Below are positions 1 to 64,000 of a stretch of DNA of 64,000 bases, one piece after another. Within the stretch, counting starts at the first letter, position 1. Each line of letters begins with the position of its first letter. The stretch lies in the NCBI GenBank assembly GCA_031291675.1, contig JARLIO010000062.1, positions 62,001-126,000 on the forward strand. Direction: 5' to 3'. Both the position numbers and the translations under genes were made by a program. The notes beneath the pieces were generated by a model, which searched no databases, had not been told where the DNA came from, and saw only the letters and a list, made by a program, of their open reading frames with translations. The DNA is from Azospirillaceae bacterium (lineage in GTDB: Bacteria > Pseudomonadota > Alphaproteobacteria > Azospirillales > Azospirillaceae).

Positions 1-936
1 ACAGCGCAACCGCGCCCCGAGACGGCTGTAGACCATCTTGTGTTCGTCATCGGTGATGCTGACCTGCGGAGCCCGCCCCTCCGGGCCGACCGGCAGGGTC
101 GCGGAATAGCCCTTGGCCGGATAAATCGGCAGCGACAGGCCGAGTTGGCGCGTCAGCACCGGCGACCAGCTACCGAGCGCGACGACCACGGCGTCGGCGC
201 GCAGCCGGCCGCGGCTGGTCGCCACAGCGATCACCCGCCCCGCCTCGGTCTCCAGTCCCCGAACAAGGGTATCATACTGGAATCGGATGCCCCGCGCAGC
301 ACCCCGGGCGGCGAGACGCTGGGTGAATTTGTGGGCATCGCCCGATTCATCGTCGGGGGTGAAAATGGCACCGGCCAGGGTGGAGCGGACATCGTTCAGC
401 GCCGGCTCGATGGTCACGGCTTCGTCCGGGGTCTTGACCTGACGGCGCAGGCCGAACGCCGTCATCAGCGCCGCGGCATTGACCGCATGAGCGAATTCGC
501 GGGAATTCCGATAGATATGCAGGATCCCCAAAGTCTTCTGGTCATAGTCAATGCCCGTCTCGGCCCGCAACTGTTGCAGGCAGGCCCGCGAATAGAGTGC
601 GACCCGCAAGGTCCGGTCGGTGTTGATGCGGGTGCGCCCCGGGGTGCAGTTCCGCAAAAATCGGGCGGTCCAGGCCCACAGCGCGGGGTCGCGCCGGCGC
701 CACCGAAACACCAGCGGCGCGTCGTCGCGGCCCAGCCATTTCAGGGCTTTCAGCGGGGTCGACGGATTGGCCCAGGGCTCGGCGTGACAGGGGGACACCT
801 GGCCGCCATTGGCGAAGCTGGTCTCCAATCCGGCGGCGGGCTGGCGCTCGACCACGACCACCTCGTGGCCGGCTTCGCCCAGGTACCAGGCCGTGGTCAC
901 GCCCACGACGCCCGCCCCCAAAACAATAACCTTCAT
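1..936 (-). CDS. dadA: D-amino acid dehydrogenase / glycine oxidase-like flavoprotein (partial)
   Basis: The product is an FAD-dependent oxidoreductase of the DAO fold that oxidatively deaminates an amino acid. The ATG at 936 begins an N-terminal Rossmann motif (VLGAGVVG, about residues 5-12), followed by the DadA-like signature SFANGGQ. The reading frame is still open at base 1, so 312 codons are seen and the C-terminal part is missing. It is the last visible gene of the thiS-thiG-thiE set, 60 bp after thiE. That position is normally held by the glycine oxidase ThiO, which makes the iminoglycine needed by ThiG. The sequence looks more like DadA than ThiO; service as the thiamine-pathway oxidase is inferred from position only. 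Confidence 0.85.
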   Translation of the reverse strand, partial: MKVIVLGAGVVGVTTAWYLGEAGHEVVVVERQPAAGLETSFANGGQVSPCHAEPWANPSTPLKALKWLGRDDAPLVFRWRRRDPALWAWTARFLRNCTPGRTRINTDRTLRVALYSRACLQQLRAETGIDYDQKTLGILHIYRNSREFAHAVNAAALMTAFGLRRQVKTPDEAVTIEPALNDVRSTLAGAIFTPDDESGDAHKFTQRLAARGAARGIRFQYDTLVRGLETEAGRVIAVATSRGRLRADAVVVALGSWSPVLTRQLGLSLPIYPAKGYSATLPVGPEGRAPQVSITDDEHKMVYSRLGARLRC

Positions 937-996
937 GATGCGTTCGCTTCCGATGATGCCGAAAGACGGCGTCGCCTTTCGGAAAGAGTTGAAAAA

Positions 997-1608
997 TCAC
1001 TGAAATGCCGCGACCAGCCGCCGGGCCGCCGCCGTGATGTCCGGCGCCGTCACCAGATCCGAGATCACGGCGATACCCGCGGCACCCGCAGCGCGACAGG
1101 CCGCGGCGCGGCTGGCATCGATCCCGCCCAGCGCGACGACCGGTGTCGTTGTCGATTGGCAGCGGGCGCGCAATCCGTTCAGGCCCAGCGCCGGGCCATA
1201 GCCGGGTTTGCCGGGACTGAGGAATACCGGGCTGACCGTCCGGTAATCGGCCGCCATCCCAGTGCCGGCGCCGTCGTTAGCGTGGGTTGACAGCCCGATC
1301 AGGGCCCGCGGCCCCAGACGCTGCCGCGCGATCCCGGGGTCGCCGGCCCCGGGCAGATGCAGCCCCAGTTGCAGAAGCGCCGCGGCCTCGATGTCGTCAT
1401 GAACCATGATGACCGCACCATAGGGTGCCGCCCGAACCACCAGCCGCTCCAGGATCGCCAGCCGCTCGGACGCGGCCAGGTCCTTTTCCCGCAATGACAG
1501 CCACTTTATGCCGCCGTCGAACAAACGGAGCGCCAGATCCGTCATCGCCACGGCGCAGCGACGGCGGTCGGTGATGGCCAGGATCGGCGGTTGCGGTAAC
1601 GAAACCAT
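997..1608 (-). CDS. thiE: Thiamine-phosphate synthase / TenI family protein
   Basis: This is a TIM-barrel protein expected to join HMP-pyrophosphate and thiazole phosphate into thiamine phosphate in the cytoplasm. Visible family motifs are ITDRR near the N-terminus, SLREKDL, MVHDD, GLSTH, the loop VSPVFLSPGKPGYGP, VVALGGI and GIAVIS near the C-terminus. The usual ThiE segment HLGQxD reads HLPGAGD, so a TenI-like (thiazole tautomerase) role is possible. About 203 aa from the ATG at 1608; a GTG nine bases upstream is an alternative start. It lies 33 bp after thiG in the thiamine operon. Confidence 0.85.
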   Translation of the reverse strand: MVSLPQPPILAITDRRRCAVAMTDLALRLFDGGIKWLSLREKDLAASERLAILERLVVRAAPYGAVIMVHDDIEAAALLQLGLHLPGAGDPGIARQRLGPRALIGLSTHANDGAGTGMAADYRTVSPVFLSPGKPGYGPALGLNGLRARCQSTTTPVVALGGIDASRAAACRAAGAAGIAVISDLVTAPDITAAARRLVAAFQ

Positions 1609-1641
1609 GGCGAACACTCTGAAGCAAAGGGCGGCGGCAGA

Positions 1642-2415
1642 TCAGGACTTGATCATCCCGGTCTGGGGACTGGAGGCCTCGGCCTGGTCCCGTTTGGCGA
1701 TGCGTCCGGCAAGGCGGGCGGCCCGGCCGGCGGCGACGGCATCACGCATGGCCCCGGCCATGGCGACGGGGTCCCGGGCCTTGCCGACCGCGGTGTTGAG
1801 CAGCACCGCGGCACAGCCCAGCTCCATGGCCAGGACGGCATCGGAGGCGGTGCCGATGCCAGCGTCCAGGATCACCGGAACAGGGCTGCGACGGCACAGC
1901 CGTTCGATCGCGGCGGGGTTGGCGATGCCGCCGCCCGAACCGATCGGCGATCCGAGCGGCATCACCGCGGCACAGCCCAGATCGGCGAGTTTCCGGCAAC
2001 TGACCGGGTCGTCGTTGCAATACGGCAGGACCGTGAAGCCATCGCGAACCAGTTGGGCGGCCGCGATCAGGGTCTGTTCGAGATCGGGGTACAGCGTTTC
2101 GCTGTCGCCGATGACCTCCAGCTTGATCCACGAGACGTCGAGCGCCTCGCGGGCCAGTTGCGCCGTCAGAACGGCATCACCGGCCGTGGTGCAGCCCGCG
2201 GTATTGGGCAGCAGGGTGACCCGTCCGGCCAACAGCTCCAGCAGGCTGCCCGGCCCGCCCGCCAGGTCGATCCGGCGAATCGCGGCGGTGACGATCTCGG
2301 TGCCGCTGGCGGCGATGGCATCCAGCAGGACTTCCGAACTGGGATAGCGGGCGCTGCCGAGCAACAGGCGGGAGCGGAAGCAACGTCCGCCCAGAGCAAA
2401 GCTGTCATCTGTCAT
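1642..2415 (-). CDS. thiG: Thiazole synthase ThiG
   Basis: ThiG builds the thiazole phosphate ring from deoxyxylulose 5-phosphate, iminoglycine and ThiS thiocarboxylate. At 257 aa it matches the usual family length. The Schiff-base lysine is seen at K98 within WIKLEVIGD. Other conserved pieces are [15 protein letters not shown], the glycine-rich [21 protein letters not shown] and [12 protein letters not shown]. It should act as a cytoplasmic tetramer with ThiS. A family A repeat of about 150 bp lies between this gene and thiS, where the two genes would normally be nearly contiguous. Confidence 0.95.
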
Positions 2416-2485
2416 CTTTGGGGGTCCTTGATAAACAAAAACATGAATTCGGCGCAGCCTGCGGGCAAAGCGGCTTTCGTGGGGT

Positions 2486-2634
2486 GCGTCACCGAATTTG
2501 CGACCATCGCCCTCGCGAATGCGGGGGCCCAGGGCCGCAAGCTCGCGAACGATGGCGCCTGGGGCCCTGGCTGCCCGCGTTCGCGAGCATGACGGTGGTG
2601 AGAGGTCCTCTCATTTTCAGCGACGCGAGCCGCG
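2486..2634 (-). repeat. Dispersed repeat family A, copy 1
   Basis: This is an imperfect long palindrome of about 150 bp. Its arms contain CTCGCGAATGCGGG and CCCGCGTTCGCGAG, and it ends in a block CTCATTTTCAGCGACGC. Related copies lie at 36801, 50968 and 57621, with partial copies at 8424 and 37943. It fills the gap between thiS and thiG and abuts the thiS stop codon. The arm translating as PAFAxMT resembles the REP-like palindromes that are common in proteobacterial intergenic DNA (family knowledge). Confidence 0.85.
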
Positions 2635-2850
2635 TTAGCCGCCGGTCAAGGCGCGGACGACTTCGATGTCATCGTCGGGCTGCAACGGGGTTTCGCCCCA
2701 GACCGTGCGGCGCACGACTTGGCCGTTTTGGGCAACGGCGACACCCCGGCGATCCAGGGTCATGCCCAGCGCCACAATCAGCTCGGCAATCGTGCCGGCT
2801 GTGACGCCCATTGTTTTGCCGTTGAGGCTAATGGTGATGGCGCCGGTCAT
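2635..2850 (-). CDS. thiS: Sulfur carrier protein ThiS
   Basis: ThiS is a small ubiquitin-fold carrier whose C-terminal glycine is adenylated and converted to a thiocarboxylate that donates sulfur to ThiG. The 71-residue length and the terminal Gly-Gly (VVRALTGG) are diagnostic, as is the N-terminal ITISLNGK. It is the first gene after the TPP riboswitch at 3021-3093. No clear Shine-Dalgarno sequence is seen before the ATG at 2850, which fits translational control by the riboswitch. No thiF or thiC is present in the window. Confidence 0.92.
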   Translation of the reverse strand: MTGAITISLNGKTMGVTAGTIAELIVALGMTLDRRGVAVAQNGQVVRRTVWGETPLQPDDDIEVVRALTGG

Positions 2851-2936
2851 CGGGTCGTGACGGCGTTCCGTCCCGGGAAAATCGTCCCGACAAACGGCAT
2901 TTCACAGTGTTGGGGAAGCATCATCGGGTACAGCGG

Positions 2937-2962
2937 GCCTCCGTTGGGACCAGGGCCGTACC
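2937..2962 (-). promoter_or_regulatory. Candidate expression-platform hairpin of the thi riboswitch
   Basis: Between the riboswitch and thiS, GGTAC and GTACC arms with inner GGCC/GGCC pairing can form a bulged hairpin. There is no following T-tract, so a classical terminator is unlikely. A role in switching is only a guess from position. Confidence 0.3.
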
Positions 2963-3020
2963 GCAAAGAAAGGATCAGGGGCAGTTTGCGAATGACAAAG
3001 GCAACGCCGACCACCCAGGA

Positions 3021-3093
3021 CAATCCCTACGCTGGTACGACCCAGGTCAGGTTCAATGGGTATGATCTCAGCCCGCAATGCGGGCACCCCATG
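3021..3093 (-). promoter_or_regulatory. TPP riboswitch (THI box)
   Basis: Read on the minus strand, the segment shows the thi-box landmarks in order: GGGGTGCCC stem start, a GCATTGC loop, GGGCTGAGA, ATACCC, TTGAACCTGA, CCTGGGTCGTACCAGC and GCGTAGGGA. These correspond to the CUGAGA and GAACCUGA cores that bind the pyrimidine and pyrophosphate parts of TPP. It lies about 170 bp before thiS and should reduce expression of thiS-thiG-thiE and the oxidase when TPP is abundant. Confidence 0.93.
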
Positions 3094-3193
3094 TCATGGA
3101 CGTCATAAGGGTGATCCCGGATTCCGCTTGGGGTCAAGAAGATTCGCGGGATCGCCCGGGTGACGGTCGCCGCCGATCCCCGCCCGCAATCCG

Positions 3194-3847
3194 CTATCGC
3201 GGGTCGGGGTCGACCAGGGTGATTTCGACGCGTTCCTTGCCCTTGCCCGGATTTCGCCGTTTCAAATCCAGTGCGCCGACTTCTCCGGTGGTCTTGAGAT
3301 GGGTTCCGCCGCAGGGGACCCGGGCAAACCCCGCCACCTCCCAATAGCGGTATTGCCGCTCGCGATCACTGAAGGCACTGATGATGGGCAGATCGGCGGC
3401 GATCAGAGCGTCGGCCTGGCCCTGCAGCTCGGCAAACAGCGTCGCGAGATTGTGATCCCAGGCGAAGTCGATCCGCGCCTTGTCGGCGGCGATATGGGCG
3501 CCGATCTTCGCGATCCCGGGTGCCGCCCGCAGGATCAGCACCAAAATCACCTCGGCGGCGAAATGCAGGCGCATCAGCCGCCGGCGCCGCACGCCATCGA
3601 TCGCGATCGTGACGGCGTCACCAGGACGCAGGCCATGCCCCGCCGGCAGGGTGTAGTCGATATCCTGGCCACTCTTGGCGGCCTTCAGCACCGGGACGCC
3701 GCCGATGGTGCCTTGGTCGCTCTCCTGGCCTCCGGAAAAGGCGTAGAAGATCGTCCGTTCGACCGTGACAATGTCACCGGCAACGCCGGCGATCCGGGTC
3801 TCCAGTCGGGTGAGGCAGGGATCGTTCCAGAAGACTTTTTCGGTCAT
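3194..3847 (-). CDS. Alanyl-tRNA editing protein (AlaX-like hydrolase)
   Basis: This 217-aa protein resembles the free-standing editing domain of alanyl-tRNA synthetase, which removes serine or glycine from mischarged tRNA-Ala. Residues 31-46 carry the family's FYAFSGGQESDQG segment, and the second half has the metal-binding CGGTH (C179, H183). The first metal motif, normally HxxxH, reads HFAAE (H95, E99), so one histidine is replaced by glutamate. The gene overlaps the GntR regulator by an ATGA junction and is probably co-transcribed and translationally coupled with it. Confidence 0.85.
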   Translation of the reverse strand: MTEKVFWNDPCLTRLETRIAGVAGDIVTVERTIFYAFSGGQESDQGTIGGVPVLKAAKSGQDIDYTLPAGHGLRPGDAVTIAIDGVRRRRLMRLHFAAEVILVLILRAAPGIAKIGAHIAADKARIDFAWDHNLATLFAELQGQADALIAADLPIISAFSDRERQYRYWEVAGFARVPCGGTHLKTTGEVGALDLKRRNPGKGKERVEITLVDPDPR

Positions 3848-4557
3848 GGCGTACCCTGTCGCGGGCCCCGTTCGGCCAGGAATTGCGCCAGCGTCGCCCC
3901 GGCCCGTTCGATATGGCGGGCCAGCAGCGCGCCGGCATCGGCGATCCGCCGTTCGGCGACCGCCGCCAGTAGCGCCTGGTGTTCGTGCTGCGACATCTCC
4001 GCCCGGCCCAGAGCCGCAAGCTGATAACGCAGGGAGCGGTCGGCCGCGGCCAGGTGCTGTTCGACCAGGGCCAGCAACCGCGGCCGGCCCGCCTGGGCAT
4101 ACAGCGTCATGTGGAAACGACGATTGAGTTCGCCCATCCGCCCGGGATCGGGCTCACTGTCCATGTCCGCGATCAGGTCGCGGGCCCGGTCCAGGTCGGT
4201 GGCGGTCAGATGAGGGATCGACAGGGCCAGCGCCACCGGCTCCAGCGCGGCGCGAACCGCGGTGACGTCCAGGGCATCGGCGGCCGAGATCTCGGCAACC
4301 ACGGCACCGCGGTGCGGCAGGAATTCAACCAACGCCTGGGCTTCGAGTTGGCGCAGCGCCTCACGCACCGGCATCCGGCTGGTCCCGAAGCGGGCGGCCA
4401 GATCCTCCTGGCGCAGCGGCGTGCCGCCGGCGATCCGGCCCTCAAGGATCGCGGTGCGCAAGGTCGTCTCGATCATCGTGGTCGCGGTGCGGAACCGCGG
4501 CAGATCGCGGCCCTGCCCCGCGGTCGTCGTCGCCGGGGCGGCGGACGGGCTCGCCAT
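3844..4557 (-). CDS. GntR-family transcriptional regulator, FCD subfamily
   Basis: A 237-aa DNA-binding regulator. An N-terminal winged helix (about residues 20-85) contains the typical GGTPLRQEDLAARFGTSRMP and VREALRQLEAQ signature. A C-terminal all-helical FCD ligand domain follows, with RRFHMTL and HQALLAAV histidines that usually help bind a metal and an organic acid. The ATG at 4557 was chosen because upstream codons lie in the intergenic operator region. It is divergent from the BenE-type transporter and overlaps alaX. The palindrome at 4595-4606 is a likely binding site, suggesting control of both transcripts. Confidence 0.88.
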   Translation of the reverse strand: MASPSAAPATTTAGQGRDLPRFRTATTMIETTLRTAILEGRIAGGTPLRQEDLAARFGTSRMPVREALRQLEAQALVEFLPHRGAVVAEISAADALDVTAVRAALEPVALALSIPHLTATDLDRARDLIADMDSEPDPGRMGELNRRFHMTLYAQAGRPRLLALVEQHLAAADRSLRYQLAALGRAEMSQHEHQALLAAVAERRIADAGALLARHIERAGATLAQFLAERGPRQGTP

Positions 4558-4594
4558 GATGCGACTGTCCTTATCCAAAATCCGTTGATTGGCT

Positions 4595-4606
4595 ATTGGA
4601 TCCAAT
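4595..4606. promoter_or_regulatory. Candidate GntR operator palindrome
   Basis: ATTGGATCCAAT is a perfect 12-bp palindrome centred in the 112-bp gap between the divergent GntR and transporter genes. FCD-type GntR proteins commonly bind AT-flanked palindromes of the ATTGTATACAAT type (family knowledge). Assignment to this regulator is inferred from position. Confidence 0.6.
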
Positions 4607-4669
4607 TTAACATCCGTGCTTTCCGGTGTCGAGCACCGGGTGCCGCCTTGTCCCAGGATCGTTCCCGCC

Positions 4670-5890
4670 ATGCCCCTGATCCCCGACTTGCCTCTGCCAA
4701 AGGCGCCGCGCCGGAGCCTGCCGGTCCAGGCCGTGACCGCCGGCATTCTGACCGCCTTTGTCGGCTTCGGCGGTTCCTTTGCGATCGTGCTCCAGGGCCT
4801 TGCCGCGGTCGGGGCAACGACCGCCCAATTGGCCTCGGCGCTGCTGGCCCTGTGCCTCGGGATGGGTGTGGTCGGCATGGGCCTGTCGCGCTGGACCCGG
4901 ATGCCGATCAGCATCGCCTGGTCAACGCCGGGCGCGGCATTGCTGGCGTCCAGCGGCGCGGTGACCGGGGATTTCCCGACGGCGATCGGCGCCTTCATCG
5001 TCGCCGGGGGGCTGATCGTGCTGGCCGGGGCGTGGGCACCGTTGAGCCGCCTGGTCGCCGCCGTGCCGGCGTCCCTGGCGAACGCGATGCTGGCGGGGAT
5101 CCTGCTGCATCTGTGCCTGGCCCCGTTTGCGGCGCTGGCCGTCGCCCCCCTGCCCGTCCTGGCGATCCTGGTCGTTTTTCTGGTGGTGGGCCGGTTCGCC
5201 CGGCTCTATGCGGTGCCGGCGGCGGTGATGACGGCCTTTGCCGGACTGGCGCTGACGGCGTCCATGCCCGCCGGCGTCACGGGAACATCCTGGTCGGACT
5301 GGGTGCCGGCCCTGGTCCCGATCGTGCCGCATTTCGGCTGGCAGGCGACAATCGGCATCGCGCTGCCTTTGTTCATCGTGACAATGGCATCGCAGAACAT
5401 CACCGGGGCCGCCGTGCTGGCGGTCTATGGTTTTCGGCCGAAACTGGCGCCGCTCCTCCGGGTGACCGGGCTGGTATCGATGCTGATCGCGCCGTTTGGC
5501 GCCCATACCATCAATCTGGCCGCGATCACCGCGGCGATCGCCGCGGGACCCGACGCCGATCCACGGCCCGAGCGACGCTATATCGCCGCGATGGTGGCCG
5601 GAGCGACCTACATCCTGTTTGGCGCGCTGGCGGGAATCGCGGCCACGGTGGTCAGCGCCTCGCCGCCGGTGCTGATCGAGGCCGCGGCGGGTTTGGCGCT
5701 GTTGGGGGCGTTTGGCGCGTCGATCGTCGCCGGTTTCAAGGACGAGGCTGACCGGCCGGCGGCGCTGATGACGTTCCTGATCACCGCGGCCGATGTCCGT
5801 TTCGCCGGGATCGGTTCGGCTTTCTGGGGCCTGGTTGCCGGCCTCGCGGTCCTGGCCCTGCATGGCCGGTTGGCGAGGCGCACCGTCTGA
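4670..5890 (+). CDS. BenE-family benzoate/H+ symporter-like transporter
   Basis: An integral membrane protein of about 406 aa with roughly a dozen hydrophobic helices, matching the BenE (benzoate:H+ symporter) family. Typical segments are AGILTAFVGFGGSFAIVLQG near the N-terminus, the ISIAWSTPGAALL motif, and TMASQNITG with FGAHTINLAAITAAI in the second half. The ATG at 4670 fits the family start; an in-frame ATG at 4589 would add 27 non-membrane residues and cover the operator. No aromatic-degradation genes are adjacent, so the substrate is uncertain. Expression is probably set by the divergent GntR protein. Confidence 0.85.
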   Translation: MPLIPDLPLPKAPRRSLPVQAVTAGILTAFVGFGGSFAIVLQGLAAVGATTAQLASALLALCLGMGVVGMGLSRWTRMPISIAWSTPGAALLASSGAVTGDFPTAIGAFIVAGGLIVLAGAWAPLSRLVAAVPASLANAMLAGILLHLCLAPFAALAVAPLPVLAILVVFLVVGRFARLYAVPAAVMTAFAGLALTASMPAGVTGTSWSDWVPALVPIVPHFGWQATIGIALPLFIVTMASQNITGAAVLAVYGFRPKLAPLLRVTGLVSMLIAPFGAHTINLAAITAAIAAGPDADPRPERRYIAAMVAGATYILFGALAGIAATVVSASPPVLIEAAAGLALLGAFGASIVAGFKDEADRPAALMTFLITAADVRFAGIGSAFWGLVAGLAVLALHGRLARRTV

Positions 5891-6258
5891 ACGCGGGCTT
5901 CGGCGCTTCCGATCGGCCCTTCGCGATGAGGCAAGCGCATCGCGGAGGGGCATGAGATCGCGCGCCGGCACGGGACCCCGCGCCCGGACGCGGTGACGAC
6001 ATCAAAACAACTTTTCGGTATTTCTTAAAAGACGTGCACCGGATATAATATTTCCGGTCTTCCTCCGCAACCCGTTAATTATTTATTCTCAATTTCATGC
6101 TTTTATCTGTCGTCATAGATGTTTTTCGGCCATGGCAACGCACTCCCGACAATTTTCTCTGTTGATGTGACACGATGTTTCGCACCTCCGATACCGGGGT
6201 CCCGCGAGTCGTCACTTTTCCGTACGCTTTCTATGGCTTTTCTTGTTTCGAGGGCCGA
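5891..6258. other. Non-coding gap before the chemoreceptor gene
   Basis: Between the BenE-type gene and the chemoreceptor. The part from about 6000 to 6110 is clearly AT-richer than its surroundings and probably holds the chemoreceptor promoter. No gene or strong hairpin is seen. Confidence 0.5.
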
Positions 6259-8286
6259 ATGACGAGAATTCACCTGAGACCGACAATCGCGCGGCGCATT
6301 GCCGTGGGTTTTGCCATGGTTCTGCTGTTGACCTGTTGCGTTGCGACGGTCTCCCTGTGGGGCTTCACGACCGCTTCGCGTGCCTTCGGCCTGTTTTCGC
6401 AACAATCCCAGGTTAATTCGCGCGTCGCGACCGCCGCGGCTCTGCTGCAGCAGTTGCGGCGCATGATCGCGGAGTACGGCGTTTCCGCGGAGGCCGCCCA
6501 TGACCGTGCGTTGCAGACCGGCATTCATGACACCGAAGATCAGATCTTCGCCCTGCTGGATCAGGCCGCCACCGATGTCAGCGATTCCGGGATCGCCGGC
6601 GAAATCGGCGCCTTGCAGGAACTGTTGGTCAGCTACAGCGACGACATCGCCAAACTTCAGGAGGTCCGCCAATCCCGGGACCTGATGTTGTCGTCCCATG
6701 TGTCGTCGCTGCCCCTGCTGGCCAATGATACCATCGGCGATCTGCTGCGCGACCAGGTCGTCGCCGGCAATGACAAGGTCGCGGCCCTGGCCGGCAATCT
6801 GCTGCGCTGGATCAGCGGCATCTCGATTCACGCGATACGGTTCGTGGTGTTGTCGGACGGTTCCGACCGGGCGCTGGTCGATAACCAGGTCGCCGGAGCC
6901 CAACACGCCGCCGCCAATCTGCGCAAACGTCTCGACAGTGATGATTTGCGCGCCCGGCTGGACCAGGCGATGAATTCGATAACCGAGTTCGCGCAGAGTT
7001 TCGATGCCAGCGCCGAGGCGATCAGCGATTACCATACCTTGCTGAACGAAACCCTGCCGGCGGATTCCGACCGCTTCGACAAGGCCATCACCGCGGTGAC
7101 GACGTCGGAAAATCAGGCCCTGACGACAATCCAAACGCTGACCGGCGCCCACATCCAGCGGCTTCGACTCTCCAACGCGGCGGCCGCGGGCGCGGCGCTG
7201 TTTCTGGGCAGCTGGCTGGCCTGGGCGATCGGCCGCGGGATCACCCGGCCCCTGGTGGCCATGACACGGGCGATGACCGAACTGGCCGCGGGAACCACCG
7301 GGATCGTGGTCCCCGCACTGCAACGCCGCGATGAGATCGGCGAGATGGCGGCGGCGGTGGCGGTGTTCAAGGACAGCATGGTGCACAACGCCGAAATGGA
7401 GGAGGAAAAGCGCCGCGGCATCGAGCAGACCTTGGCGCGGGCCGAGATCCGCCGTCAGCGGACCGCGCTTTTCGAAGGTGCGGTCTCGACATTGCTGGCG
7501 GCCGTCGGTGACGCCGTGGATGAGGTCCATCGGACCTCGGACCTGGTCGCGTCCGGGTCGGAGCAATCCTTTGGCCGGACCCGGGCGGTGGCCGCGGCGG
7601 CGGAACAGGTGTCCGTCGCGGTCGGCACCGTGGCCGCGGCCACCGACGAATTGCGCACCGTGGTCGAGGATATCAACCACAGCGCCGAGGCCGGCGCGAC
7701 GATCAGCCGGCGTGCCGTGGTCGGCATCAATCACGCCAAGGAGACGATCACGACGCTGGATAGCGCCGCGAGCCGGATCGGCGAAATTGTCGGGATGATC
7801 CGGGCGGTCGCCGCCCAGACCAACCTGCTGGCGTTGAACGCCACGATCGAGGCGGCGCGCGCCGGCGATGCGGGCAGGGGTTTCGCCGTTGTCGCCGGTG
7901 AGGTCAAGAACCTCGCCAACCAGACCACCCAAGCCACGGCGGACATCGCGGTTCAGATCGCCAATATCCAGGCGACCGCCCGCGACGCCGTCGCCGCGAT
8001 CCATGGCATTGATGAAATCGTCGGCCAGGTCAATCAGATGATCGAGGATATCGCGGGTTCGATCCGGCTCCAGACCCGCTCAACGCAGGAGATCACCACC
8101 AATATCAGCGACCTGTCACGAACCAATCAGGAAGTCAGCGGTGAGGTCTCCGCGATTGCCAACCAGAGCGATGTGGCCGGCCAGCAGGCGCGTGAACTGT
8201 TTGGCCTGGCCGACGGTCTGCGGCACAAGGCCGATAACCTCAGCCACACCGTGACCGATTTCCTCAGCGAAATGCGGGTCGGGTAG
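6259..8286 (+). CDS. Methyl-accepting chemotaxis protein
   Basis: A 675-aa inner-membrane chemoreceptor that signals through CheA/CheW. A transmembrane helix at about residues 12-36 is followed by a large helical periplasmic sensor, a second membrane helix near 305-325, a HAMP domain (ending near 380) and a cytoplasmic methylation/signalling domain. The signalling tip is clear at about 517-536 (AAQTNLLALNATIEAARAG), followed by GRGFAVVAGEVKNLA. The ATG at 6259 was chosen because it directly precedes a normal receptor N-terminus; a start at 6175 would add 28 residues. No other chemotaxis gene is nearby, so this is an orphan receptor. Confidence 0.93.
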   Translation: MTRIHLRPTIARRIAVGFAMVLLLTCCVATVSLWGFTTASRAFGLFSQQSQVNSRVATAAALLQQLRRMIAEYGVSAEAAHDRALQTGIHDTEDQIFALLDQAATDVSDSGIAGEIGALQELLVSYSDDIAKLQEVRQSRDLMLSSHVSSLPLLANDTIGDLLRDQVVAGNDKVAALAGNLLRWISGISIHAIRFVVLSDGSDRALVDNQVAGAQHAAANLRKRLDSDDLRARLDQAMNSITEFAQSFDASAEAISDYHTLLNETLPADSDRFDKAITAVTTSENQALTTIQTLTGAHIQRLRLSNAAAAGAALFLGSWLAWAIGRGITRPLVAMTRAMTELAAGTTGIVVPALQRRDEIGEMAAAVAVFKDSMVHNAEMEEEKRRGIEQTLARAEIRRQRTALFEGAVSTLLAAVGDAVDEVHRTSDLVASGSEQSFGRTRAVAAAAEQVSVAVGTVAAATDELRTVVEDINHSAEAGATISRRAVVGINHAKETITTLDSAASRIGEIVGMIRAVAAQTNLLALNATIEAARAGDAGRGFAVVAGEVKNLANQTTQATADIAVQIANIQATARDAVAAIHGIDEIVGQVNQMIEDIAGSIRLQTRSTQEITTNISDLSRTNQEVSGEVSAIANQSDVAGQQARELFGLADGLRHKADNLSHTVTDFLSEMRVG

Positions 8287-8308
8287 GCCGGAGCGGGCCG
8301 CCTCACGG

Positions 8309-8326
8309 GTCTCGCCCCGGGGAGAC
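8309..8326 (+). terminator. Weak hairpin after the chemoreceptor gene
   Basis: GTCTC and GAGAC arms with a GCCCC/GGGG core form a hairpin 23 bp after the stop codon. It lacks a T-tract, so terminator function is tentative. Confidence 0.3.
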
Positions 8327-8423
8327 AGTGCCCAACCCCGAGCCACCAAAAACGCTCACCCTGCCGGGAGGGCGATGACGAAGGCGATCGTCGGCGAGCC
8401 TTTGCGAGAGAATCCGAAACGAC

Positions 8424-8530
8424 TCTCGTGGCTCGCGTCGCTGAAAATGAGGAGGCCACTTCCACCGCCACCCCGGCAGAAGCTCCCAGGCACTCCGATA
8501 AGCCCTCTCCCCGCCGTCATGCCCGCGGCC
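8424..8530 (+). repeat. Repeat family A, partial and interrupted copy
   Basis: In opposite orientation to copy 1, this piece has the family ends GCGTCGCTGAAAATGAGAGG-like and CGTCATGCCCGCG, separated by about 60 bp of unrelated sequence. It lies immediately before the toxin remnant and probably marks the breakpoint that removed its N-terminal half. Confidence 0.6.
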
Positions 8531-8566
8531 GCTTGCGTCCAGCGGAGCAGCCCCAAGGTTTCGGAG

Positions 8567-8797
8567 CTTGTGGCCCTGGTTTGTCCGCTGACGTCCCAAC
8601 GGGTCGATGCGCCCGATTTCCGCATCAGCATTGAGCCTCGTCCCGACAATGGATTGCGAGACCGTTCGCAGATCATGGTGGACAAACCCGTGACCGTCCG
8701 CTGCGAGAGAGTTGGTCAGATCATCGGCCGCCTTGCGCCGGATGAAGTCGTCAAACTGGATACCGCCGTGGCCTTCGTCATGGGCTTGGCAGATTGA
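8567..8797 (+). pseudogene. MazF/PemK-type toxin, C-terminal remnant
   Basis: The last 76 codons match the C-terminal half of MazF/PemK endoribonuclease toxins: CPLTSQRVDAPDFRISIEP, NGLRDRSQIMVDKPVTV and RVGQIIGRL. The upstream part of the open frame is not toxin-like and runs through the family A repeat at 8424-8530, so the catalytic N-terminal strand region is missing. No MazE antitoxin is seen on either side. It is most likely a dead remnant of a type II toxin-antitoxin locus. Confidence 0.7.
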
Positions 8798-8863
8798 CGC
8801 AGCGGATTAGGATGAGGTCCGGCGCCGACACCATGCCCTCGAGCCGGTGTCGGTGCCGCCCGG

Positions 8864-11800
8864 TCAGAAGCGGAAGCGCTGGATCGGCACCTGGGTGCCC
8901 GATGGCAGGGTCAGGGTCCCGGCCAAAGTGCTGGTGAAACTCACCGCGATCTGCCCCAAGCCGGTCTGGCATTGGCTCGCGCTGTTGCCGGACACCGGAT
9001 CGCCGGTGCAGACCATGAGGCTGCCGGTGAATTGGCTCAGGCTGGTCATCGCGCCCGTCGCTGTGGCCCAACTGGCCTGGCCGCGGTTGTCATAGAAGAA
9101 GCCGCCGAAGAACATCGAGTTGCCCGCGCTGTTGCCCTGGACCTCCAGGAACCAGCCCCGGCCCGGTTCCGCCGGGTTCCACCACCAGCCGGTTTCCGGG
9201 GCCCCGGCCACCGGCCCGGCGCTCAGACCACCGGTCACGAATTCGTCGCGCTGCACCGGCTCGCTGATCAGCGGGCCGGTCAGGGTTCCGGCGCTGGCGC
9301 TGTTCAGGGTCAGGCTCTGAGTCCCCAAGACGGCCAGGACCTGCGCGGCCCGTTCGCTGCCATTCAGGGTTTGTCCGCCCTGATAGGCCAGCAGCGACCC
9401 ACTGGCCACGGTGCCGCCCGTCAAACTGGCGTACTCCGAATACCAGACCGGTGTGCTGTCGCCGGCATAGGTCGCATTGGCCAGATAAACGACATTGCCC
9501 CACGCTTCCACCGCATAGCCCCGGCCCGGGACCGATGGGTTCCACCACCAGCCGTTTGCCACCGGCGCGGTCAGCGGATTGCTGGCCAGATAGACCTGGG
9601 TGATCCCCGCCGGCGCCGTGATCGTCAGATAGCCGGCAAGATTGGTGGCGACGCTGACGAAGCCCAGGGTCCGGCCGTCGGCGGCGAAGGCTGGCAGGCT
9701 GCTGTCGCCGTTGCCGGCATTGCCGCTGGCGTCGGTACTGACCAGGGCCGTCGTGCCAATCAGGACGTCCTGGACCACGACCTGGGCGGCGCTGTTGCTG
9801 CCCCCGGTCAGATTGGCCGCCGCCGTGACATAGGCGACAAAGCGGCCATCGCCCGAAACCGCCGGCGTGGTCGCCGCCGCCTGGGCCATCTGGCCCGTGG
9901 CGTCCGCCGAGACCAGCGTCGTCGTTCCGCTGCGCCGATCGCTGCGATAGACCTGAGCGACCGCCGGGACCGTGGTTGTGGTCACCGCCGCCGTGCTGTC
10001 GAACACCACGAAACGGCCGTCGCCGGAAATCTGCGGATGCGTGCCCACGGCCAGCGCGGTCACCAGACCGGTGCTGGTATCCGTGACATAGACCTGATGG
10101 AGCCCCGCCGCGGTTCCCGCCACCAGGGTGGTGGCATCGCTTTCAAAGGCGACGAAGCGGCCATCGTCGGACACCGAGGCATTGACACTGGCGCCGTCGC
10201 CCGCGATCCCTTGCGCGCTGGCGCTGACCAGGGTCACCAGCCCGGTGCCCAGATCCTTGCGATAGATCTGGCGCACCCCTGCCGGCACCCCGGCGACCAG
10301 ATTGCTGGCCAGGCTTTCAAACACCACCACCGTGCCATCCGACGATAAAGCCGGTCCATCGGACAGGCAGTTGGCGACACTGCCATCGGCCGCGGTGCTG
10401 ACCAGGGTCGGCGACACGGTGGTATAGGTCACCAGCGCGCTGTCATCGCGGACAAGATAGACCTGACGCTGCGCCGGCCCCTGGACGATGATGTCCGAGG
10501 CATCGCTGGCGAAGGCCAGGAACCGGCCATCGCCCGACACCGCCGGCCGGCCGCTCCAACCGTCGCCCGGTCCCGCCATGGTTCCCATGAAGGTCGCATT
10601 GGAAAAGCGCTGGGACAGGCCGCTGTCGCCGGCATAGCGGTACACCTGCGGCGTCGCGTCGGTCTGGCCGCTGGTCAGGTTGGTCGCCGCCGACGGCCAG
10701 GCGGTGAACCGGCCATCGCGCGACAAAGCGGGACGCCCGCCATTGCCATTGCCATAGCTGGTAACATCGGCGGTGACACTGATCGCGATCACCGGCTCCT
10801 GAAGCCGCGGCAGCACCACCGTAATCGGGACCAGGAAGGTCCAGCTGTTGCCCGCACTGTCCTGCACCACCACCTTCAGGTTCAGGGTTTTCGAGCCGCC
10901 CGCCGCCGTCGCCAGGGTCCGGCGCGTCGTGGTCGCCGCAGTGGCTTGGGCGGTCGTTTGCACGGTTGCCGCGCTGCTGCTCGTCGTATCGGTCAGCCAG
11001 CTTGCCGGCGGCGTGCCACTGAAGCTCAGGCTGCTGGCATCGAACGTCAACCAGGACGGCAGTGCCGCACCATTGGCCTGGCTGGCGGTGATGGTCAAGC
11101 CGGTGGTGCTGGTCAGTGAATTGGCCGGCAACGCCACGGCCAGGGTCGCGCTGCTGCCGCTGGACAGATTGGACCAGTCCAGGGTCTCGGGCAGGGTGGT
11201 CTGGCCCCCCGTGCTGGTATAGGTCACACTCGCATTGGCGTTGCCCGTCGGATTGGTCGCTCCCGATCCGACCCAGCCCGGCGCGGTCGAAACCGAAACC
11301 GTGGTGAAGGCCACGGTGCAACTGGTGTCCGCGGTCACCGACAGGGTGACCGAAGCGCTCACCGTGGCGCTGGCACGGCTCGACGTCGCGGCCGTGGTTT
11401 TGGTTGCGGTTTTGCTCACCGTCGTGGTTGCCGCGGACGTCGTCGCGGTCGTGGTTCGGGTCGAGGCCGTCGAGGCTGTCGCAGCCGTCGACGCGACGGC
11501 GCAAGCGCCGCCCCAACCGGTGAGCGAAGCCCCGCTGGTCGGGGTCGCGGTCAACGTCACCGTGTTTCCGGCGGCAACCGCCTGGGTGCAGCTGGCACCG
11601 ACACAGGTCAGGCCGGCCGGGCTACTGCGGACCGAGCCGGCACCGCTGGTGGTCACGGTCAGGACATAGCCAACCGTCAGGCTGAAGCTCCGGGCGGTGG
11701 TCAGGGTGGTGGTGGCGTCGGTCGCCGTAATGGTGAAGCTGGAGGTGCCAACAACGCTCGGTGTCCCGCTCAGGGCGCCCCCGGTGCCCAGCGTGACGCC

Positions 11801-14662
11801 GGCCGGCAGGGCACCACCGGTCACGGCATAGCTGATGGTCCCGGTACCGGTCGCGACCACGGAAACGCCGCTCAGGGCCTGATCATGGGCGACAGTGCCC
11901 AGGCTGCCCGCCGCGGTCTGGAATACCGGTGCCGCGGCGTAGCTGAACTGATCGGCCGCAGTGACGGTGCTGGTGCCAGCGGGGCCGGTCACCGTGATGT
12001 CCACGGTTCCGGTGCTGCCCGCCGGGGACGTCGCGGTGATCGAGGCCGCGCTGACCACGCTGAAGGCGGTGGCGCTGACGCTGCCAAATCGGACCGACGT
12101 CGCACCGGTAAAGCCGCTGCCGCTCACCGTCACCGCCGTACCTCCGGTCTTGTCGCCGATTTTAGGGATGACCCCGGTGACGACCGGCGCCGCCGTATAG
12201 GTGAACTGATCGGCGGCGCTGGTGGTGCTGGTGCCGGCGGCGCTGGTCACCGTGACATCAACCACGCCGGCGCTGCCCGCCGGCGAAGTCGCGGTGATCG
12301 AGGTCGCACTGACCACGGTGAAGCCGCTGGCGCTGGCGCCGCCAAACTTGACCGAAGTGGCGCCGGTGAAGGCAGTGCCAGAGATTGTCACCGCCGTGCC
12401 CCCGGCAACCGGGCCGGTGGCCGGGCTGACGCCCGTGACCGTCGGCGCCGAACCATAGGTGAACTGATCGGCGGGACTGGTCGTGCTGGTGCCGGCGGCG
12501 GTCGTCACTGTGACATCGACCCAGCCGGCGCTACCCGCCGGACTGGTCGCGGTGATCGAGGTCGCGCTGACCACGGCAAAGCCGCTGGCGCTGGCGCTGC
12601 CAAACTTCACCGCGGTGGCGCCGGTGAAGTTGGTGCCGGAGATTGTCACCGCCGTGCCCCCGGCAACCGGGCCGGTGGCCGGGCTGACGCCCGTGACCGT
12701 CGGCGCCGAACCATAGGTGTACTGATCGGCGGGACTGGTCGTGCTGGTGCCGGCGGCGGTCGTCACCGTGACATCGACCCAGCCGGCGCTGCCCGCCGGC
12801 GAAGTCGCGGTGATCGAGGTCGCGCTGACCACGGCAAAGCCGCTGGCGCTGGCGCTGCCAAACTTGACCGCGGTGGCCCCGGTGAAGTTGGTGCCGGAGA
12901 TTGTCACCGCCGTGCCACCGGCAACCGGGCCGGTGGCCGGGCTGACGCCCGTGACCGTCGGCGCTGAACCATAGGTGAACTGATCCGCGGGACTGGTCGT
13001 GCTGGTGCCGGCGGCGGTCGTCACCGTGACATCGACCCAGCCGGCGCTACCCGCCGGACTGGTCGCGGTGATCGAGGTCGCACTGACCACGGTGAAGCTG
13101 CTGGCGCTGGCGCTGCCAAACTTGACCGCGGTGGCGCCGGTGAAGTTAGCGCCAGAGATTGTCACCGCCGTGCCCCCGGCAACCGGGCCGGTGGCCGGGC
13201 TGACGCCCGTGACCGTCGGCGCCGAAGCGATGTAGGTGAACTGATCGGCGGCGCTGGTGGCGCTGGTGCCAGCGGCGGTCGTCACCGTGACATCCACCAC
13301 CCCGGCGCTGCCCGCCGGAGCGCTCCCCGTGATCATTGTGGCACTGATCACGTTGAAGCTGGTGACGCTGGCGGTGCCGAACTTGACCGACGTGGCGCCG
13401 GTGAAGCCGGTGCCGGTGATCGTCATCCATGTGCCACCGGCGACCGGGCCGGTGGCCGGGCTGACGCCCGTGACCGTCGGCGCCGAAGCGATGTAAGTGA
13501 ACTTATCGGCGGTGCTTGTGGTGCTGGTGCCGCCGGGTGTCGTCACCGTGACATCCACCGCGCCGGCGCTGCCCGCCGGACTGGTCGCGGTGATCGAGGT
13601 CGCGCTGACCACGCTGAAGCTGGCCGCGCTGGCGGTGCTGAACTTGACGGCGGTGGCCCCGGTGAAGTTGGTGCCGGTGATCGTCACCGACGTGCCCCCG
13701 GCGGTTGGGCCGGTCGCCGGGCTGATGCCCGTGATCGTTGGTGAAGGAACAATCTTATACACCGCCCCCCCACCATAATTGCTGAAGAAGACATTGCCGC
13801 TACTATCGACGGTGACGCCGGTGAGTGCGTAAGTGTAGGTGCCAATCGTCTTGACCGTGCTGGTTGAACCAACCTCGCCATTGACGGCCACGATCTCCTT
13901 CACCGCGAAGTTGCCATAATCAGAGACGAAGACATTCCCGCTGCTATCCACCGCAACCCCATTGGGGCTGCTAAACCCACTGCCGACAGCGTTAACCGTG
14001 CTGGATGTACTGACCACGCCGTTAACGGCCACGATCTCCTTCACCAGGCTGTTCGTATTATCGGTGACAAAAACATTGCCGGCGCTATCCACTGCAATAG
14101 CGTTGGGGTGAGTAAACCCGCTGCCGATCGCTTTGACCGTGCTGGTCGAACTGACCACGCCGTTAACGGCCACGATTTCCTTAACCGTGGTGCCCCCGAA
14201 CACATCGGCGACGAAGACATTGCCGCTGGCATCCACCGCGACGCCGTAGGGCTCAACAAACCCGGCTCCGACCGTTTTGACCGTACTGGATGCACTGACC
14301 ACGCCGTTGACGGCCACGATCTCCTTCACCGCGGTGTTCCCGGCGTCGGAGACGAAGACATTGCCATGGCTATCGACCGCGACGCCGACGGGTTTATTGA
14401 ATCCGTTGCCGACCGTTTTGACCGTGCTGGTCGAACTGACCACGCCGTTAACGGCCACGATTTCCTTGACCGCGTTGTTGCCGTATTCGGCGACGAAGAC
14501 ATTGCCGGCGCTATCGGCCGCGATTCCGTACGGGCCGGTGAACCCGGAGCCAATCGTCACCGCTCCGGCGATAGCATTCGTGGAACCGGCAATCCACGCC
14601 ATCAGGGAAAAAACGATCAGAATGACGAGTCGGGACGGTGACCTGAAATTGCGAAATAACAT
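8864..14662 (-). CDS. Giant secreted NHL/TIG repeat protein
   Basis: A 1932-residue predicted exported protein. A signal peptide occupies about residues 1-32 (LVILIVFSLMAWIAG core). Six NHL-type propeller units follow (about 33-305, each with VAVDSxGNVFVSD and VKEIVAVNGVV), then seven IPT/TIG Ig-like domains of about 86 aa (305-905, each with GVSPATGPVAGGT). After these come a putative Ig domain, an InlB-like B repeat, a Thr/Ala/Ser-rich low-complexity linker (about 1045-1115), a TolB/WD40-like region with repeated SxDGRFVAF units, and two C-terminal GWWWNPxxPGRG domains. TIG repeats 3-5 are nearly identical in DNA, indicating recent expansion. The ATG at 14662 was chosen for its GGAG six bases upstream. 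A role in surface adhesion or polymer binding is inferred. Confidence 0.85.
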   Translation of the reverse strand: MLFRNFRSPSRLVILIVFSLMAWIAGSTNAIAGAVTIGSGFTGPYGIAADSAGNVFVAEYGNNAVKEIVAVNGVVSSTSTVKTVGNGFNKPVGVAVDSHGNVFVSDAGNTAVKEIVAVNGVVSASSTVKTVGAGFVEPYGVAVDASGNVFVADVFGGTTVKEIVAVNGVVSSTSTVKAIGSGFTHPNAIAVDSAGNVFVTDNTNSLVKEIVAVNGVVSTSSTVNAVGSGFSSPNGVAVDSSGNVFVSDYGNFAVKEIVAVNGEVGSTSTVKTIGTYTYALTGVTVDSSGNVFFSNYGGGAVYKIVPSPTITGISPATGPTAGGTSVTITGTNFTGATAVKFSTASAASFSVVSATSITATSPAGSAGAVDVTVTTPGGTSTTSTADKFTYIASAPTVTGVSPATGPVAGGTWMTITGTGFTGATSVKFGTASVTSFNVISATMITGSAPAGSAGVVDVTVTTAAGTSATSAADQFTYIASAPTVTGVSPATGPVAGGTAVTISGANFTGATAVKFGSASASSFTVVSATSITATSPAGSAGWVDVTVTTAAGTSTTSPADQFTYGSAPTVTGVSPATGPVAGGTAVTISGTNFTGATAVKFGSASASGFAVVSATSITATSPAGSAGWVDVTVTTAAGTSTTSPADQYTYGSAPTVTGVSPATGPVAGGTAVTISGTNFTGATAVKFGSASASGFAVVSATSITATSPAGSAGWVDVTVTTAAGTSTTSPADQFTYGSAPTVTGVSPATGPVAGGTAVTISGTAFTGATSVKFGGASASGFTVVSATSITATSPAGSAGVVDVTVTSAAGTSTTSAADQFTYTAAPVVTGVIPKIGDKTGGTAVTVSGSGFTGATSVRFGSVSATAFSVVSAASITATSPAGSTGTVDITVTGPAGTSTVTAADQFSYAAAPVFQTAAGSLGTVAHDQALSGVSVVATGTGTISYAVTGGALPAGVTLGTGGALSGTPSVVGTSSFTITATDATTTLTTARSFSLTVGYVLTVTTSGAGSVRSSPAGLTCVGASCTQAVAAGNTVTLTATPTSGASLTGWGGACAVASTAATASTASTRTTTATTSAATTTVSKTATKTTAATSSRASATVSASVTLSVTADTSCTVAFTTVSVSTAPGWVGSGATNPTGNANASVTYTSTGGQTTLPETLDWSNLSSGSSATLAVALPANSLTSTTGLTITASQANGAALPSWLTFDASSLSFSGTPPASWLTDTTSSSAATVQTTAQATAATTTRRTLATAAGGSKTLNLKVVVQDSAGNSWTFLVPITVVLPRLQEPVIAISVTADVTSYGNGNGGRPALSRDGRFTAWPSAATNLTSGQTDATPQVYRYAGDSGLSQRFSNATFMGTMAGPGDGWSGRPAVSGDGRFLAFASDASDIIVQGPAQRQVYLVRDDSALVTYTTVSPTLVSTAADGSVANCLSDGPALSSDGTVVVFESLASNLVAGVPAGVRQIYRKDLGTGLVTLVSASAQGIAGDGASVNASVSDDGRFVAFESDATTLVAGTAAGLHQVYVTDTSTGLVTALAVGTHPQISGDGRFVVFDSTAAVTTTTVPAVAQVYRSDRRSGTTTLVSADATGQMAQAAATTPAVSGDGRFVAYVTAAANLTGGSNSAAQVVVQDVLIGTTALVSTDASGNAGNGDSSLPAFAADGRTLGFVSVATNLAGYLTITAPAGITQVYLASNPLTAPVANGWWWNPSVPGRGYAVEAWGNVVYLANATYAGDSTPVWYSEYASLTGGTVASGSLLAYQGGQTLNGSERAAQVLAVLGTQSLTLNSASAGTLTGPLISEPVQRDEFVTGGLSAGPVAGAPETGWWWNPAEPGRGWFLEVQGNSAGNSMFFGGFFYDNRGQASWATATGAMTSLSQFTGSLMVCTGDPVSGNSASQCQTGLGQIAVSFTSTLAGTLTLPSGTQVPIQRFRF

Positions 14663-15054
14663 CAATTTCTCCATAATTCGCTTTGGGCAACCGTGCCAAT
14701 CATCATTGATGCTGATCATTTCTTCCGGTTACGGGCGTTGACCGGTTCAACCTTTATTTACAAATTTAAATAGTCGTAACATTCGAAATCACATTTTGGT
14801 CTCGCCCCATACCGAACGCACGGGAGCCTAACCAAACGTGGTCGGGGAAATCACCCCGCATACGCTGACCGATGCTGACCGAACCTGCATGGAGGATCCG
14901 GCTAACCGGTTGCAAACAAATGATAGTATGTCGAACGGGTTGGCGATGCTGACGCCACCTTGCCAAAACAGACCGTAACTGAGCGTTGTCAGCGGTGACC
15001 GGTGCGGGCTATCTTGGCGTGCGGCGATAAAATGTGCTGGCGGATGAAGGCGGT
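14663..15054. other. Divergent intergenic region
   Basis: Separates the giant repeat protein from the two-component genes. It is AT-rich around 14745-14780 and should contain promoters for both directions. No gene is seen. Confidence 0.5.
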
Positions 15055-15744
15055 ATGAAGCAACCGGTCAAGATTGTCGTTGTCGAAGACAACCGAGAGC
15101 TGCTCGACGATGTCGTGCTGTACCTGCGTCTCACCGGCTTCGACACCGTGGGCATGAGCGATGGCCGCTCGCTGGACCGCTGGCGCGCCGAGGTCGGGTT
15201 CGACATCCTGATTCTCGACATCAACCTGCCGGGCGAGGACGGTTTCTCCATCGCGCGCCGTCTGTCGGGTGACCCCGGACTCGGTATCATCATTCTGACG
15301 GCGCGTTCCGATGTCGGGGACCGGGTGCTGGCGTTGCAAGGGGGAGCGGACGTCTATTTGTCCAAGCCCGTCGACATGCAGGAGCTGGTGGCCACCATCG
15401 GTGCGCTATGGCGGCGATTAAGGCATTCCACGCCCGTTGAGATCCAATGGGTTCTGGATCCGCTTGGTTACTGGCTGACATCCCCCGACGGCGACAAGAT
15501 CGCCTTGTCCCCGCAAGAGTCCCTGCTGCTGTCCGCCCTGGCGCAGCAGCCCGACGGTGCCGATCGGGTCGACATCATCCGAGCCCTGGGCGAAACCCCC
15601 GAGCTTTACGACCCGCGCCGCCTGGAGGCGCTGGTCAGCCGTTTGCGCCGCAAATTGAAGGCCGCCGGCGAGGATGGCGAGGTGCTGCGGGCCCGCCGCG
15701 GCTCCGGCTACCTGTTCGCCGGCCGGCTGGTCCGGGCCGGTTGA
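15055..15744 (+). CDS. OmpR-family response regulator
   Basis: A 229-aa two-component regulator. The receiver domain (about residues 1-118) shows the acidic pair VVEDN, the phospho-acceptor D55 in LILDINLPGEDG, and the switch residues LTARS and LSKPVD. A C-terminal winged helix (about 140-225) includes RLEALVSRLRRKL and the RGSGYLF wing typical of OmpR/PhoB proteins. It overlaps the next gene, a histidine kinase, in a TGATG junction, so the two form a cognate pair. An in-frame start at 15034 would add seven residues. Confidence 0.93.
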   Translation: MKQPVKIVVVEDNRELLDDVVLYLRLTGFDTVGMSDGRSLDRWRAEVGFDILILDINLPGEDGFSIARRLSGDPGLGIIILTARSDVGDRVLALQGGADVYLSKPVDMQELVATIGALWRRLRHSTPVEIQWVLDPLGYWLTSPDGDKIALSPQESLLLSALAQQPDGADRVDIIRALGETPELYDPRRLEALVSRLRRKLKAAGEDGEVLRARRGSGYLFAGRLVRAG

Positions 15745-17792
15745 TGGCGCCGGGCCGATCTCCACCCGGGCGGCGTTCCGGCTCGGCGACGGCTTGGGCT
15801 TTGCCGTTCCTCCCGGCGCTCTTGCTCGCTGTTTTGCTCGGCACCGCCTTCTGTCATCGAACGGCCGCCGCCGAAGACGCGCCGCCGCCGCTGGTCCTGG
15901 CCGGCGAAGCCCCGAGCTTTGCCCTGCGCGGCCATCTCGCCCGCCTTGACGACACGGATGGCTTGCGCGGCATTGGTGACGTGGCACACAGCAATGCTTT
16001 TCGCGTCCGCCCGCCCGACGCCGACGAGCGCAACTACACCAGCGGCGCCATCTGGTACCGGTTCACGGTGGTTCGGACCCCGGAGATGCCGGCGGAATGG
16101 CTTCTGACGATCGGCGAGCCGTTCATCGAGGACATTCGCATTTTCACGCCGACCGGGGATGGCGGCTTCCGGGAGACCCGGCTGGGGCGATTGATCCCGA
16201 ACGACCGCCTGCCCCTGGCTTCCCGCCAGCACGTCGCCCGGATCGATCTGGCGCAAACCACGCCAACGACGGTCTATGTCAGGCTGGCGTCGCGCAACGA
16301 GATTCAATTCATGGCGCAACTGTGGCGGCCTGAGACCGTGCTGTTTCCCGAGGCGCGTCTGTCGATGATCCTTGGCATGCTGCTGTCCATCTCGATCGCC
16401 ATTGTCGCTGTCTACCTGATGTTCGGGATTTGGCTGCGCGATGCGACGATGCTGGCCTATGCCTTCTATGTCGCGACCATCGCCCTGATGTCCGCCTGTC
16501 ACACCGGCACGTTGGCCTTGCTGTTTCCCGCCATGGGAGGAAACAGCAATCATCTCCTGAGCGGGTTCGGGGTTGCCGGCAATCTGGCCGCGCTGACCGT
16601 GATGTGGGACCGCGTCCTCGATCTGCGAACAATGTTTCCCCGCATCCACCGCCTCTACCGGTTTGTTTGCGCCATAGCGCTGCTGTTCCTGTTCGCCGTG
16701 CCGACACCCTGGTTTCCGGCGTTGATCCAACCGAGCTTTCTGATCACCCCCGTGGTGACCCTCACCAGCCTGACCCTGGCGATCATCCGGTTGCGGCGCG
16801 GCAACAGCGGCTATCTGGTCAAATACTACATCCTCGCCTTCGCCCCTTTCCTGGTCTTCTCTCTGTTCCATGCGGCGGAGGCGCTGTTCCCGTCGCAGGT
16901 GGACATTCTTTCGGTCCGTTACATCGGCAATGCGGCGATGCTGACTCATATCACCATCCTGTGCGTCGCGCTGGGCCATCGGATCGCGCTGATCCAACAG
17001 GGAAGACTGCGCGCCGACGCCGAAGTTTCCGCAACGCGTGCGGCCATGCACGCGCACAACAACTTCGTTTCCATGCTGAGCCACCAGCTCCGCACCCCGA
17101 TGGCGATTATCCTGACCTCGGTCGGCCTGTTGGAACTGGATCAGCCCGGCAATCCACGAACGGCCCGGATCCGCGGGGCGGTGCGGCAGATGCGGGACTT
17201 GACGACCGATATCCTGGCCGATGCCCGGATGACCGAGGCCGCCGAAACGATGGCCGTGGAACCGATCGAACTCCTCCCCGTGCTGGTGTCCCTGTTGGAG
17301 GGGCGCCGCGACGGCGCGGCACGGGTCTTCCGGCAGAATTTTGACGTCGCCGCCGGTGTCATCGTGGATGGCGACCGCACGCTCCTTGGCGTGATGTTCG
17401 CCAATCTGATTGACAACGCCATCAAATACTCCCCGCCCGGAAGCGAGATTCGCATCGACGTGACCTGCGCTCACGGCGCGGTCGCCGTTACGATTGCCGA
17501 CGACGGCCCGGGCATCGCACCCGGCGAAGCCGATCGGGTCTTCGAAAGATTTTACCGCTCGCCCGCGGCATCATCGTATCCGGGAACCGGATTGGGGCTG
17601 TACCTGGTGCGCCAGATCGCACATCGTCACGATGGCAGCGTTTCGCTTGCTTCGGAGCCGGCTCGGGGCACGGCCCTTACGGTGACCCTGCCGCTTCACC
17701 GCGACCCGCAAAAGCCGAAGCCGGCCCGGCTTCATCGTCCGCATTTGATCCCGCGCTTTTACCGTGGGACGTCTGATGCCACTTCGCTTTGA
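15744..17792 (+). CDS. Sensor histidine kinase with 7TMR-DISM sensor
   Basis: A membrane kinase of 682 aa that should phosphorylate the preceding OmpR-type regulator. An N-terminal signal/membrane helix is followed by a periplasmic 7TMR-DISMED2-like beta domain (about 45-190, GAIWYRFTV) and a seven-helix membrane region (about 205-410). A HisKA domain has H447 in LSHQLRTPM, and an ATPase domain has the N box NLIDNAIKYSPPG, G1 ADDGPGIAP and G2 GTGLGLYLVRQIAHRH. The family senses extracellular carbohydrates or other small ligands. The start overlaps the regulator's stop codon. Confidence 0.92.
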   Translation: MAPGRSPPGRRSGSATAWALPFLPALLLAVLLGTAFCHRTAAAEDAPPPLVLAGEAPSFALRGHLARLDDTDGLRGIGDVAHSNAFRVRPPDADERNYTSGAIWYRFTVVRTPEMPAEWLLTIGEPFIEDIRIFTPTGDGGFRETRLGRLIPNDRLPLASRQHVARIDLAQTTPTTVYVRLASRNEIQFMAQLWRPETVLFPEARLSMILGMLLSISIAIVAVYLMFGIWLRDATMLAYAFYVATIALMSACHTGTLALLFPAMGGNSNHLLSGFGVAGNLAALTVMWDRVLDLRTMFPRIHRLYRFVCAIALLFLFAVPTPWFPALIQPSFLITPVVTLTSLTLAIIRLRRGNSGYLVKYYILAFAPFLVFSLFHAAEALFPSQVDILSVRYIGNAAMLTHITILCVALGHRIALIQQGRLRADAEVSATRAAMHAHNNFVSMLSHQLRTPMAIILTSVGLLELDQPGNPRTARIRGAVRQMRDLTTDILADARMTEAAETMAVEPIELLPVLVSLLEGRRDGAARVFRQNFDVAAGVIVDGDRTLLGVMFANLIDNAIKYSPPGSEIRIDVTCAHGAVAVTIADDGPGIAPGEADRVFERFYRSPAASSYPGTGLGLYLVRQIAHRHDGSVSLASEPARGTALTVTLPLHRDPQKPKPARLHRPHLIPRFYRGTSDATSL

Positions 17793-17813
17793 TCGTGACC
17801 GATCAAAGCGAAG
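17782..17813 (+). terminator. Hairpin overlapping the kinase stop codon
   Basis: A 14-bp perfect stem (CTTCGCTTTGATCG and CGATCAAAGCGAAG) with a 4-base loop spans the stop codon of the kinase gene. It lies between two convergent transcripts and may terminate both; no T-tract follows. Confidence 0.55.
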
Positions 17814-17936
17814 CCGGCGCCGGCGCGCCCCCGTGGCGCGCGGTCGCCGTCGCGACCGAGATCCGCCGATCATGCTTGATCGCCGCGGTCTATGCCTGTT
17901 TCGCGGGGATCGATCCGGCCTGCCGCAGCCCGGCGC

Positions 17937-20246
17937 TCAGAGGGCCGGCGGCTCGATGCTGCCCAGGGCCGCGATGGTCTCGGCCAAGGGTTCCAGAAGC
18001 CGGTTGATATCGGATGCGCCGATCCGTTCCGCCTGTTCCAACTGTTTGGCGATGCCCCCGAGACGCCGGGCGCCCAAATTGGCGGCGATGGCCTGGATCG
18101 AATTGGCGATGATCCGATGATTGCGGGCGCCATCACAGGTGGGGACCAGGGCGGCCAGCAATTGGTTGGCGGAGCGCGAAAAGGCGATCACCAGTCTGTG
18201 CCAATGATCCAGCCCCTGTTCCGCGGCGATCGCTGTCGCCTGGGCGGTATCCAGTAAAGGTTCGACCACCGGCGATGGCGGCGCCGTCTCGACCGGCCGT
18301 TTCCCGGCGGCGGCCTGCAGCGTCGCCCACAGCTTTTTCGGATGAATCGGCTTGGTCAGATAATCGGTCATGCCCGCGGCCAGGTATTCCTGACGATGAT
18401 GCGGTGACGCATGGGCGGTCAGGGCGACCACCGGGGTCCGGCACATCGGTTCGGGCATAGTGCGGATCAGCCGGACCGCGGTGACGCCATCCATTTCCGG
18501 CATCTCGATATCCATCAGCACCACGTCATAGTGTTGCTTGCGCACCAGGGCCACGGCCTCGACGCCATTGCCGGCGACAGCGACATCGTGTCCGGCCCGG
18601 CCCAGGAGAATGCGAATGATGTCACGGTTGACGATGTTGTCCTCGACCACCAGCACCCGCAAGGATCGATCCCGCTGGCCCGCCGCGGCCGTTGCGGTCA
18701 GGGTCGGCGAGACCGTATCGGTGACCAGCACGGGATCACCGGCGGTAACGGGAACGGTGAAGCGGAACGTGCTGCCGTGACCCATCTCGCTTTCGACCTC
18801 GATCGTGCCGCCCATCAGTTCGCACAGTTGCTTGCAGATCGCCAGGCCGAGACCATTGCCGCCATAGCGGCGCGTCGTTGAGCTGTCGACCTGGCTGAAG
18901 CGCTGAAACAGGCGGGGGAAAGCCTCGGGCGGAATTCCGATCCCGGTATCTTCGACCTCGATGATCAGCGCAAAGCGCGCATCGCGAACCTGGTCGCCAG
19001 GCTCAACCCGAATTATCTCCGGTTCGACACCGCGGCGGGCGCGGACGGCGACGGACCCTTTCACGGTAAACTTGATCGCGTTGCCGATCAAATTGAGCAG
19101 GATCTGGCGCAGGCGCGCCGGGTCGCCGCGGATCAGCGGCGGCAAGTCCGGGGTGATCGACCAGGTCAGCTCCAGGCCGCTGCTTCGGGCCCGGGGCCTC
19201 AGAAATTCGACGATGTTGTTCAACAGTATGTCGAGGCTAAAATCGATGGGTTCGATCACGACCTTACCGGCCTCGAGCTTGGCGAAGTCGAGCAGGTCAT
19301 CGAGCAGGCTCATCAAGGCGTCGGCGGAATCCCGGGCGACGCGGTGCATATGGTTCTGCTCGACGGACAGACCATCCTGTTCGATCAACATCAGAGCGCC
19401 GATCAGCCCATTCATCGGCGTGCGGATTTCATGGCTAATGGTGGCCAGGAACTCCGATTTGGCCTGATTGGCGGCTTCGGCTTTGTGGTGCTCGGCCTGA
19501 AGCTCGAGTTCCATGCGTTTGCGATCGGTGATATCGAAGGTGATCGACAGAACGCCGGAAACGGTCTCGTCTTCTCTCACCAAGGGGATCTTGGTGCTCA
19601 ACAGGGTGCGCTGGCTGCCGTCGACAGCGCGGTAGCTTTCTTCCTGGTTGATCAGAGGAATGCCTTGGTTGAGGACGATATTGTCGCGTCCGGCGACTTC
19701 GCTGGTATGAACCCGGATATTGGCGGGATCGATTGGCTTCAGGTCGATATCCTCGTGCCGGCGCCCGATAATCGCGGCACGCGAGATGCCGGCATAGACC
19801 TCCCAGGCGTGATTGACGAACAGATAGCGCCGGTCTCGATCCTTGATGCTGATGGTTGCCGGTAGCAGATCGATAATCTCCTGAAACACCACCGAACCGA
19901 TTTTGCCGGGTGTCCCGGTTCCGGGTGGCGGCTTGCTGCGTCCGATCTGGAGCCGCTGGGGCTGCTCCTCACCGCCGATTGCGGTCGCAATGACGATGGG
20001 GGTGTCAGCGTTTTGAATCAACCATTGCCGGGTTGCCGGTGCGTCGGGATGTTGCGCAACTGTTTTCAGGAGACTGAGGATCGGCGCGATGTCCGACTCC
20101 TCCGGGACCGCGCACGCGGCAAGCAGGCTCGGCCAATCGATCGTGACGGCGGGGCTTGTCGCATCGGAGCGTTCGATCCGGTGTTCGAAAATGATTTCGA
20201 TCGGTATGACATCGCGTCGGTCGGCCTTCCGGTCGGACGGTGTCAT
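17937..20246 (-). CDS. Hybrid sensor histidine kinase with degenerate Hpt domain
   Basis: A 769-aa soluble hybrid kinase. A poorly recognised N-terminal region is followed by a PAS domain (ISIKDRDRRYLFVNHAW), HisKA with H272 in ISHEIRTPMN, an ATPase domain (NLIGNAIKF, VEDTGIGIP, GNGLGLAICKQL), a receiver domain with aspartate near 578 in VVLMDIEMPEMDG, and a C-terminal Hpt-like helical bundle. The Hpt position that normally reads AHxLKG reads ANSIQA (N715), so the phospho-accepting histidine is absent. The ATG at 20246 is preceded by AGGAG at good spacing. No membrane helices are seen, so it should sense a cytoplasmic signal. Confidence 0.92.
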   Translation of the reverse strand: MTPSDRKADRRDVIPIEIIFEHRIERSDATSPAVTIDWPSLLAACAVPEESDIAPILSLLKTVAQHPDAPATRQWLIQNADTPIVIATAIGGEEQPQRLQIGRSKPPPGTGTPGKIGSVVFQEIIDLLPATISIKDRDRRYLFVNHAWEVYAGISRAAIIGRRHEDIDLKPIDPANIRVHTSEVAGRDNIVLNQGIPLINQEESYRAVDGSQRTLLSTKIPLVREDETVSGVLSITFDITDRKRMELELQAEHHKAEAANQAKSEFLATISHEIRTPMNGLIGALMLIEQDGLSVEQNHMHRVARDSADALMSLLDDLLDFAKLEAGKVVIEPIDFSLDILLNNIVEFLRPRARSSGLELTWSITPDLPPLIRGDPARLRQILLNLIGNAIKFTVKGSVAVRARRGVEPEIIRVEPGDQVRDARFALIIEVEDTGIGIPPEAFPRLFQRFSQVDSSTTRRYGGNGLGLAICKQLCELMGGTIEVESEMGHGSTFRFTVPVTAGDPVLVTDTVSPTLTATAAAGQRDRSLRVLVVEDNIVNRDIIRILLGRAGHDVAVAGNGVEAVALVRKQHYDVVLMDIEMPEMDGVTAVRLIRTMPEPMCRTPVVALTAHASPHHRQEYLAAGMTDYLTKPIHPKKLWATLQAAAGKRPVETAPPSPVVEPLLDTAQATAIAAEQGLDHWHRLVIAFSRSANQLLAALVPTCDGARNHRIIANSIQAIAANLGARRLGGIAKQLEQAERIGASDINRLLEPLAETIAALGSIEPPAL

Positions 20247-20522
20247 CGCTGATTTCTCCTGATGCGCGGCACGCGGTTCGTCACGGCGATGGATTGGTAT
20301 GACAAGCTTTACAAACGAAGTGCTTAATATTTGGTTGAGATTCGCAGAGAGAGATAGCAAATCCATTTTTTCACTGTGAGATCACCGGAGGGACCTCACG
20401 CCTGGTATTACTTTCATTTCTTTATTGCTGGAGCACCGCGCGTTTTAGAAGAAGATAATCATCCTGATCTGGTGCTGGCGCCCTCCGACTTCACGTTTTA
20501 TCGTGATGATTGAGATCGAAAC
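20247..20522. other. AT-rich promoter region of the hybrid kinase
   Basis: This stretch is AT-richer than the flanking genes and probably contains the kinase promoter. Nothing else is recognised. Confidence 0.4.
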
Positions 20523-21266
20523 TTAGTTTTTGCCCCTAAGCGAAGGCGAAGTTGAGTGTTCGTTCGAATCGGAGTCTTGGCGGCTAATCGACGCGGCGGC
20601 AGCTTCTCGGTGTATTTTGGCACGATTTTGTTCGTGTCGTTTGATTCGGGCGTGATGGGCCCGGGCATCCTCATTCCAGCGATGTCGCATCTGGATTGTT
20701 TGCAAGCGCACTGACAGTGATTTGAGATGGGCGATCTGGCGCTGCGCTTCACGGAGATCGTCATCGATATAAACCCGGAAATCGGCAGCGGTTGGAACGC
20801 GGCGATGGGGAAAACATTGCCAGGCGGCTGCGAAGGCTTTGCGGAACAGTTGTTGCGGCCAGGTGGCCAGAGCTTCGATGTCGAGGTCGAGACCGAGGCC
20901 CTGGGGTAAGGGCAGGCCCCGCCGGGATGACCAGGTTTCCAGTGCCGCGACGATTTCGGCGGGGTCGGCGGGGGCCTGGTCCCGTTCCGCTGCCGCAAGC
21001 GCGCTCGGCAGAGCCGCTTCAATCGCGCTGATGTCCTCGTCCGTCAGCAGAATTGAGGCTTCGTCGTGCCAGGACTCGCTCAAGGCAAGCATGCGCCGCA
21101 ACGCGGTTGCTGGTGGCAATTGCGGCAGGCTCGCCGATGACAGCGTTGCTGGTGGAGTGGCGGGGCCGGGGCTGACGGGGTTGGCGGTTCTGTCGCTGGG
21201 GCGAGATTTGGGCCGGGATCTGGGGTTGAGGGCTGCCGGGGCCAAAGAATGGGGATGATGAGACAT
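20523..21266 (-). CDS. Uncharacterised basic helical protein near repA
   Basis: A frame of 247 aa from the ATG at 21266 (254 from a GTG at 21287). The N-terminal 50 residues are rich in Pro, Ser and Arg. The rest looks helical, with an acidic LTDEDISAIEAALP segment and a basic, Arg/His/Gln-rich C-terminus. I do not recognise a family. It overlaps the 3' end of the winged-helix gene upstream by about 250 bases in another frame, so the two may be separate overlapping genes or one gene split by a frameshift. Its position downstream of repA suggests a replicon accessory role (inference). Confidence 0.5.
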   Translation of the reverse strand: MSHHPHSLAPAALNPRSRPKSRPSDRTANPVSPGPATPPATLSSASLPQLPPATALRRMLALSESWHDEASILLTDEDISAIEAALPSALAAAERDQAPADPAEIVAALETWSSRRGLPLPQGLGLDLDIEALATWPQQLFRKAFAAAWQCFPHRRVPTAADFRVYIDDDLREAQRQIAHLKSLSVRLQTIQMRHRWNEDARAHHARIKRHEQNRAKIHREAAAASISRQDSDSNEHSTSPSLRGKN

Positions 21267-21981
21267 GGTGGCAGGTTTTTCTTTCACGCAGCAGCCAGAG
21301 CCGCCAGGCGGCGGAGATGTCGCGGTGGTGTCGTCCCTGGGCGCGGCTGGATTGGCGGAATTTCTCGGTAATGATCGTCAGGTCGGTGAGATCCGGGCGT
21401 TGCGTGTTGGCATAAGCGAGATCGGCTGGTGAGGGTTGCCAGTCGTTCAGGGTTGGCGGTGCCGGGGGCGATGCGCCAGAGAGAGATGTTGAATCTGAAA
21501 ATTGGTTCTGTTCTGTGTCAGCGGGCAGACAGGGTTGGGAGTCAGAGGACTGACTCTTCAGGTCCGGACCTGAAGGCGCTGGCGCTGCGGATGGCGCGGT
21601 TTCGGCGCCCGGGTCCGGTGAGATGTGGCCATCAGAACCATAGCCGGTCAGTCGGTAGATCCAGGCGCCGGTCGCGCCGGTCCGGCGGCGGACGCGGGTG
21701 ATCAGACCGGCGGCGCTGAGCCGGTCAAGTGCCGCCAGCGCCCAGGTTCGGGTCCGTCCCAGCGACTGGGCGATGGTGGCCGGATGCGGCCAGCATTCGC
21801 CGGTCTGATGATGAGCAAAGGTGGCCAGTGAGCACAGAACAGCGATCTCGGCCGGTCCGACACCCGGTCGGCCAAACCAAGACGCATAAACAATGCCGTA
21901 CCGGCCCCGTCCGCAATGCGGGTCCATGGTGCGATTCCCCGTCAGATGGGTGAGGACGAACCGCAGGCCAAGCATCCCCAT
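21019..21981 (-). CDS. Helix-turn-helix protein of the replication region
   Basis: A protein of up to 320 aa with a winged-helix domain at about residues 40-115 (AVLCSLATFAHHQTGECWPH, then TIAQSLGRTRTWALAALDRL and the wing RVRRRTGATGAWIYRL). This architecture resembles plasmid replication-associated HTH proteins. After about residue 230 the frame becomes low in complexity and overlaps the next gene in another frame, so the true C-terminus is doubtful. An ATG at 21927 with GGGGAA eight bases upstream is an alternative start. It lies 267 bp downstream of repA on the same strand. Confidence 0.6.
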   Translation of the reverse strand: MGMLGLRFVLTHLTGNRTMDPHCGRGRYGIVYASWFGRPGVGPAEIAVLCSLATFAHHQTGECWPHPATIAQSLGRTRTWALAALDRLSAAGLITRVRRRTGATGAWIYRLTGYGSDGHISPDPGAETAPSAAPAPSGPDLKSQSSDSQPCLPADTEQNQFSDSTSLSGASPPAPPTLNDWQPSPADLAYANTQRPDLTDLTIITEKFRQSSRAQGRHHRDISAAWRLWLLRERKTCHHVSSSPFFGPGSPQPQIPAQISPQRQNRQPRQPRPRHSTSNAVIGEPAAIATSNRVAAHACLERVLARRSLNSADGRGHQRD

Positions 21982-22101
21982 TCACGAACTGCCAGATTCG
22001 TGCTTGAGGGAACGAGTCGACACAGGTAGAGTATGAGATGGATCTGGCGGTGAAATCAGATCTCGGTTCTCAGCCTGGGCCTCTCAGCCTGCGAGAACAC
22101 C

Positions 22102-22129
22102 AAGGCCCGCCCTGCCAGGGGTGGGCCTT
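22102..22129 (-). terminator. GC-rich hairpin between repA and the HTH gene
   Basis: AAGGCCCGCCC and GGGGTGGGCCTT can form a strong stem with one G-T pair and a short loop. It lies about 120 bp after the repA stop. It could terminate or attenuate transcription from repA into the HTH gene; no T-tract follows. Confidence 0.45.
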
Positions 22130-22248
22130 CGGCGTTTCATAAGGTTATTCAGGTCAGAAGATCGCGAAGCGTCTCGCTCATCCGTGGTTTTTCCTGTCGT
22201 TGTTTTTCCGGGTTTGTGGTTGTCCCTGTCGGTTTGCCGCGGACGGGA

Positions 22249-23280
22249 TCACGACGTGACCAGCCGCGGCGCTGCCAACTGAGGGGTTGCCGGTCGCCAC
22301 ACATCGGTCCGGTTGCGCAGCGCACGGCGATGCCGTTCCGGTCCGTTGGGGGTCGCGACGGTGATGAAAGCCCGCTTGAGTTCGGCGGGGTCGGAATAAC
22401 GCATCAGCAGGCCCTCGTCGGTCAATTCAACATTGGCCTCGGGATAGGCGCGCAACGCCGAGCGAATGCTGGCCTCGAAGGTTTCGCGGAATTTGCTCGG
22501 GCTTTCCTTGTTGCCGAACTGGGCCACCAACGATTTCCAGCGCGTCAATTGGGAATCACCCGGGGTGATTTCGGGCAGCCGGTAGCACAGATAGACAAAC
22601 AGATCGATGGCCATCGCGGAATGACTGACTTCGGCCAGACGACTGGTCGGGATCGGGATCGAATCCCGACTGGTGAAGCGGTCATAGGCGCGCTGGGTCA
22701 ATTCCAGGCCCAAGGGCCAGCGAACCTTGCCCAGTTGCCCGGTGGCATATTGTTCCAGATCCCCGGTGCCGAAGGCCGCGGACTCGATCAGCTTGTCCGA
22801 TTTGAACAGGTCGAGATTCTCGCCCTTGAGGAACATCGAGAACAGCGAGAAGGTCAGCCGCACCAACTGGTCCTTGGCCTTGGCCGCACCCTCCCCTTTG
22901 GCATTGATACCGACACCGCGCAGCCAATCCTCGATGCGGCCGATCTCCAGCCAGCGGTCGCCGGAGCTGCGCAGCGGATCGCGGGCCTGGGTCGTCATCC
23001 AGAGGATCAGCAGGCGCGCCTTGGGTCCATAAGGCACGCCGACCATCAAAGAGGTCCCGTCCGGCAGGGTTTGTTCCGGAACGGTGACATTGATCGAGAA
23101 CGTGCCGTCGTTGCGGGCAAAATGGTTGCCGGCCCGTTGCTTGATCGGCAGACCGGCGACGCAGAAGCTGCGGTGCAGGAAGGAAATGTCGATCCGTTCC
23201 CCCGACGTCGCCGGGGGGTTGTTGAGCGACAGTTCAAGTTGTCGCACCAGTTTCTCATGGGCCGTCACGTCTTTGATCAT
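22249..23280 (-). CDS. repA: RepA-family plasmid replication initiator
   Basis: A 343-aa protein resembling the plasmid-encoded RepA family found in alphaproteobacterial plasmids. Recognisable segments are ISFLHRSFCVAGLPIKQ, LMVGVPYGPKARLLILWMTT, the helix pair WLRGVGINAKGEGAAKAKDQ and the later SHSAMAIDLFVYLCYRLPEI with LVAQFG. It should bind the iterons directly upstream (23340-23760) and open the origin. The iterons start 60 bp before the ATG, so RepA binding there could also repress its own promoter. This is the strongest sign that the replicon is a plasmid or chromid. Confidence 0.88.
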   Translation of the reverse strand: MIKDVTAHEKLVRQLELSLNNPPATSGERIDISFLHRSFCVAGLPIKQRAGNHFARNDGTFSINVTVPEQTLPDGTSLMVGVPYGPKARLLILWMTTQARDPLRSSGDRWLEIGRIEDWLRGVGINAKGEGAAKAKDQLVRLTFSLFSMFLKGENLDLFKSDKLIESAAFGTGDLEQYATGQLGKVRWPLGLELTQRAYDRFTSRDSIPIPTSRLAEVSHSAMAIDLFVYLCYRLPEITPGDSQLTRWKSLVAQFGNKESPSKFRETFEASIRSALRAYPEANVELTDEGLLMRYSDPAELKRAFITVATPNGPERHRRALRNRTDVWRPATPQLAAPRLVTS

Positions 23281-23339
23281 GGCCTGACCTCCTGTGCCAA
23301 TTATTGCAGTGTTGCCGTTGGCGATCCACTGGCGGTGTG

Positions 23340-23495
23340 TCCGTAATCCGAGGGCTAAGGGAAAAAAGTGATCCGAAATCCGAGGGTTAAGCGGAATCCG
23401 TCCGAATTCAGAGGGCTAAGGGACCCGGCGGCGGCGCTTTGCGAGGGCTAAGCGCGGAGCGGCGATGTCCGGTCGTCCGAAAACCGAGGGCTAAC
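23340..23495 (+). repeat. Iteron array, direct half (five units)
   Basis: Five 20-bp units with consensus TCCGAAATCCGAGGGCTAAG start at 23340, 23372, 23401, 23433 and 23476. Units 1-3 and 5 keep the full TCCG...GAGGG(C/T)TAA pattern; unit 4 keeps only the GCGAGGGCTAAG half. Spacing is irregular (29-43 bp). Confidence 0.88.
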
Positions 23496-23592
23496 GGGGT
23501 TTGCCGACTCATTTCGACCGATTTGATCGCAGGAGCAGCTGGCCATCACGACTATAGCGATTGCAAATCAAAAAATTCGACTCCACGGGGCG
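23496..23592. other. Core of the putative replication origin
   Basis: The 97-bp segment between the two iteron arms contains an AT-rich run near 23550-23580 (GCAAATCAAAAAATTCGA) that could serve as the unwinding region. No clear DnaA box was recognised. Confidence 0.6.
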
Positions 23593-23760
23593 CTTAGCCC
23601 TCGGTTTTCGGAAGCGGGGGGTGCCCTTAGCCCTCGGTTTTCGGAGTGCCGGGTCCGGCTTGACCCTCGGTTTGCGGATCTGGGGCCCTGCCCTCTCCGG
23701 AATATCGCGCCGGTCGCCCCGCAATCGCCTTTTGATTCGGCTTAGCCCTCGGGTTTCGGA
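23593..23760 (-). repeat. Iteron array, inverted half (four units)
   Basis: Four units in opposite orientation to the direct half start at 23593, 23626, 23659 and 23741 (CTTAGCCCTCGGTTTTCGGA and variants). The third reads CTTGACCC, and the fourth CTCGGGTTTCGGA. With the direct half they make a nine-iteron, inverted-arm arrangement. Confidence 0.88.
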
Positions 23761-23810
23761 CGTCACGACCGGAGCCTCTTGACACGCCCCCGGTCGTGAC
23801 CCGGCGCCGG

Positions 23811-24368
23811 TCACGCCGGCTTGACCGGGTAGCGAATCGTGATCACCTCGAGCATCTCCGTCCCGGCCGGCGTCCGGACCGTGACCGTGTCGCCTTCCTG
23901 TGCCTTCAGCAGGGCGCGGGCCACGGGGGAAATCCAACTGATATGGTGGCGATCGGGGTCAACCTCGTCGGCACCAACGATCGTGACCGTGTTCTCGCTG
24001 CCGTCCTCGCGGGCATAGGTCACCGTGGCGCCGAAAAACACCTGGTGGCGCCGCGGCTGCTGGGCCGGATCGACGACCTGGGCGATCTCCAACCGCTTCG
24101 ACAGGAAGCGCAGCCGGCGGTCGATCTCGCGCAGCCGCTTCTTGCCATAGATATAGTCGCCATTTTCCGAACGGTCGCCATTGCCCGCCGCCCAGGACAC
24201 GATGTCGACGACGCGCGGCCGTTCAACCCGATGCAGGTCGCGGAGTTCATCGCGCAGGCGCTGGAAACCCTCGGGCGTGATGTAGTTTGCCGTTCCGGTC
24301 GGCATTTGCGGTGCCGCATCGGGCTCATCATCATCGCCATCGCTGTCGCGCGTAAAGGCCTTGCTCAT
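23811..24368 (-). CDS. greB: Transcription elongation factor GreB-like
   Basis: A 185-aa protein of the GreA/GreB family that rescues backtracked RNA polymerase by stimulating transcript cleavage. After a short acidic extension (about 1-22), an N-terminal coiled coil carries ITPEGFQRLRDELRDL and the acidic tip GDRSENGDYIYGKKRLREID, whose D and E residues reach the polymerase active site. The C-terminal FKBP-like domain shows VFFGATVTY and the family's ISPVARALLKAQEGDTV. It lies just beyond the iterons on the same strand as repA. Confidence 0.9.
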   Translation of the reverse strand: MSKAFTRDSDGDDDEPDAAPQMPTGTANYITPEGFQRLRDELRDLHRVERPRVVDIVSWAAGNGDRSENGDYIYGKKRLREIDRRLRFLSKRLEIAQVVDPAQQPRRHQVFFGATVTYAREDGSENTVTIVGADEVDPDRHHISWISPVARALLKAQEGDTVTVRTPAGTEMLEVITIRYPVKPA

Positions 24369-24740
24369 GTCCTGTGTCCTGCAACCGGTGGCGCGCTGCC
24401 GATCCGCCCTACCCGGCCGGTCGTGGCGGCTGCCAATCTGCCAGAGTCGGCAAGCGTGGCGTCGCTGTCAACAGGGACCCGGGCCCGGCACAGGGCAATC
24501 GGGTGAAGCCACCAGTTGTGGCAATCCCTGTGGCGGCGTAATCGCGGCTTCGAGCCGAGGTCGCACCATAATATCAGATGGCGATGATCATGACATATTG
24601 CCGGTAACGATCGTCGGTGGCTCCGGCCGCGGGCCGGCCGGCTCCTTCGGAGTCCGGCCACACGGGTTTCGACCCGCGTGCCGTGCCCGCGCGTCAAGAG
24701 CCCGGGAAGCGTTGGTTCCATTGCGGGCTGGTATAACGCC
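24369..24740. other. Non-coding gap between the coiled-coil gene and greB
   Basis: Apart from the tandem hairpins at 24636-24680, no gene or repeat is recognised. It should also contain the greB promoter; an AT-richer stretch lies near 24570-24605. Confidence 0.4.
24636..24680 (-). terminator. Tandem hairpins after the coiled-coil gene
   Basis: Two adjacent GC-rich hairpins lie about 60 bp after the stop of the small gene. The first has GGCCGGCTCC and GGAGTCCGGCC arms; the second has CACACGGGT, a TTCG loop, and ACCCGCGTG. They resemble stable UUCG-type hairpins and may stop transcription before greB. Confidence 0.45.
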
Positions 24741-25004
24741 TCACTCCGCGGCGCCCGTGGGCGGTTCGACCAGATCCAGCCGGCGCTTGATGCGATCGAC
24801 ATCGTCGTGGAGTCGGTCGATTTGCGACTGGACGTGAGCCAGGGTTTCGGCATCGCCGACCTGATCCCGACGCAACCCCACGACAGCCCGCGTCGTGTCG
24901 TTCTGGCACAGCTTCAATTCGGCGATTTCGTTGATCACGCGGTCGAGCTTGGCATCCATGCGCCGCAGATAGACCGAGGTGAGGCTTTCGGGTTCGTCGG
25001 TCAT
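24741..25004 (-). CDS. Small coiled-coil protein, function unknown
   Basis: An 87-aa protein starting at the ATG at 25004. Heptad-like runs (LRRMDAKLDRVINEIAELK and VQSQIDRLHDDVDRIKRRLD) predict two coiled-coil segments spanning nearly the whole chain. No signal peptide or membrane helix is present. Such short coiled-coil proteins are common in alphaproteobacterial accessory DNA; no function can be given. Its neighbours are greB downstream and a lactate dehydrogenase upstream, both on the same strand but with large gaps. Confidence 0.65.
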   Translation of the reverse strand: MTDEPESLTSVYLRRMDAKLDRVINEIAELKLCQNDTTRAVVGLRRDQVGDAETLAHVQSQIDRLHDDVDRIKRRLDLVEPPTGAAE

Positions 25005-25389
25005 GCGGTTTCCGCGATGTTCAGTCGATATGCGATCCGTTGAATGCGATCGGCGAGGCGATCGATACGGACTTGAGAGCGGGCATCGGCCTCCCCTCGC
25101 ACGCGCCATCGTCACCAAGCCATGATAGCCGGGCGGGCAGGACGTGTCGAATCGGGGCTCTCCACTTTCGCCGAAATCGCCGAAGTTGAATCGCAGCCCG
25201 CACCCCGGCGGTTTGCAGCACATGATCGTCTTTGGCCCGCGGGGTTTCGGCAAGTCGTTTTTCGACAACCGTCGGATCCGCGACGGCATGGGCGGGCGGT
25301 CAATAAAATTCAGGGAGACGTTCCTGATGCGCCTGGTGCAGATCGAAATCGCGCGTTGGCGCGATGACGCCCAGGCCCTTGTCCCCCGA
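25005..25389. other. Non-coding gap
   Basis: Between the lactate dehydrogenase and the coiled-coil gene I see no supported gene, repeat or strong hairpin. A plus-strand stretch reading GPRGFGKS looks like a P-loop but has no protein context. Confidence 0.35.
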
Positions 25390-26409
25390 TCAGGGGGCCG
25401 GTGCGGCCGCCGGAGCGGGCGCGAGCTCGTAAGTCAGCGGCTGGTCGTGCTCGAAGGCCGTGAGGTTGGCCAGCGTCACCCGGGCGATGTCGGACAGCGC
25501 TTCGCGGGTCAGAAAACCCATATGCGACGTCACCAGCACGTTGCGGAAGGTCAAGAGGCGCGCCAGCGTGTCATCGGCCAGGATCTCGTCCGACAGATCG
25601 TTGTAGAAAACGCTGGCTTCGCGTTCATAGACGTCCAGACCGACGCCGCCGATCTGGCGGTCCTTGAGGGCCGCGATCAGGGCATGGGTGTCGATCAGGC
25701 CGCCGCGGCTGGTATTGATCAGGATAACGCCGGGCTTCATTGCCGCCAGCCGCGCTGCGTTGATCAGGTGGATATTTTCGGGTGTCAGCGGCGCATGCAG
25801 CGACAGGATATCGGACTGGGCGATCACCGTGTCGAGCGGCAGGAACGCGATCGGCGGGCTGTCCGGCGCGACCGGCGGTGGAAACGGATCATAGGCGATG
25901 ATCCGGCAGCCGAACCCGTGGGCGATCCGGGCGACCTCGCGGCCGATTCGGCCGGCGCCGATCAGGCCGAAGGTTTTGCCGTACAGATCAAAGCCGATCA
26001 GCCCCTCGACGCTGAAATTGCTGTCGCGGACCCGGTTGTAGGCCTGCGGGATGCGCCGCACCAGCGACAGCAGCAGGGCGAAGACATAGTCGGCGACCGA
26101 ATGGGGCGAATAGGTCGGAACATGGACCACGCGCAGGCCCAGGCGGTGCGCTGCTGCCAGATCCAGATTGTTGACGCCGGTACAGCGCATCGCGATCAGC
26201 CGGGTTCCGCCGGCGGCGAGGCTCGTGAGCGTCACGACATCGAGCTGATCATTGACGAACGGGATCACCGCGGGGAAACCCTGGGCCAGCGCCGCCGTCG
26301 TCGGGTCGAGGCGCGAGTCCAGGAAGGTCAGCGGGTGGCCGAACGCCGCATTGGCCCGCTCCAGCGCGATACGGTCATAGTCGCGGCTGTCGAAAACGAT
26401 CGCTTTCAT
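25390..26409 (-). CDS. ldhA: D-lactate dehydrogenase (2-hydroxyacid dehydrogenase family)
   Basis: A 339-aa cytoplasmic NAD-dependent enzyme that interconverts pyruvate and D-lactate. The nucleotide-binding motif is GLIGAGRIGREVA at about residues 148-160. The catalytic triad is seen as arginine in INTSRGGL, glutamate in VGLDVYERE and histidine in VTSHMGFLTREAL, the last typical of D-lactate dehydrogenases. Substrate-loop residues occur in RCTGVNNLDL and HVPTYSPHSVADY. The ATG at 26409 was preferred; an upstream start would add 14 unrelated residues. No operon partner is evident. Confidence 0.92.
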   Translation of the reverse strand: MKAIVFDSRDYDRIALERANAAFGHPLTFLDSRLDPTTAALAQGFPAVIPFVNDQLDVVTLTSLAAGGTRLIAMRCTGVNNLDLAAAHRLGLRVVHVPTYSPHSVADYVFALLLSLVRRIPQAYNRVRDSNFSVEGLIGFDLYGKTFGLIGAGRIGREVARIAHGFGCRIIAYDPFPPPVAPDSPPIAFLPLDTVIAQSDILSLHAPLTPENIHLINAARLAAMKPGVILINTSRGGLIDTHALIAALKDRQIGGVGLDVYEREASVFYNDLSDEILADDTLARLLTFRNVLVTSHMGFLTREALSDIARVTLANLTAFEHDQPLTYELAPAPAAAPAP

Positions 26410-26527
26410 GGCGGTCGGGCCTCCCGGCGGTGTCACAGAGGCTGGGCGCACATGACCCCCGAATCAGGGGCCGACCCGGGCCGCGGCCATCCTAAACCCT
26501 GTTGACGCCGGGGCCAAGGTTGCAGCC

Positions 26528-26683
26528 GTTCTCATTTCGGCTGTCGGCCCGCGGGCTGCCGCCCGCACCCGCTCGGGGTGAACCCCGAATCCCCCTTTCT
26601 TTTGACAAAAACAAAGGGAGTCCGGGGCATCGCCCCGGTTGGGTTTGGGCGAAAGCCCAACGCTTCGCCGCCAGAATGAGAAC
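26528..26683 (+). repeat. Repeat family B, copy 1 (MITE-like)
   Basis: A 156-bp element bounded by perfect 9-bp terminal inverted repeats, GTTCTCATT and AATGAGAAC. Internal palindromes include GCCCGCGGGC, CGGGGTGAACCCCG, CCGGGGCATCGCCCCGG and TTGGGTTTGGGCGAAAGCCCAA. Related copies lie at 37154 (inverted) and 49379. It encodes no protein and looks like a small non-autonomous repeat. Confidence 0.8.
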
Positions 26684-26800
26684 GGGTGCCAAGGTTGGTT
26701 CTCCGTTGCGGGTTGCAAAGCACCGTGAGATATTGCCGCCAAACGCGATCCGCGGCGGGCCATCGGGCCCTGGCGTGTGGGGCTGTGTGGATAGGCGGCG

Positions 26801-28138
26801 ATGCGTCGGACATGGGTCTTGGGTGGCTGCGCGGCTCTGGCGATCGCGGCCGCGCTCTCTTTCAGCATTGCCACCGGCCGCCTCACCGCGGAACCGCTCG
26901 ACGCGGGCCGGCGCTGGCTGGGTGCACGCAGCGGCTGGCTCGCGGCCTGGCTGCTGCTGCCGGTCGCGGCGGCGCCGACGCCAGCACCGGTGATCCCGGT
27001 CAAGGTCGCACCGGTGGCCGTGGCCGATGTGCCGATCAATCTGATGGTCATCGGAACCGTGCAGGCCACCAACACCGTGGCGGTCAAGACCCGGGTCGAC
27101 GGTGAAATCAACCGGATTCTGTTCACCGAAGGCCAGGACGTTCATCAGGGTGACCCGCTGGTGCTGATCGACCCCCGCCCCTTGCAGGCCCAATTCCAGC
27201 AGCAGGAGGCGGCCCACGTCAAGGATCAGGCCCTGCTGGCCGGCGCCCTGCTCGACATGAAGCGCTATGACGAGCTGGTGCAGCGCGATTCGGTGACCCG
27301 TCAGCAGGTCGACCAGGAACATGCCCTGGTCGATCAATACCGCGCCCAGGTCAAGGCCGATGAGGCCCAGATCGATTACGCCCGCGCCGAGCTGGATTAT
27401 ACCACGATCCGGGCGCCGCTCGACGGCCGCGTCGGCATCCGTCAGGTTGATCAGGGCAACATCGTCCATGCCGCCGACAACACCACGATCGTCACCGTGA
27501 CCCAGCTGCAACCGATTTCCGTGGTGTTCACCGTGGCCGCGGTCGCGCTCGAATCAACCCGGCTGAGCCTGGGCCAGGTTCATGCCCCGGTGGTCGCGCT
27601 GGCCGGCGACGGCAAGACCGTGCTGGACCGGGGATCGGTCGATCTGGTCGACACCCAGGTCGATCAGGCCACCGGCACCATCAAGCTGAAAGCCAGTTTT
27701 TCCAACACCGCGGTGAGGTTATGGCCGGGTAATTTCGTCAATGGCCAGATCACCGTCGATCAGCGTCATGACGGCCTGACCGTCCCGGCGGTCGCGGTGC
27801 GCCATGGCCCCTATGGCGACTTCGTCTGGCTGGTCGGCGCCAATGACACAGTGCGCAGCCACCGCGTCACGGTCGGCAGTGCCGTCGATGACCGTATCCT
27901 GATCGATCAGGGGGTGGCCCCGGGTGATCGGGTGGTGATTGACGGCTATTACCGCCTGGACGATGGGGTTCGGGTCAGCATCGAGGCGGCGCCGCCGCCG
28001 GCGGAAGAAAAACCGGCAGCGGCATCACCTGCGGCGAAACCTGCGGCCCCGGGTACGCCGGCCCGGCCCAAACCGCCCGCCGCGGCGAAGCCCGCGCCCA
28101 CAGCCCCGACCGCGGCGAAGCCCGCGGCGGCCCCCTGA
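26801..28138 (+). CDS. RND efflux periplasmic adaptor (MdtA-like)
   Basis: A 445-aa membrane-fusion protein that would bridge the two RND pumps encoded downstream and an outer-membrane channel. An N-terminal membrane anchor or signal (about 1-24) precedes the biotinyl-lipoyl hairpin halves (VKTRVDGEINRILFTEGQDV and TTIRAPLDGRVGIRQVDQG), a coiled-coil hairpin rich in Gln (about 125-190), a beta-barrel domain and a Pro/Ala/Lys-rich tail (about 395-445). The tail is unusually long for MdtA. It is the first gene of a three-gene operon, 12 bp before the next. Confidence 0.9.
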   Translation: MRRTWVLGGCAALAIAAALSFSIATGRLTAEPLDAGRRWLGARSGWLAAWLLLPVAAAPTPAPVIPVKVAPVAVADVPINLMVIGTVQATNTVAVKTRVDGEINRILFTEGQDVHQGDPLVLIDPRPLQAQFQQQEAAHVKDQALLAGALLDMKRYDELVQRDSVTRQQVDQEHALVDQYRAQVKADEAQIDYARAELDYTTIRAPLDGRVGIRQVDQGNIVHAADNTTIVTVTQLQPISVVFTVAAVALESTRLSLGQVHAPVVALAGDGKTVLDRGSVDLVDTQVDQATGTIKLKASFSNTAVRLWPGNFVNGQITVDQRHDGLTVPAVAVRHGPYGDFVWLVGANDTVRSHRVTVGSAVDDRILIDQGVAPGDRVVIDGYYRLDDGVRVSIEAAPPPAEEKPAAASPAAKPAAPGTPARPKPPAAAKPAPTAPTAAKPAAAP

Positions 28139-28150
28139 GCGGCGGCGGCG

Positions 28151-31100
28151 GTGTCCGCGGTCTTCATCCTGCGGCCGATCGCGACGACATTGCTGATCGT
28201 CGCGATCGTGCTGCTCGGTCTGCTGGGCTACCGGTTTCTGCCGATCGCGGCGCTGCCTTCGGTTGATTTTCCGACGATCCAGGTGGTGACGCCCTATCCC
28301 GGCGCCAGCCCCGATGTGATCGAGACCTCGGTCACCGCGCCGCTGGAGCATTATTTCGGCGCGATTTCCGGGCTGGAGCTGATGAGTTCGACCAGCTCTT
28401 ACGGCATCAGCCAGATTACCCTGCGCTTCAACCTGTCGCGGCGCATCGACGCCGCGGCCGAGGATGTCCAGGCCGCGATCAGTGCCGCCGAGGGCTGGAT
28501 CCCGACCAACCTGCTGCCCGGGCCGCCGGTGTATCATGAGGTCAACCCGGCCGACACGCCGGTGCTGATCCTGGCTCTGACCTCCGACAGCCTGCCGCTG
28601 CATGAGGTCAACGACAACGCGGTCGCGGTGATCGTTCCCAAGTTGTCGCAGGTCCCCGGGGTCGGCGCGGTGACGATCGAGGGCGGCCAGACCCGCGCGG
28701 TACGGCTCCAGGTCAATCCGACCCGGCTGGCCGGGCTGGGGCTGGCGCTCGACGATGTCCGCCTCAGCATCGCGGCGACCACGGCCGACAACCCCAAAGG
28801 CACGCTCGATGGCGCGCGCCAGGCGTTCCAGGTCGACGCCAACGACCAGCTGTTCAGCGCCGCTGCCTATCGCGATGCGGTGATCGCCTATCGCAACGGG
28901 GCGCCGGTGTTCCTGCACGATGTCGGCACCGCGGTCGATGGTGTCGAGGACGCACAGCAGGCGGCGTGGTTCCAGGGCAAGCCGGCGGTGATCCTGGACA
29001 TCCAGCGCCAGCCGGGGGCCAACACGATCGCGGTCGTCGACGCGGTGCGTGATCTGCTGCCGCGGCTGCGCGCGGTGCTGCCGCCGGCGCTCAAGATCGC
29101 GGTGGTCAGCGACCGCACCGTGACGATCCGGGCCTCGGTCGCCGATGTCCAGTTCACCCTGGTGCTGACCGTGGTGCTGGTGGTGATGGTGATCTTCCTG
29201 TTCCTGCGCAAGGTCTGGGCCACCGTGATCCCCAGCGTCACCCTGCCGGTGTCGCTGGTGGCGACCTTTGGCGGCATGGCGGCGCTGGGATTCAGTCTCG
29301 ACAATCTGTCGCTGATGGCGCTGACGATCGCGTCCGGCTTCGTGGTCGACGACGCGATCGTGATGATCGAAAACATTGTCCGGCATATCGAGGCCGGGGA
29401 GGCGCCGCTGGCCGCGGCACTCAAGGGTGCGCGGCAGATCGGCTTCACCATCGTGTCGCTGACGGTATCGCTGATCGCGGTGTTCATTCCGCTGTTGCTG
29501 ATGAACGGGGTCGTGGGCCGGCTGTTCCGTGAATTTGCCATCACGCTGTCGCTGGCGGTGATCATCTCGGGCGTCGTGTCGCTGACCCTGACGCCGATGA
29601 TGTGCGCCTGGCTGCTGAAACCGCATGATCCGCGGCCGGCGACCGGCCGGCTGTTCCGCTGGAGCGAGGCCGGTTTCGACGCGCTGACCCGGCTCTATGC
29701 CGTCGGGCTGGATTTTGTGCTGCGCCATCGCGCCGCAACCCTGGTGGCGACACTCGCGACCGTGATCCTGACCGGTTCGCTCTATGCCACGATCCACAAG
29801 GGGTTCCTGCCGCCGCAGGATACCGGGCTGGTGATCGGCGTCACCGACGCCGCACCCGACATTTCGTTCCCGGCGATGGCGGCGCGCCAGCGCGCGGTCG
29901 CCGAGATCCTGGCCCGTGACCCCGCGGTCCAGGGCGTCGACAGTTTTGTCGGCACCGGGACCGTCAACACCGCGCTCAACACCGGCCGGCTCTATGTCGA
30001 TATCGGCGCGCCCGGGGCGCGCCGCGACCCGCTCGACGTCGTCCTGGCGCGATTGCAACAATCGGTCGCGGGCGTCACCGGGATCACCCTGCATCTGCAG
30101 CCGGTTCAGGACATCCAGATCGAGACCCGCACCAGCCGGACCCAATACCAGTATGTGTTGCAGGATCTCGACGATGCCGAGTTGACGCTGTGGAGCAACC
30201 GGTTGATTGCGGCGCTCCGCGCCGACCCGGCCTTCGCCGACGTCGCCTCGGATCGTCAGGATAACGGGTTGCGGTTGGGGATCGCGATCGACCGGACCCT
30301 CGCCGCCCGTTATGGCATCACCCTGGCCGCGATCGACGCGGCGCTCTATGACGCCTTCGGCCAGCGCCAGATCGCGACCGTGTTCGGGCCGCTCAGCCAG
30401 TACCATGTCATTCTCGAGGTCGATCCGGGGCTGCGCGACGATCCCGCAATTCTCGACAAGATCTATCTCAGCGCATCCGCGGCCCAAAGCGCGACCGCGA
30501 CGCAGGCGGCCAGCGGCATCGGCAGCGCCTTCGGCCAGGCCGCGGCGTCGGTGCCGTTGTCCGCGGTGGCCCGGGTGGTGCGCCAGCCGGGACCTCTGAC
30601 GATCAATCATCAGGGGCTGTTCCCGGCGGTCACGGTGTCGTTCAACCTGGCCCCCGGCGTGGCGCTGGGTTCGGCGGTTGACGCCTTGCACCGGGCCGAG
30701 CGGCGCATCGGGATGCCGGATGCGGTCACGACCAACCTGGCCGGTACCGCGGCGGAATTCGCCGGATCGCTCGACAGCGAGAAAATGCTGATCCTGGCCG
30801 CGATCGTGACCGTCTATATCGTGCTGGGCGTGCTCTATGAGAGCTTCATCCATCCGATCACGATCCTGTCGACCCTGCCCTCGGCCGGGGTCGGCGCGCT
30901 GCTGGCTTTGATGCTGACCGGCCAGGCGCTCGACCTGATCTCGCTGATCGGCATCATTCTGCTGATCGGCATCGTCAAGAAGAACGCGATCATGATGGTC
31001 GATTTCGCCATCGTGGCGGAACGCCAGGACGGGCTGTCGCCGCTCGTGGCGATCCGTCAGGCCTGCCTGTTGCGTTTCCGCCCGATCATGATGACGACGA

Positions 31101-31372
31101 TGGCGGCGTTGCTGGGCGCATTGCCGCTGGCGGTCGGGACCGGCACCGGGTCGGAATTGCGCCGGCCACTGGGGATCGCCATTGTCGGCGGGCTGTTGCT
31201 GTCGCAGTTTCTGACGCTCTACACCACGCCGGTGATCTATCTGGCCTTTTCCTGGCTGCAACACCGGGGTTGGCGCCGCACGTCTTTTCCCGCCGCGGCC
31301 CCCGCCCCCGCCCCCGCCCCTGCCCTGGCCCTGGCCCGCGAAACGGCGATCACCGAGGTCCCCGGACCATGA
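28151..31372 (+). CDS. RND efflux pump subunit (MdtB-like)
   Basis: A 1073-aa proton-driven drug transporter of the AcrB/MdtB type in the inner membrane, with 12 predicted helices and two large periplasmic loops. Proton-relay residues are present: the paired aspartates in GFVVDDAIVMIENI and lysine in GIVKKNAIMMVD. The start is a GTG at 28151, and the N-terminus FILRPIATTLLIVAIVLLG is typical. The C-terminal end overlaps the next pump gene by ATGA. As in E. coli MdtBC, it probably forms a heteromultimer with the next protein. No outer-membrane factor is in the operon. Confidence 0.92.
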   Translation: MSAVFILRPIATTLLIVAIVLLGLLGYRFLPIAALPSVDFPTIQVVTPYPGASPDVIETSVTAPLEHYFGAISGLELMSSTSSYGISQITLRFNLSRRIDAAAEDVQAAISAAEGWIPTNLLPGPPVYHEVNPADTPVLILALTSDSLPLHEVNDNAVAVIVPKLSQVPGVGAVTIEGGQTRAVRLQVNPTRLAGLGLALDDVRLSIAATTADNPKGTLDGARQAFQVDANDQLFSAAAYRDAVIAYRNGAPVFLHDVGTAVDGVEDAQQAAWFQGKPAVILDIQRQPGANTIAVVDAVRDLLPRLRAVLPPALKIAVVSDRTVTIRASVADVQFTLVLTVVLVVMVIFLFLRKVWATVIPSVTLPVSLVATFGGMAALGFSLDNLSLMALTIASGFVVDDAIVMIENIVRHIEAGEAPLAAALKGARQIGFTIVSLTVSLIAVFIPLLLMNGVVGRLFREFAITLSLAVIISGVVSLTLTPMMCAWLLKPHDPRPATGRLFRWSEAGFDALTRLYAVGLDFVLRHRAATLVATLATVILTGSLYATIHKGFLPPQDTGLVIGVTDAAPDISFPAMAARQRAVAEILARDPAVQGVDSFVGTGTVNTALNTGRLYVDIGAPGARRDPLDVVLARLQQSVAGVTGITLHLQPVQDIQIETRTSRTQYQYVLQDLDDAELTLWSNRLIAALRADPAFADVASDRQDNGLRLGIAIDRTLAARYGITLAAIDAALYDAFGQRQIATVFGPLSQYHVILEVDPGLRDDPAILDKIYLSASAAQSATATQAASGIGSAFGQAAASVPLSAVARVVRQPGPLTINHQGLFPAVTVSFNLAPGVALGSAVDALHRAERRIGMPDAVTTNLAGTAAEFAGSLDSEKMLILAAIVTVYIVLGVLYESFIHPITILSTLPSAGVGALLALMLTGQALDLISLIGIILLIGIVKKNAIMMVDFAIVAERQDGLSPLVAIRQACLLRFRPIMMTTMAALLGALPLAVGTGTGSELRRPLGIAIVGGLLLSQFLTLYTTPVIYLAFSWLQHRGWRRTSFPAAAPAPAPAPALALARETAITEVPGP

Positions 31373-34300
31373 ATCTGTCGGCGCCGTTCATCGCCCGGCC
31401 GGTGGCGACGCTGCTGATCATGCTGGGCGTGCTGCTGCTCGGGGCGGTCGCCTATCGCGCCCTGCCGATTGCCGCCCTGCCCTCGGTCGAGCGGCCGACG
31501 ATCTCGCTCTGGGCGCCGCTCCCGGGGGCTTCGGCCGCCACGGTCGCGACCGCGCTGGCGCAGCCGCTGGAACATCAACTCGGCCTGATCCCGGGCATTG
31601 TCGAGATGGCGTCCTATAGTGGCAGTGGCGGCGTCTCGATCACGATCCAGTTCGACCTCGACACCGACATCGACAGCGCCGGCGAGGCGGTCCAGGCTGC
31701 GATCAATGCCGCCGGCCCCGATCTGCCCAAGAATTACGGTTGGCCGCCGACCTATTCGAAGGCCAACCCGTCGGGTTCCGCCGTGATCGCCCTGGCCCTG
31801 ACCTCTGACACCGTCCCGGCGGGGGCGCTCTATGACGCCGCGGACGCGGTGCTGTCGCCCAAACTGTCGCAGGTGCCCGGGGTCGCCCGGGTGGTGATCA
31901 GCGGTGCCGAGCACGACGCGATCCGCGTCCAGGTCTCGCCGGGTCGGATCGCCGCGATGAACCTGTCGCTGGAAAGCGTGCGGAGTGCGGTTCTCGCGGC
32001 GACGAACAACCTGCCCAAGGGCAGCGTCGACATCCACGGGCAGAATCTGGTGATCGAGGCCAATGACCAGCTCCTGAACGCCGCTGACTATCGCGACATC
32101 ATTGTGACCTGGCGCGCCGGCGGACCGGTGCGGCTGGGCGACATCGCCACCGTCAGCGACAGTGTCATCAACGACAAGCTTGCCGGCTGGTATAACACCG
32201 GAAAAGGTGTTGTGCTGTTTGTCTACAAGCAACCAAACGCTAATGTCGTCGAGACCGTCGATGCGGTAAAGGCAATGCTGCCAGAGTTCTCGCTATGGTT
32301 GCCGGCTGCGGTCAAAATCCATACGGTCTATGACCGGACTCTGCTGATCCGGTCCTCGATCGCCGAGATTCAGTTGGCGATCGGCATCGCGGCCCTGCTG
32401 GTGGTCGTTATCGTCGCGCTGTTCCTGAAACGTTTCTGGGCCACCGCGATTCCCTGTCTGACGATCCCGGTCGCGCTGGCGGCAACACTGGTGGTGATGC
32501 AGGCCAATGGCTACAGCCTTGATAATCTGACCCTGATGGCGCTGATGATCGCCGTCGGTTTCGTCGTCGACGACGCCGTGATCGTCATCGAAAACATCCT
32601 GCGCCGGATCGAGGGCGGCGAAACCGCCGATCAGGCGGCGCGCGCCGGATCACGCCAGCTCGGTTTCACCATCGTTTCGATCACCGCGGCGCTGATCGCC
32701 GCGCTGATCCCGGTGCTGTTCATGCCCGATGTCGTCGGCCGTTATTTCCGCGAGTTCGGCGTGACGCTGGTGGCGGCGATCGTCGCCTCGGCGCTGGTGT
32801 CGCTGACGTTGACCCCGATGCTGTGCAGCCGCCTGTTGGGCCGGAGCCGCCCCGCCGTGCCGCCGCCGGTACCGCGATCGCTACCGCCGGCGTGGCGGCG
32901 CTGGGTCGCGGCGCCCTATTACGGCCGAAGCCTCGACTGGTCGCTGCGCCACCGCTGGGTCACGGTCACCGTCGCCCTGGCACTCAGCGGTGCCAGCCTG
33001 CTGCTCTATCGCGCCCTGCCCCAGGGTTTCATGCCGACCCAGGATACCGGGGTGTTGGGTGTACGCACCATCGCCGAATACGCGAACATCTCATTCGCGG
33101 CGATGGAGGACCTGCAGCGGCGGGTCGGTGCGATCATCCTGGAAGACCCGGCAGTCTCCAACCTGATTTCCTATATCGGTGAAGGCAACGGCAACGCACT
33201 CAGCAATGGCAACATGGTGGTGGCGCTGAAGCCACCGGAGCAGCGTGGTATTGCGATCGAGGCGGTGATCGCGCGCCTGCGCCAGCGCCTGGCCGGTGTT
33301 GATGGCATCCGCGCGGTGTTCAGTCCGTGGCAGGACCTGCAACTCGGGGTGTCGTCCGGCGCCGGGCGCTATCAGTACACCGTGTGGGGCGTCGACGCCG
33401 AGCAGGTGCAGCGCGCCGCCGAGGTGATGCGCAGGCGGTTTGGCGCACTGCCCGCCGTCACCGACGTGATCCGCAGTTGGGAGGTCAGCGGGCTGGAGGC
33501 GGGGCTGGCGATCGACCGGCTGCGCGCCGCCAGCCTCGGCGTGACCCCGCAGGCGATTGACAATGTTCTCAACGACGCCTTCGGCCAACGCCAGACCGCG
33601 GTCTTGTACCTGCCCAGCGACTATTCACGGGTGATCCTGGAGGTCGATCCGGCATCGCAGACCGATCCCTCGGTGGTCCGCGAGCTCTATGTGCCCCGGG
33701 CCCAGGCCAAGGCCGATGATGGCCAGGTGCCGTTGATCGGGCTGACGCGACCGTGGCGCGCCCATGCCGTGATGTGGGTGCGCCACCGCGCCCAGTTCCC
33801 GGCGGCGTACTTGTCCTTCGATGTGAAGCCGGGTTTTTCGATCGGTGATGCGATCACCGCGATCCGCGGCGCCGAAGCGGCGGCGCACCTGCCCGACGAG
33901 GTCAAGACCGAGTTCGGCGGCGAGGCCGGCGAAGCCGCCAAGAGCGGCGGCCGGCAGGCGCTGTTGTTCGCCGCGGCCCTGATCACGGTCTATATCGTGC
34001 TGGGGGTCCTTTACGAAAGCTATGCCCATCCGGTGACGATCCTGTCGACCCTGCCGCCCGCGCTGTTCGGCGCACTGCTGGCGCTGTGGCTGACCGGCAC
34101 GCCGTTTACCCTGGTGACCACGATTGCCTGCATTCTGCTGGTCGGCATGGTGATGAAGAACGCCGTAATGATGGTCGATCTGGCGCTGGACGGCGAACGC
34201 AACCAGGGCTTAAGCCCGCTGGCGGCGATCCGGGTTGCGGCGCGGCAGCGGGTGCGGCCGATCACCATGACCATGCTGGTCGCGGTGCTGAGCGCGGTGC

Positions 34301-34479
34301 CGCTCGCGGTCGATGCCGGACCGGGCTATGAGGTGCGGCGGCCGCTGGGGATCGCGATCATCGGCGGCCTGTTGATGGCGCAACTGTTCACGCTGTACAC
34401 GACACCGGCGATCTATCTCGTGATCGGTGATCGTCTGGCGGCGCGGCGCGCCCGGCGCCGCCAGGTCGTGGCCGTTTGA
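31369..34479 (+). CDS. RND efflux pump subunit (MdtC-like)
   Basis: A second RND transporter of 1036 aa, homologous to the preceding one. The relay residues are intact (GFVVDDAVIVIENI and GMVMKNAVMMVDLAL). The ATG at 31369 lies inside the stop of the upstream pump gene, implying translational coupling. The N-terminus FIARPVATLLIMLGVLLLG is standard. Two non-identical pumps after one adaptor is the MdtABC arrangement, associated with export of bile salts, novobiocin and similar compounds in enterobacteria; substrates here are unknown. Confidence 0.92.
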   Translation: MNLSAPFIARPVATLLIMLGVLLLGAVAYRALPIAALPSVERPTISLWAPLPGASAATVATALAQPLEHQLGLIPGIVEMASYSGSGGVSITIQFDLDTDIDSAGEAVQAAINAAGPDLPKNYGWPPTYSKANPSGSAVIALALTSDTVPAGALYDAADAVLSPKLSQVPGVARVVISGAEHDAIRVQVSPGRIAAMNLSLESVRSAVLAATNNLPKGSVDIHGQNLVIEANDQLLNAADYRDIIVTWRAGGPVRLGDIATVSDSVINDKLAGWYNTGKGVVLFVYKQPNANVVETVDAVKAMLPEFSLWLPAAVKIHTVYDRTLLIRSSIAEIQLAIGIAALLVVVIVALFLKRFWATAIPCLTIPVALAATLVVMQANGYSLDNLTLMALMIAVGFVVDDAVIVIENILRRIEGGETADQAARAGSRQLGFTIVSITAALIAALIPVLFMPDVVGRYFREFGVTLVAAIVASALVSLTLTPMLCSRLLGRSRPAVPPPVPRSLPPAWRRWVAAPYYGRSLDWSLRHRWVTVTVALALSGASLLLYRALPQGFMPTQDTGVLGVRTIAEYANISFAAMEDLQRRVGAIILEDPAVSNLISYIGEGNGNALSNGNMVVALKPPEQRGIAIEAVIARLRQRLAGVDGIRAVFSPWQDLQLGVSSGAGRYQYTVWGVDAEQVQRAAEVMRRRFGALPAVTDVIRSWEVSGLEAGLAIDRLRAASLGVTPQAIDNVLNDAFGQRQTAVLYLPSDYSRVILEVDPASQTDPSVVRELYVPRAQAKADDGQVPLIGLTRPWRAHAVMWVRHRAQFPAAYLSFDVKPGFSIGDAITAIRGAEAAAHLPDEVKTEFGGEAGEAAKSGGRQALLFAAALITVYIVLGVLYESYAHPVTILSTLPPALFGALLALWLTGTPFTLVTTIACILLVGMVMKNAVMMVDLALDGERNQGLSPLAAIRVAARQRVRPITMTMLVAVLSAVPLAVDAGPGYEVRRPLGIAIIGGLLMAQLFTLYTTPAIYLVIGDRLAARRARRRQVVAV

Positions 34480-34599
34480 GCAACGGGCCCGCGGGGAATA
34501 GTTTGAGGTCCTGCTGTGTTGGTTAAGAGACTTTGCCGGCGGGGAAAAACCGCGGTCGTTGATGGCACACCTCTTTAGGGGTGCAGGAAAGGAAATATC

Positions 34600-36759
34600 A
34601 TGCCGAGCAGAACCGGACCGGAAAAGCATTCCGGATGCAGAACGCAGATGACCCGGGGTCTTGTCCTGGGCTTGAGTCTGGTGGTTGCGGTTTCCCCAAC
34701 CTGGGCCCAGGAGTCGGCGGCGGTGGTCCCGGTGGCCCCGGCAAGCGCGCCGGCGACCGCGACGCCGGCCGCCGACCCGCCGACGCGGGTGGGCCGGATC
34801 GCATTGCTCGACGGCCCGGCGAGTTTCCATCCGGCGCCGACGGCAGAATGGAGCCCGGCGGCGCTGAATTATCCGGTGGCGCCGTCGACGGCGTTGTGGA
34901 CCGATGCCGGTGGTCGTGCCGAGCTGGAATTCGGGGCGGCCCGGGTTCGGCTCGACGCCGATACCGAGGTCGACGTGGTTCAACTCGACAACCAGAATAT
35001 TGTGATCGCGGTGCCGCAGGGCCGCGTCGATATCAGCCTGAATGGCCGTCCGTCGGATGAACATTACCGGGTCGAGACGCCGCGTGGTGATCTGGACCTG
35101 GTCGAGGATGGCGACTACCGGATCATTGCCGGCTCCGCGGTCGAGGGCACCCGGGATGCGGTGTTCCGGGGCCGACTGGCGTTGAACCTGGCGAGTGGCC
35201 CGCTCATCGTTTCGAGCGGTTCGGAGGCGACGTTGAGCATCGACACGCCACCGCGCGCCGTGGTGGCGGCCGCGGTTCCCGATGGCTTTGACGGCTGGAG
35301 CGATCAGCGCGATCGGACCTTGTTTGCCCGGCCGGTGCCGGTCGCGGTGCGGGCCGTGCCGGGCGCTGCGGCGCTTGGCGACTACGGCACGTGGCGCACG
35401 GTTCCGCAATATGGTCAGGTCTGGACCCCGACGACGGTCAGCGCGACCTGGGCGCCCTATCACGATGGCCATTGGGCCTGGATCGATCCGTGGGGCTGGA
35501 CCTGGGTCGATGATGCCCCCTGGGGTTTTGCCCCGTTCCACTATGGTCGCTGGATCCGTTACGAGGATCGCTGGAGCTGGATCCCGGTCGCCCCGGGGGT
35601 CGGTGTTGGCGTCGTGGTGCGTCCGGCCTATTCCCCGGCGCTGGTCGCCTGGGTTGGCGATCCGGCGCCGCTGATCGTGGGTGCCGCGATCGGCGCGGCC
35701 GTGGCCTGGATCGCCCTGGGCCCCAATGAACCGTGGCATCCGAGCTATCCCTGCAGCCCGAACTATCTGCGCAGCGTCAATCAGGTCAACGTGTCGCGGA
35801 ACGTGATCAACAATATTACGGTGATCAATGACAACCGGCGCTTCACCAATGTGAATTATGCGACGGTCGTGCCGCGCGACACCTTTGCCGGGGCGCGCCC
35901 GGTCGCGGCGGCGGCGCTTGCGGCGCATCCGGGTTCCGGCGTGGCGGTTGGCCGGGTCGCAATGGCGGATCCGGCGCGGGTCAACCTGCCCGCCCCGGTG
36001 GGGGCCGCCCATGTTGGCGGTCCCGCGGCCGGGGCGCGGGTGCCGCCGGCCGCGGCGCTGACGATGGCCCATCCGGCCGCGGCCTCGGCGGCGGCGTTCC
36101 AGGCCCATCAGGGCCATGAACCGGGGGGCGCGCCGGCGGCGGGGCAAAATCCGGCCGCGGCCGCTGGAGCGGCGCCGGAGGCCGGTCAGGCCCGTCCGGG
36201 TGCTGCCGCTGTTCTGGAACATCCGGCCGCGGCCGCCGCGGCGGGTGCGGCGGTCGGTGCGGCAGCGGGGGTGGCCGCGAGCCACGTCATGTCGGGCGGT
36301 CGCGGCGCGGTCGCGCCGACACCGGCACATCCGGCGGCCGTGACGCCGTCGGCGCCGGCGGCAGCCCCGGGTGGCGCCGCGGCGCCGAGGACAACGCCGG
36401 CTTCGGGCCCGGCAACGCGGGCGGCGGTGGTGCCGACACCCGCTGCGACGCACGCGGCACCGGCTGCGGGCGGTGCTCCCGCGCATGTCGCGAACCGGCC
36501 GGCGGCGCGGAACGCCGGCGGCAATCATCCATTTAGTGGCGCGCAAGCCGCGCGACCGGCCGGGCAACCCGCCAATCATCAGGCGGCGCCGCGTCAGCCG
36601 GCGTTCCATCAGCCGGCGGCTCGTCAACCGGCCGCCCAGCGACCGGCGGTTCATCAGCCCGCTGTCCACCAACCGAGCCATGCGGCGCCGCCGGCATCGG
36701 CGGGCCAAAAGGGAGGATCGCATCCGGATGAACATCGACGCCGTCTTCCCGGCGAATAG
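34600..36759 (+). CDS. Secreted FecR-like / DUF6600-like protein
   Basis: A protein of 719 aa. An N-terminal signal sequence (GLVLGLSLVVAVSPTWAQ, about residues 20-37) is followed by a FecR-type beta domain (about 65-200, with LWTDAGGRAELEFG and RVETPRGDLDLVEDGDYRI) and a Trp/Tyr-rich segment near 265-335 (PYHDGHWAWIDPWGWTWVDD). This resembles DUF6600 proteins of proteobacteria. The final 300 residues are low-complexity Ala/Pro/Gly with many His. The ATG at 34600 has a good AGGAAAGGA site. It follows the efflux operon by 120 bp and may be exported to the envelope; function is unknown. Confidence 0.75.
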   Translation: MPSRTGPEKHSGCRTQMTRGLVLGLSLVVAVSPTWAQESAAVVPVAPASAPATATPAADPPTRVGRIALLDGPASFHPAPTAEWSPAALNYPVAPSTALWTDAGGRAELEFGAARVRLDADTEVDVVQLDNQNIVIAVPQGRVDISLNGRPSDEHYRVETPRGDLDLVEDGDYRIIAGSAVEGTRDAVFRGRLALNLASGPLIVSSGSEATLSIDTPPRAVVAAAVPDGFDGWSDQRDRTLFARPVPVAVRAVPGAAALGDYGTWRTVPQYGQVWTPTTVSATWAPYHDGHWAWIDPWGWTWVDDAPWGFAPFHYGRWIRYEDRWSWIPVAPGVGVGVVVRPAYSPALVAWVGDPAPLIVGAAIGAAVAWIALGPNEPWHPSYPCSPNYLRSVNQVNVSRNVINNITVINDNRRFTNVNYATVVPRDTFAGARPVAAAALAAHPGSGVAVGRVAMADPARVNLPAPVGAAHVGGPAAGARVPPAAALTMAHPAAASAAAFQAHQGHEPGGAPAAGQNPAAAAGAAPEAGQARPGAAAVLEHPAAAAAAGAAVGAAAGVAASHVMSGGRGAVAPTPAHPAAVTPSAPAAAPGGAAAPRTTPASGPATRAAVVPTPAATHAAPAAGGAPAHVANRPAARNAGGNHPFSGAQAARPAGQPANHQAAPRQPAFHQPAARQPAAQRPAVHQPAVHQPSHAAPPASAGQKGGSHPDEHRRRLPGE

Positions 36760-36800
36760 ATAAGCGAGGGGTGCCGATCCGCTTGATTAGTGGGGGGGGG

Positions 36801-36943
36801 CGTCATCGAATTTGCGACCGTCGCCCTCGCGAACGCCGGGGCCCGGGGCCGAAAGCGCCGAACGATAGCGCCTGTGGCCCTGGATGCCCGCGTTCGCGAG
36901 CATGACGGTGGTGAGAGATCCTCTCATTTTCAGCGACGCACCC
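36801..36943 (+). repeat. Repeat family A, copy 2
   Basis: A full-length family A element in opposite orientation to the thi genes, with CGTCATCGAATTTGCGACCG at the start, the CCCTCGCGAACGC/GCGTTCGCGAG arms and CTCATTTTCAGCGACGC at the end. It lies in the gap after the FecR-like gene. Confidence 0.8.
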
Positions 36944-37153
36944 CACCAGCCGGCGAGGATTCTGATACAATGCCGGCCGGGTGGCCGTCGACGACGACGA
37001 CGGGGCGGGTGTTATTTGACCTGCCTTGTGTCGAGCGATTTCCGCGCCGCGTCATTCGAAACGGTCCTATCCCTGGTTGAGTGCCTGCGCTCAGCCAAGG
37101 ATCACTTTCCCGGCGCGGGGGCTTTGTCGTGGCGATAGCGGTGCTGGGCGGCG

Positions 37154-37300
37154 GTTCTCATTTTGGCGACGAAGCGTTGGGCTTTCGCCCAAACCCAACG
37201 GGGGCCATGCCCCAGCCCCCTTTGTTTTTGTCAAAATAGAGGGGGATTCGGGGTTCACCCCGAGCGGGTGCGGGCGGCAGCCCGCGGCCGCCGCCAAAAT
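37154..37300 (-). repeat. Repeat family B, copy 2 (inverted)
   Basis: The reverse-oriented counterpart of the copy at 26528. It begins GTTCTCATTTTGGCG and contains GTTGGGCTTTCGCCCAAACCC and GGGGTTCACCCCG. The far terminal repeat is degraded. It directly precedes the 3' end of the peptidase remnant. Confidence 0.75.
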
Positions 37301-37303
37301 CGT

Positions 37304-37942
37304 TCATTCGGCTTCCCATCCGATGACGTGGCGCAGGAAACGATGGCCCAGCGCGAAGAATGTCGCGACGTCCGCGCTGTTCTGGCCGTGGGCATGGCCT
37401 CCCGCTTCCTCTTCATAGAAATAGGCCGTGTAACCCATCGCTTGGAGCTTCGCCGCCATCTTACGGCCATGGCCGCAATGAACGCGATCGTCACGGCGAT
37501 TCGTGCAGATCAGAATCGGCGGATAGGACTTGCCAGGCTCAGCGGTGTGGTAGGCCGATATTTTCGCCATAAACGTCCAGTCTTCGAGGCTATCGGGGTC
37601 GCCATACTCGTCAACGAAGGGTGCGGCGCCGGACAACGCCCGAAACCGACGCATATCGATCACCGGAATCGTGCAAAGGATTGCGCCGAACCGTTCCGGG
37701 TAGCGTGTCAGCATATTGGCGACAAGAATTCCGGTATTCGATGCACCTTCGCCGGCGATGCGGCCCGGGCTGGTCACGCCGCGCCGGATCAGGTCCGCCG
37801 CGACCGCGGCAAAATCGTCATGCGCGAGGCGTCGCCCCTCCCGGCAGCCGGCCTTGTGCCAGGATGCACCGAACTCAGCGCCCCCTCGGATGGTGGCCAC
37901 GACGCGGATGCCACCGCGTTCCAGCCACAATTTGCCGAGCAG
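37304..37942 (-). pseudogene. Prolyl oligopeptidase family (S9) C-terminal remnant
   Basis: The frame encodes only the C-terminal alpha/beta-hydrolase part of an S9 peptidase: LWLERGGIRVVATIRGG, the serine-nucleophile region GEGASNTGILVANMLTRYPE, PFVDEYGDP, and the final histidine region EEEAGGHAHG. The beta-propeller domain that makes up over half of such enzymes is missing. Upstream, the frame runs straight into a shrunken family A repeat (37943-38018), so the gene was cut there. The catalytic serine and histidine remain, but a product without a propeller is unlikely to be a normal peptidase. Confidence 0.75.
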
Positions 37943-38018
37943 AGCATCGAAAATGACAGGATCTCTGGCCAGCGTCATGTCCGCGTTCGCGACGGTGACG
38001 GTATCAAATTCGATGGCG
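37943..38018 (-). repeat. Repeat family A, internally deleted copy
   Basis: Read on the minus strand it has GCCATCGAATTTGATACCGT, then CGCGAACGCGGACATGACG, then AGAGATCCTGTCATTTTCG. It keeps both outer blocks of family A but lacks the central palindrome. It forms the breakpoint of the S9 peptidase remnant. Confidence 0.55.
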
Positions 38019-38025
38019 CACCCGA

Positions 38026-38691
38026 CTAGCGCTGCACCAAATCCCGGCCCGCGGGGTCGCGGGTTTCCCAGCCCAAGCGGGCCAATTCCGGGGTTGAGGC
38101 CTCCTGTTCGGGATAACCGATGCACAGATAGGCGGTCAGGTGCCAGGCCGGGGGCACGTCAAGGGCCGCGATCGCCGCCACCGGGTCAAGGATCGAAACC
38201 CAGCCGACGCCAACGCCCTGGGCGCGGGCCGCCAACCACAGCGTCATCACCGCCATTGCGGTCGATTGGTCCAGGGTTTGGGGCATGGTGCGACAGCCCA
38301 GACCCTTGCCGGTCATGGTCGTCGGATCGGTACAGACCGCGAGCTGGACCGGTGCGTCGTCAAGACCCGAGAGCTTGAGTCGGGCATAAAGCTGCGCGCG
38401 CTCGCCGTGATAGGCGGCCAGCGCGTCCTGATTGGCGTCGACAAAGTTCGCCCGGATTGCGGTCCGGCGCCTGACGTCTTCGACCAGGACAAAGCGCCAG
38501 GGCTGGCTGTAGCCGACCGAAGGCGCCAGACAGGCCAGGTCGAGAAGATGATCGAGGATGCCCGGGGCCAGGGCGTCACGCCGGAAGCGCCGCACGTCGC
38601 GGCGCCAGCGCAGCAAGCCTTCCAGCTGGTCGCGAAATGCATCGTCGAACCGGGGCGGCAGCGGACCGGTCGGATCGGGGCCTGGCGGCAT
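38026..38691 (-). CDS. bluB: 5,6-dimethylbenzimidazole synthase BluB-like
   Basis: A 221-aa FMN-dependent nitroreductase-fold protein matching BluB, which breaks down reduced flavin to make the lower ligand of vitamin B12. Visible features are RRDVRRFRRD, the family-typical APSVGYSQPWRFVLVED, TMTGKGLGCRTMPQT and GVGWVSILDP. The start at 38691 gives normal BluB length. It lies 28 bp after the parB-like gene on the same strand and seems to be transcribed with the partition genes. No other cobalamin gene is in the window. Confidence 0.85.
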   Translation of the reverse strand: MPPGPDPTGPLPPRFDDAFRDQLEGLLRWRRDVRRFRRDALAPGILDHLLDLACLAPSVGYSQPWRFVLVEDVRRRTAIRANFVDANQDALAAYHGERAQLYARLKLSGLDDAPVQLAVCTDPTTMTGKGLGCRTMPQTLDQSTAMAVMTLWLAARAQGVGVGWVSILDPVAAIAALDVPPAWHLTAYLCIGYPEQEASTPELARLGWETRDPAGRDLVQR

Positions 38692-38719
38692 CGGGGGCAC
38701 TCCGGTTTCGTGGACCACG

Positions 38720-39331
38720 CTATTGCGCGGCTTCGGGCGCGGGCGCCGTGTCATACTCGATAATCTCGGCCCCAAGCTGAAGTTTGATCCGGTTGATTTC
38801 GGCATCGAGTTTGCGGCGCCGTTCCAGCAGCTGTTCCAGGCGTTGGCGCAAGGGCGCGGTGGGATCGAGGTCGGTCTTGAGCGACTTCTTGAAAGCGAGC
38901 ACCGCGGGGCGGCTGATGGTGGGGCGGACCAGACCCCGGGCGCGGGCCATCGCGAGCTGCTCGTCGCTGAGCGAGGCCAGGGCATAGACCGTGGCATAGC
39001 TGGGCGGCGCCTCCTCCGGCAACAGCCGGCGGCTGTCGATGGCCTCGGCGGCGGCGCGGATCTGGAACGCGGTCTTGCGGCCAAAGGGCAGATCGGAATC
39101 GATCATGCTTTCATAGTCGCCGTGGGGCAAGGTCGCCTTGGCCTTGAGCAGGTAGCGGCCGATCACCAGGAATTTCTCCTGGGCCTGGCGCCACAGCCGA
39201 GTGATCTCGGCAACGAACTCCTCGCGGTTCTTGAAGTCCTGGACGACACGCTCCAGCTCGCCGACCCGTTCGTCGTCGCGCAAGCGGGCGGCAGCCGTGG
39301 TCTTGCTGATGGATTTCTGGATCAAGCTCAT
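38720..39331 (-). CDS. ParB-like partition companion protein
   Basis: A 203-aa basic, helical protein directly after parA (7-bp gap). It shows a central region compatible with a DNA-binding fold (YLLKAKATLPHGDYESMI, FGRKTAFQIRAAAEAI, YATVYALASLSDEQLAMA), and a C-terminal coiled coil (RLEQLLERRRKLDAEINRIK). It lacks the classic N-terminal ParB nuclease box, so it is a centromere-binding protein by position and general layout rather than a clear ParB homologue. The start at 39331 follows a GAGG-like site. Confidence 0.65.
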   Translation of the reverse strand: MSLIQKSISKTTAAARLRDDERVGELERVVQDFKNREEFVAEITRLWRQAQEKFLVIGRYLLKAKATLPHGDYESMIDSDLPFGRKTAFQIRAAAEAIDSRRLLPEEAPPSYATVYALASLSDEQLAMARARGLVRPTISRPAVLAFKKSLKTDLDPTAPLRQRLEQLLERRRKLDAEINRIKLQLGAEIIEYDTAPAPEAAQ

Positions 39332-39338
39332 CCCCGCC

Positions 39339-40061
39339 TCACAGGCCCAATTCGTTACGGATGAAGTGCCAGACACTGACAAAGTCGTCGCCGCCGCTGG
39401 CGCCACGGACCTCGATCACGCCCAGACCCAGCGGGCTGGTCGTGGTGATGTCGATGAATTGGCGGATGTCGATCGGGCATAGCGGGCCGACGGCGAGCAG
39501 GCTGCGCCGCGCCTCGTCCAGCAGCTTGGTGCCCTTCTGCGTCGCATTGAGCAAAAACGCCGCCTTGGCATGGCGATCGCGCAGATAGCGCATGAACGGG
39601 ATCACCGATTCGCGATCGTCCCAGCCCGGACGGGTCGGGACGATGATCAGGTCGGCGACCTGGAGCAGCGCCAGCATCTCGGCCGGGTGGTCTTCGATGC
39701 CCGGGGGCGTGTCGATCACCAGCAGATCATAGTCGTCGAGTTCACCGATCTCGTGGGCGCCGTTGAGCGGTGCTTCGTAATGCTCGATCCGCGGCATGGT
39801 TTCCGGGCGACGGGCCCACCATTTCGACAAGGTCTTTTGGCGGTCGAAGTCGATCACGGCGACCGAGAGGCCGTTATGGGCGGCGATCACGGCGACATTC
39901 TTGACGAAGGTGGTCTTGCCGCTGCCGCCCTTTGGGGACGCGGTCAGCAGCACCTTCTTGTACCGGGGACGGTTCGGCGGGGCCGGATCTGGGGGCCGGT
40001 CGAGGATGCTGGCATCGTCGACCGCCGCCGGCCGGGCGCTGGCAAGGGGGATTTCACCCAT
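39339..40061 (-). CDS. parA: ParA-type partition ATPase
   Basis: A 240-aa deviant-Walker ATPase for plasmid segregation. The Walker A motif KGGSGKTTFVKN carries both signature lysines (about residue 40 onward), then VAVIDFDRQKTLSKW and the Walker B-like LLVIDTPPGIED. The ATG at 40061 is preceded by GGAG at good spacing; upstream codons are not family-like. It is the first gene of a parA-parB-like-bluB unit, and a 26-bp near-palindrome about 140 bp upstream may be its operator or centromere. Confidence 0.9.
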   Translation of the reverse strand: MGEIPLASARPAAVDDASILDRPPDPAPPNRPRYKKVLLTASPKGGSGKTTFVKNVAVIAAHNGLSVAVIDFDRQKTLSKWWARRPETMPRIEHYEAPLNGAHEIGELDDYDLLVIDTPPGIEDHPAEMLALLQVADLIIVPTRPGWDDRESVIPFMRYLRDRHAKAAFLLNATQKGTKLLDEARRSLLAVGPLCPIDIRQFIDITTTSPLGLGVIEVRGASGGDDFVSVWHFIRNELGL

Positions 40062-40463
40062 CAAGGGTCTCCGGGAGGGACAAAAAGCGGGAGGACAACG
40101 TCCTGTCGGGACTGTTCTAGCGGATTTAGCGGCAAAGGCAAAACGGCGTTTGCGTTGGGTCGGGTAATTTTGGCGCCGGCCGATTTCGCTGGCTGCGATA
40201 AATGTCTGACAGCTGTTAGGCATTTGCGCGATGGCAGAGGCGGATTTCCGGGGTGGTCCTCTCCGTTGCCTCCAGGATAGGCTTTCGGCGCCGATCTTTC
40301 CAGGGCGGCGATCACGGGACCCCTTATCAAAGGGCCGCGGACAGGCTATATCGGCATGACCCGCTCGGCTGTGACCACGACGCGCACCGCGTCATTTTGA
40401 TCCCCCGGTCTGAGCGAGGCCCGATCTTTGTGAGCCCGGATCTTTTCGCGTACGGAGGAACCT
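40062..40463. other. Divergent intergenic region between parA and the sugar cassette
   Basis: About 400 bp containing promoters for both directions, a near-palindrome at 40200-40225 and no gene. The sugar cassette begins with a TTG codon after a strong GGAGG site at 40455-40459. Confidence 0.5.
40200..40225. promoter_or_regulatory. 26-bp near-palindrome upstream of parA
   Basis: AAATGTCTGACAG and CTGTTAGGCATTT match as inverted halves at 11 of 13 positions with no spacer. Its size and location suit a dimeric regulator site or a parS-like centromere for the ParA/ParB-like pair. Confidence 0.5.
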
Positions 40464-41402
40464 TTGCGTCTTCTCGTCACCGGTGGCTGTGGCTACAAGG
40501 GGAGCGTCCTGGTTCCCAAACTGCTTGCGGCAGGGCACGAGGTCGTGGTCTTCGACATTCAGTGGTTCGGCAATTTCCTGGCGCCGCACCCGCTTCTGAC
40601 GGTGATCGAGGGTGATATCCGCGCGATCGATCGCGTCGATCTCGACGGTGTCGCGGCGATCGTCCATTTGTCGTCGGTGGCCAACGATCCCTGCTCCGAC
40701 CTTGATCCCAAGCTGACCTGGGAGATCAGCTGTCTGGCGACCATGCAGCTGGCCGACAAGGCGCGGCGGGCCGGGGTTCACCGCTTCATCTATGCCTCGT
40801 CGGGCAGCGTCTATGGCGTCAAGGCGGAGGACCAGGTCACCGAGGACCTGCCGCTGATCCCGCTGTCGGAATACAACAAGACCAAGATGGTCGCCGAGCG
40901 CGTGCTGCTGAGCTATGCCGGCGACATGGTGGTGCAGATCGTGCGGCCGGCGACGGTGTGCGGTTATTCGCCCCGGATGCGCCTCGACGTCGCGGTCAAT
41001 CTGCTGACCATGCAGGCGCTGCTGCGCCACCACATCACGGTGCTGGGCGGCGACCAGATCCGCCCGAACATTCACATCGACGACGTGACCGATCTGTACC
41101 TGTTTTTGCTCGATCACCCGGAACATCACGGTATCTTTAATGCCGGCTTCGAGAATTTATCGATCCTGGAAATTGCCCAGCGTGTTACCCAGGTGGTGCC
41201 GGCCGAGATCGAAGTGAAACCGTCCAACGATCCGCGCTCCTATCGCATCAATTCCGACCGATTGCTGGCGACCGGGTTCCGGCCGCGCAAGAATGTCGCG
41301 ATCGCGATTGAGGAGGTTGCCGCCGCGGTCCGATCTGGCACCTTGAAGGATGAGGATCGCTGCTATAATCTGCGCTGGATGCAGCAGGGTTACGGCCGTT
41401 AG
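40464..41402 (+). CDS. NAD-dependent sugar epimerase/dehydratase (extended SDR)
   Basis: A 312-aa Rossmann-fold enzyme acting on a nucleotide sugar. The cofactor motif is TGGCGYKGS at the N-terminus; the catalytic serine is in YASSGSVYG and the YxxxK pair in YNKTKM. A later DDVTDLYLFLLD segment is family-typical. The start is TTG at 40464, six bases after a strong GGAGG, with no better ATG nearby. It opens a run of nine plus-strand genes ending at 49262. Substrate is unknown; 4-epimerase or dehydratase activity is the family expectation. Confidence 0.85.
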   Translation: MRLLVTGGCGYKGSVLVPKLLAAGHEVVVFDIQWFGNFLAPHPLLTVIEGDIRAIDRVDLDGVAAIVHLSSVANDPCSDLDPKLTWEISCLATMQLADKARRAGVHRFIYASSGSVYGVKAEDQVTEDLPLIPLSEYNKTKMVAERVLLSYAGDMVVQIVRPATVCGYSPRMRLDVAVNLLTMQALLRHHITVLGGDQIRPNIHIDDVTDLYLFLLDHPEHHGIFNAGFENLSILEIAQRVTQVVPAEIEVKPSNDPRSYRINSDRLLATGFRPRKNVAIAIEEVAAAVRSGTLKDEDRCYNLRWMQQGYGR

Positions 41403-41491
41403 AAGGACGGTCAACGGATCGTCTCGGGCCGTCCGCGGACCGCGGGCGGTGGTATCGCCGGGGCCCACCCCAACAGAGACGAAGCCGACAG

Positions 41492-42061
41492 ATGCGAAAC
41501 GACATCCGCGACTATCTCCAGCGCCTCAGCGCCGTTCTCGAAACAACCGATCTCAGCGGCGTTGAAAGCCTGGGCCAGGAATTGCTGGATTGCTGGCGCA
41601 CCGGTCGCCAATTGTTTTTGTGCGGCAATGGCGGCAGCGCGGCCAATGCCATCCACCTGGCCAATGATTTTCTCTACGGCATCTCCAAGCGACCAGGATC
41701 CGGGCTGCGGGTGACGGCGCTGCCGGCCAACAGTTCCGTGCTGACCTGTCTGGCCAACGACATGGGCTATGATCAGGTGTTCGCCCTGCAATTGGCGGTC
41801 CTGGCGCGCCCCGGCGACGTGCTGCTGGCGTTCTCGGGCAGCGGCAATTCGCCCAACATTTTGCGGGCGCTGGAGAAGGCGCGGGAAATCGGCATGCGCA
41901 GCTATGCGGTGCTCGGTTATTCCGGCGGGCAGGCCAAGGCGCTGGCCGACGTGCCGCTGCATTTCGCGATCGACGACATGCAGATCAGCGAGGACATCCA
42001 GCTGATCCTGGGACATCTGCTGATGCAGTGGCTGTACCGTCACCGTGATCAGGTCGCCTGA
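41492..42061 (+). CDS. SIS-domain phosphoheptose isomerase (GmhA-like)
   Basis: A 189-aa sugar-isomerase-domain protein similar to GmhA, which converts sedoheptulose 7-phosphate to heptose 7-phosphate at the start of heptose-nucleotide synthesis. The phosphate-binding motif FLCGNGGSAANAIHLANDF, the SGSGNSPNI loop and the C-terminal histidine region QLILGHLLMQWLY are all present. The stop is four bases before the next gene. Its presence points to a heptose-type sugar as the cassette's starting compound (inference). Confidence 0.85.
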   Translation: MRNDIRDYLQRLSAVLETTDLSGVESLGQELLDCWRTGRQLFLCGNGGSAANAIHLANDFLYGISKRPGSGLRVTALPANSSVLTCLANDMGYDQVFALQLAVLARPGDVLLAFSGSGNSPNILRALEKAREIGMRSYAVLGYSGGQAKALADVPLHFAIDDMQISEDIQLILGHLLMQWLYRHRDQVA

Positions 42062-42064
42062 ATC

Positions 42065-43057
42065 ATGGCCGACAAGGTCCTTGTTATCGGCAGCAATTCC
42101 TTTTCCGGCGCGTCATTTGTCGCCTTCCTGCTCGACCAGGGGCTGGAGGTGATCGGCGTCAGCCGGTCCGAGGAACCGCATCACGCCTTCCTGCCCTATC
42201 GCTGGGGCGCGGGCGAACGCCGCTTCACCTTTCATCGCCTGGACCTCAACCACGACCTCGACGCGCTCGACGCGCTGGTGCGCGAGCAACGCATCCCTGT
42301 CGTCGTCAATTTCGCGGCCCAAAGCATGGTCGGTGAAAGCTGGAAACATCCCGACCAGTGGATGATGACCAATGTCGTGGCAATGGTCCGGCTGCATGAA
42401 CGGTTGCGCCGGCTCGATTTTCTTGAGCGCTATGTTCATGTCACGACACCCGAGGTCTATGGCAGCACCGAGGGGTTCATCGCCGAGGACACGCCGTTTC
42501 GTCCCAGCACGCCCTATGCGGTATCACGGGCCGCCGCGGATATGAGCCTGCGCACTTATTTCGAGGCCTATGGTTTTCCGGTGCTGTTCACCCGCGCCGC
42601 CAATGTCTATGGCGCCGGTCAGCAGCTCTATCGCATCATTCCGCGTACCATCCTGTTCATCCTGCTGGGTCGGAAATTGCAGCTTCACGGCGGCGGCCAG
42701 TCGCGTCGCGCCTTCATCGACATCCGTGATGTGGCGCGGGCGACCTGGCAGATCGCCTGTGATGGCCAATTGGGCGAGACCTATCACATCTCGACCAATG
42801 AGATCGTCGCGATCCGCGACATTGTCGCCCGGATTTGCGAACGGCTCGGCGTCCGGTTCGAGGATTGCGTCGAAATGGTTGGCGATCGCCTGGGCAAGGA
42901 TTCCGCCTATATGCTGGACAGCGGCAAGCTGCGGCGCAGCCTGGGCTGGTCCGACACGGTTTCGCTGGATGCCGGGCTCGACGCCTGCATTTCCTGGGTC
43001 CGCGACCATTTTGACGCGTTGCGTCACCAACCGCTCGACTACCAACATAAGCCCTGA
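42065..43057 (+). CDS. NAD-dependent epimerase/dehydratase, RmlB/GMD-like
   Basis: A 330-aa extended SDR resembling dTDP-glucose or GDP-mannose 4,6-dehydratases. It has an unusual cofactor loop, VIGSNSFSGASF instead of the usual TGGAGFIGS, a TPEVYGST motif in place of TDEVYGS, and YAVSR where YxxxK is expected, so the catalytic lysine is an arginine. VNFAAQSMVGESW, TRAANVYGAGQQLYRI and a conserved GGGQSRRAFIDIRDVA follow. It is probably a nucleotide-sugar dehydratase or reductase of a distinct subgroup. Confidence 0.82.
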   Translation: MADKVLVIGSNSFSGASFVAFLLDQGLEVIGVSRSEEPHHAFLPYRWGAGERRFTFHRLDLNHDLDALDALVREQRIPVVVNFAAQSMVGESWKHPDQWMMTNVVAMVRLHERLRRLDFLERYVHVTTPEVYGSTEGFIAEDTPFRPSTPYAVSRAAADMSLRTYFEAYGFPVLFTRAANVYGAGQQLYRIIPRTILFILLGRKLQLHGGGQSRRAFIDIRDVARATWQIACDGQLGETYHISTNEIVAIRDIVARICERLGVRFEDCVEMVGDRLGKDSAYMLDSGKLRRSLGWSDTVSLDAGLDACISWVRDHFDALRHQPLDYQHKP

Positions 43058-43095
43058 TATTCCGGCTCAGGGGCCAACAGGCAAGGACAGGCGAA

Positions 43096-43755
43096 ATGGG
43101 GCAGGAGATCGATCTGCTGGTCAACTACCCGCGGACCAAACGCAATGTCGAGGACCGCGGTGCCACCAAGACCGAAGCGGATCGCGCGATCGCCCGGCAA
43201 TTCGGCCGGGAATTCTTTGATGGCGATCGCCGGACCGGCTATGGCGGGTTCGATTATCATCCGCGCTTCTGGCAGCCGGTGATCCCGACCCTGCGTGATC
43301 ATTTTGGCCTGTCGGCCGCCAGCAGCGTCCTTGATGTTGGTTGCGCCAAGGGCTTCATGCTGCACGACCTGGCGCAAACGATCCCCGGCATCACGATCCG
43401 TGGCATCGATGTGTCGCAATATGCCATCGACAACGCGCTCGACGACGTCAAACCCTGGGTCCAGGTCGCGGATGCCCGGGCGCTGCCGTTTGAGGACCGG
43501 TCCTTCGATGTCGTGATCGCGATCAACACGGTGCACAATCTGGAACGCGATGACCTGGCCCGGGCGCTGCGGGAAATCATGCGGGTCAGCCGCGGCCAGG
43601 CCTTCGTCACGGTTGATGCCTATCGCGATGACGCCGAGCGGCTGCGCATGGAGGCGTGGAACCTGACCGCGAAGACCGTCATGCATGTCGATGACTGGAC
43701 GGCGTTCTTTGCCGCGGTCGGCTACACCGGGGATTATTACTGGTTCATTCCATGA
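43096..43755 (+). CDS. SAM-dependent methyltransferase
   Basis: A 219-aa class I methyltransferase. The AdoMet-binding motif is VLDVGCAKGFMLHDL (about residues 77-91), followed by IRGIDVSQYAIDNA and the acidic DARALPFEDRSFDVVIAINT. The N-terminal 65 residues (KRNVEDRGATKTEADRAIA and YGGFDYHPRFWQP) are distinctive and probably bind the substrate. The ATG of the next gene overlaps the stop by ATGA, showing tight coupling. It should methylate the cassette's sugar or a keto intermediate. Confidence 0.85.
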   Translation: MGQEIDLLVNYPRTKRNVEDRGATKTEADRAIARQFGREFFDGDRRTGYGGFDYHPRFWQPVIPTLRDHFGLSAASSVLDVGCAKGFMLHDLAQTIPGITIRGIDVSQYAIDNALDDVKPWVQVADARALPFEDRSFDVVIAINTVHNLERDDLARALREIMRVSRGQAFVTVDAYRDDAERLRMEAWNLTAKTVMHVDDWTAFFAAVGYTGDYYWFIP

Positions 43756-44735
43756 GCGCGCGCCCCGACGCCGGCGTCAGCCGCGATCTGCTGTACCATC
43801 TGAAGCGGATCCGCCGGGTCGAGCTGGAGATCGCGCGGCGTTATCCCGAAGGCGCGATGCGTTGCCCGGTTCACCTGTCGGTCGGCCAGGAGGCGGTTGC
43901 CGCGGCGGTGGCCGTGACGTTGCGGCGCGAGGATCTGGCGGTCAGCGGGCATCGCGCCCACGCCCACTATCTGGGCAAGGGCGGCGATTTGACCGCGATG
44001 ATCGCTGAGATCTATGGCAAAGCGACCGGTTGCAGCGGCGGCAAGGGGGGGTCGATGCATTTGATCGACGAAGCCGCCGGATTCATGGGCAGCACCGCGA
44101 TTGTCGGCGGTACGATTCCGGTCGGTGTCGGCCTGGCCCTGGGCATGAAGCAGACCGGGACCGACCAGATCTCCTGCATTTTCCTGGGCGACGGTGCGAT
44201 CGAGGCCGGGGTGTTCTATGAATCGCTGAATTTCGCGGTGCTGAAGCGCCTGCCCGTGCTGTTCGTCTGCGAAAACAATCTGTATTCGGTCTATACCCCG
44301 CTGGCCAAGCGCCAGCCGGCGGGCCGGTGTATCGCCGATGTCGCGGCGGCGATCGGGGCGCGCACCGCCAGCGGCGACGGCAATGATGTCGAGCAGGTCT
44401 GGTCGCTGATGACCGACGCGGTGGCGGCGCTGCGCGCCGGCAGCGGACCGTGGTTCCTCGAGCTGGCGACGTATCGCTGGCTGGAGCATTGCGGACCCTT
44501 CTATGACAACGATATCGGTTATCGCAGCGAGGCCGAATTCCGGGCGTGGCAGGCCCGTGATCCCGTGGCGTGCCATCAGGCCCGGTTGATCGAACGCGGG
44601 GTGATCGATGCGGCGATGGTCGCCCGCCTGGACGCTGACATTGATGGCGAAGTGGCGCAGGCTTTCGCCGCCGCCGAGGCCGCGCCGTTCCCGGAACCCG
44701 GCGCCGCCTTCACCGATCTGTATGCGGGGCCCTGA
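43752..44735 (+). CDS. TPP-dependent dehydrogenase E1 alpha subunit
   Basis: A 327-aa alpha subunit of a thiamine-pyrophosphate enzyme of the 2-oxoacid dehydrogenase or acetoin type. The TPP-Mg motif runs from FLGDGAIEAGVFYESLNFA to VLFVCENN. The substrate-side segment GGKGGSMHLIDE and HRAHAHYLGKGG are conserved. The beta subunit follows two bases later. No E2 (lipoyl acyltransferase) or E3 is present in the cassette, so it may catalyse a carboligation or two-carbon transfer rather than oxidation (inference). Confidence 0.88.
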   Translation: MSARPDAGVSRDLLYHLKRIRRVELEIARRYPEGAMRCPVHLSVGQEAVAAAVAVTLRREDLAVSGHRAHAHYLGKGGDLTAMIAEIYGKATGCSGGKGGSMHLIDEAAGFMGSTAIVGGTIPVGVGLALGMKQTGTDQISCIFLGDGAIEAGVFYESLNFAVLKRLPVLFVCENNLYSVYTPLAKRQPAGRCIADVAAAIGARTASGDGNDVEQVWSLMTDAVAALRAGSGPWFLELATYRWLEHCGPFYDNDIGYRSEAEFRAWQARDPVACHQARLIERGVIDAAMVARLDADIDGEVAQAFAAAEAAPFPEPGAAFTDLYAGP

Positions 44736-44737
44736 CC

Positions 44738-45793
44738 ATGGCGCAACTCACCTTCGCCGCCGCGATCAATGACGCGTTGCGCATCGCCCTGACGATCGAT
44801 CCGCGCGTCATCTGCTACGGCCTGGGCACCGACGACCCCAAGGGCGTATTCGGCACCACTGCGGGGTTGCAGGCCCAGTTCGGCGCCGAGCGGGTGTTCG
44901 ACATGCCGACCGCGGAAAACGCCATGACCGGGATCGGTGTCGGCGCGGCGCTGTACGGACTGCGCCCGGTGCTGACCCATCAGCGGCTGGATTTCGCGCT
45001 GCTGTCGCTCGACCAGATCGTCAACAACGCTGCCAAATGGCATTTCATGTTTGGCGGTCGCCGCGCCGTGCCCTTGACGATCCGCATGATCATGGGGCGC
45101 GGCTGGGGCCAGGGACCGACGCATTCCCAGAACCTTCAGGCCTGGTTTGCTCATATCCCGGGGCTCAAGGTGGTGATGCCGGCGACCGCGGGCGATGCCA
45201 AGGGCCTGCTGCTGTCGGCGATCTTCGACGACAACCCGGTGATTTTTCTGGAACATCGCTGGCTGCATAACCTCAAGGGTGAGGTTGCCGAGGGCGATGT
45301 CCGGGTGCCGCTGGGCCGGGCCCAGCGGCTGCGCCGGGGCGATGCCATCACGATTGTCGCGATGTCGACGATGACGGCCGAAGCGTTGCACGCGGTTGAT
45401 TTCCTGGCCGATCATGGCGTCGCGGCCGATCTGATCGACCTGCGCAGCATCCGCCCGCTCGATTGGGACATGATTGCGGCCTCGGTCAAGCGCACCGGCC
45501 GGCTGTTGGTGCTGGATACCGGATCCCTGACCGGTTCCGTCGCGGGTGAGATCGTCGCCGGTATCGCGGAACGGGGCTGGAACGATCTCCAGGCCGCGCC
45601 GCGCCGCCTCGCGGTTCCCGATTTCCCCGAGGCGACCAGCCCGGCCCTGACCCGGACCTATCACGTCCGTGCCGAACAGATCGTCGATGCCGTTGCCGCG
45701 ATGCTGCAACGCCCGATCGACAGCGCCCCGCTGGCCGCCCGGCGCACCCACCCGCATGATGTCCCGGGCGCCTGGTTCACCGGCCCGTTCTGA
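44738..45793 (+). CDS. TPP-dependent dehydrogenase E1 beta subunit (transketolase-like)
   Basis: A 351-aa partner of the preceding alpha subunit. It carries the pyrimidine-binding transketolase-like domain (MPTAENAMTGIGVGAALYGL with a glutamate that activates TPP), and a C-terminal transketolase domain (ADLIDLRSIRPLDWD). The interface segment RMIMGRGWGQGPTHSQN is typical of E1 beta. The two subunits together should give a working alpha2-beta2 enzyme. It links the cassette's chemistry to TPP, the product of the thi genes in the same window. Confidence 0.9.
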   Translation: MAQLTFAAAINDALRIALTIDPRVICYGLGTDDPKGVFGTTAGLQAQFGAERVFDMPTAENAMTGIGVGAALYGLRPVLTHQRLDFALLSLDQIVNNAAKWHFMFGGRRAVPLTIRMIMGRGWGQGPTHSQNLQAWFAHIPGLKVVMPATAGDAKGLLLSAIFDDNPVIFLEHRWLHNLKGEVAEGDVRVPLGRAQRLRRGDAITIVAMSTMTAEALHAVDFLADHGVAADLIDLRSIRPLDWDMIAASVKRTGRLLVLDTGSLTGSVAGEIVAGIAERGWNDLQAAPRRLAVPDFPEATSPALTRTYHVRAEQIVDAVAAMLQRPIDSAPLAARRTHPHDVPGAWFTGPF

Positions 45794-45838
45794 GCGATGA
45801 TACCGGGGACCAGCCCCTTGATCGAGGATGCCACGCCC

Positions 45839-46933
45839 ATGACGGCAGCGACGATGCGCGCGGCCTTGTTGCGAACCCAGGGACAGAAGCTGGAACTGCG
45901 CAGCGACATCGGCTTTGCCGCGCCGGGCCGCGGCCAGGTTCTGGTCCGTGTCGCCTTTAGCGGGGTGTGCCACAGCCAGTTGATGGAGGTTCGTGGCGGC
46001 CGCGGCCCCGACGCCTGGCTGCCCCATCTGCTCGGTCACGAAGGGTCGGGGATCGTCCAGGCGATCGGTGCCGGCGTCACCAAGGTGGTGCCGGGCGACC
46101 GGGTGATTCTGGGCTGGATCAAGGGATCGGGGCTGGAGGCGGGCGGCGCGCACTACCAGTGCGGTGACACCAGGATCAATGCGGGTGGGGTGACCACCTT
46201 CAACGAATATGCCCTGGTGTCAGAGAACCGGCTTACGCCCCTGCCCGACGACATTCCGATGGACATCGCTGTCCTGTTCGGCTGCGCGGTGCCGACCGGT
46301 GCCGGAATCGTGCTCAACGAACTGCAACCGCCGCCGGGCAGCACGATCGGCGTGTTCGGCCTGGGCGGGATCGGCATGAGCGCGCTGATGGCGACCGCAC
46401 TGTGTGATGCCGCCCGGGTGATTGCGGTCGACCGGGTGCCGGAAAAACTGGCCTTGGCGCGCGAATTCGGGGCGACCGATCTGATCGATGCCGGCGATAG
46501 CGACGTGCTGGCCGCGATCCGCGCCCTGACCGGGGGACGCGGTCTCGATTTCGCGGTCGAGGCGTCGGGACAGGTCCGGGTGATCGAGCAGGCCTTCGCC
46601 GCGGTCCGGCCGCAGGGCGGGCTGTGCGTTTTTGCCTCCCATCCCCGGCAGGGGGAGCGGATCGCGCTTGATCCCTACGACCTGATTTGCGGCCGGCAGA
46701 TCCGGGGCAGTTGGGGCGGTCGCTGTGTCCCCGACCGCGACATCCCGCGCTTCCTTGATTTGTACCGTCAGGGGCGTCTGCCGCTGGAAAAGCTGATCAC
46801 GCGCCGCTACCGGCTGGATCAGATCAACGAGGCCCTGGACGATCTGGAAGCGGGTCGCGTCGGCCGGCCGCTGATCGAAATCGCTCCGGATTTGGCGTCC
46901 GGGATTCCGGTTTCGGTAACGATCTCGGGGTAG
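45839..46933 (+). CDS. Zinc-dependent alcohol dehydrogenase (MDR family)
   Basis: An MDR-superfamily enzyme of 364 aa. The catalytic zinc site is seen as GVCHSQLMEVRG and HLLGHEGSGIV, with CAVPTGAG further on. The Rossmann motif is GVFGLGGIGMSALM. The structural four-cysteine lobe typical of classical class III enzymes is largely absent, as the region between 85 and 120 has only one Cys. The ATG at 45839 matches the usual start; an upstream ATG at 45797 would add 14 residues. It probably reduces or oxidises a carbonyl on the cassette's sugar. Confidence 0.85.
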   Translation: MTAATMRAALLRTQGQKLELRSDIGFAAPGRGQVLVRVAFSGVCHSQLMEVRGGRGPDAWLPHLLGHEGSGIVQAIGAGVTKVVPGDRVILGWIKGSGLEAGGAHYQCGDTRINAGGVTTFNEYALVSENRLTPLPDDIPMDIAVLFGCAVPTGAGIVLNELQPPPGSTIGVFGLGGIGMSALMATALCDAARVIAVDRVPEKLALAREFGATDLIDAGDSDVLAAIRALTGGRGLDFAVEASGQVRVIEQAFAAVRPQGGLCVFASHPRQGERIALDPYDLICGRQIRGSWGGRCVPDRDIPRFLDLYRQGRLPLEKLITRRYRLDQINEALDDLEAGRVGRPLIEIAPDLASGIPVSVTISG

Positions 46934-47007
46934 GCTGAAAGCCAGGTCGCCGGCGTGGTGATACGACCCGGCCCCGAGCCTGCCCATCGTCCTCAGGAAC
47001 AACTCTC

Positions 47008-48555
47008 ATGCATGATGCCGACCGCAGCCGTGATCTGGCCGAAATCGTCGCCGATATCCGCGACCAGGTCCCGCCCGGGGCGCGGATCGCCTTTGTCTCA
47101 GGCCTATTCAATGTGCTGCATCCCGGCCATGTCCGGCTGCTGAAATTCGCCGCGGAATGCAGCGATTTTCTTGTGGTCGGGGTGTTGGAGCGCATCGCCG
47201 ATCCGGGCGGCGATCCGCGCCATGAGGCGGCGGATGCCGCCAGCACGGTCCATGAGCGCTTCCTGCTGCCCAGTGACATGCGTCTGGAAGGCATGCGCGC
47301 GATTGCAATGGTCGATTACTGCTTCCTGCTGCGCGTGCCACCGGTGGTGCTGATCGGCGCCTTGCGGCCCGACATCGTGCTGAAGGGCAAGGAATTTGAA
47401 GCGCTCGACAATCCCGAGGCCGAGGCGGTGGCGGCCTATGGCGGCAAGCTCAGCTTCTCCTCCGGCGAAATGAGCTTTGCCTCCTTCGACCTTCTCGAGC
47501 GGCAATATGCCGGGATCAACGGTTCGAGCATTGCCAAGCCCCGGGATTATCCGGCCCGTCACGGATTTTCGGTCGCCGGGCTGATCCCGGCACTCGCGAA
47601 GCTGGCCGCGATGAAGGTCCTGGTGATCGGCGATCTGATCGTTGACGAATATATCGATTGCGACGCGCTGGGCATGTCGCAGGAGGATCCGACGATCGTG
47701 GTCCGGCCGATTGCGCGCAAACGCTTCATCGGCGGCAGCGGCATTGTCGCGGCCCACGCCGCCAAGCTGGGCGCCGGCGTGCATTATCTTTCGGTGGCCG
47801 GTGACGATGCCATCGCCGACTATGGCCGGGCGGGGTTGGACGCGTTGGGCATCGCCACGACGATCATCGAGGATCCCAGCCGGCCGACCACGCTGAAGAT
47901 GCGCTACCGCGCCGGCGGCAAGACGCTGCTGCGGGTCAGCGAACTGCGCCAACATGCCATCAGTGCCGAGATTGCCGAGCGGATCTATCGCGCGGCCGAG
48001 GAACAGATCGCCGGGGCCGATCTGCTGGTGTTTTCGGATTTCAACTATGGCTGTCTGCCGCAGGCGCTGGTCGACCGGCTGATCACGCTGGGCCGCGATG
48101 CCGGCGTCGCGATGGTGGCCGACAGCCAGGCCTCGTCGCAGGTCGCCGATATCGGCCGCTTCAAGGACATGTTGCTGATCACGCCGACGGAACGCGAGGC
48201 CCGGCTGGCGCTCCATGACTGGGATTCCGGTCTGGCCGAGATTGCGAGCAGTCTGCAAATGGCCGCCCGCTCGACCCATGTTGTGATCACGCTGGGCGCC
48301 GAGGGCATCCTGGTCCTCGCCAAGGAAAACGGAACCTATATTCTCGACCGGCTGCCGGCGCTCAATTCCGCGCCCAAGGATGTCGCGGGCGCCGGCGATT
48401 CCTTTCTGATTTCGGCGGCGATGGCGCTGTGCGCCGGCATGGACATCTGGCAGGCCGCCTATCTGGGCGCGATCGTCGCCGCCTGCCAGGTCGGTCGCGT
48501 CGGCAATACCCCGTTGCGGATCGAGGAAATTGTCCAAGAATTGGAAAGGCCCTGA
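47008..48555 (+). CDS. Nucleotidyltransferase-PfkB kinase fusion (HldE-like, reversed order)
   Basis: A 515-aa two-domain enzyme. The N-terminal half (about 1-170) is a cytidylyltransferase-fold domain with GLFNVLHPGHVRLL (the HxGH motif) and VLKGKEFE. The C-terminal half (about 195-510) is a PfkB/ribokinase-type sugar kinase with a GGSGIVAAHAAKLGA segment and the catalytic DVAGAGDSF. E. coli HldE has the same two activities but with kinase first. It would phosphorylate a sugar phosphate and transfer a nucleotide to it, as in ADP-heptose synthesis. The order and sequence suggest a separate lineage. Confidence 0.85.
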   Translation: MHDADRSRDLAEIVADIRDQVPPGARIAFVSGLFNVLHPGHVRLLKFAAECSDFLVVGVLERIADPGGDPRHEAADAASTVHERFLLPSDMRLEGMRAIAMVDYCFLLRVPPVVLIGALRPDIVLKGKEFEALDNPEAEAVAAYGGKLSFSSGEMSFASFDLLERQYAGINGSSIAKPRDYPARHGFSVAGLIPALAKLAAMKVLVIGDLIVDEYIDCDALGMSQEDPTIVVRPIARKRFIGGSGIVAAHAAKLGAGVHYLSVAGDDAIADYGRAGLDALGIATTIIEDPSRPTTLKMRYRAGGKTLLRVSELRQHAISAEIAERIYRAAEEQIAGADLLVFSDFNYGCLPQALVDRLITLGRDAGVAMVADSQASSQVADIGRFKDMLLITPTEREARLALHDWDSGLAEIASSLQMAARSTHVVITLGAEGILVLAKENGTYILDRLPALNSAPKDVAGAGDSFLISAAMALCAGMDIWQAAYLGAIVAACQVGRVGNTPLRIEEIVQELERP

Positions 48556-48557
48556 GC

Positions 48558-49262
48558 ATGAAGGCGTTGCTGCTGGCCGCGGGCCTGGGCACCCGGCTTC
48601 GGCCGCTGACCGAAACGGTGCCCAAATGCCTGGCACCGGTCCAGGGGCGACCCTTGCTGGGCTACTGGTTCGATCTGCTGTTCGTCGCGGGGATCACACG
48701 CGCCCGGGTCAACACCCATTACCTCGCCGATGCGGTTCGCGCATTCGTCGCGTCGTCACCCTGGCACGATCGGGTGTCTCTGGTGCATGAAGAGCGCCTG
48801 CTGGGAACCGGGGGCACCATCCTGGCCCAGCGCGCCTTTCTTGACGAGGGCCCCTTTCTGGTCGCGCATGCCGACAATTTGACACGGTTCGATGTCAGGG
48901 CATTCGTGCGGCGCCACCAGCAGCGTCCGGCCGGCGTCTTGATCACCATGATGACGTTCGACAGCGATACGCCGCAGAGCTGTGGTATCGTCGCCGAGAC
49001 CGGCGACGGGATCGTGACCGGATTTTTCGAAAAGGTCAGCGATCCGCCCGGCAACCGCGCCAACGCCGCGGTCTATATCTTCGAACCGGCGGTGATCGCC
49101 GCTCTGGCGGCGCTGGGCAAGCCGGTGATCGATCTCAGCACCGAGATCATTCCGCATTTTCTGGGACGGATCTGCACCTATCACAATGCCGACTACCACC
49201 GCGACATTGGTACGATCGAGAGCCTGGACCAGGCCCAGCGTGACTTTCCCGGGCTGGCGTGA
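48558..49262 (+). CDS. Sugar-1-phosphate nucleotidyltransferase
   Basis: A 234-aa NTP-transferase similar to HddC, GlmU or mannose-1-phosphate guanylyltransferases. The signature LLAAGLGTRLRPLTETVPK is at the N-terminus, followed by the LLGTGGTIL and HADN residues that bind nucleotide and metal. The C-terminal acyltransferase domain is absent. The ATG at 48558 lies just after the stop of the fusion kinase. It is the last gene of the cassette and gives it a second activating enzyme besides the fusion protein. Confidence 0.88.
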   Translation: MKALLLAAGLGTRLRPLTETVPKCLAPVQGRPLLGYWFDLLFVAGITRARVNTHYLADAVRAFVASSPWHDRVSLVHEERLLGTGGTILAQRAFLDEGPFLVAHADNLTRFDVRAFVRRHQQRPAGVLITMMTFDSDTPQSCGIVAETGDGIVTGFFEKVSDPPGNRANAAVYIFEPAVIAALAALGKPVIDLSTEIIPHFLGRICTYHNADYHRDIGTIESLDQAQRDFPGLA

Positions 49263-49965
49263 GCGGGTAGGGGTGTTGTGGGCGCCGGCATGGCCTCGTC
49301 AGTGAAAGTCTCATGCCGTGAAGGCGTACGCCCGACACCGGCCCCTGAGCCGGGGGAGAATTTCGCCTCCGGATGCTGATTGGCTGTCGGCCCGCGGGCT
49401 GCCGCCCGCACCCGCTCGGGGTGAACCCCGAACGCCCCTCTATTTTGATAAAAACAAAGGGGTCTGGGGCATGGCCCCGTTGGGTTTGGGCGAAAGCCCA
49501 ACGCGTCGTCGCCAAAAGGAGAACCGCTGGCATTCTTGCGGGTGAGAGGCGCCCGCGCCACTGTCTCTTTCCAGGCGCTCTCCTGATATCGGTTGCGATC
49601 GTCCCGAAAGACTTCCTTGTTCCGCCTCGCGCTACGCCGCGGTGGATTACATAGATCAGTGCCTCTGGAAAAACGAACCTGGTAAACGCCACCTCGCGCG
49701 GCAGCCTGAGTAGTTTCCGAGGCTGCCGTCGCGGGATTACTTGCGGCTATCATCAAACCGCCTGATTCGTTCGTACAAAAGGCGAATCTTTCGCGAACTT
49801 CGGCGTACCAGCCTGAAATATGGTGATATCCGCGTCATACAAGGGCGTTTTACAATGTCCGAAGCCGCTTCAATGACCTCCGGATCGCTCATCGCCGCCG
49901 ACAAGGTGAAGGGCACCGTCACGGGAGGTTCCCGTGAAGACATCAACAAACGGTGTGACGACGAC
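49263..49965. other. Non-coding gap after the sugar cassette
   Basis: About 700 bp that holds a family B repeat at 49379-49528 and otherwise no supported gene. The last 250 bp upstream of the CsbD gene are AT-richer and may contain its promoter. Confidence 0.45.
49379..49528 (+). repeat. Repeat family B, copy 3
   Basis: In the same orientation as the copy at 26528: GGCTGTCGGCCCGCGGGCTG, CGGGGTGAACCCCG, ACAAAGGGG and TTGGGTTTGGGCGAAAGCCC, ending GGAGAAC. The left terminal repeat is not conserved. Confidence 0.78.
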
Positions 49966-50136
49966 ATGGACAAAGATCGTATCGCTGGCGCAGCAAAGCA
50001 AACCAAGGGCGCAATCAAGGAGGCCGCCGGCAAGGTTCTCGGCGACTCGAAGCTGACTGCCGATGGCAAGGCCGATAAGGCCGAGGGCAAGGTTCAGAAC
50101 GCCATCGGCGGCTTGAAGGACGTGCTGAAGGAATAG
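49966..50136 (+). CDS. CsbD-family stress protein
   Basis: A 56-aa protein of the CsbD-like family found in general stress regulons. The N-terminal DKDRIAGAAKQTKGAIKEAA and the C-terminal DKAEGKVQNAIGG are hallmark repeats. The short start at 49966 matches the family; an in-frame ATG at 49855 would add 37 residues that are not CsbD-like. No strong ribosome site precedes either. It lies near two other small envelope/stress genes. Confidence 0.85.
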   Translation: MDKDRIAGAAKQTKGAIKEAAGKVLGDSKLTADGKADKAEGKVQNAIGGLKDVLKE

Positions 50137-50222
50137 AGGCGCAGGTGGCGCCGCAGCGCGGCGTCACTTCAGCCCGCAAGAGTCTGCACCGCACGGCATA
50201 AACCACTCGATAGGAGCAACCG

Positions 50223-50618
50223 GTGACAAACACGATCAGAATTCTGGTGGGCGCCGCCCTCGTCGTGGTGTCGCTGAGCGGCCCGACCTTTTCGCAAGGC
50301 GCGCCGCAAACGGTCGCCTTGACGAAGGTCGACCCCGCATCGCTGGCGATGGGCTACCGGACATCCAGAGTGGTGGGCAGCACCGTCGTCAATGAGGCCC
50401 AGGAGATCGTGGGAAGGATCGACGATCTGATTGTTACACCGACCGAGAAGGTTCCCTTCGCGGTGCTGTCGGTCGGGGGCTTCCTGGGCGTGGGCTCGAA
50501 ATACGTCGTGGTGCCCTATAGTTCGCTCCAGGTGAAAGACAAGCAGATGGTGCTCCCCGGTGCCACGAAAGACTCGCTGAAGGCCCTTCCGGAATTCAAA
50601 TACAACACCGGGGACTGA
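50223..50618 (+). CDS. Secreted PRC-barrel domain protein
   Basis: A 131-aa exported protein. A signal peptide (about 1-25, ILVGAALVVVSLSGPTFSQ) is followed by a PRC-barrel domain (about 45-125) with GSTVVNEAQEIVGRIDDLIV and a conserved YVVVPYSSLQV. It starts with GTG at 50223 after a TAGGAGCAA site. PRC-barrel proteins of this layout are common in alphaproteobacteria and often neighbour CsbD genes; molecular function is unknown. Confidence 0.85.
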   Translation: MTNTIRILVGAALVVVSLSGPTFSQGAPQTVALTKVDPASLAMGYRTSRVVGSTVVNEAQEIVGRIDDLIVTPTEKVPFAVLSVGGFLGVGSKYVVVPYSSLQVKDKQMVLPGATKDSLKALPEFKYNTGD

Positions 50619-50719
50619 CAGAAGGTGGGGCCGCGGCGGCCGGGTTCTCACCACGACGGGCGCCCCCCCCTGGGGCTGCGAGCGCGTGTTTCAATCAACC
50701 AAGGCGGGAGCCATAGGCA

Positions 50720-50893
50720 ATGAGTACAATTGTTATCATCATCGTACTGGTGCTTCTGTTCGGCGGTGGCGGCGGCTACTATGCGCATGGTCGCTATGGC
50801 GGGGCCGGGTTGGGTGGCGTCCTCGGCACGGTCATTCTCATTGTTGTGCTGCTATGGCTGTTTGGAGGCCTCGGAGGCAGGGGCGGGATTTAA
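50720..50893 (+). CDS. Small glycine-rich membrane protein
   Basis: A 57-residue reading frame with ATG at 50720 and TAA at 50891. The chain starts with a hydrophobic helix (TIVIIIVLVLLFGGGGGYY), has a glycine-rich loop with HGRYGG, and a second helix (VLGTVILIVVLLWLFGG). It resembles the DUF3309-type small membrane proteins that accompany stress genes. A weak AGGCGGGAG site lies upstream. Confidence 0.75.
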   Translation: MSTIVIIIVLVLLFGGGGGYYAHGRYGGAGLGGVLGTVILIVVLLWLFGGLGGRGGI

Positions 50894-50897
50894 CCGA

Positions 50898-50960
50898 TAG
50901 AGCATTTTCCGACCAAGTGGGTTCCGGTTGGGCGTAGAAAATGCGACAAAACAAAGACCT
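50898..50960 (+). repeat. Repeat family C, copy 1
   Basis: A 63-bp element beginning TAGAGCATTTTCCGACC and ending ACAAAGACCT. It contains inverted arms CATTTTC and GAAAATG and is identical base for base with 55306-55368. The type resembles short rhizobial-style intergenic palindromes (family knowledge). Confidence 0.85.
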
Positions 50961-50967
50961 CTTGGGG

Positions 50968-51100
50968 GCGTCATCGAATTTGCGACCGTCGCCCTCGCGA
51001 CCGCTTGGGCTCAGAGCCACACGCTCCGAACGATGACGCCTGTGGCCCTGGATGCCCGCGTTCGCGAGCATGACGGTGGCGAGAGATCCGCTCATTGCCA
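50968..51100 (+). repeat. Repeat family A, copy 3
   Basis: A full family A element (CGTCATCGAATTTGCGACCG to GAGAGATCCGCTCATT) placed directly after a family C copy and directly before the hydrolase remnant at 51104. Its right end block is shortened. Confidence 0.78.
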
Positions 51101-51103
51101 TCC

Positions 51104-51268
51104 TCACCGTTCCATCGGTGTCGTGAAGGCAAGAACGGCGTCCAGGAATTGTTGCCGCGCCGGTGTCGGCTGGAGATGCACGTAATGCGACGCGCCGGGG
51201 AGTTCAACGAACCGGACCGAGGCGGCATTGGTCAAATGGCTGAGCAAGGTCGCAGCGTCGGTCGGCCG
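51104..51268 (-). pseudogene. Alpha/beta-hydrolase C-terminal remnant
   Basis: On the minus strand, about 54 codons before a TGA read RPTDAATLLSHL, then VRFVELPGASHYVHLQ, then FLDAVLAF. The GASHxVHL segment carries the catalytic histidine of alpha/beta hydrolases near its usual C-terminal position. The rest of the gene is replaced by a LysR remnant on the opposite strand. The stop codon sits against a family A repeat. Confidence 0.6.
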
Positions 51269-52120
51269 CGACCTTCTCGCCGTCGCCGACGAACTGCATA
51301 TGGGCCGCGCGGCCCTGCGCCTGGGTATGGCGCAACCGCCGCTCAGTCAGTCCATCACCCGGTTGGAACGGGAACTGGGTGTTCGATTGTTCGACCGGGT
51401 CAACCGGCGTCTGGCGCTGACGCCGGAGGGCGCCGGCTTTATCGACGAGGCCCGGGCCTCGGTGCTCCACGCGGACGCGGCGGCCCGCCTTGCCCGGTCG
51501 GCGGGGCAGGGGAGCGCCGGCACCATCCGGATCGGCTTTGTTTCGGGGGCACTTTACGATCGCCTGCCCCGGCGTCTGGCCCGCCTGAGACAGGCGCTTC
51601 CCGATGTGCGCCCGGTTCTCGTTGAGATCTCGGCCAACGACCAGCTGGCCGCGCTCGCGGACGGAAGCATCGATGTCGGCTTCGCGCACCCGCCGTTTGG
51701 CACCGGCGAAGCGCTGACCGTCACGGCGTTCCCCCCGGAGGAGACGATCGCGGTTCTGCCCGACGACGGGGAAAGCGGCGGTGTCAGCCTGGCCCGGGTC
51801 GCCGCGTGCGGGCTGATTCTGTTTCCGTCGACCCAGGGGCCGGTGTTCCATGCCGGCATCATGGACACGTTCGCCCGGGCGGGGATCAAGGTGCAGGTGG
51901 TTCAGGAGGCGACGCGGCCCTGACAATGCTGTCCCTGGTCTCGGCCGGCCTGGGCGCGGCACTGCTGCCGCACTCGATCCGGCGACTGGCCTTTGACGGT
52001 GTTCGCTTCGCCCCGATCACCGACGCGATAATGCCCACCTTGTCGCTGTCCATGATCATGAAACGCAGGCCGCACCCTCCGGTCGTGCGCCGCGTCTGGC
52101 AGGTTTTTTCCGAGGCATAG
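51267..52120 (+). pseudogene. LysR-family regulator, truncated and frameshifted
   Basis: The LysR helix-turn-helix is clear (LLAVADELHMGRAALRLG, then AQPPLSQSITRLERELG), but the first dozen residues are missing. The frame runs through the ligand-binding domain to VVQEATRP and then stops at about 51923. The rest of the domain (ALTMLSLVSAGLGAALLPHS to WQVFSEA) continues in another frame to 52120, so a one-base shift near 51910-51915 breaks the gene. It is next to a hydrolase fragment and a TnpB element, in a zone of gene decay. Confidence 0.75.
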
Positions 52121-52140
52121 GCGGAAGGATTGGCCCCGGG

Positions 52141-52241
52141 CGCCGGCGACCCGTCCCCCCGCGGTTTCCAGGCCCCGGGCCGCGCAATTCTGGTGGACCG
52201 AGCCCCCCTGTTTCAGAATGGCGCGCGCCACGGCCGGGGCG
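52141..52241 (-). repeat. Exact 101-bp copy of an oxidase segment
   Basis: Bases 52141-52241 are identical to 56305-56405, an internal part of the FAD oxidase gene (codons for VARAILKQGGSVHQNCAARG and beyond). The match ends abruptly on both sides. It lies between the LysR remnant and the TnpB element and is probably a stray recent copy. Confidence 0.85.
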
Positions 52242-52285
52242 TCGCGGGTGGAGGCAAAACGGCGTCGCCTCAGCGTATTCGAAAA

Positions 52286-52307
52286 GGTGAAATCGGAAGA
52301 TTTCACC
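52286..52307 (-). ncRNA. Right-end hairpin / possible omega-RNA segment
   Basis: GGTGAAATC and GATTTCACC form a perfect 9-bp stem with a GGAA loop about 95 bp beyond the tnpB stop. In IS605-type elements the 3' end of tnpB and the right end make the guide (omega) RNA. Whether this hairpin is the end structure or part of the RNA is not known. Confidence 0.45.
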
Positions 52308-52401
52308 GGTTGGCGAAGACCAGTTCGCGCGATAAAGGCGCAAGTGTATCATCTTTGGCATCCTTCCCGATCTGTAGTCCCGGGAATTCCTTTGGCGGCG
52401 C

Positions 52402-53637
52402 TTACGCCGCCGTTTGGTCGGTTCCTGTTTCACCGGGCCGCCGAGGCGGTATCCCTCCGCAGGCATACGCGACGTGCCCCGCCGCGTTGAGAATGTTACG
52501 GGCTGCATTGCAGTCCGCGGATTGGGTATTGCCGCACTGGGCGCAGGTAAATGTGGTCTGGGCCTCGTGATTCCCAAGGGTGACGTGACCACAAACCGAA
52601 CATTGGCGGCGGATGTCGTGCGACGCGAGCAGGATGAGCTGTCCGCCCCTTTCGGACAATTTCCATCCCAGCATTGTGCGGAAGGCGAACCATCCTTGAC
52701 TCAGAACCGGCCGGCTGAGGCGGCGTTTTGCCGGGACCGCACCGCCTGGGGCCGTAACCGGGGCCGGGGCCGCACTGTCAGGCGCTCGCGAGCCCTGGCG
52801 GGTCGGGAGGCCCTCGAGGACCACGACGCCGTGGTTCTTCGCGATCGTCGTGGATGTCTTGTGAAGATAGTCACGGCGGGCATTGGCCTCCCGGACGAGC
52901 AGGCGGGTGACCTGCTTCTTCTGCTTGTGCCAGTTGGCGGAGCCCCGCTGTTTGCGGGCCAGTGCACGTTGGGCATGGCTCAACCGGTGTTCTATCCGCT
53001 CGAAACTGTCCGGTGGTTGGAACATCGTACCTTCCGAACCGGCCGCAAAGCACGAGGCTCCACGATCGATACCGATGGCCGGTGCTTCGGACCGCACCGG
53101 ATCGGCGACCTCACGCTCGGTCTGGATCGATATGAACCAATGCTGGGCCTTTTCGCTGACCGTCGCCTGGGCGATCGTGCCTTCCACGGGCCGGCTCGCC
53201 CGGTACTTCAGCCAACCAATCTTGGGGAGCCATACCCGTCCCCAGCCCTCGCGAACCGCTATCACTTTCACCGATATCGGATAGCGGAAACTGTCACCAT
53301 GGTTCTTGTTCTTGAAGCGGGGAAAACGTTTGCGCCCTGTATCGTCCTGGGGCCGAAAAGAATCGCGGAGGGCACGGTCCAGATCCTTGAGCTTTTGTTG
53401 AAGGGGATGGACATGAATCTCCGCCAGCCACGCGGTTTCTTCGGCATGGCGCCAGCCGGTGAGCCACCGGCACATTTCAGCATAGCCGGCGGTGCCCTCG
53501 CCGCGCGCCAGTCGTGATTTCTGTTCAGCGAGGGCACGGTTCCAAATGAAGCGGCACGATCCGGCGAAGCGCGCCAGTATCATCTGGCGGTCGACATCGG
53601 GTTCCAGCCGAAACCGATAGGCTTTGCGTTGCAGCAT
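52402..53637 (-). CDS. tnpB: RNA-guided endonuclease TnpB
   Basis: A 411-aa TnpB protein. The N-terminal MLQRKAYRFRLEPDVDRQ and the helical region up to about 170 are typical. All three RuvC acidic residues are visible: D in IGIDRGAS, E in VVVLEGL and D in SADCNAARNIL. A four-cysteine zinc finger (CSVCG and CAQCG) lies between the last two. The gene is intact with no frameshift. TnpB cuts DNA next to a short motif using an omega-RNA from the element's right end. No tnpA is present. Confidence 0.9.
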   Translation of the reverse strand: MLQRKAYRFRLEPDVDRQMILARFAGSCRFIWNRALAEQKSRLARGEGTAGYAEMCRWLTGWRHAEETAWLAEIHVHPLQQKLKDLDRALRDSFRPQDDTGRKRFPRFKNKNHGDSFRYPISVKVIAVREGWGRVWLPKIGWLKYRASRPVEGTIAQATVSEKAQHWFISIQTEREVADPVRSEAPAIGIDRGASCFAAGSEGTMFQPPDSFERIEHRLSHAQRALARKQRGSANWHKQKKQVTRLLVREANARRDYLHKTSTTIAKNHGVVVLEGLPTRQGSRAPDSAAPAPVTAPGGAVPAKRRLSRPVLSQGWFAFRTMLGWKLSERGGQLILLASHDIRRQCSVCGHVTLGNHEAQTTFTCAQCGNTQSADCNAARNILNAAGHVAYACGGIPPRRPGETGTDQTAA

Positions 53638-54484
53638 GAGTTTGACGATAGCTTGGTTGATTACGGATGAGGTCAGGACAGCAATCTCGACATTTGCGTT
53701 CCGGCATCCACGCGCCCGACGAACACAGACTTTATTTCGCCGTGCGGGCGTCCGATCGAGTCCTCCGCCCGATCGGTTCGGTGATGATCCCTCCAGGAGG
53801 TCGGCCGACGGGCGACGACAAGAACTCCGGTAGGATCGAAAGAGTTCCCCACAATCTCCGGAAGTGATAGCAATAGCCCCAATTTGTGACCCATAGGCGT
53901 AGACAGAACATCACAAACGATCGCAAAGCGGTCGTATACTTCAAAAACATCAAAAATTTCAACAGATATTCCAGTCAAAATCTCTCTAGTCGTTCCACGA
54001 TCTATCGTGGAACGGGAACGTTTCTGTAAAAAAATCAGTAAATTTCCTATTTAGCCACAAATTCTTGTAGCGATAGCGACGGCAATATAATGCAACGTAT
54101 ATATTTATGCATGGTGTGACGCAATAACTTTATCATGAAAATTTATTAATGATAAAGAAGATATTATATCAATATACATCACAAGCTTAACGCTAGCGTT
54201 GGCTTTATTGATTGTCAATCCGCATTTTCATAACTAATATGTAATGTTCTGTGGCGTCAGGAATCGCGGCAAAGCACGTTGGCGTAACATCGATGGGGGA
54301 GGCAGCCCGGTCGCCGGGATGCCGGTTATGCGAGATGACGCCATCGTCTACTTCTTGACGGTGGCAATCTATCGACCAGCGACAATTTCGGTGTGACGCC
54401 GGGCCTGACCCGATGGAACGCGGTGGCGAATGTGGTCGAGGGCGTGCTCGTGGTACAGAGCAATCGAAGGTTTTTCCTTCGGCA
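53638..54484. other. AT-rich island between tnpB and an XRE gene
   Basis: The part from about 53870 to 54240 is strikingly AT-rich compared with the rest of the window. It contains a perfect 11-bp inverted repeat with a two-base loop at 53991-54014 (CGTTCCACGAT and ATCGTGGAACG). Short open frames exist but none is convincing. It may be the left end of the TnpB element and a fragment of foreign DNA. Confidence 0.5.
53991..54014. repeat. Perfect inverted repeat in the AT-rich island
   Basis: CGTTCCACGAT, CT, ATCGTGGAACG: an 11-bp perfect stem. It could be an operator, a hairpin at a mobile-element end or a terminator; nothing decides between these. Confidence 0.6.
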
Positions 54485-54775
54485 TCATCCGATGTCTGCT
54501 CTTGACGCGAGGATTGTCGCGGTAAACCATCGGCTGTCGAGGAAATACGACGCTGGAACGTCGAGCACCTCCGCCAAGTGATACAACTCGCCGATGCTGA
54601 CACGACGAAGTCCTCGCTCGGCGGCTTGAACCTGCCGGACGCTCAATCGCATGGCAACGCCAAGTTCTTCCTGGCTCAGGCCCAGGAAGACCCGGCGATT
54701 TTGGATACGACTTCCAATGTGGCAATCAATCGCGCAGGGATCATCGTCGTTAACGGAGGTGTGGAAATGCGACAC
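54485..54775 (-). CDS. XRE-family DNA-binding regulator
   Basis: A 96-aa Cro/C1-type protein. The helix-turn-helix spans about residues 17-70 (SRIQNRRVFLGLSQEELGVA, then SVRQVQAAERGLRRVSIGEL), ending with VLDVPASYFLDSRW, a form common in alphaproteobacterial XRE regulators. The chosen GTG at 54775 has GGAG seven bases before it; upstream codons are not coherent. It stands alone in a decay zone, so it may be a leftover of a mobile element or toxin-antitoxin locus. Confidence 0.75.
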   Translation of the reverse strand: MSHFHTSVNDDDPCAIDCHIGSRIQNRRVFLGLSQEELGVAMRLSVRQVQAAERGLRRVSIGELYHLAEVLDVPASYFLDSRWFTATILASRADIG

Positions 54776-55201
54776 AAGGACTCTCCAAGAAAAAACCGGG
54801 AATGCCGACGGACAGGCAACGACTGCTGCCGATTCGCCTGGCTGAGGCCAAGCCGTGCATCGGTGATGACGGCGCCTGAATATTATACGGCCGATACCCG
54901 GCGGCGCCTGCGCGGCCCGCGATAACTTTTCGTCGATACGGAACCAGTCCTGCGCATCGCGGAATTTCCGCTTTCGATGGCGGTGAAGGCCCATTCGTGC
55001 AAAAATGTACGGTAAAGGTAACGGCTCGCAATCATCGGCGGTTCGACCTGATATCATCGTGTGATTCTGGAGCAGGTTCGGTGAGACTCTCGCGCACCAC
55101 GGGACCGAATTATATGAGACCAGGACCGGATTATTTGCGACGGACCCGCAATCATCGGCGATGCGGCTCCCATTATATCAGACACTTGTTCAAGCCATTC
55201 A
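54776..55201. other. Non-coding stretch with repeat fragments
   Basis: No intact gene. Two copies of the short motif CAATCATCGGCG occur near 55029 and 55149, with AT-richer DNA between them, suggesting old mobile-element ends. Confidence 0.35.
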
Positions 55202-55305
55202 TCAGATTGGCAATCCGGCCGCCCGCATGCGCACGGCAAGCTCCTGGGCTCTCGCCCCGCCGAGTTCGCCCCGGAGGAATTGGCGGATCTCAGCGGGCTT
55301 GGCGC
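55202..55305 (-). pseudogene. Unidentified C-terminal gene fragment
   Basis: On the minus strand a coherent helical stretch (AEIRQFLRGELGGARAQELA, then VRMRAAGLPI) ends at a TGA. It is cut upstream by a family C repeat. I cannot name the family. Confidence 0.35.
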
Positions 55306-55368
55306 TAGAGCATTTTCCGACCAAGTGGGTTCCGGTTGGGCGTAGAAAATGCGACAAAACAAAGACCT
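55306..55368 (+). repeat. Repeat family C, copy 2
   Basis: Identical over all 63 bp to 50898-50960. It is followed at once by the perfect hairpin at 55369-55406. Confidence 0.85.
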
Positions 55369-55406
55369 AGAGCCGTTTCCGATCCAACGTGATCGGAAAC
55401 GGCTCT
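55369..55406. repeat. Perfect 16-bp-stem hairpin
   Basis: AGAGCCGTTTCCGATC and GATCGGAAACGGCTCT with a CAACGT loop. It adjoins repeat C, so the two may form one composite element; a terminator role is possible but no T-tract follows. Confidence 0.75.
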
Positions 55407-55413
55407 GAACTGT

Positions 55414-55530
55414 TCAACGAGCGACCAGTACCGTGTACGGGTGCCGCGTCAACCGGGGCTCCAGGTCCTCAAGGTGACGAGCGAGCACGCCCTTGACCCC
55501 CTGGGCGCCGGCGGGCGAGATCCCCGATCG
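55414..55530 (-). pseudogene. Unidentified C-terminal gene fragment
   Basis: About 38 codons before a TGA read ISPAGAQGVKGVLARHLEDL and EPRLTRHPYTVLVAR. The composition looks protein-coding but the family is unknown, and upstream the frame is lost. It lies just beyond the hairpin, so it was probably cut by that element. Confidence 0.35.
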
Positions 55531-55570
55531 GCGTGATCAGGGCGATGTCGTCCTGGTCGCCCGGTCCTCG

Positions 55571-56896
55571 TCAGAATTCGGCGACCTTTCCGACGGCAAA
55601 CCCGGCGAAGCGGCGGGGATGATAGGGGCCTGGCTCGACGATGGCCGCATCACCCGTGATGATATCGGCGATCAGATGGCCCGCCCCGGGTCCGATCCCG
55701 AATCCGTGGCCGCTGAACCCGGCGGCCAGAATGAAACCGGGCAGGGCGCCGATCTCTCCGATCGCCGGGACGCCATCGGGTGTGCTGTCGATGTAACCGG
55801 CCCAGGCGGCGGTGACGGTGGTGGTTCTCAGCGCCGGCAACAAATCCAGGGCGCGGCGGTGTGTTCGTTGGATCGTGCCCTGGTCGGGTGTCGGATCGAG
55901 GATGCGCATGCGTTCCATCGGCGTCGGACGGTCCAGGCGCCAGGGACGCAGCGTTTCGTGGCCGGCGTTGATGCCGCCGAGCCCCCCCGGGAGCAGGTTG
56001 CGCCAACGCCGTCGGAACATCGGCAGAAACTGCGGCGCAAAGCGCAGTTGCTGGAGGGTCGGGTCGACGCGGCCCCGTCCGCTGATCGCGAGCGTATAGC
56101 CGCCATCGCCGCGCCGGGTCACGGAGATCGCCGCGGTGTGCAGCGCGTCAGGCAGGCCCGCGGCACCCGGGGAAACCGCCAGGATCGAGGAGCGGATCGA
56201 GGCCTGGGGAAAGCGGATGCCGAGTTGGTTGCAGAAGGAGGAACCCCAGGCGCCGCCGGCCATGATGGCGATCGGGGTGCGGATCGTGCCCTGTTCCGTG
56301 ATGACGCCGGCGACCCGTCCCCCCGCGGTTTCCAGGCCCCGGGCCGCGCAATTCTGGTGGACCGAGCCCCCCTGTTTCAGAATGGCGCGCGCCACGGCCG
56401 GGGCGGCGCTGGCCGGATCGGCGATGCCGTCGGTCGGTGAGAACACGCCGCCTTTCCAGGTCCGGCCTGTGGCATGGCCGTGTCGCGTCGCCGCGGCACT
56501 GTCCAGCATCCGGGTCGTGACCCCCACGGTCCGGGCAAAGTCGCGCCAGCGCGCCCAGGTCGCCAGTTCCCGCTCATCATTGCTGAGATAGAGCAGGCCG
56601 CAGCGCGTGAAGCCGGTGTTCTCGCCGCTTTCGCTGCCAAAGCGCTGCCACAGGTCGAGGCTGTGGGTCGCCATTGGCAATTCGCGGGCATCACGATTTT
56701 GTTGTCGGCACCAGCCCCAGTTCCGGCTGGATTGTTCGGCGCCGATCCGGCCCTTTTCCACCAGGGCAACCTTGAGCCCCCGCATCGTCAGGTAATAGGC
56801 GGCGAAGACACCGACAATGCCGCCACCGATCACGACGGCATCGGCGCGGTCCGGGATTTGCGGGGTGGATTGAATAGGCTGCAACGGCGCGGGCAT
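55571..56896 (-). CDS. FAD-dependent oxidoreductase (DAO family)
   Basis: A 441-aa flavoprotein of the glycine/sarcosine/D-amino-acid oxidase superfamily. The dinucleotide motif is VVIGGGIVGVFAAYYL near residues 20-36, followed by SSRNWGWCRQQNRD, in which the arginine and cysteine suggest a flavin-linking or substrate site. The C-terminal GFSGHGFGIGPGAGHLIAD completes the FAD fold. The ATG at 56896 gives the usual short pre-motif tail. It is divergent from an Lrp-type regulator and lies near a peptide-type ABC transporter, suggesting uptake and oxidation of an amino-acid derivative. Confidence 0.88.
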   Translation of the reverse strand: MPAPLQPIQSTPQIPDRADAVVIGGGIVGVFAAYYLTMRGLKVALVEKGRIGAEQSSRNWGWCRQQNRDARELPMATHSLDLWQRFGSESGENTGFTRCGLLYLSNDERELATWARWRDFARTVGVTTRMLDSAAATRHGHATGRTWKGGVFSPTDGIADPASAAPAVARAILKQGGSVHQNCAARGLETAGGRVAGVITEQGTIRTPIAIMAGGAWGSSFCNQLGIRFPQASIRSSILAVSPGAAGLPDALHTAAISVTRRGDGGYTLAISGRGRVDPTLQQLRFAPQFLPMFRRRWRNLLPGGLGGINAGHETLRPWRLDRPTPMERMRILDPTPDQGTIQRTHRRALDLLPALRTTTVTAAWAGYIDSTPDGVPAIGEIGALPGFILAAGFSGHGFGIGPGAGHLIADIITGDAAIVEPGPYHPRRFAGFAVGKVAEF

Positions 56897-57078
56897 GGGA
56901 TGAAACTCCAGAATCAGCATCCGGACCTTAGGGGTTCCCGGCCGGTTGGCGGCACTGGAGATCGCGGCGCTGCAGCATATCATTTTGTTGATGGCCGACG
57001 CGGCGAACGATTGTTCTGGAAGGGAGAATCCTCCACGATGGACAAAACCTCGTGCTATGCTAAGCTCTTTCCGGCCGG

Positions 57079-57101
57079 TCGGCAGAATGTTTTGCTGCCG
57101 A
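57079..57101. promoter_or_regulatory. Candidate Lrp-type operator
   Basis: TCGGCAG and CTGCCGA form inverted arms around an AATGTTTTG centre in the divergent gap between the oxidase and the Lrp-type gene. Lrp proteins often bind such imperfect palindromes. The assignment is positional. Confidence 0.35.
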
Positions 57102-57136
57102 ATTCCGGCGTCGGTCTTTCATTGGATGGATCTGCC

Positions 57137-57613
57137 ATGAAATTGGATCGGATCGACATCAAGATCCTCTATCAACTGCAGAAAAACGGCCGCATCACCA
57201 ATGTCGAGCTCGCGGAACTGGTCAGCCTGTCGCCCAGTCCCTGCCTGATGCGCGTCAAGAAGCTCCAGGCGGAAGGCTATATCGAAGGCTATTCCGCCCA
57301 GATCAATATTGGAAAGCTTGGCCAGGTCCTGACGGTTTTCACCGAGATTACACTCAAGAATCACCGGCAGATCGATTTTGCCCGGTTCCTGGCCGCGATC
57401 AGGAAGGTTGACCAGTTGCTGGAATGTCATCTGGTCTCGGGCGGGTATGATTATATGCTGAAATTTGTCACCGCCGGGATCGGTGAGTATCAGACGATCA
57501 TGGAAAACCTGACCGACATGGATATCGGCATCGACAAGTATTTCAGCTTTGTCGTGTTGAAATCGCCGATCGTCAAGGCGCATATGCCGTTGACCAGCCT
57601 GTTCCCGGTCTAG
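57137..57613 (+). CDS. Lrp/AsnC-family transcriptional regulator
   Basis: A 158-aa regulator. The N-terminal helix-turn-helix (about 1-60) reads LDRIDIKILYQLQKNGRITN and VELAELVSLSPSPCLMRVKK, the classical Lrp/AsnC form. The C-terminal RAM domain (about 65-150) includes VSGGYDYMLKFVTAG and the dimer/ligand loop. The ATG at 57137 was chosen as it matches family starts; an in-frame ATG at 57038 would add 33 residues. It is divergent from the FAD oxidase and probably activates it in response to an amino acid. Confidence 0.92.
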   Translation: MKLDRIDIKILYQLQKNGRITNVELAELVSLSPSPCLMRVKKLQAEGYIEGYSAQINIGKLGQVLTVFTEITLKNHRQIDFARFLAAIRKVDQLLECHLVSGGYDYMLKFVTAGIGEYQTIMENLTDMDIGIDKYFSFVVLKSPIVKAHMPLTSLFPV

Positions 57614-57620
57614 TGGCCCG

Positions 57621-57770
57621 CGTCATTGAATTTGCTACCGTCGCCCTCGCGAATGCGGGGGCCCAGAGCGGCACGCTCCGAACGATGGCGCCTGGGGCCC
57701 TGGATGCCCGCGTTCGCGAGCATAACGGTGGCGGGAGATCCTCTCATTGTCAGCGACGCGAGCCACGAGC
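57621..57770 (+). repeat. Repeat family A, copy 4
   Basis: A full copy (CGTCATTGAATTTGCTACCG to CTCATTGTCAGCGACGCGAG), 8 bp after the Lrp gene stop. With the convergent ABC gene it fills most of the 200-bp gap and could act as a two-way transcript end. Confidence 0.82.
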
Positions 57771-57812
57771 CGGTTTCCCGCCCCCCGGCAATCCGGTCAG
57801 TGCCCGAATGTC

Positions 57813-59468
57813 TCAACGCTGGCAATAGTCCCGCACCTGGTCGGGATCCTGGCGCAGGGCGTCGAGCCAGGACGGGTCGAGCCGGGGCACCGAGGAAAAC
57901 AGCAGCTTGGAATAAGGATGCTGCGGCGCCTTTCGCTCCGCCGGGGTGATTTCCTCCATTTTTTGTCCGCGATACATCACGATGATCTCGTCGCAGATCG
58001 CCTCGACCACCGACAGATCATGGCTGATGAAGACGTAGGACAGGCCGAGTTCGCGTTGCAGCTCCTTGAGCAGCTCAATCACCGCCGCGGTCACGACCGT
58101 ATCCAGGGCCGAGGTGATTTCGTCACACAGGATCAGCTTGGGATCCGCGGCCAGGGCACGGGCGAAATTGATGCGCTGCTTCTCGCCGCCCGACAGCTCG
58201 CCGGGGTGGCGATGGCGCACCGTGCGGGGCAGGTGGACCATGTCGAGCAGCGCATTGATCCGGACGTCGCGCGCCTTGCGGTCCATGCCATGATAGAAGG
58301 CGAGGGGGCGGCCGAGAATGTCCTCGATCGACTTGGCCGGGTTGAGCGCGGTGTCGGCGTGCTGGAACACGATCTGCAGCTCGCGCAACTGACTGCGGGT
58401 CCGTTTGCGGGCGGTGTTCCACAGTTCGTGGCCATCGAAAATGATGTCACCGGCGTGGGCCGGGTGAATGCCGGCGATGGCACGGGCCAGGGTCGACTTG
58501 CCGCAGCCGGATTCGCCGACAATGCCGAGATTGCGGCCCCGCTCCACTTTCAGGCTGACCGACCGGACCGCAACGATCAGCGGTTGCCCGTCGCGCTGGA
58601 CCGGCCCATAGCCGACGGTCATCGCGTCGACCTCAAGAAGCGGGTGCGACGGGCTTTCCGGGGCGGCGGTCCGGCTGTGCGGCTTCGGTTTGAACGCCGC
58701 CAGCAGGCTCTGGGTGTAGGGGTGCCGGGGCTGGGTCAGGATGTCATGGGTCGTGCCGATTTCCTGCGTCTGGCCTGATTTCAAGACCACGATGCGGTCT
58801 GCGATCTGGGCGACCACCGCGAGGTCGTGGGAGACATAGACGCAGGCAATTCGATATTGCTTGATCACCGCCTTGAAGGCGCGCAGCACCTCGACCTGGG
58901 TCGTGACGTCCAGCGCCGTCGTCGGCTCGTCGAAAATCACCAGTTTCGGATTACCGATCAGGGCCATCGCCGCCGCGAGCCGCTGCAACTGGCCGCCCGA
59001 GACCTGGTGGGGATAGCGGTTGCCGATCGCGGCCGGTTCGGGCAGGGACAGGGCCCGGAACAGCTCGATGGCTTTGCGTCGCGCCGCGGCCGGTGACATC
59101 AGGCCATGGATGCGGGTCACCTCGATGACCTGGTCCATAATGGTGGCGGCGGGATTGAAGGCGGCCGCGGCGCTTTGCGGCACATAGGCAATCTTGGTGC
59201 CGCGGATGGCGGCCCGTTGCTTCTCCGACAGGGTGACCATGTTGTCACCATCGACCCAGACGTCGCCGCCGGAGATCCGGCATCCGGCCCGGGCGTAGCC
59301 CATCAGGGTCATCGCGATGGTCGTCTTGCCCGAGCCGCTCTCGCCGATGAAGGCCACGCTTTCGCCTTCGGCGATGGTCAGGCTGACCCCTTTGATGATC
59401 TCGACGCGGCGCCCGGAATCGGTGGTCGCTTCGACCTTCAGGTTGCGAATTTCGACGAGATTGGCCAT
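57813..59468 (-). CDS. Dipeptide/oligopeptide ABC transporter ATPase, fused double domain
   Basis: A 551-aa protein joining two ABC ATPases (DppD- and DppF-like). The first has Walker A GESGSGKTT, signature VSGGQLQRLA and Walker B LVIFDEPTTALD. The second, from about residue 280, has GESGCGKST, LSGGEKQRINFARAL and LILCDEITSALD. Each half ends in the HPYTQSLL or HPYSKLLF segment typical of the peptide/nickel group. It powers the two permeases encoded upstream. The start overlaps the stop of the upstream permease gene, and a second ATG lies three bases earlier. Confidence 0.93.
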   Translation of the reverse strand: MANLVEIRNLKVEATTDSGRRVEIIKGVSLTIAEGESVAFIGESGSGKTTIAMTLMGYARAGCRISGGDVWVDGDNMVTLSEKQRAAIRGTKIAYVPQSAAAAFNPAATIMDQVIEVTRIHGLMSPAAARRKAIELFRALSLPEPAAIGNRYPHQVSGGQLQRLAAAMALIGNPKLVIFDEPTTALDVTTQVEVLRAFKAVIKQYRIACVYVSHDLAVVAQIADRIVVLKSGQTQEIGTTHDILTQPRHPYTQSLLAAFKPKPHSRTAAPESPSHPLLEVDAMTVGYGPVQRDGQPLIVAVRSVSLKVERGRNLGIVGESGCGKSTLARAIAGIHPAHAGDIIFDGHELWNTARKRTRSQLRELQIVFQHADTALNPAKSIEDILGRPLAFYHGMDRKARDVRINALLDMVHLPRTVRHRHPGELSGGEKQRINFARALAADPKLILCDEITSALDTVVTAAVIELLKELQRELGLSYVFISHDLSVVEAICDEIIVMYRGQKMEEITPAERKAPQHPYSKLLFSSVPRLDPSWLDALRQDPDQVRDYCQR

Positions 59469-60319
59469 CACGGGGCACTCCGGTCGCGGATCTTCCGCGG
59501 CAGATTGTCGATCAGAAGATTGACGCTGATGGTCAGGGTGGCGATGGCGATCGAGGGCACGATCACCGCCGGCGCCCCGAAGGGCAGACCGCCAAGATTT
59601 TCGCGGACCAGCGCGCCCCAGTCGGCATAGGGCGGCTGCACGCCCAGCCCGAGAAAAGACAGGCCCGACAGCAGCAGCACGATGAAAACAAAGCGCAGGC
59701 CGAGATCGGCCAGCACCGGGCCGATGATGTTGGGCAGGATTTCCGCGCCGATCAAATAGGCCAGGCTCTCGCCGCGAATCCGGGCGACGGTCATGAATTC
59801 CATGGTGTTGATATTGACCGCCAGCGAGCGGCTGAAGCGATAGGCGCCGGGAATATAGATCGCCGAGAGTGTCAGGATCAGGACCGGGATCGAGGAGCCG
59901 ACGGCGGCCACGACCATCAGGCCGAACAGTTTGCTGGGGATCGAGTTCATGGCATCGAGGATGCGGCTGAGCACGCTATCAACGACGCCGCGCACCACCG
60001 CGGCGGCCATGCCGAGCACGACGCCGGTGACGCAGGCGATGGTCACCGCCGCCAGCGAGATGCCGACGGTATAGCGCGCCCCCATCAGGATCCGCGACAG
60101 CATGTCGCGGCCGAGATAGTCCGATCCCAGCCACAATCCCGGGTGCATCGGCCCGAAATAGTCGGTGTCGACGATCTCACCGACGGAATAGGGGATGAGA
60201 TCGGCGGCAAACAGGGCGATGACGGCCCAGAACAGCACGACGGCGAAGCCGATCAGCCCGACCAGATTGATGCGGTAGCCGAGCCGCGACCCGATGAGAC
60301 CGGTGGCGCGTTTTGTCAT
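59468..60319 (-). CDS. Peptide ABC transporter permease (DppC-like)
   Basis: A 283-aa inner-membrane permease with about six helices. The N-terminal VVLFWAVIALFAADLIPYS and LGSDYLGRDMLSRILMGARY are diagnostic for DppC/OppC proteins. The ATPase-contact loop EFMTVARIRGESLAYLIGAE is present. It overlaps both neighbours by about one codon, forming a tightly coupled operon with the DppB-like permease and the ATPase. Confidence 0.93.
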   Translation of the reverse strand: MTKRATGLIGSRLGYRINLVGLIGFAVVLFWAVIALFAADLIPYSVGEIVDTDYFGPMHPGLWLGSDYLGRDMLSRILMGARYTVGISLAAVTIACVTGVVLGMAAAVVRGVVDSVLSRILDAMNSIPSKLFGLMVVAAVGSSIPVLILTLSAIYIPGAYRFSRSLAVNINTMEFMTVARIRGESLAYLIGAEILPNIIGPVLADLGLRFVFIVLLLSGLSFLGLGVQPPYADWGALVRENLGGLPFGAPAVIVPSIAIATLTISVNLLIDNLPRKIRDRSAP

Positions 60320-61269
60320 CAGCGGAGCCTCGGATTGGCCAGGATGGCGATGACATCGGCAGCGGTGATCAGCACAAGATAACCGAGGCAGAAGATCATG
60401 GCACAGCTCTGGATCAGTGGCAGATCGCGGGTCGACACCGCGTCGACCATCAGCATGGCGATACCGGGATAGTTGAAGATGGTCTCGATGATGATGACGC
60501 CGCCGAGCAGGTAGGACAGCGACAGGGCCATCGCATTGACGATCGGGCCGAGCGCGTTGGGCAGGGCGTGTTTCAGGACCAGACGGGGCCGCGAGGCTCC
60601 CTTCAGCAGCGCCATTTCGACATAGGGCGTGTTGAGGGTCTCGATCACGGCGGCCCGGCCCATCCGGATCATTTGCGCCGACACCACGAAGGTCAGGGTG
60701 ATGACCGGCATGGCATAGGCGCGCAACAGATCATAGAAGCTGTGGATTTCGTTGGTGAAGGACAGCGCCGGCAGCCATTTCAGATAGACGGCGAACAGCA
60801 GAACCGCCGAGGTCGCGACGACGAACTCCGGTACCGAAATGACCCCGATGGTCACGATGGTCACAATCCGGTCATAGACCGAGCCGCGCCACATCGCGGC
60901 GGTGATGCCCAGCGTCAGGGCCAGCGGCACGGAGATCAGGGCGGTCAGCCCGGCGAGCTTCAGCGTGTTGACAAGGCGCCCGGCGATCAGCGTGGCGACC
61001 GGCATATTGTTGGCATAGGAGGTGCCCAGGTCACCCCGCAGCAGTCCGAGACACCAGCGCAGGAAGCGGAACAAAGCGGGTTCGTCGAGATGCATCGCCG
61101 TGCGCAGACCGGCGACCGCCTCGGGTGTCGCGGCCTGGCCGAGCAGGATCGATGCGGTGTCGCCGGGCAGCAGCGTGGTGGCAAAGAACACGGCGAACGA
61201 GACGATCACCAGCGTGACCAGGGCGATGAGCAGTCTGCTCAGGACGAGGGACGGAACCCGTGCTCTCAC
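60319..61269 (-). CDS. Peptide ABC transporter permease (DppB-like)
   Basis: A permease of 316 aa with six predicted helices. LSRLLIALVTLVIVSFAVFF at the N-terminus, the FFATTLLPGDTAS segment and the EAA-type loop NTPYVEMALLKGASRPRLVL are typical of DppB. The GTG at 61269 was chosen because GGAG lies seven bases upstream; an ATG at 61284 is an alternative. It lies about 100 bp after the binding protein gene and overlaps the DppC-like gene. Confidence 0.92.
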   Translation of the reverse strand: MRARVPSLVLSRLLIALVTLVIVSFAVFFATTLLPGDTASILLGQAATPEAVAGLRTAMHLDEPALFRFLRWCLGLLRGDLGTSYANNMPVATLIAGRLVNTLKLAGLTALISVPLALTLGITAAMWRGSVYDRIVTIVTIGVISVPEFVVATSAVLLFAVYLKWLPALSFTNEIHSFYDLLRAYAMPVITLTFVVSAQMIRMGRAAVIETLNTPYVEMALLKGASRPRLVLKHALPNALGPIVNAMALSLSYLLGGVIIIETIFNYPGIAMLMVDAVSTRDLPLIQSCAMIFCLGYLVLITAADVIAILANPRLR

Positions 61270-61366
61270 GCTGTGACTCCGCATAAGGTTGGAGGGGGCG
61301 GCGGGGCCGCAAAACGGGTGATGACGGAGCCGCCGGGGATGCCGGCAGCCCCGGCGGGGTATCGCG

Positions 61367-62974
61367 TCAGGCGTCGAGCCAGACATACTCCGCGAAGGCG
61401 TAGCCCATCATGCCGCCGAGCGGGTTCGGGGCCAAACCTTTCAGCTTGCCGGTGATCGCATCGACATTCGAGAGATAGGCCGGGATCAAGGTGCCGGCTT
61501 CGTCGGCGATCATGACCTGCAACGCGCTGTAGAGCTCTTTGCGCTTGGCCTGATCGAGCGAACCCCGGGCTTCGAGCATCATCTTGTCGAACTTCTCCGA
61601 CTTGTACTGGCTCTCATTCCACGGCGCGTCCGAGGCGTAGAGCAGCGAGAACAGGATGTCGGGGGTTGGGCGCGGGTTGATGTTGCCGAAATGGATCGGG
61701 GCCTTGAGCCAGTAATTATCCCAGTAGCCGTCGGAGGGAACCCGTTGGACATCGAGTTTCATGCCGATCTCGGCACCGGAGGCCTGGATGATCATGGCCA
61801 TGTCGATCGAGGAGGTCGCGGCGTCGGATGCGATGACCGGAATGGATTGGCCCAACAGCCCGGCCTTCTTGAACAGGAATTTCGCTTTGTCGGGATCGTA
61901 GGGCTTGGGCTTCAGGTCGGGGTTGTGGAAGAAATCGGCCGGCGACACGGGCTGGTCATTGGCGACGATGCCCAGGCCGCGCATCGCCGATTTGACGATC
62001 TGCTCGCGATTGACCAGATACTTCATGCCGTCGACGAAATCTTTATTGTGCCCCGGCGTCTTGTCGAGACGCATGTTGAGATTGGTGTAGTTGCCTGACG
62101 TCGTCGTGGACAGCACGAAGCCCTTCTGGGTGTCGACCAGGCGCATCGAGCGCGGATTGATCGAGGCGGCCAGATGAATATCACCGGACAACAGCGCATT
62201 GACGCGGGCATTGTCGTCGCTGATGGCGAAAAATTCGAAGGAATCGACGTTCGGGCCCGATTTCCAGTAATTCTTGTTGCGCAGGCCGATGGATCGGACA
62301 CCGGGTTCGAATTTCTCGCAGGTGAAGGCGCCGGTTCCGTTGCCCTTGGAAAAGTCGGTGGTGCCATCGGCCACGATCATGAAATGATGCATCGACAGGA
62401 TGGTCGGCAGATCGGCATTGGGACTGGTCAGTGCGATCTCGACGGTGGACTTGTCGATCGCTTTGACGCCGGTGATTTGCGCGGCGATCTTGGCGACCTT
62501 TGATCCGACGGCAGGATCGAGATGGCGCTTCAACGAGAACACGACATCGTCGGCGGTCAGCGGCTTGCCGTCGTGGAAGGTGACCTCCTTGCGCAGCTTG
62601 ACGGTCCAGGTCTGGGCGTCTTTGCTGTCGATGGAGGAGGCCAGCTCCATCTGCGGCGTGCCACCTTCGTTCAGGAAGCTCAGCCGGTTGTAGAAGGAAC
62701 AACAGCGGACATAGTCGGTCGAGAGCGAGGCCTTGGCCGGATCAAGCGTGTCGGCCGTCGAGGATGACCAGCCGGCCGCCTTCAGGGCGCCACCTTTGAC
62801 CGGTGTGGCGGCCAGGGCGGCGGTCGCGTGGTTGAAAATGATGTTTCCCGCGGCCAGGGAGGCGCCGCCGGCCATCATCATCTTCAGCAATTCCCGGCGC
62901 GATGCGCCGCGGCGGATCGCGTCTTCCACCATGGTGTCATCGGGCTTGTTCCAATTGGTGATCACGTCGCTCAT
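61367..62974 (-). CDS. Peptide ABC transporter substrate-binding protein (SBP_bac_5)
   Basis: A 535-aa periplasmic binding protein. A twin-arginine signal is visible at about residues 24-52 (GASRRELLKMMMAGGASLAAG), so it may be exported folded by the Tat route. The mature part has LRKEVTFHDGKPLTADDVVF, TGAFTCEKFEPG and DKAKFLFKKAGL, all standard for the Dpp/Opp family. It is the first gene of the transporter operon. With the FAD oxidase and Lrp regulator nearby, an amino-acid-derived substrate such as a peptide or opine-like compound is inferred. Confidence 0.93.
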   Translation of the reverse strand: MSDVITNWNKPDDTMVEDAIRRGASRRELLKMMMAGGASLAAGNIIFNHATAALAATPVKGGALKAAGWSSSTADTLDPAKASLSTDYVRCCSFYNRLSFLNEGGTPQMELASSIDSKDAQTWTVKLRKEVTFHDGKPLTADDVVFSLKRHLDPAVGSKVAKIAAQITGVKAIDKSTVEIALTSPNADLPTILSMHHFMIVADGTTDFSKGNGTGAFTCEKFEPGVRSIGLRNKNYWKSGPNVDSFEFFAISDDNARVNALLSGDIHLAASINPRSMRLVDTQKGFVLSTTTSGNYTNLNMRLDKTPGHNKDFVDGMKYLVNREQIVKSAMRGLGIVANDQPVSPADFFHNPDLKPKPYDPDKAKFLFKKAGLLGQSIPVIASDAATSSIDMAMIIQASGAEIGMKLDVQRVPSDGYWDNYWLKAPIHFGNINPRPTPDILFSLLYASDAPWNESQYKSEKFDKMMLEARGSLDQAKRKELYSALQVMIADEAGTLIPAYLSNVDAITGKLKGLAPNPLGGMMGYAFAEYVWLDA

Positions 62975-63037
62975 GTTGTCCCCTGTCTCCTGTGGTTGAT
63001 GGGCTGCCCCTCGGCGTGATGCCGGTGCCGGTGCCGG

Positions 63038-63766
63038 CTACGCGTTGCGCTGTTGTCTGGCCTCCGTGTCCACGGCGTCGGCCAACGCCACCAGGGATGT
63101 GAAATGGAAATCCGGCCTGGTGAATTCGGCGGGCTCGATCGTGCCGCCATAGCCGTTCCGGGCGTGCCGTCGCTGGATCCAGCAATTGGTCATGCCGAGT
63201 TTCCGCGAGATGCCGATGTCGTGATATTGGCTCTGGGCGACATGCAGGATGTCGTCCGGACCGCTGCCCTCGCGGGCCACGAAGTCAAAGACGGACTGGA
63301 AGAACGCGGGGTTTGGCTTCTCGGTTCCGGTGTCGTCGCTGGTGAAGCCGGCATGGAACGGATTGCCCAATTCCCGGGAGAAATGATCGAAAGCCCAGCG
63401 CCGGGCGTTGGTCATGGCGATCAGCCGGTAGCGCGTCGCCAACCGCGCCAGGGCGGCTTTGCTGTCGGCAAAGGCCGGCCAGGTTGCGGCGGACTCACGC
63501 AGCCGGTCGCCATAGTGTTGCCCGGGGGGCAGCCCGAGGGCGGGGGCAATCACGCCGTAGACGCGGGCGAGGTCATCGGGAAACAGCGTGGCGTCCGGGG
63601 AATAACGGGCTTTGCGGTAGTGCGTCAGGGCGGTTTCGCCGTCGACGGAAACGCCGGCCTCGTCGGCGATCGATGCCAGGCACCCGGTGATGCCGGCCTC
63701 GAAATCGATCAGCGTCCCGACGACGTCGAATGTCAGATAGTTGAAGGTCAGAAGGCCCTTGACCAA
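63038..63766 (-). CDS. HAD-superfamily hydrolase, haloacid dehalogenase type II-like
   Basis: A 242-aa hydrolase. Motif I is LTFDVVGTLIDFE with the nucleophilic aspartate near residue 14. Motif II is IAMTNARRWAFDHF, and motif III has the lysine in GTEKPNPAFF. The segment ILHVAQSQYHDIGISRKLGM is close to type II haloacid dehalogenases. The dehalogenase label is by similarity only; many relatives are phosphatases. It lies 63 bp upstream of the binding-protein gene on the same strand and may share its transcript. Confidence 0.85.
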   Translation of the reverse strand: MVKGLLTFNYLTFDVVGTLIDFEAGITGCLASIADEAGVSVDGETALTHYRKARYSPDATLFPDDLARVYGVIAPALGLPPGQHYGDRLRESAATWPAFADSKAALARLATRYRLIAMTNARRWAFDHFSRELGNPFHAGFTSDDTGTEKPNPAFFQSVFDFVAREGSGPDDILHVAQSQYHDIGISRKLGMTNCWIQRRHARNGYGGTIEPAEFTRPDFHFTSLVALADAVDTEARQQRNA

Positions 63767-63928
63767 TGTCTTACCCCCGTTGCCGTGACCCTGCGGGTCG
63801 TTTTGGATTCAGCAGAATATTCCGCTGGTTCAGCATGTCGGTGCGCGCGCAAGCGCGCGTATCTTCAGGAGGCTGACCGGTTTTCCGGTTCTTTTGAGTG
63901 ATTCAGTTTCGCCGTTGGATCTGGCAGA

Positions 63929-63998
63929 AGACTCTGAAAAACACGGCGGCGCGGCACATAATTGCGAATGTGCCGGGATCCGCGACATTTCAGAGTCT
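63929..63998. repeat. 11-bp inverted repeat at the window end
   Basis: AGACTCTGAAA and TTTCAGAGTCT face each other across 48 bp. The enclosed DNA includes a GCGGCACATA and TGTGCCGG pairing. It may be one end of an insertion sequence or a regulatory structure; the DNA beyond 64000 is not available. Confidence 0.5.
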
Positions 63999-64000
63999 GG

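Follow-up and report, generated by a model that had tools for sequence, protein, structure and literature searches.

What does a gene pair resembling the alpha and beta subunits of a 2-oxoacid dehydrogenase E1 component do among genes for sugar-nucleotide synthesis? The question is raised by nine open reading frames on the forward strand of an Azospirillaceae contig (JARLIO010000062.1), at positions 40464-49262 of the window, the 64,000-nucleotide stretch that was analysed. Judging from the protein families and their comparative genomics, the best reading is probably a cassette of Gram-negative bacteria through which a nucleotide keto-sugar receives an acetyl-derived branch.

Composition and conservation of the cassette

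The nine genes lie on one strand with intergenic gaps of -4 to 89 bases, and the ORF coordinates and Pfam families agree on the cassette that the earlier note had described (Table 1). No glycosyltransferase or export gene was found beside it in the window. SDR1 starts with a TTG codon immediately preceded by GGAGGA; the protein keeps the YxxxK motif and is without the dehydratase-type Glu. Compared with RmlB, SDR2 keeps the Thr, Glu and Tyr, while in nearly all close members the Asp is changed to Pro and the Lys to Arg. Its score against the RmlB-type dehydratase model is 207.8 bits versus a cut-off of 365.1 bits. With neither the lysine typical of SDRs nor the aspartate of RmlB, SDR2 is not assured to carry out 4,6-dehydration. 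The fusion protein contains an HxGH motif, and its CTP_transf_like match is slightly below the Pfam cut-off. All NCBIfam equivalog models that were matched scored well under their cut-offs. At the level of sequence, therefore, the family names stand, but the specific activities of GmhA, HldE, HddC and PDH-E1 do not follow.

Table 1. Genes of the cassette, with positions in the window
Gene product	Position	Strand	Assignment and basis
SDR1	40464..41402	+	Extended SDR, epimerase family; Pfam Epimerase 1e-36
SIS-domain protein	41492..42061	+	GmhA-like; Pfam SIS_2; TIGR00441 122.5 vs cut-off 209 bits
SDR2	42065..43057	+	4,6-dehydratase-like extended SDR with YxxxR; Pfam and motif alignment
MT	43096..43755	+	Class I SAM methyltransferase; Pfam; divergence tracks TPP-enzyme type
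E1 alpha	43752..44735	+	TPP-binding subunit, proposed carboligase; Pfam E1_dh 4e-59; human PDH E1 alpha alignment; tree
E1 beta	44738..45793	+	Proposed carboligase partner; Pfam, conserved residues, tree; conserved C-terminal DVPxxxFxGPF
ADH	45797..46933	+	Zinc-type alcohol dehydrogenase, proposed branch-ketone reductase; Pfam
Nucleotidyltransferase-PfkB fusion	47008..48555	+	Nucleotidyltransferase N-terminal, PfkB kinase C-terminal, the reverse of HldE order; Pfam
NT	48558..49262	+	Sugar-1-phosphate nucleotidyltransferase; Pfam NTP_transferase 7e-28

The earlier note had proposed a search for the same gene set in other genomes. All nine genes were found together in 21 other loci, each spanning 8.7-18.4 kb; once two doubly fetched loci are removed the number is 19, eight of which are from Rhodopseudomonas. 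The cassette occurs in many unrelated bacteria, and the grouping of the nine genes exceeds chance. A plasmid search with SDR2 gave no match.

The E1 pair and its exchange with split transketolases

In alignments that included human PDH E1 alpha, the TPP motif and H246 of E1 alpha are conserved, as are E60 and H129 of E1 beta. The conserved C-terminal tail of E1 beta has low confidence in the AlphaFold model, which is uninformative on this point. The equivalog scores are 275.5 bits for E1 alpha (cut-off 393.9) and 280 bits for E1 beta (cut-off 321), and a branch with a support of 100 separates the cassette E1s from nine of ten canonical E1s. A dedicated E2/E3 for the pair was not found in the genome. 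The two E2 genes each belong to complexes with other E1s, one in a PDH complex that includes an E1 of its own, the other in an OGDH-like locus, which bears out the earlier description of an E1 pair without E2/E3. A canonical E2 query matched none of the cassette loci, although the sensitivity of this single-query screen is limited, since it picked up an E2 in just 2 of the 10 canonical controls. In partner E2/E3, equivalog cut-off and clade, the pair thus departs from the PDH/BCKDH complexes. Its catalytic residues, the lack of E2/E3 and the nucleotide-sugar cluster around it agree with the alphaKADH2 type. The one annotated streptomycete plasmid homologue that was read is part of a cluster in which no sugar genes are evident.

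Homologous clusters differ in the TPP enzyme that they carry. In sister cassettes the SDR1-SIS-SDR2 genes are retained with a split transketolase in place of the E1 pair. Among 97 homologous loci, 37 have only the E1 type, 49 only the transketolase, 3 both and 8 neither, and 7 of these last 8 end at a contig edge. On the SDR2 tree the TPP type changes 16 times, with at least 7 changes forced. The identity of MT and ADH to the window proteins depends on the TPP type (p 2e-12 and 8e-10, respectively, values that count related loci as independent), whereas that of SDR1, SDR2 and NT does not. MT and ADH would thus act at or after the TPP step. HAD and APH-kinase genes are associated with the transketolase type, and most loci of the E1 type also contain a TPP enzyme resembling AHAS. 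In this genome the AHAS-like enzyme is absent, the best match having 29% identity, so either the product must differ from that of those loci or the pathway may be incomplete. The gene set is conserved, but roughly half of the homologous clusters carry a split transketolase in place of its E1. The earlier note had counted variable partners against its proposal, yet an exchange of E1 for transketolase strengthens the carboligase idea.

The same observations bear on whether the position of the pair within the cassette matters to the sugar at all. If the pair were an auxiliary E1 of a 2-oxoacid dehydrogenase, served by the housekeeping E2/E3, it would have the PDH E1 fold and the catalytic residues seen here, and sharing of E2/E3 among E1 proteins is possible in principle. 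Such an enzyme would hardly be expected to recur beside one set of sugar genes in 40 of the 97 loci, nor to be mutually exclusive, but for three loci, with a split transketolase, an enzyme that has no E2. Together with the separate clade and the scores under the E1 equivalog cut-offs, this makes the auxiliary role very improbable.

A candidate pathway to a two-carbon-branched sugar

It is fairly likely that the product of the cassette is an activated sugar bearing two extra carbons, as a branch or an extension, with the E1 pair as an E2/E3-independent carboligase. The SIS protein, the nucleotidyltransferase-PfkB fusion and NT would prepare a sugar phosphate and then activate it with a nucleotide, and SDR1 and SDR2 would convert the activated sugar to a keto-sugar nucleotide. 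The E1 pair would decarboxylate a 2-oxoacid, most likely pyruvate, and pass the acetaldehyde equivalent from TPP to the keto-sugar carbonyl, resulting in an acyloin-type branch. ADH may then reduce the new ketone and MT add a methyl group, with the sugar destined for a surface or protein-linked glycan. We infer the donor, the acceptor, the step order, the branch position, the product and its destination. Comparative genomics and published precedents favour the earlier idea of an E1 carboligase acting on a nucleotide sugar with MT and ADH alongside.

The nature of the acceptor admits other readings. It could instead be an aldehyde, in which case the E1 pair would extend the chain by a C2 unit, as 1-deoxyxylulose 5-phosphate synthase or transketolase does, perhaps while the substrate is still a sugar phosphate that awaits activation, so that the SIS protein, the kinase and NT would handle the longer sugar. 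Transketolases, which replace the E1 in half of the cassettes, normally take aldehyde acceptors, and the HAD and APH-kinase genes of the transketolase type could handle phosphorylated sugars. The published E1-type sugar enzymes, however, use keto-sugars (PMC12247030), and SDR1 and SDR2, which are suited to a nucleotide keto-sugar, are unchanged across the swap; we consider chain extension unlikely. Only slightly less doubtful is the full version in the earlier note, in which GmhA-, HldE- and HddC-type steps convert sedoheptulose 7-phosphate to an activated heptose that serves as the acceptor. The cassette has a comparable series of steps, its SIS protein, PfkB domain and both nucleotidyltransferases share superfamilies with the heptose enzymes, and among PDB structures the PfkB part is matched best by a heptose 7-phosphate kinase. 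Against this, Asp and Gln stand at the positions of the GmhA catalytic Glu and His, the HldE domains are in reverse order, no GmhB is present in the cassette, and the scores fall far short of the curated cut-offs (fusion protein 145.5 versus 521 bits for HldE; NT 51.5 versus 300 bits for HddC, NF049965). The case for a heptose route is weak.

Destination, significance and known systems

The O-antigen of Rhodopseudomonas palustris CGA009 is made of a C4-branched sugar (Marchetti 2018, as cited in PMC9912281). All eight Rhodopseudomonas cassettes that were read adjoin flagellin and a GT41-type gene, which indicates flagellin rather than O-antigen. In the window's own genome a GT41 search gave 16 matches over several contigs and was uninformative. 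Bradyrhizose was considered as a product and is not established. The bradyrhizose cluster of photosynthetic Bradyrhizobium comprises eleven genes for an O-antigen sugar, one of them 4,6-dehydratase-like (PMC4743980), and a carbon sum of 7+2+1=10 fits this sugar, which is only suggestive. SDR2 is present in 5 of 147 Bradyrhizobium genomes; of the 13 with reaction-centre genes only 2 carry it and 11 are without an orthologue, and some other photosynthetic genomes have a cluster of the transketolase type in which SDR2 has no orthologue. Contrary to the published bradyrhizose context, no canonical hldE-like match was found within about 80 kb in one Bradyrhizobium genome.

More broadly, and with slightly less than even confidence, we envisage a widespread Gram-negative modular family built on a single nucleotide-sugar scaffold, with E1 pairs, split transketolases and AHAS-like enzymes replacing one another or occurring together. 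Lineages would thereby switch between acetyl- and hydroxyacetyl-branched sugars, and cassettes that carry two TPP enzymes could yield branched sugars of ten carbons like the C4-branched O-antigen sugar of Rhodopseudomonas palustris. If E1 pairs and split transketolases do branch Gram-negative sugars, many unassigned glycan clusters would gain a testable chemistry, and the exchange on one scaffold would offer matched enzyme pairs with which the joining of carbon units to nucleotide sugars could be both studied and put to use. Split transketolases, for which hydroxyacetyl branching has been proposed, are uncharacterised in vitro on keto-sugars (PMC12247030), and the cassettes that carry them are material for this question.

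The view that no assigned pathway has this gene set seems right, but E1-type sugar branching itself is already known (PMC12247030). The two-carbon-branched octoses of Gram-negative O-antigens have been attributed to the single-chain YerE, as opposed to the E1-type pairs of Gram-positive antibiotics (PMC4753412). YerE, of yersiniose synthesis, resembles the proposed cassette step in that it uses TPP to transfer a C2 unit to a nucleotide keto-sugar, but it is a single-chain AHAS-family flavoprotein, not a two-gene E1, and a specific homologue is absent from the window genome. The split-gene transketolases of miharamycin and amipurimycin are two-gene pairs like those of the sister cassettes, whereas the window has the E1 type; they are streptomycete enzymes proposed to place a hydroxyacetyl branch on a keto-sugar (PMC12247030). 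The E1-type alphaKADH2 enzymes attach acetyl branches to keto-sugars in actinobacterial antibiotics (PMC12247030; also PMC4753412, PMC4425429 and PMC10338323). AviB1/AviB2, Pau11/Pau12, EvdU5/EvdS3, KbDH-alpha/beta and the aldgamycin enzyme share with the cassette pair the two-gene E1 type, the sugar cluster and the lack of E2/E3, and both kinds of cluster contain enzymes able to form a keto-sugar, a likeness drawn by description only. The known cases belong to actinobacterial antibiotics; what would be new here, on our best reading, is a conserved E1-type branching cassette in Gram-negatives.

Gene content and conservation of the cassette

All nine ORFs described in the earlier note are present and co-directional, and their family assignments are sound; the interpretation placed on them is partly supported. 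By ORF coordinates the intergenic gaps are only -4 to 89 bases, and the final sugar nucleotidyltransferase gene (NT) starts at 48558, two bases past the stop of the nucleotidyltransferase-PfkB fusion (NT-PfkB). The proteins fall below the curated equivalog cut-offs for GmhA, HldE, HddC, RmlB and PDH-E1.

Relatives of SDR2, the 4,6-dehydratase-like extended SDR, were gathered by a class-wide search and by an SDR2-profile scan of 84,980 species genomes. Among the matches listed, the genomes with close relatives include many Proteobacteria as well as some Verrucomicrobia, Omnitrophota and Chlorobium. In the gene-neighbourhood table of 97 loci, window included, the full nine-gene set is found in 22 (the window and 21 others). 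Two pairs (L053/L153 and L055/L157) are identical loci fetched twice, leaving 19 distinct loci besides the window, eight of them from Rhodopseudomonas; across the nine-gene loci the gene order is rearranged and the span ranges from 8.7 to 18.4 kb.

A 99-base inverted repeat (arms 91% complementary, 12.1 kb apart) encloses the cassette and a few genes before it, and the window has a third copy. It looks like a dispersed intergenic repeat.

Features of the window and of the second cluster in the same genome
Feature	Position	Strand	Remark
Third copy of the repeat	26539-26691
99-base inverted repeat	37189-37287 / 49392-49490
ParA-type ATPase and protein without Pfam match	38720-40223	-	directly before cassette
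Nine-gene cassette	40464-49262	+
Repeated fragment of ORF 55571-56983 (FAD-oxidoreductase-like)	51902-52306		ORF list only
TnpB-like ORF	52402-53637		adjoins the fragment; ORF list only
Transketolase-type cluster	L196 8382-17493		contig C99, about 58.4-67.5 kb

Exchange of E1 for a split transketolase

In roughly half of the clusters the place of E1 is taken by a split transketolase, with Transketolase_N on one gene and Transket_pyr plus Transketolase_C on the next; after it come a HAD-like gene (no Pfam match; named from its first residues) and an APH-type kinase. Among the 97 SDR2 loci, 37 have E1 only, 49 transketolase only, 3 both and 8 neither; seven of the last end at most about 1.1 kb from SDR2 on one side, and L154 is the one real exception. 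The SDR2 tree indicates that the exchange is recurrent: 16 changes of the TPP-type label are needed, and well-supported branches force at least 7 of these.

The accompanying genes follow the TPP type. The HAD-like gene and the kinase occur in 46 and 43 of the 49 transketolase loci, respectively, and in no E1-only locus. An AHAS-like TPP enzyme (26/34 non-duplicate E1 loci versus 1/49 transketolase loci), a classical SDR (24/34 versus 0/49) and an FkbM methyltransferase (21/34 versus 0/49) show the opposite preference. None of these three lies near the window cassette, and a search of the window genome yielded no close AHAS-like relative (best 29%).

Median identities to the window protein were compared between E1 and transketolase types, with p-values that ignore the relatedness of loci. 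They are equal for SDR1, the other extended SDR (71/71%), SDR2 (65/64%) and NT (54/53%), and differ strongly for the methyltransferase (72/41%) and the zinc alcohol dehydrogenase (59/43%). NT-PfkB differs mildly (53/44%), as does the SIS isomerase in the opposite direction (58/64%). Since the first three are constant whereas methyltransferase and dehydrogenase depend on type, a simple reading is that the former would serve a common acceptor and the latter two would act on the branched product.

Active-site residues and the E1 pair

The earlier note took the E1 pair to work without E2/E3, and indeed no E2/E3 dedicated to it was found in the window genome. Both E2 genes there have other partners: one (contig C74) lies downstream of an E1 alpha/beta pair of its own, the beta subunit being lipoyl-bearing, and the other (contig C7) is flanked by an OdhA-like 981-residue protein and an E3-like flavoprotein, as judged from sequence and order. 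In the E1 tree, cassette pairs group with those of other sugar clusters, apart from 9 of 10 canonical pairs (support 100); the exception, L216, has a long branch and falls close to the glycan group. The positions assigned as catalytic in PDH E1 are conserved in the alignment of both subunits. A C-terminal tail conserved within the E1 beta family and particular to it, DVPxxxFxGPF, is of low confidence in the predicted structure.

SDR2 has Pro at the RmlB Asp and Arg at the SDR Lys (YxxxK to YxxxR) in nearly all close members among the window and 96 other loci, an active site that is unusual yet conserved. A heptose start would be possible but lacks residue-level support, because the window SIS has Asp and Gln where GmhA has catalytic Glu and His; the Rhodopseudomonas SIS retains the His.

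Related clusters and proposed chemistry

The Rhodopseudomonas E1-type cassettes (L107, L108, L110, L197-L201) include the AHAS-like enzyme, SDR and FkbM methyltransferase, and adjoin flagellin and a GT41-type gene, with a flgK-like gene also beside 7 of 8; flagellin glycosylation with a branched sugar is possible. Of the 49 transketolase cassettes, 14 adjoin a gene for an ABC transporter of the type that exports O-antigen (family judged by reading). Neither kind of neighbour is beside the window cassette. The second cluster of the window genome encodes two SDRs, HAD-like, APH, TktN, TktC, methyltransferase and C-methyltransferase-like proteins. With SDR1 (44%) and methyltransferase (39%) homologues among these, it is a transketolase-type paralogue of the cassette, and a single cell might thus produce two sugars of this sort. 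Two photosynthetic Bradyrhizobium loci (L239, L240) have a cluster of the transketolase type that lacks an SDR2 orthologue and could correspond to the published bradyrhizose cluster or be a different one.

In the proposed chemistry, the E1 pair would use pyruvate as donor, a keto-sugar carbon would be the acceptor, and the alcohol dehydrogenase would act as reductase. E1-type enzymes of the alphaKADH2 group put acetyl branches on keto-sugars of actinobacterial antibiotics (PMC12247030; also PMC4753412, PMC4425429, PMC10338323), as supported by knock-outs and feeding for aldgamycin and by in vitro work for KbDH (PMC12247030). For split-gene transketolases, hydroxyacetyl addition has been proposed without in vitro demonstration (PMC12247030). 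The exchange seen among the cassettes fits this acetyl/hydroxyacetyl pair of chemistries.
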